A stretch of DNA of 9,493 nt. Origin: Candidatus Desantisiibacteriota bacterium. GTDB taxonomy: Bacteria; JACRDZ01. The notes under the pieces were generated by a model that saw nothing but the letters and a program-made list of their open reading frames with translations, was not told where the DNA came from and did no database searches. This document shows, piece after piece, positions 1 through 9,493 of this stretch (positions are counted from its first letter, which is position 1; every line of letters begins with the position of its first letter). The stretch is taken from NCBI GenBank assembly GCA_016209155.1, contig JACQWU010000183.1:1-9493 (forward strand), written 5' to 3'. The translations under genes and the position numbers were made by a program.

Positions 1-8
1 GCCTCCCT
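1..8 (-). promoter_or_regulatory. Shine-Dalgarno of the next gene, off the left edge (probably rpoA)
   Basis: Read on the minus strand, the window ends in AGGGAGGC, a strong ribosome binding site with no start codon left inside the window. The next gene must therefore start within a few bases past the edge. In the usual alpha operon order rpsM-rpsK-rpsD-rpoA this would be the RNA polymerase alpha subunit. The motif is seen; the gene identity is inferred from order. The 75 bases between it and rpsD are AT-rich and show no convincing terminator, which fits continued transcription. Confidence 0.6.
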
Positions 9-83
9 ATTTTTTAATAGTCCTAAGTTCTATTTTATAACTTAAATGCAGCTTTAAAACTTTTCAATAACCTTATGAACTAT

Positions 84-707
84 TTAAGAATATAACTCGG
101 TAATTAATTTTTCCTGTACTGGAAGAGAAACATCTTCTCGTGCAGGTATTGACAATATTTTACCTTCCAATTTTTCCGTATTTACCTCAAGCCATAGCGG
201 AAGTTTCACGCGCTGAGAAAATTTAACACTATTGATAAATTGATCCTTTTTTCTGCTTTTTTCTGTAACTGAAATAACGTCATTTTTCTTTACTATATAG
301 GAAGCAATAGTAACTTTATGATTATTAACCATTATATGACCATGAGTTACTGATTGTCTTGCCTGGTCGCGGGTTAATGCAAATCCTAAACGATATACAA
401 CGTTATCAAGACGCCGTTCCAGCAGTTCAAGAAGATTTTTACCTGTAGATCCTTTTTTTCTGCTGGCTTCCTGAAAGTAATTATAAAATTGTTTTTCTAA
501 TAATCCATGATATCTGCGTAATTTCTGTTTTTCTCTGAACAGTATTCCATAGTTAGATATCTTAGGTTTATTATGTCCATGCTGGCCTGGAAGACAGGCT
601 CTTTTGTCAATAGCACACTTTTCTTTATAACAGCGATCACTTTTTAGAAATAATTTAATACCTTCACGCCGGCATAACTTACATTTTGATTCCAAATATC
701 TTGCCAT
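84..707 (-). CDS. rpsD: 30S ribosomal protein S4 (zinc-binding form)
   Basis: S4 is a primary 16S rRNA binding protein that starts assembly of the small-subunit body; in many bacteria it also represses its own (alpha) operon. The protein has 207 residues, normal for the family, and begins MARYLESKCKLCRREG. Cysteines 9, 12, 26 and 31 form the CX2C...CX4C zinc knuckle of C+ S4 proteins. The S4 RNA-binding domain lies at about 97-147, beginning RLDNVVYRLGFALTRDQARQ, with the usual GHIMVNN segment. ATG is preceded by GGGGAGG at good spacing. It lies 19 bp after rpsK and is the last complete gene at the left edge. No damage seen. Identity is secure; autoregulation is family knowledge and no S4 mRNA target was identified here. 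Confidence 0.97.
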   Translation of the reverse strand: MARYLESKCKLCRREGIKLFLKSDRCYKEKCAIDKRACLPGQHGHNKPKISNYGILFREKQKLRRYHGLLEKQFYNYFQEASRKKGSTGKNLLELLERRLDNVVYRLGFALTRDQARQSVTHGHIMVNNHKVTIASYIVKKNDVISVTEKSRKKDQFINSVKFSQRVKLPLWLEVNTEKLEGKILSIPAREDVSLPVQEKLITELYS

Positions 708-726
708 TTTTTACCTCCCCTCTTAT

Positions 727-1173
727 TTATACTCTTCTTTTTTTAGGTGGACGACAACCATTATGAGGAATTGGAGTAACATCTTTGATTACATTTATAG
801 CCAGTCCTGCGGCTTGTAAAGCTCTGATTGCGGCTTCACGTCCTGAACCCGGACCTTTTACAAATATTTCCACTTTTTGCATACCGCTTTCCATCGCTTT
901 TTTAGCAGTATTCTCTGCCGCTTTCTGTGCCGCAAAAGAAGTGCTTTTTCTGGCTCCTGTAAATCCTGCTGATCCTGCACTGCCGCTTGCAAGCACATTC
1001 CCCTGCATATCAGTTATTGAAATAATAGTATTATTAAATGTTGCCTGTATATGGGCAATACCGTCTCTTACTATTTTTTTATCTTTCTTTTTACGTTCTG
1101 TTTTTGTTTCTTTTACTTTTTCATCTTCTTTATTTTTTCCGGCTTCTTTATTTTTTTCAATTTCAGCACTCAC
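727..1173 (-). CDS. rpsK: 30S ribosomal protein S11, GTG start, charged N-terminal extension
   Basis: S11 sits on the platform of the small subunit next to the 3' end of 16S rRNA, near the mRNA exit. The core, from [18 protein letters not shown] to the end [13 protein letters not shown], is typical and includes the signature [21 protein letters not shown] start it at GTG 1171-1173 because AGGAGG (1181-1186) lies 7 bases upstream. The in-frame ATG at 1195-1197 precedes that Shine-Dalgarno, has none of its own, and would place the AGGAGG inside the coding region. This gives 148 residues against about 129 for a usual S11. The excess is a lysine- and glutamate-rich head of about 20 residues ([17 protein letters not shown] onward), probably disordered. 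It follows rpsM by 76 bp and precedes rpsD by 19 bp. Confidence 0.95.
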
Positions 1174-1180
1174 TAAAATT

Positions 1181-1186
1181 CCTCCT
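1181..1186 (-). promoter_or_regulatory. Shine-Dalgarno deciding the rpsK start
   Basis: AGGAGG on the minus strand, 7 bases before GTG 1171-1173. It lies downstream of the longer open frame's ATG (1195-1197), so it argues for the GTG as the real initiation codon. Confidence 0.75.
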
Positions 1187-1249
1187 GTATCATTCATTTA
1201 TCATCTGTTGTCTGCACTCTAAGCTGCTTTTTTACTTTTCGATAATTAT

Positions 1250-1621
1250 TTATTTCTTTCTCTGTACTCCTATGGTTTTTCTTTTGCCTTTTCTTGTGCG
1301 TGAATTAGTCTTAGTTCTCTGCCCGCGTACAGGCAGCCCTTTTCTATGACGTATCCCTCTGTAACTGCCTATATCCATAAGACGCTTAATATTCATGGCA
1401 ACATCACTTCGCAGGACTCCTTCAACTTTGCAATCTTTTTCAATAATAGTTCTCATTCTGTTTACTTCTTCATCGGTTAAATCTTTAACACGTTTATTAA
1501 TATCTATATTAGCTTTCTTAATTATTTCATTAGAAAGTGAAATCCCAATACCATAAATATAAGTTAATGCAATTTCAATTCTTTTATTCCTGGGTAAATC
1601 AATCCCCGCAATCCTGGCCAT
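1250..1621 (-). CDS. rpsM: 30S ribosomal protein S13
   Basis: S13 is a small-subunit head protein that contacts the P-site tRNA and bridges to 50S proteins. The 123-residue product starts [20 protein letters not shown], has the YGIG turn near residue 23, and has the conserved [19 protein letters not shown] segment at about 86-104. It ends in the basic tail ([12 protein letters not shown]...) that reaches toward tRNA. Length is normal. ATG has AGGAGA about 6 bases upstream. In enteric bacteria this gene heads the alpha operon and its leader is the S4 target. Here the 104-bp leader between rpmJ and rpsM carries heptamer repeats and possible hairpins instead of a recognisable S4 pseudoknot. Identity is secure. 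Confidence 0.97.
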
Positions 1622-1643
1622 TTATTTTCTCCTATTTATTTGT

Positions 1644-1712
1644 AATGAGCAAATATCATATCATTATTTTCACTCATTGCTCATCACTCATCACTCATTG
1701 CTCATTGCTTGT
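1644..1712. repeat. Heptamer direct repeats with an inverted arm, rpmJ-rpsM spacer
   Basis: On the plus strand the units run CACTCAT, TGCTCAT, CACTCAT, CACTCAT, TGCTCAT and a decayed TGCTTGT from 1671 to 1712, a strict 7-base period. AATGAGCAA at 1644-1652 is a perfect 9-base inverted partner of TTGCTCATT at 1698-1706, and pairs 8 of 9 with TTGCTCATC at 1677-1685. On the mRNA this can form alternative hairpins just before the rpsM ribosome binding site. The repeats are seen; a regulatory role is unproven. Confidence 0.8.
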
Positions 1713-1725
1713 TTATATCTTTTAC

Positions 1726-1842
1726 TTACCTCTGTCTCTGCTTATGTCGCGCATTTTTACTGCATATAACCCTTAAGACTCTGTTTCTTCTTACTACTTT
1801 GCAATTTTCACAAATCGGTTTCACGGATGCTCTAACCTTCAT
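1726..1842 (-). CDS. rpmJ: 50S ribosomal protein L36 (zinc form)
   Basis: This is a 38-residue gene. L36 is the smallest bacterial 50S protein and a zinc-ribbon that braces 23S rRNA. The translation begins [20 protein letters not shown] and ends HKQRQR then TAA. Cysteines 11, 14 and 27 and histidine 33 are the C+ zinc ligands, so this is the zinc-dependent paralogue type. The length equals that of E. coli RpmJ. Its ATG (1840-1842) is preceded by a GGGGGA stretch, a weak Shine-Dalgarno. It lies 71 bp after infA and 104 bp before rpsM, its classical position. Both flanking spacers hold simple repeats. Identity is secure. Confidence 0.95.
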
Positions 1843-1867
1843 TTTATAATCCCCCATATCTAAAACA

Positions 1868-1890
1868 ATTCAAAATTTAAAATTCAAAAA
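1868..1890. repeat. AATTCAAAATTTAAAATTC-type simple repeat, infA-rpmJ spacer
   Basis: A 23-base AT-rich stretch in which AATTCAAAA occurs twice around TTTA. A shorter relative, AATTCAAATTTAAAA, is at 8003-8017 in the rplE-rpsN spacer. It is non-coding and lies just before rpmJ. The similarity is seen; in AT-rich DNA some of it may be chance. Confidence 0.45.
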
Positions 1891-1913
1891 TAAAAATAAT
1901 GTATATATACAAT

Positions 1914-2132
1914 TTACTTAAACCTATAAATAATACGTCCCCTTGTTAAATCATATGGAGATAACTCTATAGTTACTTTATCCCCGGGCAAAATTCTGAT
2001 AAAGTTCATTCTCATTTTACCTGAGATATGAGCAATTACCTTATGGTTATTCTCTAGTTCTACTTTGAACATTGCATTAGGTAAAGATTCTAAAACAGTT
2101 CCTTCAACTTCAATCGCATCTTTTTTAGACAT
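1914..2132 (-). CDS. infA: Translation initiation factor IF-1
   Basis: IF-1 binds the 30S A site during initiation and supports IF-2 and IF-3. The 72-residue product is a single S1-like OB-fold domain. Recognisable segments are [20 protein letters not shown] near the start, then [20 protein letters not shown], then [20 protein letters not shown], and a final RFK. Length and sequence match the bacterial family throughout. The ATG has GGTGAT a few bases upstream, a modest Shine-Dalgarno. The gene follows the broken map gene: 61 bp after the end of its out-of-frame tail, or 147 bp after its premature stop. That distance could weaken any coupling with map translation, but infA itself is intact. 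Confidence 0.97.
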
Positions 2133-2193
2133 TTTAAATCACCGGTTACCATGTTATTAAGGTATTTTTTAGCTATTACAATTTTATTTTAAT

Positions 2194-2837
2194 TTAATTT
2201 AATTTTGTTAAAATACATGGGCCATCTGTCGTAATAGCAACAGTATGTTCAAAGTGACATGAAAGACTGCCATCTTTTGTTACCACAAATTTGGAATCTG
2301 CGGGGGTTCATGCATTTTTGTTCCAATTCCATGTCCCACAAAATCTCTCACCGGAGAAAATCCAAACTTTTCCACATAACTTTGTATTGTATATGATATA
2401 TCAAAAAGCCTGTTTCCTTCTTTTGCCTGCTCAATACCTAACTCTAAAGATCTTTTTGTTACATCAATAAGTAATGAAGCTTCGCTGGAAATATCTCCGA
2501 CCGGGAAAGTTGCTGCTGCATCACCATAATAACCGTCTTTTAGAACTCCTACATCTATACTGATGATATCTCCGCTTTTAAGAATCCTGTTTTTACTTGG
2601 TATCCCATGAACAACTTCATTATTTATTGAAGTACAAATCCCATGATTATATCCCGGTACTTTTTTAAAAGCCGGAACTGCATTTTTTTTAATTATATAA
2701 TCTTCGGCAAAAGAATTTAATTCTGCCGTAGTTATACCCGGACGGATCAATTTCCCCAGCTCATTTAATAATACAGCTGTAATTTTTCCGCTTACGAGCA
2801 TATAGTCTATCTCTTTTTGAGATTTTATTGTTATCAT
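2194..2837 (-). pseudogene. map: Type I methionine aminopeptidase, broken by internal deletion and frameshift
   Basis: MetAP removes the initiator methionine from new proteins using two metal ions. The open frame 2280-2837 gives only 185 residues (family about 250). It has H77 (VVHGIP), metal ligands D95 (SIDVG), D106 (GDAAA) and H169 (GHGIG), then MHEPPQIPNLW and TAA at 2280-2282. The normal end follows at once in another frame (2286 down to TAA 2194-2196): VVTKDGSLSCHFEHTVAITT and then DGPCILTKLN, holding the last ligand glutamate in HFEHT. The middle part present in intact enzymes (FG...LKxGMVxAIEPM...DGWT, roughly 36 codons), with the ligand equivalent to E. coli E204, is absent. The loss is thus about 3n+1 bases. 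Its ATG overlaps the adk stop in ATGA. As read it cannot make an active enzyme; a local assembly error is the main alternative. Confidence 0.88.
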
Positions 2838-3481
2838 ATTTCATCAAGATAACCTGTAAGAGAGGTAAAAATACAATCCATATCTGCTTCCCCGTTAACT
2901 GTCTTGAGAATTTTTTTATTATTATAATAATCTTTAAGACTTTCCGTTTGTTCCTTATATACTTTTAATCTGTTAATAATTGTTTCCTCTTTATCATCCT
3001 GGCGCTGATAAAGCTCACCCTGACATACATCACATATACCGTCTTTTTTAGGAGGTTGAAAATCAACATGATACCCCCTGCCGCATTTCCTGCAAATTCT
3101 TCTGCCTGACAGTCTTTTTATCAGTATTTTATCATTTACTTCAAAACTTATTACAGCTTCAATTTTTTTCCGCTGTAATTCCAATATCTTATTAAGCTCT
3201 TCTGCCTGACTTAAAGTACGAGGGAAACCATCCAGTATGAATCCGTTTCCGCAATCTTTTTTTTCAATTCTCTCTTTTATAATATCTATCACAACATTAT
3301 CAGGCACTAAAAGTCCTGTATTCATATATTCCTGGGCTTTTAAACCTAAAGCTGTTTTATTCGATACTGCTTCTCTTAAAATATCTCCTGTCGAAACTTG
3401 AGGGATATTATAGCGTACACCGATTTTTTTTGCCTGCGTTCCTTTTCCGCTCCCTGGAGCTCCCAGTAATATAAGGTTCAT
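2834..3481 (-). CDS. adk: Adenylate kinase with zinc-binding LID
   Basis: Catalyses ATP + AMP = 2 ADP in the cytoplasm, balancing adenine nucleotides. The product has 215 residues. The P-loop GAPGSGKGT is at 7-15, the AMP-site segment STGDILREA at 30-38, and DGFPRT at 84-89. The LID carries cysteines 130, 133, 150 and 153 (CRKC...CDVC), the structural zinc site of long bacterial Adk proteins. The LID arginines of GRR (126-128) and the QRQDD segment (159-163) are in place. It starts 22 bp after secY at ATG 3479-3481, with AGGAG about 12 bases upstream, slightly long spacing. Its TGA overlaps the map ATG, so the two are probably translationally coupled. secY-adk-map is a common bacterial order. 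No defects seen. Confidence 0.97.
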   Translation of the reverse strand: MNLILLGAPGSGKGTQAKKIGVRYNIPQVSTGDILREAVSNKTALGLKAQEYMNTGLLVPDNVVIDIIKERIEKKDCGNGFILDGFPRTLSQAEELNKILELQRKKIEAVISFEVNDKILIKRLSGRRICRKCGRGYHVDFQPPKKDGICDVCQGELYQRQDDKEETIINRLKVYKEQTESLKDYYNNKKILKTVNGEADMDCIFTSLTGYLDEI

Positions 3482-3503
3482 TATTTGATAAATCTCCTTA
3501 TCT

Positions 3504-4817
3504 TTAGTCTCCTGTATTTGATGACTTATCCTTTTTCATGAAACCATCATAATGCCTCATTAGAAGGTGTGATTCTATCTGTTTCATTGTATCAATAGAG
3601 ACTCCGACTAAAATAAGCAAAGATGTTCCGCCAAAATAAAACGGAATATTAAAAAATCTTCCAAGAAAAATAGGCATTATAGCTATAAAAGCAACAAAAA
3701 CCGCACCGACAAGTGTTATTTTACTTATAATATCTTCAATATATTCTGCTGTGGAATTACCCGGTCTTATCCCGGGTATAAAACCGCCTGATTTTTTCAA
3801 ATTTTCTGCTATATCAACAGGATTAAAACTAATTGCTGTATAAAAAAAACAGAAAAATATTATAAGCGGAGCATAAAGAATAACATACAAAGGTCCATCC
3901 GGTCTTAAATATTCCGCAATTCTATTAATAAAAGGATTTTTTGCAAATTGCGCTAATGTTCCCGGGATAATAATTATTGAAGAGGCAAAGATAACTGCAA
4001 TTACTCCTGATTGATCTACTTTTAACGGTAAATGAGTACTCTGTCCTCCATAATTTTTTTGTCCGATTACTCTTCTTGCATATTGTATTGGAATTTTGCG
4101 GTAACCTTGCTCCACATAAACAACAAGTGCAATCAAAAGCACAATAATTAGCAATAGAAAGATAACTGTAAAAAGCTTCATTTCACCTGACCGCACCAAA
4201 GCAGCAGTTTTCCAGAAGTCCATCGGGATTTCCGCAATAATACCGGACAAAATAATTAAAGATACCCCATTCCCTATACCTCTTTCAGTAATTTGCTCTC
4301 CCAGCCATACAATGATCATTGTGCCTGCTGTAAAAGTCACTATTGTAATTAGACGGAAAAAGAATCCCGGATATTTCACAAAAACCATTCCCCCTGACCC
4401 GGCAGACATCTTTTCCAGTCCAATAGCCATAAATAAAGACTGCACAATACACAAAAATATTGTTAAATAGTGTGAATATTGATTTATTTTTTTATGCCCG
4501 TCTGCCCCTTCTTTTGATAATCTTTCTAAAGAAGGAACAACAGCTGTTAAAAGCTGCATAATGATCGAAGCATTGATATACGGCATTACTCCCAGAGCAA
4601 AAATACTTGCTCTTTTCAGCGCACCACCGGAAAACATGTCAAACATGCCAAATAAAGTACCGCGAGCCTGATTAAAAAAATTTGTAAGCGCCTGACTGTT
4701 AATCCCCGGTGTGGGGATATGACATCCTAATCTATAAATAAGTATAACTCCGAGTGTAAAAAATATTTTCTTTCTTAGATCCAAAATATTAAATATATTT
4801 TTAATGTTATTGAACAT
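3504..4817 (-). CDS. secY: Protein translocase subunit SecY
   Basis: SecY is the channel of the Sec translocon in the inner membrane; with SecE/SecG and SecA or the ribosome it exports or inserts proteins. The 437-residue product is the usual length and fits ten hydrophobic segments. Visible marks are RLGCHIPTPGIN (29-40, end of TM1), the plug region FNQARGTLFGMFDMFSGGAL (48-67), TERGIGNGVSLII (177-189), the cytosolic loop YVEQGYRKIPIQYARR (234-249), LPLKVDQSGVIAVIFASS (263-280), and LKKSGGFIPGIRPG (340-353). The conserved C-terminal part GTSLLILVGVSIDTMKQIES (397-416) leads to the cytosolic tail. ATG has AGGGG about 12 bases upstream. It follows rplO by 58 bp, the typical spc operon position. 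No interruption seen. Confidence 0.98.
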   Translation of the reverse strand: MFNNIKNIFNILDLRKKIFFTLGVILIYRLGCHIPTPGINSQALTNFFNQARGTLFGMFDMFSGGALKRASIFALGVMPYINASIIMQLLTAVVPSLERLSKEGADGHKKINQYSHYLTIFLCIVQSLFMAIGLEKMSAGSGGMVFVKYPGFFFRLITIVTFTAGTMIIVWLGEQITERGIGNGVSLIILSGIIAEIPMDFWKTAALVRSGEMKLFTVIFLLLIIVLLIALVVYVEQGYRKIPIQYARRVIGQKNYGGQSTHLPLKVDQSGVIAVIFASSIIIIPGTLAQFAKNPFINRIAEYLRPDGPLYVILYAPLIIFFCFFYTAISFNPVDIAENLKKSGGFIPGIRPGNSTAEYIEDIISKITLVGAVFVAFIAIMPIFLGRFFNIPFYFGGTSLLILVGVSIDTMKQIESHLLMRHYDGFMKKDKSSNTGD

Positions 4818-4875
4818 TTAAGTATTATTCCCCTAATACAATAAAATTTTATTAAGCAAAGTAACTGATTTTATC

Positions 4876-5328
4876 TTATTTCTCAAGTATTTCGACTTTT
4901 CCGCCAGAACTTACTATCTTTTCCTGTGCACTTTTTGAAAAAGCATGCGCTTTAACTATTAAATTCTTTTTAAGTTCACCCATGCCTAAAATTTTAACTT
5001 TTAAATTTTTCTTTCTGATTATTTTTTTTTCAAATAAAACTTCGGGAGTAATCTCAATCCCTTTTTCAAAAATATTTAAATTTTCCACATTTACCGTCTG
5101 ATACACTTCTCTAAAAATATTTGTAAATCCAAACTTTGGAACTCGTCTCATCAAAGGCATTTGTCCGCCTTCAAATCCGGCTTTTCTCGAATATCCTGAT
5201 CTGGCTTTTTGACCTTTATGACCTTTGGTTGATGTTTTTCCATGTCCGGAACCGCTGCCTTTACCAATTCTTTTACGTTTTTTAGTACTACCAGGTTTAG
5301 GTTTTAATTCATTTGGTTTAACTGCCAT
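4876..5328 (-). CDS. rplO: 50S ribosomal protein L15
   Basis: L15 is a late-assembly large-subunit protein whose long basic N-terminal arm threads into 23S rRNA. The 150-residue product has the family's glycine- and lysine-rich head ([20 protein letters not shown], about 16-35). The conserved [20 protein letters not shown] block follows at about 49-68, and then a compact C-terminal domain ending KVEILEK. Length is normal. ATG 5326-5328 is preceded by AGGA at 7 bases. It sits 45 bp after rpmD and 58 bp before secY, the standard arrangement. Identity is secure and nothing unusual is seen. Confidence 0.97.
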
Positions 5329-5373
5329 AATTTTTTCCTATCTCCTTAACTTAAGTTAAGATTCTTTTACGCT

Positions 5374-5568
5374 TTATTTTACTTCTTCAATTTTCAATAG
5401 ATAATTCACTTTATCAATCATACCTGAAATTACAGTAGAATTAATCTGAGTTACAGAACTACCGATTTTATGCAAACCTAAAGCTTTTATTGTATTTCTA
5501 TGTTTTTCCCTGACTCCAATAAGGCTTTTAACAAGCGTAATTGTTATTTTTTTTGTTTCTTTTGACAT
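5374..5568 (-). CDS. rpmD: 50S ribosomal protein L30
   Basis: L30 is a small large-subunit protein with a ferredoxin-like fold. The 64-residue product starts MSKETKKITITLVKSLIGVR, contains the family segment HRNTIKALGLHKIGSSV (about 23-39), and ends VNYLLKIEEVK, matching bacterial L30 over its length. ATG 5566-5568 has AAGGA 6 bases upstream. It lies 33 bp after rpsE and 45 bp before rplO. rpmD is absent from this site in some lineages, so its presence is weakly informative. Identity is secure. Confidence 0.95.
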   Translation of the reverse strand: MSKETKKITITLVKSLIGVREKHRNTIKALGLHKIGSSVTQINSTVISGMIDKVNYLLKIEEVK

Positions 5569-5601
5569 ATTTAATCCTTTAATTTCTAATTTTAGAGGCT
5601 G

Positions 5602-6132
5602 TTATTCTTCACGCTCAACGGATTTTTCTTCTTCCACAGCTTCTTTATCTTTTTCTGATGATAGTAATTTTTTATAATCCTCTTTACTTTTTAACATTTT
5701 CAAAGCAGTAATTGTAGCTCTTACTGCATTCAATGGGTTGTTTGATCCTATTGACTTAGTAAGTACATCCTCAAGTCCAACCATTTCGAGTACAGCTTTA
5801 ACAGCATATCCGGCAATTATTCCGGTTCCTTCTCCGGCAGGTTTTAAAAGTACTCTGCCTGCACCATAATGACCTAATACTTCATGAGGAATAGTTGTTT
5901 TGTTTACGGAAACTTTAATTAAATTTTTTCTCGCATCCTGAATAGCTTTTAATATAGCTCCTGCAACTTCGCGTGATTTACCATAACCATCACCGACATA
6001 ACCTTTCCCGTCACCCACAACTACCAGTGCAGTAAAGCTAAATCTACGACCGCCTTTAACAACTTTTGCAACACGATTAATTTTTATTACTTTATCTTTT
6101 AAATCTAATTCATCCGGATTAATACGATCCAA
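5602..6132 (-). CDS. rpsE: 30S ribosomal protein S5, TTG start
   Basis: S5 lies at the mRNA entry side of the small subunit and affects decoding accuracy. The 176-residue product has the S5 double-stranded-RNA-binding domain at about 11-75 ([20 protein letters not shown] onward, [15 protein letters not shown]), then the C-terminal domain with [11 protein letters not shown] and [17 protein letters not shown]. Initiation is at TTG 6130-6132: translation from it gives [15 protein letters not shown], which aligns with the family start, and GGGGGG lies 6 bases upstream (6139-6144). The nearby ATG beginning at 6146 on the minus strand is out of frame. The tail is acidic ([17 protein letters not shown]), somewhat longer than average. 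It is 25 bp after rplR and 33 bp before rpmD. Confidence 0.97.
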
Positions 6133-6138
6133 GTTATA

Positions 6139-6144
6139 CCCCCC
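6139..6144 (-). promoter_or_regulatory. Shine-Dalgarno supporting the rpsE TTG start
   Basis: GGGGGG on the minus strand, 6 bases before TTG 6130-6132. There is no in-frame ATG near the protein start, and the family alignment (M-x-RINPxEL) begins exactly at this TTG. Confidence 0.65.
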
Positions 6145-6157
6145 ATAAATTATGTTA

Positions 6158-6523
6158 TTAAAAGGTTAACCCTTTTTCTCTTGCAGCATCTGCCAGAGCT
6201 TTTATACGGCCATGATATAAAAATCCGCCTTTATCAAAAACCACCCTTTTAATTCCCATATCAATAGCTTTTTGGGCTATTGCCGCGCCGATAAGCTTAG
6301 AAGCGCTAATATTTTTACCTGATTTAGTTTCCTTCTTCATTTCTGCATTCAATGTTGAAGCAGAAACCAGTACTCGGCCTTCTACATCATCTATCAATTG
6401 TGCATATATATACTTTGTACTGCGAAAAACATTTAGACGAGGAATTTCTTTATTTCCTGAAATCTTTTTTCTTACCCTTAAATGTCTTTTCTTACGGCTT
6501 AATTCTTTAAAATTTTTACGCAT
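6158..6523 (-). CDS. rplR: 50S ribosomal protein L18
   Basis: L18 binds 5S rRNA, with L5, and brings it into the central protuberance of the 50S subunit. The 121-residue product has the basic head [14 protein letters not shown] (10-23), [19 protein letters not shown] (28-46), and [20 protein letters not shown]. It ends with the conserved [20 protein letters not shown] and EKGLTF. Length is normal. ATG 6521-6523 follows GAGG at about 8 bases. It lies 74 bp after rplF and 25 bp before rpsE. rplE, the gene for its 5S partner L5, is four genes upstream in the same operon. Identity is secure. Confidence 0.97.
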
Positions 6524-6597
6524 AGTTAAACCTCTCTATATCTCATTCTTATTACTTGTGAATTTTATCCATACCATGATTTCAAATCAAATAAAAC

Positions 6598-7140
6598 TTA
6601 TTTCTTTGCAGACTTACCTGCTTTCCTTTTTATATATTCGCCGCTTATTTTAATTCCTTTTAATTTATAAGGATCCGGAACTCTTAAAGATCTTATTCCA
6701 GCGGCAACATGTCCCACTTTTTGTTTATCGATTCCGCTTACAACAACAACACCTTGTTCTTCCAATTTAATTTCTATTCCCTCAGGAATATCAAAAATAA
6801 CAGGATGTGAAAATCCCAATTGAAATGTTACTTTTTTCCCTGTTATTTGCGCTTTAAAACCAACTCCCGATATTTCCAGTTTTTTCTGAAATCCTTCAGT
6901 AACACCTATTATCATATTATTAATCAAATTTCGTGTCAGCCCGTGCAATGCTTTATAAAAATTTGTATTATCTGACCTTTCAACTTTAATAATGTTACCT
7001 TCTTTGGTAATCTTAAGATTCTTATTGAAAACCTCTTTCAGCTTACCTTTTTTACCTTCAACAGTCAATTCGTTTCCAGCCATTATTTCAACTTTAACCC
7101 CACCGGGTATTTCAATGGGTGACAATCCAATCCTCGACAT
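6598..7140 (-). CDS. rplF: 50S ribosomal protein L6
   Basis: L6 sits near the factor-binding site of the 50S subunit, next to the sarcin-ricin loop. I start it at ATG 7138-7140, giving 180 residues beginning MSRIGLSPIEIPGGVKVEI, the family start. AGGAGG at 7146-7151 is 5 bases upstream. A GTG six codons earlier is open but would swallow that Shine-Dalgarno. The two repeated alpha/beta domains of L6 are present. The conserved C-terminal segment reads RVPDPYKLKGIKISGEYIKR then KAGKSAKK, where most relatives have PEPYKGKGI. It is flanked by 113 bp (from rpsH) and 74 bp (to rplR) of AT-rich spacer without recognisable genes. Confidence 0.97.
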   Translation of the reverse strand: MSRIGLSPIEIPGGVKVEIMAGNELTVEGKKGKLKEVFNKNLKITKEGNIIKVERSDNTNFYKALHGLTRNLINNMIIGVTEGFQKKLEISGVGFKAQITGKKVTFQLGFSHPVIFDIPEGIEIKLEEQGVVVVSGIDKQKVGHVAAGIRSLRVPDPYKLKGIKISGEYIKRKAGKSAKK

Positions 7141-7253
7141 AATTTCCTCCTGACACAAATAAATTTCAAATTATAGTGCAAAATTTATTGTAATCTTCAA
7201 TTTATTTATACCATCGTCATTTTTTTATTTTGACAATACCTTACGAAAAAGCA

Positions 7254-7652
7254 CTACCATATATAACAAATTACTTCTCCACCAAGATTTTGTTTTCTAG
7301 ATTCTCTATCTGTTTTTATACCTCTTGATGTTGATATAATCGCAGTCCCCAATCCATTTAATACTTTTGGTATATTATTAGACCGACAATATATTCTTCT
7401 ACCGGGTTTACTGATTCTGACTAATTGTGTTATAACTTTTTCTTTATTTGTCCCATACTTAAGATATACCCTTACCATTCCTTGCTTTCTATCTTCAATA
7501 TATTTGTAATTTTTAATATATCCCAAATTTTTTAAAACTTTTGCAATCTCAATCTTTAATTTTGATGCAGGAATATCCACTTTTTCATGAAAAACATTAT
7601 TCGAGTTTCTAATCCTGGTAAGCATATCTGCAATAGAATCTGACATCGACAT
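7254..7652 (-). CDS. rpsH: 30S ribosomal protein S8
   Basis: S8 binds the central domain of 16S rRNA early in assembly and in E. coli represses the spc operon. The 132-residue product begins [20 protein letters not shown] and has [20 protein letters not shown] (26-45). The RNA-binding C-terminal domain has [21 protein letters not shown] and the final [10 protein letters not shown]. The ATG at 7650-7652 has GGAGGTG upstream; a second ATG two codons later is a possible alternative. It is separated from rpsN by 113 bp and from rplF by 113 bp. I did not find a clear copy of the S8 rRNA site in the spacers. Identity is secure. Confidence 0.97.
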
Positions 7653-7765
7653 AATAATTCACCTCCGAAATTTTTATATCCTTTTATGAATACAAAAATA
7701 TAAAACAAATTTATTTTTCCGCATTTACTATAAATGCAACTTTACCTTTAAACATATAAAATAGA

Positions 7766-7951
7766 TTACCAGCTTGCTTTTCTTACTCCGGGGATTAATC
7801 CTTCAAGAGCTAATTTACGAAAGCATATACGGCACATAGCAAATTTACCTATATATCCGCGCGCCCGGCCGCAAACCTTACATCTGTGGTATGCGCGTAC
7901 TTCAAATTTTGGCTTTCTTTTGTTTTTTGCAATCCATGACTTTTTAGCCAA
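7766..7951 (-). CDS. rpsZ: 30S ribosomal protein S14, zinc type Z, TTG start
   Basis: S14 is a head protein of the small subunit needed for late assembly. At 61 residues this is the short zinc-dependent form (also named rpsN type Z), not the roughly 100-residue zinc-free form. Cysteines 24, 27, 40 and 43 (CKVC...CRIC) are the zinc ligands, and the end [11 protein letters not shown] is diagnostic. Initiation is at TTG 7949-7951: AGGAGG at 7957-7962 is 5 bases upstream, and the product begins [20 protein letters not shown] exactly as in the family. There is no alternative ATG. It lies 70 bp after rplE and 113 bp before rpsH. Confidence 0.96.
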
Positions 7952-7956
7952 GACAA

Positions 7957-7962
7957 CCTCCT
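7957..7962 (-). promoter_or_regulatory. Shine-Dalgarno supporting the rpsZ TTG start
   Basis: AGGAGG on the minus strand, 5 bases before TTG 7949-7951. It makes the TTG the only sensible initiation codon for this 61-residue protein. Confidence 0.75.
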
Positions 7963-8002
7963 TTTTAATTCTAAGGTTAAAACTTTATAACTTAAGATTT
8001 TC

Positions 8003-8017
8003 AATTCAAATTTAAAA
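8003..8017. repeat. AATTCAAATTTAAAA simple repeat, rplE-rpsZ spacer
   Basis: A short AT-rich element resembling the 1868-1890 repeat, differing by a shorter A run. It sits in a 70-bp non-coding gap. Low complexity makes chance similarity possible. Confidence 0.3.
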
Positions 8018-8021
8018 CTAA

Positions 8022-8570
8022 CTAATCTTTTCTGAACGGTATTCCCATATACGCCAGAAATTCCCTTGCTTCTTCATCATTTTTAGCTGTTGTTACAATC
8101 ACTATATCCATACCGCGAATTTCTGATATCTTATCATAATCTATTTCAGGAAAAATCAACTGTTCCTTAATACCAAGCGCGAAATTTCCTCTACCATCAA
8201 ATGATCTGCCGGATATCCCCCTGAAATCTCTTATTCTCGGAAGAGAAACATTTACCAGTCTATCAAAAAATTCATACATTTTATTACCGCGTAATGTAAC
8301 CATACAACCAACCGGAATACCCTGACGTATTTTAAATGCCGCTATTGACTTTTTAGATTTTCTTAGGACAGGGCGCTGACCGCTTATTGCAGCTAGTTCC
8401 TCAACCGCTGAGTCCATATTTTTTGGATCCTGCACAGCTTCACCAACACCCATATTAATAACTATTTTTTCCATGCGCGGGGCTTGCATTTTGTTCTTAT
8501 ATCCAAATCTTTTCATCATTTTTGGAATTACTTCATCTATATATTTATTTTTCATTCTTGGGATATTCAT
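8022..8570 (-). CDS. rplE: 50S ribosomal protein L5
   Basis: L5 binds 5S rRNA and contacts P-site tRNA from the central protuberance. The 182-residue product has normal length. It shows [20 protein letters not shown] (26-45), the conserved [20 protein letters not shown] (68-87) and [12 protein letters not shown]. The C-terminal half holds [20 protein letters not shown] and the terminal [13 protein letters not shown] 8568-8570 is preceded by GGAGG with 4 bases between. It lies 26 bp after rplX and 70 bp before rpsZ, the standard order. Identity is secure. Two open frames on the opposite strand here are shadows. Confidence 0.97.
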
Positions 8571-8596
8571 ACTTCCTCCATTGAATCCTGTGTTCT

Positions 8597-8932
8597 TTAC
8601 TCAATCATTTCATTGCAAGCTTTGCAAATCCGTATTTTTTTTCCTTCTTCCGTTTTCTTATTTCCTGTGCGGGAAGGACGATCACATTTAGGACATACCA
8701 GACTTAAATTACTTGTACTTATAGATGCTTCTTTTTCCACAATACCGCCTTCCTGGGAACCTCTTTCACCTCTTTTAACTCTGGTGTGTCTCTTTATTAT
8801 ATTTAATTTTTCTATAACAGCTCTTTTTTTCTCAGGGTTTATACTTAATACTTTACCTGTTTTACCTTTTTCCTTACCTCTTAAAACTATTACAGTGTCA
8901 TCTCTCTTTATATGAATCTTTTCTGGTAACAT
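8597..8932 (-). CDS. rplX: 50S ribosomal protein L24, cysteine-bearing form
   Basis: L24 is one of the first proteins to bind 23S rRNA and later lies by the polypeptide exit tunnel. The 111-residue product begins [24 protein letters not shown] motif ([18 protein letters not shown], 14-31) is followed by [20 protein letters not shown]. The C-terminal part has two CX2C pairs, C80/C83 and C103/C106 (CPKC...CKAC), which probably bind zinc. GGGAGG lies 4 bases before the ATG. The upstream gap to rplN is 260 bp, far longer than usual for this tightly packed operon, and contains repeats and a candidate promoter. Downstream, rplE follows after 26 bp. Identity is secure; zinc binding is inferred from the cysteines. 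Confidence 0.96.
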
Positions 8933-8954
8933 CTTTCCTCCCGGCTATCAAAAA

Positions 8955-9035
8955 TTAACCACAGAGACCACAGATAAACCTTTAAATATTGAGTTAGAAG
9001 TATTTTAGCATACCTCGCTCTGTGTCCTCAAATTA
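8955..9035. repeat. CACAGAG-type repeat pair 1, head-to-head, rplN-rplX spacer
   Basis: The left arm, TTAACCACAGAGACCACAGA (from 8955), faces an opposite-strand copy at 9013-9035, whose core CTCTGTGTCCTC (9018-9029) is the inverse of GAGGACACAGAG. The arms are imperfect and separated by about 35 bp. They could form a weak cruciform or RNA hairpin. The repeats are seen; their nature (decayed non-autonomous element or expanded spacer repeat) is open. Confidence 0.65.
9002..9031 (-). promoter_or_regulatory. Candidate sigma-70-type promoter upstream of rplX
   Basis: On the minus strand, TTGAGG (9026-9031) is followed after 18 bases by TAAAAT (9002-9007). TGC stands directly before the -10, making it an extended -10 element. 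Transcription would start near 8995, about 60 bases before the rplX ATG. The -35 overlaps the CACAGAG-type repeat. AT-rich DNA yields such matches by chance, so this is tentative, but its place in the operon's largest gap is sensible. Confidence 0.35.
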
Positions 9036-9075
9036 TTAATCTTTTATCCCATTTTTTGCATTTCCACATTAAAAA

Positions 9076-9166
9076 GATTAACCATAGAGTGCACAGAGGA
9101 TTTAATAAATTTTAAATAGTTTTTCTCAGTGTTCTTTGTGGCGCAATTCTTTTTTCTGTGGTTCAT
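9076..9166. repeat. CACAGAG-type repeat pair 2, head-to-head, rplN-rplX spacer
   Basis: The left arm, from 9076, contains TTAACCATAGAGTGCACAGA. The opposite-strand arm at 9120-9166 contains CTCAGTGTTCTTTGTGG and CTGTGGTTCATT; its reverse complement reads AATGAACCACAG and later ACACTGAG. It repeats the plan of pair 1, so the spacer holds four related arms in alternating orientation. No open reading frame or transposase remnant is visible inside. Confidence 0.65.
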
Positions 9167-9192
9167 TTTTTATATCCTTTTTTCATAGTAAC

Positions 9193-9493
9193 TCAAACAA
9201 CTTCCGGAGCAAGCGAAATTATTTTTGTAAAATTCTTATCTCGTAATTCTCTGGCTATTGGTCCAAAAATCCGACTTCCGCGGGGTTCATTCTGATCATT
9301 AATAATAACTGCAGCATTATTATCAAATCTGATAAAAGAACCATCTTTGCGGCGTGATTCTTTAGTTATTCTTACTACAACAGCTTTTACCACTTCACTT
9401 TTTTTAACAGTACCTTCAGGATCTGCTTCCTTGACACTCGCTACAATTATGTCACCCAGTCTGGCGCATTGCTTATTGGCACTGCCCATTACT
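9193..9493 (-). CDS. rplN: 50S ribosomal protein L14, 5' end outside the window
   Basis: L14 lies at the subunit interface of the 50S subunit, in bridges to 16S rRNA. About 99 codons are visible, and the frame stays open through the right edge. Roughly 24 N-terminal residues of the usual 122 are missing. The ATG at 9487-9489 is internal: the sequence around it ([20 protein letters not shown]) aligns with the middle of L14, not its start. Conserved blocks are [40 protein letters not shown] and [20 protein letters not shown], ending LAPEVV and TGA (9193-9195). In the standard order rpsQ and rpmC would lie upstream. A 260-bp repeat-filled spacer separates it from rplX. Confidence 0.96.

Follow-up and report, generated by a model that had tools for sequence, protein, structure and literature searches.

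A map gene broken in a draft Desantisiibacteriota genome, very probably by an assembly dropout

Type I methionine aminopeptidase (MetAP), Map (TIGR00500, PF00557, peptidase family M24), is the closest described system to the gene analysed here. Some bacteria carry two map genes. The gene resembles Map in residues 1-183, which include three metal ligands and the catalytic histidine, in a C-terminal piece bearing the FEHT motif, and in its position between adk and infA. It differs in that the assembled copy lacks about 36 codons, including those of the AIEP glutamate, and its reading frame is broken.

A second point of comparison is provided by the dropouts and misjoins of draft metagenome-type assemblies, to which this draft is similar in having clean internal losses across conserved genes and scaffold gaps of the wrong size. 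The number of contigs and the completeness of the draft suggest that it is itself of metagenome origin. A review (PMC8021871) cautions that misassemblies may be introduced when metagenome assemblies undergo external scaffolding. The literature search found no paper directly on such an artefact or on loss of map.

The assembled map gene and its missing segment

The window, that is, the whole stretch of DNA that was analysed, comprises 9,493 nucleotides of one contig of Candidatus Desantisiibacteriota bacterium (JACQWU010000183.1, called C83 below) and contains on its minus strand a part of the S10/spc/alpha-type ribosomal operon, from rplN to rpsD. The map gene is located between adk (2834-3481) and infA (1914-2132). 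Its N-terminal frame, 2837-2280 on the minus strand, encodes 185 residues and scores 214 bits against TIGR00500, above the curated cut-off of 171.35, although the match covers positions 1-181 only of the 247 in the profile. The first-pass annotation had placed H77, D95, D106 and H169 in this frame and a stop codon at 2280-2282 after HEPPQIPN, and both statements were confirmed: all four residues are present, and HEPPQIPN is followed by LW and then the stop.

The C-terminal piece, which the same annotation took for the true C-terminus, follows immediately in a frame different from that of the N-terminal part. It reads VVTKDGSLSCHFEHTVAITTDGPCILTKLN and then a stop, and it matches TIGR00500 positions 210-246 (E 5e-7), in agreement with that assignment. 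The piece is 81% identical to a consensus C-terminus typed by hand and 67% identical to the orthologue of a genome from the same phylum. The two parts are adjacent and have kept their order, and the rest of the map sequence displays no additional decay. The assembled gene does not hold the five metal ligands (D, D, H, E and E) in a single open frame: D95, D106 and H169 are in the first frame, the AIEP glutamate is absent, and the FEHT glutamate lies in the other frame. As assembled, map is a broken copy.

The size of the loss was determined from the spacing between the PN of HExPxxPN and FEHT in 57 distinct homologues from related loci. This spacing is exactly 48 codons (144 nt) in 48 of the 57 and 46 codons in eight; the remaining one could not be used because of masked residues. 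In the window the spacing is 35 nt, so that 109 nt (3 x 36 + 1) are absent relative to the 48-codon form, or 103 nt relative to the shorter, 46-codon form. The earlier estimate of about 36 lost codons, a 3n+1 loss and a broken frame is thereby borne out, as is the placement of a metal-ligand glutamate, that of AIEP, within the missing segment; the homologues listed have AIEP, with AVEP or ALEP in a few. At the junction there is no N and no long repeat is visible, which counts against an assembly artefact.

Table 1. Features of the window and losses found in genes of the draft (window positions unless a contig is named)
Feature	Position	Strand	Description
map, N-terminal part	2283..2837	-	residues 1-183, plus LW read beyond the junction; stop codon 2280-2282; TIGR00500 match
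map, junction	2278..2290	-	minus-strand sequence about CCAAATTTGTGG; ~109 nt absent, among them the AIEP segment; two tblastn pieces meet
map, C-terminal part	2194..2283	-	VVTKDGSLSCHFEHT...KLN; other frame; stop codon 2194-2196
rplN	9193..9493	-	truncated by an 85-N run starting at contig (C83) position 9494, just past the window
map, tblastn comparison			loss of 109 nt, frame change
Mg-type P-type ATPase	C3 13839		loss of 140 nt, frame change
porA	C50 3626		loss of 140 nt, frame change
Unnamed gene	C53 7206		loss of 103 nt, frame change
PpiC/PrsA-like isomerase	C77 9852		loss of 113 nt, frame change
secA	C48 4758		loss of 39 nt, in frame; conserved VNDY motif removed
rpoB	C276 about 2768		loss of 32 nt, frame change, at the TPEEKLL segment; gene split
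topA	C292 about 4588		loss of 154 nt, frame change; gene split

The remaining complete genes of the window align with their orthologues over nearly their entire length. In the rpsK (uS11) frame, at 727-1197 on the minus strand, there are about 33 Lys/Glu-rich residues at the N-terminus that the relatives do not have, or the real start may be further downstream. The best rpsE match in one relative (G001, contig C98) is a frame of only 98 residues, and rpsE of that genome may contain a small frameshift of its own.

Comparable losses elsewhere in the draft

By tblastn, open reading frames from 729 kb of the draft were compared with two same-phylum relatives (about 890 kb together), which gave 135 comparable frames, a part of them antisense frames of the same gene. 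In five genes, including map, a clean internal loss with a frame change was found, the flanks being joined within a few bases (Table 1). In secA the loss is in frame. Four long essential genes (rpoB, topA, rpoC and ileS), chosen without knowledge of their state, were also tested against the whole assembly. Both rpoB and topA have lost an internal segment, and contig ends interrupt rpoC and apparently ileS. Apart from map, at least seven conserved genes of the draft carry the lesion.

Two further candidates were rejected as natural length variation. An apparent loss of 120 nt in secA was discarded because a shorter form of the gene matching this difference is known; an apparent 69-nt loss in gyrB falls within a variable loop that is flanked by smooth alignment. 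Close to the secA junction (C48 4690-4760), TGGGKT replaces TGEGKT and GTRP replaces ATLP at nearly invariant residues, and in each case the second base of the codon has become G. These odd residues would fit poor base quality at that place, although this is a suggestion only.

When the two relatives were compared with each other over 44.7 thousand aligned residues, no well-supported clean internal loss was found. This comparison yielded net frame changes of one base, small in-frame differences in length and one weak candidate for a 73-nt loss, based on a match of 19 residues. Six losses in 32.8 thousand residues of the draft thus stand against none in 44.7 thousand between the relatives (p about 0.006, or about 0.014 without map, the gene that prompted the test), the control samples being smaller than a whole genome and drawn from different genera. 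The number of events is modest, and the weight of the argument is in the identity of the affected genes. The pattern is that of an artefact, in that the same lesion occurs in other essential genes of this assembly and has no well-supported counterpart between the relatives.

The draft is scaffolded, and its gaps were compared as well. Runs of N number 20 (8-106 bases) in 721 kb of the draft, versus one in each relative sample. The 85-N run inside rplN (C83 9494-9578), beyond which the start of the gene resumes, would seem to stand for only about 20-24 absent bases, so that its stated length is wrong. In gyrB, a run of 19 N stands between two flanks whose sequences overlap. These two wrong sizes mean that the distances used in scaffolding are unreliable; at most other gaps the flanks have no homologues with which the size could be compared.

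Origin of the map lesion

These findings strongly indicate that the map deletion is an artefact, one of the recurrent dropouts of this draft, and on the sequence comparisons this reading is held with high confidence. A cell without intact rpoB, secA, topA and map together is not viable, and therefore the losses in these genes cannot all be real. A single technical cause for all of the losses is the simplest account. Two stretches flanking a poorly resolved spot would have been joined directly, and the approximately 109 nt between them dropped. Misjoining of contig ends at spots of presumably low coverage is favoured; the join could have been made by the assembler, the scaffolder or a gap-closing step, and might have been caused by a wrong estimate of the gap size or by a chance short overlap. 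It is very probable that map is intact at this locus in the organism itself. The assembled sequence was described correctly, yet what it shows is very probably no biological feature.

The first-pass annotation had left three options: that a second copy of map exists, that the population is mixed, or that about 100 bases were dropped in assembly. The last is strongly favoured by the recurrence of the lesion in essential genes, and a second copy is not found in the assembly. A rival reading is a real and recent deletion in a part or the whole of the population, tolerated owing to another MetAP encoded outside the assembled portion of the genome or to coexisting intact cells. At any single junction it is possible that the assembler picked up a real deletion present in a strain. 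The draft (3.08 Mb in 352 contigs, 2.3% contaminated) is 78.8% complete, so that a second map could be absent from it; bacteria with two map genes exist, and several relatives give more than one M24 match. The second type I MetAP that the annotation had proposed to look for was searched for across this assembly and none was found. The assembly contains two other M24 proteins, with frames of 386 and 400 residues, of which one scores 51 bits against TIGR00500 (cut-off 171) and the other has no match; judged by this profile, neither appears to be a type I enzyme. The missing map segment is absent from the rest of the assembly, and a search of plasmid records for a map match returned a single distant hit at 65%. 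The comparison with relatives, also proposed earlier, revealed intact map genes in the three other genomes compared from the phylum, with full-length frames of 258-267 residues. Since the same type of lesion occurs in rpoB, topA and secA of the draft, where it could not be real in living cells, a real deletion of map is considered quite unlikely.

Three further readings are highly improbable. The genome might be decaying, as in a degenerating symbiont, with map one pseudogene among many. Several genes of the draft are indeed broken, but the losses are clean and internal and affect rpoB, secA and topA, genes that are retained even when genomes are reduced; the window is otherwise intact, and at its assembled size this is not a reduced genome. 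Recoding by a translational frameshift or bypass could in principle fuse the two adjacent and correctly ordered map parts into a working enzyme, but it could not supply the 36 missing residues with the AIEP ligand glutamate, and it hardly merits consideration. There is likewise next to no likelihood that a free-living lineage has truly lost functional map and that its N-terminal methionine is processed by an enzyme not recognised here.

The probable assembly dropout also bears on how the draft can be used. That map lost codons and its frame within an essential operon is not to be read as a statement of biology. If it were true, the loss of map would challenge the indispensability of N-terminal methionine removal in bacteria. 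Six clean internal losses in 32.8 thousand aligned residues correspond to approximately one in every 16 kb of the coding sequence that could be compared, and for this reason lost genes or pseudogenes claimed on the basis of this draft are untrustworthy.
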